Assembly (NCBI GenBank): GCA_016193065.1
Contig: JACPSX010000124.1
Location: 1 to 10,067, forward strand
Reading direction: 5' to 3'
Source of the DNA: Candidatus Tectimicrobiota bacterium
Lineage (GTDB): Bacteria > JACPSX01
DNA length: 10,067 nucleotides
In this document: positions 1-10,067 of the stretch, piece by piece
Layout: every line of letters starts with the position of its first letter
How positions within the stretch are numbered: the first letter of the stretch is position 1
Made by a program: the position numbers and the translations under genes
Notes under the pieces: generated by a model
Told to the model about the DNA's origin: nothing
Seen by the model: only the letters and a program-made list of their open reading frames with translations
Database searches by the model: none

Positions 1-313
1 AAGAGACTACATCCAGCGTGGTGACGATCTTGGCCAGCAGCGCGGGGTTCCGGTAAGTGACTCCGGTGACCAGTGTACCCAGACGGATCCGGGACGTGCG
101 GGCGGCGATCCCGGCCAGCAAAGTGTAGGCCTCCAGCATCGGATCCGTGCGGAGGCCGACATTGGAAATTTGATAGAAATGGTCCATGACCCAGAGGGAG
201 TCAAAGCCGGATTTCTCCGCGGCGCCGGCGATATCGGTCAGCCGCTCGAACAACCGGTCCGCGGGAACGCCGGGATAGGTAAAGTTCGGAATCTGCAAAC
301 CGAAGTGCGGCAT
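1..313 (-). CDS. LLM-class (luciferase-like) flavin-dependent oxidoreductase, N-terminal part
   Basis: The reverse strand encodes about 104 residues of an open frame that runs off the left edge. It begins MPHFGLQIPNF and continues with AAEKSGFDSLWVMDHF, then LRTDPMLEAYTLLAGIAART, RIRLGTLVTGVTYRNPALLAK and TLDVVS. This is the typical N-terminal half of the bacterial luciferase-like TIM barrel: first beta strand, the DSLWVMDHF motif, then the GTLVTGVTYRNPALLAK segment. Family members use FMN or coenzyme F420 to oxidise or monooxygenate small molecules; the substrate here cannot be told. The start at 313 is preferred because GAGG lies at 323-326, about 9 nt upstream; an in-frame ATG at 322 directly abuts that site and is less likely. 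About two thirds of the protein is outside the window. It is divergent from the pirin gene. The family call is secure, the reaction is not. Confidence 0.88.
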   Translation of the reverse strand, partial: MPHFGLQIPNFTYPGVPADRLFERLTDIAGAAEKSGFDSLWVMDHFYQISNVGLRTDPMLEAYTLLAGIAARTSRIRLGTLVTGVTYRNPALLAKIVTTLDVVS

Positions 314-408
314 CTCTTTCATCCTCTTGTCAGGGGCAATACCACGATTACCAGGGGCGGGCGGTCTTCGTCAAGGCAAAAATGCGGGGGGAGCCGGGAA
401 GCGGTAAC

Positions 409-437
409 TTGACGATCACAGCGCGAGGATCTACCCT
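409..437 (+). promoter_or_regulatory. Possible sigma70-type promoter for the pirin gene
   Basis: TTGACG at 409-414 is followed after 17 nt by TACCCT at 432-437, a weak -10 match (3 of 6). Transcription would then begin near 444, downstream of the ATG at 438 and upstream of the preferred pirin start at 498. This is only a candidate. The rest of the divergent gap (314-497) shows nothing else clear apart from a second TTGACG on the minus strand (369-374) with no good -10. Confidence 0.28.
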
Positions 438-497
438 ATGTCAGCAAAAGCATCTTTCGGGGTCCTTCCGCCGCTCTTGGCACGCGAGGGTGCTGCT

Positions 498-1199
498 ATG
501 ATCGAAATCGTCCGCGCCCACGAGCACTACCACTTTCAGAACGACTGGCTTTCCAGTTTCTGGCATTTCTCCTTCGATGAATTTTATGATCCGAACAAAG
601 TCGCTTTCGGCGCTCTGCGGGTCTTCAACGATGACACGGTGCAACCCAACCGAGGATTCGGCACCCACTCCCACCGCGAGATGGAGATCGTCACCTATGT
701 GATCAGCGGTCGAGTGGCCCACCGGGACAGCACGGGATCCCAATTCCTGATCCAGCCCGGTGAGGCCCAGCGCATGAGCGCGGGGACCGGGATCAGCCAC
801 TCCGAGATGAATCCCGACCCCGATGAGCCCGTCCACTTTTTGCAGATCTGGATTATCCCGGCCGAAAAAGGGATCGAGCCGAGCTACGAACAGAAAGGGT
901 TCCCCCGGGATCAGCGTCAAGGGGTCCTCTTGCCCATCGTTTCGGGGCAGGGGATTCCCGGAGGTCTCCGGATCCACCAAGACACCACATTCTATGTATC
1001 CTGCCTGAACAGCGGGGACAGCGTGACCCACCACCTGGCTTCTGCGGCCCGCAAAAGTTATCTCTTTGTCATAGAAGGGAAAATACAGCTCAACGGGGAG
1101 GTGCTTCAGGCACGTGACGTCGCAAGACTAACCGCGCACGATGATCTTCAAATAAAAGCTAGCGAGTCCTCAGAGTTGATTCTTCTGGACCTCCCCTGA
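498..1199 (+). CDS. Pirin family protein (bicupin, YhhW-like)
   Basis: Predicted cytosolic protein of 233 residues with two cupin barrels. Pirins bind one metal ion in the N-terminal cupin; bacterial members of the YhhW type have been reported to have quercetinase activity, others act as redox-responsive regulators. The four metal ligands are visible: His57 and His59 in GTHSHREME, and His101 and Glu103 in GISHSEMNP, with the spacing seen in human pirin. The conserved start MIEIVRAHEHYHF and the segment VHFLQIWIIP also fit. The start at 498 is chosen over an in-frame ATG at 438 because GAGGG lies 7 nt upstream (486-490), homologues begin near this methionine, and the 20 extra residues look unlike a domain. 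It stands alone, divergent from the LLM oxidoreductase. Family call firm; physiological role unknown. Confidence 0.92.
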   Translation: MIEIVRAHEHYHFQNDWLSSFWHFSFDEFYDPNKVAFGALRVFNDDTVQPNRGFGTHSHREMEIVTYVISGRVAHRDSTGSQFLIQPGEAQRMSAGTGISHSEMNPDPDEPVHFLQIWIIPAEKGIEPSYEQKGFPRDQRQGVLLPIVSGQGIPGGLRIHQDTTFYVSCLNSGDSVTHHLASAARKSYLFVIEGKIQLNGEVLQARDVARLTAHDDLQIKASESSELILLDLP

Positions 1200-1223
1200 G
1201 GCCAGCTTGAAACAATCGTTGCC

Positions 1224-1430
1224 CCCCAGTTTATCATCAAGGAATTATTACGCCCCTCAGATCCTCGGGGGCGCCCCCTTGGGCTCCCGAACGGCTTGCG
1301 GCGAGACTCTTCCGAGCCAAATCAAGGGGTATCGAGCGCAACCCGTGAGGTTGCCTGCGGGGGCTACCCCGTCGGACCCAAAAGACCGAAGAGGCTGCCC
1401 CGTTCGCCATTCCGTATGGGGAAACTGGGG
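1224..1430. other. Nested inverted repeats; candidate structured RNA of unknown class
   Basis: This gene-free stretch contains perfect complementary arms nested inside each other: CCCCAGTTT 1224-1232 with AAACTGGGG 1422-1430; CGAACGG 1288-1294 with CCGTTCG 1400-1406; CTCTTC 1307-1312 with GAAGAG 1388-1393; GGGGTA 1326-1331 with TACCCC 1365-1370; and GCAACC 1338-1343 with GGTTGC 1349-1354 around a CGTGA loop. A side hairpin CGCCCC 1251-1256 / GGGGCG 1268-1273 fits between the first two stems. Together they can fold into one long interrupted hairpin of about 207 nt, similar in general shape and size to 6S-type RNAs. I see no conserved sequence of 6S, RNase P, SRP RNA, tmRNA or a known riboswitch. 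The reading frames crossing it look unlike protein. It could also be a miniature mobile element with 9-bp terminal inverted repeats, but no target duplication is visible. Confidence 0.4.
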
Positions 1431-1452
1431 TTGGGTAAGCGAAATAATCTTC

Positions 1453-1481
1453 TTGACACTCCTGGATTGTGCCGATAATAT
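1453..1481 (+). promoter_or_regulatory. Strong sigma70-type promoter upstream of the RRM protein gene
   Basis: A consensus -35 TTGACA at 1453-1458 is followed after exactly 17 nt by TAATAT at 1476-1481, within an AT-rich GATAATATAAC run that stands out from the GC-rich surroundings. An alternative -10, TATAAC at 1479-1484, has wider spacing. Transcription would start near 1488, giving a leader of roughly 190 nt before the RNA-binding protein start at 1677. Confidence 0.7.
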
Positions 1482-1500
1482 AACTGCACACTCATCAGGG

Positions 1501-1540
1501 AGGGTCTCATGGTGGGTGGCATTGTGAACGGAGAGACCCT
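1501..1540 (+). promoter_or_regulatory. Leader hairpin overlapping the ribosome-binding site of a small upstream ORF
   Basis: AGGGTCTC at 1501-1508 pairs perfectly with GAGACCCT at 1533-1540 (8 bp, 24-nt loop). It lies just inside the transcript predicted from the 1453-1481 promoter. The left arm covers part of the GGGAGGG ribosome-binding site (1498-1504) and the loop contains the ATG of the 20-codon ORF, so folding would hide its translation start. A regulatory role is inferred. Confidence 0.4.
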
Positions 1541-1571
1541 AGACCGATATTGGCTTGCGACAGGAAAATGA
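1509..1571 (+). CDS. Possible 20-residue leader peptide upstream of the RRM protein
   Basis: A short frame begins at ATG 1509 with MVGGIVNGETLDRYWLATGK and stops at TGA 1569-1571. It has a good ribosome-binding site, GGAGG at 1499-1503, with 5-nt spacing, and lies wholly in the long leader between the promoter at 1453-1481 and the RRM gene at 1677. I recognise no family. It might be a translated regulatory uORF or a chance frame; the good ribosome-binding site and its position in a long leader are the only arguments for it. Confidence 0.3.
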   Translation: MVGGIVNGETLDRYWLATGK

Positions 1572-1676
1572 CCGGAATGCGTGCCTTGAGAGTTCCTCGG
1601 TTTGGATGCCTTCAAGACTCCCCTTCCTCTCGGTCCCTGATCCCCAAGACAATGTCAATGATTGAAGGAGGTACCT

Positions 1677-1985
1677 GTGGGTACTAAGTTGTACGTAGGG
1701 AATTTGCCCTATACAACGACCGAGGAGCAGCTCAGTGAGCTCTTCTCAAAGCATGGAAACGTCCTGTCGGCCCGCGTGGTCACGGACAAATACACGGGCC
1801 GCTCCCGAGGCTTCGGCTTCATCGAGATGTCGAGCCCCGACGAGGCCCAGCAGGCGATCAACAGCCTGGACGGCGCTCAGATGGGTGGCCGGGCCCTCAA
1901 GGTCAACGAGGCCAAGCCCCAGGAAAGGCGCGAAGGCAGCTACGGCGGCGGCGGTGGCAGGGGCCGGCGCGAGGAGCGCTGGTAA
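1677..1985 (+). CDS. Small RRM-domain RNA-binding protein with glycine/arginine-rich tail
   Basis: Predicted 102-residue protein with one RNA recognition motif and a short disordered tail. RNP2 is LYVGNLP (residues 4-10) and RNP1 is RSRGFGFIEM (about 42-51), both carrying the aromatic residues that stack on RNA. After residue 85 the chain turns into a GGGGGRGRREERW-type tail. Bacterial proteins of this build (cyanobacterial Rbp and related proteins in Gram-negative lineages) bind single-stranded RNA, and several are induced by cold. The start is GTG 1677, chosen because AAGGAGG (1665-1671) lies 5 nt upstream and homologues begin MGTKLYVGNLP; a TTG at 1662 lies in front of that site. The gene is monocistronic: its own strong promoter, a long leader, and an intrinsic terminator right after it. 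The long leader recalls autoregulated cold-shock genes, but that is inference. Confidence 0.93.
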   Translation: MGTKLYVGNLPYTTTEEQLSELFSKHGNVLSARVVTDKYTGRSRGFGFIEMSSPDEAQQAINSLDGAQMGGRALKVNEAKPQERREGSYGGGGGRGRREERW

Positions 1986-2025
1986 AGTAATTTAGACTGA
2001 TACCATAGCTTCACACATCAGTCCG

Positions 2026-2063
2026 GAAGGGGTCACTCTGGAGGAGTGACCCCTTCTTTTTTT
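2026..2063 (+). terminator. Intrinsic terminator after the RRM gene
   Basis: AAGGGGTCACTC (2027-2038) pairs perfectly with GAGTGACCCCTT (2044-2055) around a TGGAG loop, extended by G2026-C2056, and is followed by seven T residues (2057-2063). This is a textbook Rho-independent terminator. A second small hairpin, TCTCCGG 2063-2069 / CCGGAGA 2075-2081, follows at once. Confidence 0.95.
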
Positions 2064-2132
2064 CTCCGGCCTTCCCGGAGAGCAAACGAGCGAGACCGCT
2101 AACAAGTCCTACCCGGAGCCTGTGCCCCAGTG

Positions 2133-2138
2133 TATACT
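2133..2138 (+). promoter_or_regulatory. Possible -10 element for the OsmC-like gene
   Basis: TATACT at 2133-2138 lies 33 nt before the ATG at 2172 and is directly preceded by TG. No convincing -35 is seen 16-18 nt upstream. Since a strong terminator precedes it, the gene needs its own promoter in this gap, and this is the best candidate. Confidence 0.35.
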
Positions 2139-2171
2139 TTCCACAATCACTTCCCAAAAGAGGAGAATCCT

Positions 2172-2681
2172 ATGTCCACCCAGCCAGTGCCGGAGGCTCT
2201 CAACCCCGATATCCGCAAGCGGGACATCGTCGTGGAAGCGGACGGCGAAACTCTGGAGAAGATGCTCAAAATGGGTCACGTGCGCGGGTTCACCGTGATG
2301 TGCGATGAAGGAGAACGTGTCGGCGGGAACGACACGGCACCCTCTCCTCTGGCCTACTTCACCATCGGAATCGGATTTTGACTGCTCACCCAGGTTGCCC
2401 GGTACGGGCACATGATGAAGGTCCAGATCGACAAGGCGCGGGTGCGGGTTGTGGGGAAGTACCACTCCGAGGGCTCTGTCCTCGCCCAGACGATTCAGGC
2501 GCACTGCCAGGGAGTGGAGACCCACCTGGAGGTCGAGTCGCCGGAACTCCCGGAGAAGGTGGCTGGCGTGATTCGCAACGCGGAAAACGGTTGCTACACG
2601 ATCCAGGCCATCAAGAATCCGGCCCCCGTGCAGACCACGGTCTCCCTGAACGGCAAACCCTTCGACTGGGAATCCTACTAG
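2172..2681 (+). CDS. OsmC-family selenoprotein (UGA-encoded selenocysteine at residue 70)
   Basis: Read through an in-frame TGA at 2379-2381, this is one 169-residue OsmC/Ohr-type protein, a family that reduces organic and other hydroperoxides using two redox cysteines. Residues 54-80 read DTAPSPLAYFTIGIGF-U-LLTQVARYGH: helix PSPLAYF leads into the position where the family has its peroxidatic cysteine, here the TGA codon. The second conserved cysteine is Cys141 in ENGCYTIQAIKN. The two halves (2172-2378 and 2382-2681) share one frame, and neither makes an OsmC fold alone. The TGA is followed by a SECIS-like hairpin. Start at ATG 2172 has AGGAG at 2161-2165. The frame has no other disruption and the downstream half is well conserved, which argues against a decayed gene. 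The alternative is a nonsense mutation. No selenocysteine machinery gene lies in the window. Confidence 0.82.
2394..2411 (+). promoter_or_regulatory. Bacterial SECIS-like hairpin for UGA recoding
   Basis: Immediately downstream of the TGA, TGCCC (2396-2400) pairs with GGGCA (2406-2410), capped by a GGTAC loop (2401-2405). G2394 can pair with C2411, leaving T2395 as a single bulged U on the 5' side. Bacterial SECIS elements bound by SelB have this build: a short stem, a bulged U, and an apical loop with G-U some 20 nt after the UGA. Compared from memory with E. coli fdhF, the bases GGUUGC occupy the same positions (12-17 nt after UGA) and the apical GGU is one base further. Confidence 0.7.
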
Positions 2682-2728
2682 AAAATCCCCCTGCTCCCCC
2701 CTTTAAAAAGGGGGGCAAGGGGGGATTT
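2682..2728. repeat. C/G-rich intergenic palindrome between convergent genes
   Basis: AAATCCCCC (2683-2691) and CCCCCCTTT (2696-2704) are mirrored by AAAGGGGGG (2707-2715) and GGGGGATTT (2720-2728), forming a long hairpin beginning one base after the OsmC-like stop codon. Elements of this kind recur between genes in several environmental lineages. Its place between two convergent transcription units suggests a bidirectional terminator or transcript-end stabiliser, although there is no long T run on either strand. Confidence 0.75.
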
Positions 2729-2775
2729 CGCAAGGGAGGGAGTGAACAGGACATTTTCGGATCAGGGTTAGAGGA

Positions 2776-3486
2776 TCACACTCCCAGGAGGGTCTTACGG
2801 AGCGCCCCCTCGCTCTGCAGTTGTTCCGCGCCCCCCTCGAAGACCATGAGTCCGTTCTGCATGCCGTAGATCCGGTCGGCGCAATCGAGAACCCGGACCA
2901 CGTTTTGTTCCACGAGGAGAATCGAGGTCCGGTAACGATCCCGGATCGAGCGGATGACCTCGAAGAGCCTCTGCACCAGGAGGGGAGCCAGGCCCCCCGA
3001 GGGCTCGTCCAGCATGAGCAGCTTGGGGCCGGCCGCAAGGCCCATGCCGATGGCCAGCATTTGCCGCTCCCCGCCGCTGAGGACTCCGGCTTTGCCGTTG
3101 CGGCGCTCCTTCAAGACCGGAAACAGGCTGTAGATCCGGGAGAGGTTTTCCTCGAGACGGGGGGGGTCGGACAGCGTGCACCCACCCATCTCCAGATTCT
3201 CCGCCACGGTCAGCTCCGTGAACACGATCCCCCCCTGGGGCACGTAAACCATCCCCTCGCGGATGTTGACGAACGGCTTGCGGCCGCTCACCGTCTCCCC
3301 CTGAAAAACCACTTCGCCCCGATCCAGAGGAAGCACCCCGACAATGGCTTTGAGGAGTGTCGTTTTGCCGGCGCCGTTGTGGCCAATGAGTCCCACGATC
3401 TCTCCCGGTTCGACGCGCAGGGAAACGCCCTTGACGACCGTTTTCCCCGAGTAGGAGACTTCAACTCCAGCGACGTTCAGCAGCAT
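2776..3486 (-). CDS. livF: Branched-chain amino acid-type ABC transporter ATP-binding protein LivF
   Basis: Predicted 236-residue ATPase of a LIV-type importer (HAAT family), on the cytoplasmic face of the membrane. Visible motifs: Walker A GHNGAGKT (35-42), Q-loop Gln84 in YVPQGG, ABC signature LSGGERQ (136-142), Walker B KLLMLDEP (155-162) with Glu161 as catalytic base, and VEQN in place of the usual switch histidine, as is normal for LivF. Length matches the family. The start at ATG 3486 lies inside the end of livG (26-nt overlap), implying coupled translation. It is the last gene of the livHMGF operon and ends before the palindrome at 2682-2728. LIV-type systems also carry amides, urea or aromatic acids, so the substrate is not fixed by sequence. 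Confidence 0.93.
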   Translation of the reverse strand: MLLNVAGVEVSYSGKTVVKGVSLRVEPGEIVGLIGHNGAGKTTLLKAIVGVLPLDRGEVVFQGETVSGRKPFVNIREGMVYVPQGGIVFTELTVAENLEMGGCTLSDPPRLEENLSRIYSLFPVLKERRNGKAGVLSGGERQMLAIGMGLAAGPKLLMLDEPSGGLAPLLVQRLFEVIRSIRDRYRTSILLVEQNVVRVLDCADRIYGMQNGLMVFEGGAEQLQSEGALRKTLLGV

Positions 3487-4252
3487 GAGCAGTCCCCAGA
3501 TAGGCTTTGAGAAGTTCCGGGTGATTTCGGACCGCTTCCGGCGGCCCCTCGAGTATCACCCCGCCCTCCACGAGAACGACGAGATAATCGGAAATCCCCA
3601 TGACCACTTCCATATTGTGCTCGATGAGAAGGATCGTCTTCCCCCCCTGGGCGACGGTCTTCTGAAAAAGATCCGAGAGGCGGTTCACCATGGACCCGTC
3701 CAGCCCCACGGTGGGCTCGTCGAGCAGCAGGAGCTCCGCCCCCGTGGCCAATACCCGGCCGAAGCTCAGGAGCCGCTGCTCCCCGAAGGAGAGGTCGTGG
3801 GCCAGGACCTCGGCCCGCTTCTCCAGCTCGATGAAGCGCAGAATCTCCTGCGCCCGCTCCACAGCGGGCCCGTCCCGATGCGAACCACGGGGGGCGAAAA
3901 TGGCGTGCAGCGGATTCTCACCACGCTGGCCGGGGACCGCCACCAGGATATTTTCCAGCACCGTGAGGTGGCGGAACACGCGGGGGTCCTGGAGCATGCG
4001 CCCGATCCCCAGGGTGGGGATCCGGTGCGGGGGCATCCCGTTGAGCTTCCTGCCGCGGTAGAGGATCTCCCCGGAATCCAGCGGGAGAAGGCCCGAGATC
4101 AGGTTGAAGATCGTCGTCTTGCCGGCGCCGTTGGGGCCGATGAGGCTGGTGATCTTCCCCTCTTCCACGGAAAAACTGACGTGGTTTACCGCCCGCAGGC
4201 CTTCGAAATCTTTCACTCCGTCCCGGACTTCGAGCAGAGCCATGGCCGTCAC
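3461..4252 (-). CDS. livG: Branched-chain amino acid-type ABC transporter ATP-binding protein LivG
   Basis: Predicted 263-residue ATPase pairing with LivF. It has Walker A GPNGAGKT (39-46), Q-loop Gln88 in MLQDPRVF, signature LSFGEQR (154-160, with F for the usual first G, a common LivG variant), Walker B ELLLLDEP (173-180) and switch His212 in IEHNMEVVM. The insertion between Q-loop and signature (ENPLHAIFAPRG and following) is typical of LivG. The GTG start at 4252 overlaps the livM stop by 4 nt (GTGA); an ATG at 4243 is a possible alternative and matches MALLEVRD-type family starts. The 3' end overlaps livF by 26 nt. The overlaps at both ends indicate a single polycistronic message. Confidence 0.93.
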   Translation of the reverse strand: MTAMALLEVRDGVKDFEGLRAVNHVSFSVEEGKITSLIGPNGAGKTTIFNLISGLLPLDSGEILYRGRKLNGMPPHRIPTLGIGRMLQDPRVFRHLTVLENILVAVPGQRGENPLHAIFAPRGSHRDGPAVERAQEILRFIELEKRAEVLAHDLSFGEQRLLSFGRVLATGAELLLLDEPTVGLDGSMVNRLSDLFQKTVAQGGKTILLIEHNMEVVMGISDYLVVLVEGGVILEGPPEAVRNHPELLKAYLGTAHAAERRWS

Positions 4253-5118
4253 TCAAAGCGATAGCGGCCCACAAAGCCCTGGGGCCGGTACAACATGAGG
4301 CCCATGAGCAGGAGGCCGAAGATCATCTGCTGCACGGGTCCCGCCACGGCGCTGGGCAGTCCCACGAAGCGCAAGCCCTCGGGGAGCAGGATCAGAATGG
4401 CGGCGCCCAGGATCGATCCCCACCAGTTCCCGCTCCCCCCGATGATGACGATCGTGAAGATGAAGATGGACTCTCCCAGGGCAAAGCTGTCGGGCCCGAT
4501 GTAGCGGATGTAGTGAGCATAGAGCCCGCCGATGAGGGCCGCCATGCCCCCGGCCGCCGCGGACGCCAGAACTTTGTAGAGCCCCACGTTCTTGCCCAGG
4601 ATCAGCGCCGGCACCTCGTCGTCGCGGATGGCTCTCAGCGTGCGCCCGAACGGGGACTCCACGAGGCGATGCAGAGCCCACAGGATCACAACCGCGGCGA
4701 GAAGGGTCAAGCCAAAATAGCTCCAGTTGGAAGTGAAGGGGAGCCCCGCCAGCGTGGGCCGCGGAATTCCGTAAATCCCGAAGGGGCCGTTGGTCAGCGA
4801 CACCCAGTTGTGAAAGATGCCGTGGGTGATGATCTGCAACCCCATGGTGGCCAGGATGAAGTAGTCGTCCCGGAACCGCAGGAAGAGGGCAGCAGCGAGA
4901 GCGGCGACCAGGGCGGCAACCGTAACGGCGGCTCCCAGCCCGAGGAAAGGGTTCACCCCCAACTTGGTGACCAGGAGCGCCGAGGTGTAGGCCCCGATGC
5001 CGTAGAAGACCGCATGGGCGAGCGACAGAAGCCCCGCGTAACCCACCATCAGGTTCAGGGAGGCGCCGAGCACGCTGTAAATGACGATGAGCGTGAGGAG
5101 ATGCAGTAGATACGCCAT
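4249..5118 (-). CDS. livM: Branched-chain amino acid-type ABC transporter permease LivM
   Basis: Predicted 289-residue inner-membrane permease, almost wholly hydrophobic. Family hallmarks: SLNLMVGYAGLLSLAHAVFYGIG (about 20-42), LTNGPFGIYGIPRP (about 109-122), the cytoplasmic coupling segment FGRTLRAIRDDEVPALILG (about 157-175) that contacts the ATPases, and GGSGNWWGSILGA (about 227-239). Length is usual for compact LivM proteins. A good ribosome-binding site, GAGGGG, lies 6 nt before the ATG at 5118, inside the end of livH; the livH stop and livM start are separated by one nucleotide. The livM stop overlaps the livG start. It forms a heterodimeric channel with LivH. Confidence 0.93.
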   Translation of the reverse strand: MAYLLHLLTLIVIYSVLGASLNLMVGYAGLLSLAHAVFYGIGAYTSALLVTKLGVNPFLGLGAAVTVAALVAALAAALFLRFRDDYFILATMGLQIITHGIFHNWVSLTNGPFGIYGIPRPTLAGLPFTSNWSYFGLTLLAAVVILWALHRLVESPFGRTLRAIRDDEVPALILGKNVGLYKVLASAAAGGMAALIGGLYAHYIRYIGPDSFALGESIFIFTIVIIGGSGNWWGSILGAAILILLPEGLRFVGLPSAVAGPVQQMIFGLLLMGLMLYRPQGFVGRYRFE

Positions 5119-5119
5119 G

Positions 5120-5998
5120 CTAGGCCCCTCTCACCGCGAGCTTCTTGCCGAAGATCCCCTGGGGCCGGAACAGGAGAAAGAGGACCAGGATCGCGAAGGC
5201 GATCGTGTTTTGCCAAGCCGCCGAGATCTCGATGACGGCCAGGTTCTGCACCAGGCCCAGGATGAAGGCGCCGATGGCCGCCCCGGGCAGGTACCCCACT
5301 CCCCCCACAATCACGGACACCGCCGCCACCAGCACGATGGCGAATCCCGTGTCGGGACGGACCCCCACGTCAAGGCTCACGAAGACGGAGGCCAGGGCCG
5401 CCAGCCCCGATCCCAGGGCGAGGATGTAGAGATAGAGCCGGTCCACGTGGATCCCCACGGTCACGGCCAGCTCCGTATTGTTGGCCAGAGCCCTCATCTC
5501 CTTGCCCAAGCGGCTGCGTCTGAAAAAGAGCTGCAGCCCGGCAAACACCGCCAGGGAGACGGCCAGCGCCACGACGTGCAGGGAGGTGAGGGTCACCACG
5601 CCCAGGTCGTACGCCTCCAGGGGGCCCTGGCGGATCACCAGGGTCTCCGTCCCGAAGACGGCCGCCACCAGGTTTTGCAGGAAGATAAAGAGGCCCAGGG
5701 AGCTGATCATGTACGTGGCCAGGCCCGCCCCCCGCCGGCGCAGGGGCCGGTACACCACGAGTTCGATCAGCCCGCCAAAGAACGCGACCAAAACAACCGT
5801 AACCAACGCAGCGGGGATGAACGGCAGTCCCAGCTTGGCGCCGATCAGAAAGAGCACGTAGCCGGCCAGGGTGTACACCGCCCCGTGGGCCACGTGAAAG
5901 ATCTTGCTCGTGTTGTAGACAATAGCAAAGCCCAGGGCCATCAAAGCGTAGATGGTCCCGCCCACGATGCCATTGACCAGGAACTGGAGAATAACCAC
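5120..5998 (-). CDS. livH: Branched-chain amino acid-type ABC transporter permease LivH
   Basis: Predicted 292-residue inner-membrane permease. The N-terminus ILQFLVNGIVGGTIYALMALGF and the following NTSKIFHVAHGAVYTLAGY are standard LivH signatures; the cytoplasmic SRLGKEMRALANNTELA segment is the ATPase coupling region, and GGVGYLPGAAIGAFILGLVQN and LLFRPQGIFG close the protein. The start is placed at GTG 5998 because GGAG (6005-6008) lies 6 nt upstream and homologues begin within a few residues of this point; an in-frame codon at 6055 would add 19 poorly conserved residues. It is the first gene of livHMGF. The 169-nt gap to the upstream methyltransferase gene contains a perfect TTGACA on the minus strand (6075-6080) but no good -10, so a shared transcript is possible. 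Confidence 0.92.
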   Translation of the reverse strand: MVILQFLVNGIVGGTIYALMALGFAIVYNTSKIFHVAHGAVYTLAGYVLFLIGAKLGLPFIPAALVTVVLVAFFGGLIELVVYRPLRRRGAGLATYMISSLGLFIFLQNLVAAVFGTETLVIRQGPLEAYDLGVVTLTSLHVVALAVSLAVFAGLQLFFRRSRLGKEMRALANNTELAVTVGIHVDRLYLYILALGSGLAALASVFVSLDVGVRPDTGFAIVLVAAVSVIVGGVGYLPGAAIGAFILGLVQNLAVIEISAAWQNTIAFAILVLFLLFRPQGIFGKKLAVRGA

Positions 5999-6061
5999 GG
6001 TCAGCTCCGATCCGAAAATAGGGGCTCTGCACCAGTTCGGGACAAACGACCCCACGCCTTT

Positions 6062-6093
6062 CTCCGTTCGGCCCTGTCAAAGGTTGAACGGAG
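6062..6093. other. Inverted repeat in the gap upstream of livH
   Basis: CTCCGTTC (6062-6069) and GAACGGAG (6086-6093) are perfect 8-bp inverted copies separated by 16 nt. They sit in the livH upstream region and overlap a TTGACA hexamer (minus strand, 6075-6080). Operator or transcript hairpin are both possible; there is no T run to make it an intrinsic terminator. Confidence 0.4.
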
Positions 6094-6167
6094 TGGACAG
6101 TGATTTGCGCCGCGCCGTCAAAGGGGTTCTTCACCGCATGTCCGGCCGATCGGAACCACACTGCGAC

Positions 6168-7538
6168 TTAAAGCTTGGCTACGTCGATCCGCCGTTTGTC
6201 CTCCTTAAACGGCACCTTGGTAACAGTAGCGCGGATCTCTCTCTGAGGACCACCTCGATCCCCCCAAACGACTGTAACGTCCATCCCCGGCTCGGCAAAG
6301 TCCTTGTCGATCACGCAAAGGGAGATCATTTGGCGGAAATAAGGACTATAAACGCGAGATGTGGAGCACCCGACAACGTTTCCATCCTTCAGGACTTTAT
6401 CGGGATCCAACGAGTGTTTATGATTGACCCGGGGCAGTTCCATCGGGGTGGGTATCGGCCCTGCGCGGAACAAGGCAGCATAGACATCAATAACGTCTTC
6501 ACTATTCCATTTGAGTCCAACGATCCGCCGGGCGGGTCCGCCGGCGTTCTTCTCAACAATGAGTGCTTCTCGTCCCATGAAGTCGTGGGTGTCGAGAGAG
6601 ACTTCTTTATCCCAGCCAAGCTCAAAGGGCGAACGCATTAGTTCGCTGGGATCGGACCATTCATAGCTTCCGCCTTTGGTGTCCAGTTTGTGGGCCTTCG
6701 AGCTCCCTCCCGTTGTCGATGCTGCGGGCCAGAAGTCTCTGCCGATGGTGGGGAAGCAGCCTTCAACGTGGCTGATCAGTTGCGACCTTCCGCCAAGTAA
6801 TCTGAGCCCGAATTCTTTGCCTGCTTCGTGGATAGCCACCCAAATGTCATTACCGATCTCTGAGGGGCCATGAACTTCGTATCCCAGTTCTCCGGTCACG
6901 CCCGTCCTGAGAATGCGGACATCGTGTTGCCCGATCTTCGTCATCCTGGTGTAACTAAACTTAATATCCCGCAGGTTTTCCCGGGTCGTCTTCTCCATTA
7001 CGTATAAGGACTTCGGCCCTTGTATGACGAACACGAATTCGTCAGGGCTGTCGATCCTTGCTTCAGCGTTTCGTTTGGCCTGCTGGAACCAATAGCTGAG
7101 CCAGTAAGCCCCGCCGCCGCTGTATCTATACTCTTCCTCGGAAATCTTGTAGAGGATGCCCTCGCCAGCCACTTTTCCCTGCTCGTTCGTTTGTATCGCA
7201 TGTTTGATTTGGCCGAGATTGAATTTGTGCAGGTTATTTACACAGTAGTAGCTAAGGAACTCCAGCGCATCGGGACCCTTAATACGGAACTTGGTGAGTG
7301 CGCTCCAGTCACCCAGATAGGCCGTTTCGTGAAAGGACAAGCCTTCCTCGATGAAGTTAGTGTATTGCCAGGGAATCCATTCGGAGATGAACTTCCACAT
7401 GATGTTGCAGGCGCCATGGTTCTCCTGGGCTGCCGCGGCCGGACTGAATACGGCTGGTCGCTCAAAATAGAAGGGCCGATCCCACTCAAGCGACCTCCTG
7501 TATTCCTCGCGAAACTTTTGGATGTCCAGTTGTGACAT
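6168..7538 (-). CDS. GcvT-fold tetrahydrofolate-dependent methyltransferase / O-demethylase (LigM-like)
   Basis: Predicted 456-residue cytosolic enzyme of the aminomethyltransferase (GcvT) superfamily. The long form, with GPDALEFLSYYCVNNL near residue 88, FVIQGPKSLYVMEK near 170, GELGYEVHGP near 216, FELGWDKEVSLDTHDFMGREAL near 306, WNSEDVIDVYAALF near 343, and a C-terminal VVWGDRGGPQREIRATV, resembles LigM, the vanillate/3-O-methylgallate demethylase, more than GcvT of the glycine cleavage system (about 360 residues). Such enzymes pass a methyl group to tetrahydrofolate. Other relatives demethylate DMSP or methylated amines, so the substrate is open. Start ATG 7538 has GGGAG (7546-7550) 7 nt upstream. 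GC content is visibly lower (about 42-58% per line) than in the liv genes (often above 65%), hinting at a separate origin. Same strand as and upstream of livHMGF. Confidence 0.8.
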   Translation of the reverse strand: MSQLDIQKFREEYRRSLEWDRPFYFERPAVFSPAAAAQENHGACNIMWKFISEWIPWQYTNFIEEGLSFHETAYLGDWSALTKFRIKGPDALEFLSYYCVNNLHKFNLGQIKHAIQTNEQGKVAGEGILYKISEEEYRYSGGGAYWLSYWFQQAKRNAEARIDSPDEFVFVIQGPKSLYVMEKTTRENLRDIKFSYTRMTKIGQHDVRILRTGVTGELGYEVHGPSEIGNDIWVAIHEAGKEFGLRLLGGRSQLISHVEGCFPTIGRDFWPAASTTGGSSKAHKLDTKGGSYEWSDPSELMRSPFELGWDKEVSLDTHDFMGREALIVEKNAGGPARRIVGLKWNSEDVIDVYAALFRAGPIPTPMELPRVNHKHSLDPDKVLKDGNVVGCSTSRVYSPYFRQMISLCVIDKDFAEPGMDVTVVWGDRGGPQREIRATVTKVPFKEDKRRIDVAKL

Positions 7539-7575
7539 GAATAAGCTCCCTGCACTCTAAGCTTGGATGAGTAAA

Positions 7576-7694
7576 TTAAGGTGTGCGGATCTCCAACTGG
7601 GGTAGCCGAGCCGCCGGTTGACCGAATTATAACCCCGGATCCGGCCGAGGTTTACGATGTGGCGGAAGTTCCAACTGACCAGCATATCCACCCG
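7576..7694 (-). pseudogene. Remnant of a PIN-domain toxin (C-terminal end, frameshifted)
   Basis: On the minus strand one frame reads RVDMLVSWNFRHIVNLGRIR, then GYNSVNRRLGYP, which is the C-terminal signature of a common group of PIN-domain ribonuclease toxins (typically DVLVSWNFKHIVN...GYNAVNLRLGYPLLEIRTP). After GYP the expected end QLEIRTP and a stop (TAA, 7576-7578) continue in another frame, as if one C had been lost from the C run near 7598-7601. The N-terminal two thirds with the acidic active-site residues are missing. No start codon fits. It is a dead fragment abutting the BrnT-like remnant. Confidence 0.65.
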
Positions 7695-7831
7695 CGCTCG
7701 TATTGGGCACGCTCGGGCCGGGTTGCTTTGCGTGCCGAGACAATCCAGATCGATTCATCCTCACCTCGGAAACAATGGACCACTACGAGAATTCTCAGAG
7801 AAGCGCTCAACCCAAGCAAGATGAACCGATC
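7691..7831 (-). pseudogene. Remnant of a BrnT-like toxin (5'-truncated)
   Basis: A minus-strand frame encodes DRFILLGLSASLRILVVVH, then CFRGEDESIWIVSARKATRP and ERAQYERG. This is the second half of BrnT-type ribonuclease toxins: (E)RF..lG.s...RlLVVVhtyRg...IRIISARKATrrEr..YE. The N-terminal half and any start codon are missing; an in-frame stop (TAA, 7850-7852), which ends the neighbouring DUF1841-like gene, lies upstream. Downstream, the reading passes straight into the PIN remnant in another frame. No BrnA antitoxin gene is visible. Recognition rests on motif memory. Confidence 0.6.
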
Positions 7832-7849
7832 GCCAGCCGCTGTACACTG

Positions 7850-8230
7850 TTACCGTAGCTTCCACCAATCGTCGGCCGTAAAAGTCTTCAGCCTGTCGAA
7901 GTACGGCTTGTGTCTCTCGATGTCACTACCGGTGACTTTTCCACCCAGAAGGTGCTGCAGGTGTTCGCTCAAGACGGACGCAATGGCATGAACCGCGTCG
8001 TGCCGGCTTAACCCCTCCTCTTGGAGTCGAGCGAGCGTATCGACCACAACTGTCTCGACGAGCGCAAGCTGATTCTCGACGATCACGTGCATGCCCGCAT
8101 GCAGCCGCGCATTCGGGAGGCGAATCCGCTTGCGTCGATGATAGGACTCCACGAGCTCGATTCGCTCACCTTCGCCCACACCCAACCAGTCGTCAGCGTC
8201 TGGCCCTCTCTCGGGATCGTATCTCTTCAA
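7850..8230 (-). CDS. Small conserved hypothetical protein (DUF1841-like)
   Basis: Predicted 126-residue soluble protein beginning MKRYDPERGPDADDWLGVGEGERIELVE, followed by YHRRKRIRLPNARLHAGMHVIVENQLA and RLQEEGLSRHDAVHAIASVL. The histidine-containing central helices (H-x-x-x-x-VENQLA and GLSRHDAVHAI) resemble a conserved bacterial family I associate with DUF1841; its function is unknown to me. The start is TTG 8230, supported by GGGAGG with 5-nt spacing (GGAGG-gatcc-TTG). The gene lies 89 nt downstream of the nucleotidyltransferase on the same strand and may share its transcript. The histidines could bind metal, but that is a guess. The sequence is intact and full length, unlike the adjacent toxin remnants. 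Confidence 0.72.
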   Translation of the reverse strand: MKRYDPERGPDADDWLGVGEGERIELVESYHRRKRIRLPNARLHAGMHVIVENQLALVETVVVDTLARLQEEGLSRHDAVHAIASVLSEHLQHLLGGKVTGSDIERHKPYFDRLKTFTADDWWKLR

Positions 8231-8319
8231 GGATCCCTCCCGTTCGTCCTTCCGGGTCCCTCTAAGAGCTTGGCGATAATCTCGATGACGAGCAAGTACC
8301 TGTCCGTATCATCGCACGG

Positions 8320-8886
8320 TTAGACAGCGACGCCAGCCGTGCGGCAGGCTGCTTCCCACTGCGATTGAAGATCGAGATCCCGGACCCAGCGCTCGATGTA
8401 TGCGCGGTCGAGTTCACCCCATCGGATTCTGAGGATTCCGGAAACGTCCTCGATCTGCCGCTCGGACTGCCCGAGCTTCGCCCATTCCAGCTTGGACACA
8501 ATCACGTCCTCCGCACTCGCGATGAACAAGCGAAGGCCCTGAAAGTCGATGGCGGTACGACGATCAAACTCTGCGCTGCTGAACGGCCTGGACTTCCGGA
8601 TGATGAGATCCACCTTCCAGCCCGTCGCAAGGTCGACTAGGTTGAACTGTGTTTGCCGCCGTTGTGCATCCAGCACGGCCTCCAAGTCCACATAGTACTC
8701 GGAATCCGGCAACAGCCGAACGAGCGAGCGCAACTGGTCAGGCGTGGCCGAGATGACAATGTCAATGTCTTGGGTCGCGCGCGGGACGCCATGATACGAA
8801 CTGGCGAACGACCCAGTCAGCATGTACGGGATGCCTGCCTGGTCGAGTACCTCGGCGATGCGACGAAAGATTTCCTGTGCGGTCAC
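8320..8886 (-). CDS. MNT/AbiEii-like nucleotidyltransferase, likely toxin-antitoxin component
   Basis: Predicted 188-residue protein with a minimal nucleotidyltransferase core: GSFASSYHGVPRATQDIDIVI (residues 25-45) gives the G-S motif (Gly25-Ser26) and the paired carboxylates Asp40 and Asp42; KVDLII supplies a likely third acidic residue (Asp93). EDVIVSKLEWAKLGQSERQIEDV (126-148) matches the helical segment seen in AbiEii-type and related proteins. Such enzymes transfer nucleotides to RNA or protein, often as part of toxin-antitoxin pairs. The first active-site block has SFASS rather than the classical SxARG, as in many AbiEii-like proteins. Start is GTG 8886, overlapping the stop of the upstream 74-residue gene by 4 nt (GTGA), so the two are translationally coupled. 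Which partner is toxic is not evident. Confidence 0.82.
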   Translation of the reverse strand: MTAQEIFRRIAEVLDQAGIPYMLTGSFASSYHGVPRATQDIDIVISATPDQLRSLVRLLPDSEYYVDLEAVLDAQRRQTQFNLVDLATGWKVDLIIRKSRPFSSAEFDRRTAIDFQGLRLFIASAEDVIVSKLEWAKLGQSERQIEDVSGILRIRWGELDRAYIERWVRDLDLQSQWEAACRTAGVAV

Positions 8887-9107
8887 CGCAGCACCGGGGG
8901 CAGCGTGCCGGATGCGAACGAGTATCGCAACAGCTCGCGTCTGAGCTCAGAGTCGGACCACTCCGGGTGTTGGCGGCGAAGGCGAACCAGAGACATCTCA
9001 CGGGCAACCAGGCTCATTTCCACAGCGATCCGCAGACGTGCGCTTCCGGTCAAGCCTCCGTGGATCCTGGTCTGGAGCGCGGCCGCTGCCGGGCTGGTGT
9101 CTGTCAT
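8883..9107 (-). CDS. Small partner protein of the nucleotidyltransferase (candidate antitoxin)
   Basis: Predicted 74-residue, Arg- and Leu-rich helical protein: RLRIAVEMSLVAREMSLVRL (25-44), then RRQHPEWSDSELRRELLRYSF (45-64). I recall small proteins with this R-hPEWs-xxELrReLLR pattern encoded directly ahead of nucleotidyltransferases of the AbiEii-like kind in many environmental bacteria, but know no assigned function. It is too short for a HEPN domain and lacks the R-x4-6-H ribonuclease motif. Start ATG 9107 has GAGG with about 7-nt spacing. It overlaps the next gene by GTGA. A TATACT on the minus strand (about 9165-9170) could be its -10, with no clear -35. Confidence 0.72.
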   Translation of the reverse strand: MTDTSPAAAALQTRIHGGLTGSARLRIAVEMSLVAREMSLVRLRRQHPEWSDSELRRELLRYSFASGTLPPVLR

Positions 9108-9266
9108 GGTTATTCCTCACGCGGCACGTTTTCGTGCGTCCGCTCCACAGCAATATTAGCCCGCAGTATATCCAGGCGAACCCAAAAACTCCATCGGAAA
9201 CGTGATTTTGATGCTTCGGCAAGCCTGGGTGACCGTTCGCCTGGTTTTGACAAACTCTCCACAGGC

Positions 9267-9327
9267 TTCGACGCGCTTAGGATGAGCAGGAGAATTCCCT
9301 TCGCCCTTCGACAGGCTCAGGACGAGC
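9267..9327. repeat. Two degenerate copies of a 21-bp intergenic repeat
   Basis: TTCGACGCGCTTAGGATGAGC (9267-9287) and TTCGACAGGCTCAGGACGAGC (9307-9327) agree at 17 of 21 positions and lie 40 bp apart, each followed by a GGAGA-type tail. The second copy is the form found scattered between genes in many environmental genomes. No coding sequence is visible from 9108 to 9432; besides these repeats and the palindrome beside them I see nothing else there. Confidence 0.65.
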
Positions 9328-9367
9328 GGCGGAGATGAGACCGACTCAACGCTCCCCTCACCTTTCT

Positions 9368-9392
9368 CCTCTCCCCCAAATCGGGGGAGAGG
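9368..9392. repeat. CCTCTCCCCC/GGGGGAGAGG palindrome downstream of the binding-protein gene
   Basis: CCTCTCCCCC (9368-9377) and GGGGGAGAGG (9383-9392) form a perfect 10-bp stem around AAATC, with purine-rich partial repeats (GGAGAGGATAGGGAGAGGAGG) alongside. It lies about 40 nt past the stop of the substrate-binding protein on the minus strand and may mark its transcript end, but has no T run on that strand. Confidence 0.6.
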
Positions 9393-9432
9393 ATAGGGAG
9401 AGGAGGAAGCACACGATAGGATGCGGTTCCCG

Positions 9433-10067
9433 TCAGCCCTTGTAGGGGACGAATTTGCCGCCCTTGATCGTGCGGACGGTCATGGGCTTGATGGAATCCC
9501 CGTTGGGCAGGAAGGTGGTCTTCCCGGTCACGCCCGGAAAATCCTTGATCGTCAGGAGCACGCTGCGCATCTTCTCGGCGTCGTAGCCCCCCTTCTCGAT
9601 GGCCAGGGCCAGAATCTTCACCGCATCGTGGAAGCTCCCCGCGAAGTTATCCGGGATCTTGCCGGCCTTTTCCTTGTACTTCTTTACGAAGTTCGCCACC
9701 AGAGGGTCCTTGCTGTCCGGATCGAAGGCCGGAATTGCGTAGATGATCCCTTCGGCAGCCTTGCCTGCCACATCGATGAGCTCGGCCGCTTCCGTGGCCG
9801 AATTACTCAGGATCTGGGCTTTGATCCCCAGTTCGGCCGATTGCTTGACGACCTGGGCCAGAGCCTTAGTCCCGGTCCCCAGGATCGCCAGGATCTCGGG
9901 TCTGGCCGCCCTCACCTTGGTGAGCTGGGAGCGAAAATCGGTCCCCGCATTCTCGTAGGCGTCAACTACTATAATCTCTCCCCCGAGCTCTTTGGTCTTC
10001 CTCTCCATGGTCTCCTTGTAGTACCGCCCCACCTCATCGTTCACATGGAGAACTGCGATCTTCTTCT
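9433..10067 (-). CDS. LIV-type ABC transporter periplasmic substrate-binding protein, C-terminal part
   Basis: The last 210 residues of a type I periplasmic binding protein (Peripla_BP_6 / LivJ-like); the frame is open to the right edge, so the signal peptide and N-lobe are outside. It reads KKIAVLHVNDEVGRYYKE, then GTDFRSQLTKVRAARPEILAI, GFDPDSKDP-like AIPAFDPDSKDP, and DAVKILALAIEKGGYDAEKMRSVL with a C-terminal KTTFLPNGDSIKPMTVRTIKGGKFVPY. GTDF and the IKGGKFVP ending are family hallmarks. Such proteins deliver branched-chain amino acids or, in related systems, amides or aromatic acids to LivHMGF. It is transcribed in the same direction as the liv operon, upstream of it, but separated by about 3.4 kb of methyltransferase and accessory genes. 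Ligand unknown. Confidence 0.9.
   Translation of the reverse strand, partial: KKIAVLHVNDEVGRYYKETMERKTKELGGEIIVVDAYENAGTDFRSQLTKVRAARPEILAILGTGTKALAQVVKQSAELGIKAQILSNSATEAAELIDVAGKAAEGIIYAIPAFDPDSKDPLVANFVKKYKEKAGKIPDNFAGSFHDAVKILALAIEKGGYDAEKMRSVLLTIKDFPGVTGKTTFLPNGDSIKPMTVRTIKGGKFVPYKG

Follow-up and report, generated by a model that had tools for sequence, protein, structure and literature searches.

Does the in-frame TGA in an OsmC-family gene of an uncultured Candidatus Tectimicrobiota bacterium end the protein, or is it read as selenocysteine (Sec), and what would the resulting protein do? The gene lies on the plus strand at positions 2172..2681 of the window, by which we mean the whole 10,067-nucleotide contig (JACPSX010000124.1) that was analysed. 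A ribosome-binding site, AGGAG (2161..2165, plus strand), stands 6 nt ahead of the ATG at 2172, and the reading frame runs from there to a TAG at 2679-2681, with the TGA at 2379-2381 (plus strand, codon 70) as its sole internal stop. Under translation table 11 the gene is presented as two short open reading frames, one that ends at 2381 and another that starts at 2412; a preliminary description of this DNA had joined them into one, and they do lie in the same frame, just as the peptide that it placed ahead of the TGA, PSPLAYFTIGIGF, agrees with the translation. When TGA is translated as U, the product has 169 residues with Sec at position 70. A single OsmC domain (Pfam OsmC, 48 bits, residues 52-155) covers both halves across the TGA, and the protein scores 182.3 bits against the NCBIfam model NF041052 (OsmC_like_Se, ‘OsmC-related (seleno)protein’), for which the curated cut-off is 95 bits. 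The UxxT motif published for OsmC-like selenoproteins (PMC1088965, PMC2398784, PMC13188914) is found as U70-L-L-T73, with predicted Sec70 as its first residue and T73 encoded at 2388-2390 on the plus strand. Judged from its sequence, the gene is predicted to encode an OsmC-like selenoprotein and adds a member to a family already known.

The choice of codon at this position is consistent among relatives. A representative-genome scan together with further genome searches yielded 20 clade genes from 15 genomes, every one of them with TGA at the same codon. Eight of these relatives came from the scan itself, in assemblies that bear the names Binatia, ‘Deltaproteobacteria’ and Tectomicrobia (TGA in 8/8). 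The clade proteins are as little as about 31% identical to the window protein, and with 20 genes from 15 genomes at such distances chance is excluded. In a survey of 386 genomes, the ten matches that clearly exceeded the family cut-off each carried exactly one TGA, and weaker relatives mostly had no stop. A genome comparison for the assembly that holds the window returned relatives of the same domain only, none of its own group. The TGA had been placed at the site of the reactive cysteine, and alignment bears this out, with Cys in the TGA column in 24 of 24 relatives that have a sense codon. The second cysteine was likewise rightly described as kept: Cys141 (TGC, 2592..2594, plus strand) is one of the only invariant residues in a 25-protein alignment, the others being D45, G52, P59 and U/C70, and its column holds Cys in 22/24 Cys homologues. 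Within the same clade, no relative was seen that combines a sense codon with decay elsewhere in the gene. One gene copy (L062/L064, contig C18 of genome G101) is without the UGA segment and frameshifted there, the result of either a deletion or an assembly gap.

The AlphaFold2 model, computed for the window protein with 24 relatives, has the OsmC/Ohr fold at a mean pLDDT of 93.5. The structures that match it best are those of OsmC and Ohr proteins, with Foldseek E-values down to 5e-10 and structural Z scores to OsmC/Ohr chains of about 12-13, up to 15. The window protein shares the fold and the two redox residues with the Ohr/OsmC organic hydroperoxide reductases, but it has Sec for Cys, is without the Glu of the NPEQ position and is only 10-20% identical to them. 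The closest solved sequence is that of the OsmC-like protein of Jannaschia sp. (PDB 3cje, E 2e-15), which has Cys at the U70 and C141 columns and, like the window protein, no NPxE Glu; it differs in carrying Cys in place of Sec and is 23% identical. A further Cys form, the OsmC family protein WP_024946712 of an E. coli IncF plasmid, is itself a member of NF041052 (127 bits); it is about 28-30% identical and has a longer N-terminus, whereas the second Cys and the xxT of the motif are retained (FCMLTH versus FULLTQ). From its fold and its Sec70/Cys141 pair, we expect the window protein to act as a selenol peroxidase or as an oxidoreductase of a related kind.

The preliminary description had gone further, proposing a faster peroxidase with Cys141 as the resolving residue, a proposal that loses force because the catalytic Glu of the Ohr type is missing. 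In Xylella Ohr, the cysteine depends on Arg19 and Glu51 for its activation, and the E51A variant has only residual activity, with the pKa of the Cys moving from 5.9 to 7.2 (PMC5962072). The Glu at this NPEQ position is absent in 17/17 Sec proteins aligned, and also in the Cys relatives 3cje and WP_024946712. Its absence from the clade extends to the Cys forms, so that peroxidase activity should not be taken for granted, and a peroxide substrate and a gain in speed are features that we infer. The missing Glu and the behaviour of E51A both favor a different reading, in which the protein, though truly a selenoprotein, does not reduce hydroperoxides and acts as another thiol/selenol oxidoreductase, with disulfides, sulfur compounds and thiol adducts as examples of its substrates. 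We consider this reading possible, although the balance is against it: an OsmC fold that carries Sec and keeps a second Cys has what a peroxidase would need, and a selenol is acidic by itself and needs no help from a Glu.

More tentatively still, the Sec clade may be a distinct kind of selenol oxidoreductase, in which the thiolate-activating Glu of Ohr has gone, the acidic selenol does the work and the substrate is possibly another one; the same somewhat doubtful proposal holds that two or more additional OsmC subfamilies, whose scores fall far short of the NF041052 cut-off (L103; L104 and L105), have also exchanged Cys for Sec. These three proteins belong to other OsmC subfamilies (58-59 bits, under the cut-off of 95) and keep an NPxE-type Glu; their genes have TGA at the reactive Cys, followed by a hairpin, and selA is present in their genomes. 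Judging from these sequences, Cys may have been replaced by Sec on additional, separate occasions within the OsmC superfamily.

Whether the TGA is decoded at all as Sec can be addressed from the RNA that follows it. A bacterial SECIS-like hairpin lies within the coding region at 2396..2410 (plus strand), starting 15 nt past the TGA, with a 5-bp stem (extended by a sixth pair in most sequences) and an apical loop GGUAC with a conserved G. It matches the description of the bacterial SECIS as having a small, G-containing apical loop just past the UGA (PMC1088965). We aligned, without gaps, 16 distinct sequences taken directly 3′ of the TGA, and the stem (columns 18-22 with 28-32; 2396-2400 with 2406-2410 in the window) is paired in 95% of cells, with two-sided changes at four of the five stem pairs and 22 double-changed cells. 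The loop reads GGUAC or differs little from it, and the G is retained. Neither the pairing nor the covariation score was equalled in any of 500 shuffles, sliding the partner by 1-3 columns left only 26-60% pairing, and RNAalifold independently recovers the same stem. Folded alone, the hairpin has an energy of -9.3 kcal/mol (z -2.1); in a context of 37-45 nt it shows no unusual stability by folding energy (z -0.2 to -0.8), and it is covariation, not folding energy, that singles out the SECIS in the longer context. An Rfam scan of the region gave chance matches only.

The genome of the window’s organism carries part of the machinery for Sec. The assembly is a MAG, 86% complete and in 294 contigs, of which one (C175) holds both selB (370 bits versus a cut-off of 242) and selD (388 bits), each over its curated cut-off. 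The selD gene (L037, about 8406-9452 of C175) has an in-frame TGA within CAGUAGK, which we take to be the usual Cys/Sec site of SelD, and a strong hairpin follows (z -2). From its sequence, the SelD of this organism appears to be a selenoprotein itself, and with its TGA and own hairpin the genome appears to read a second UGA likewise. A check of the genome for sel genes had been proposed, and its outcome is divided: selB and a Sec-type selD were found, but selA and tRNA-Sec were not found in this MAG. Matches to the tRNA-Sec model were all ordinary tRNAs, tRNA-Trp, Ser and Leu among them, and a SelA-like stretch on contig C242 reached 14 bits, under the cut-off. The start of selB is 260 bases from the contig end, and those 260 bases are without a recognisable selA end. 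In 13 of 14 other genomes that carry an OsmC-like selenoprotein gene, selA is over the cut-off. Given the completeness and fragmentation of the MAG and the position of selB near a contig end, the two absences are weak evidence; with selA found in nearly all of those other genomes, we read them as missing sequence.

These absences, and the fact that the window gene comes from one MAG contig only, are what speaks for the TGA being a true stop, either in a pseudogene or through a sequencing or assembly error. We regard a true stop as highly improbable, for the TGA recurs in independent assemblies, the hairpin covaries, and selB and a Sec-type selD are present in the genome. Moreover, the frame past the TGA evolves as coding sequence. 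In a comparison with the relative L041, differences at codon positions 1/2/3 number 15/10/34 upstream of the TGA and 30/20/55 downstream, which indicates purifying selection on both sides, and therefore a downstream half that is not a decaying pseudogene; together with the independent assemblies, this pattern rules out pseudogene and error. Genome-wide reassignment of TGA to an ordinary amino acid (Trp or Gly), for which the in-frame TGA is the one argument, has a negligible probability and is ruled out by the five of nine confident window genes that end in TGA and by an aligned residue that is Cys, not Trp or Gly, with the presence of selB and selD also against it.

We are nearly certain, then, of the reading in which the gene encodes a two-residue (Sec70/Cys141) redox protein of the OsmC fold, with Sec inserted by SelB/hairpin decoding and peroxide reduction as the likely activity. 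During translation, the hairpin would bind SelB bearing Sec-tRNA(Sec), and the UGA at 2379-2381 would be decoded as selenocysteine rather than as termination. The folded form is, by homology, presumably an OsmC-type dimer. The Sec70 selenolate would most likely attack a substrate in its oxidised form, with an organic hydroperoxide or other electrophilic oxidant as the probable candidate, and so become a selenenic acid. The presumed resolving residue Cys141 would convert this to a selenenyl-sulfide, and a dithiol reductant would then regenerate the enzyme. What the sequences establish is the gene, the codon, the matching Cys of homologues, the covariation of the SECIS, membership in the family and the sel genes; the insertion of Sec itself, peroxide as the substrate, the part played by Cys141 and the reductant are inferred.

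OsmC-like selenoproteins were first reported from the Sargasso Sea in 2005 (PMC1088965) and from GOS in 2008 (PMC2398784), so that the class had been correctly described as already known from metagenomes, and two reviews, from 2022 and 2026, include them (PMC9312934, PMC13188914). Our literature search found no enzyme activity for the family. The statement that automatic annotation would lose the gene is only partly true now: NF041052 models exactly the OsmC-like selenoproteins, and annotation based on this model is equipped to recognise the gene. The window gene has the OsmC domain, Sec at the reactive Cys, the UxxT motif, a SECIS directly past the UGA and known Cys forms in common with this family, and differs from it only in its host, an uncultured bacterium, and in its gene neighbourhood. 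It adds no new kind of system.

The neighbouring genes appear to differ between the window and the relatives examined, and gene context therefore gives no clue to function; phage records contained no relative. Upstream in the window is a gene for an RRM RNA-binding protein (1680-1985), and between it and the OsmC gene stands a strong intrinsic terminator-like hairpin with a T run (2025-2057, plus strand). On the minus strand, a branched-chain amino acid type ABC transporter (two ATPases, two permeases and a substrate-binding protein; 2776-6055 and 9433-10065) surrounds a GcvT-like gene (6168-7538), which has the O-demethylases DesA and LigM as its nearest relatives. Going by these sequence similarities, the transporter and the GcvT-like gene perhaps serve the uptake and demethylation of methoxylated aromatics. 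In a Tectomicrobia MAG (L016, about 1990-2570, minus strand), the OsmC-like selenoprotein gene is adjoined by a CMD/AhpD-like gene with GCPFUADI, a CxxU motif, which is predicted to be a second selenoprotein gene. In L041, a DUF3179 gene (2199-2918) adjoins the OsmC-like selenoprotein gene; DUF3179 is among the listed selenoprotein families (PMC9312934).

For a selenoprotein family that has been little studied, the window gene is a further well-supported example and comes with a clean set of covarying SECIS sequences. Through selB and the selenoprotein SelD, it also indicates the use of Sec in an uncultured lineage.
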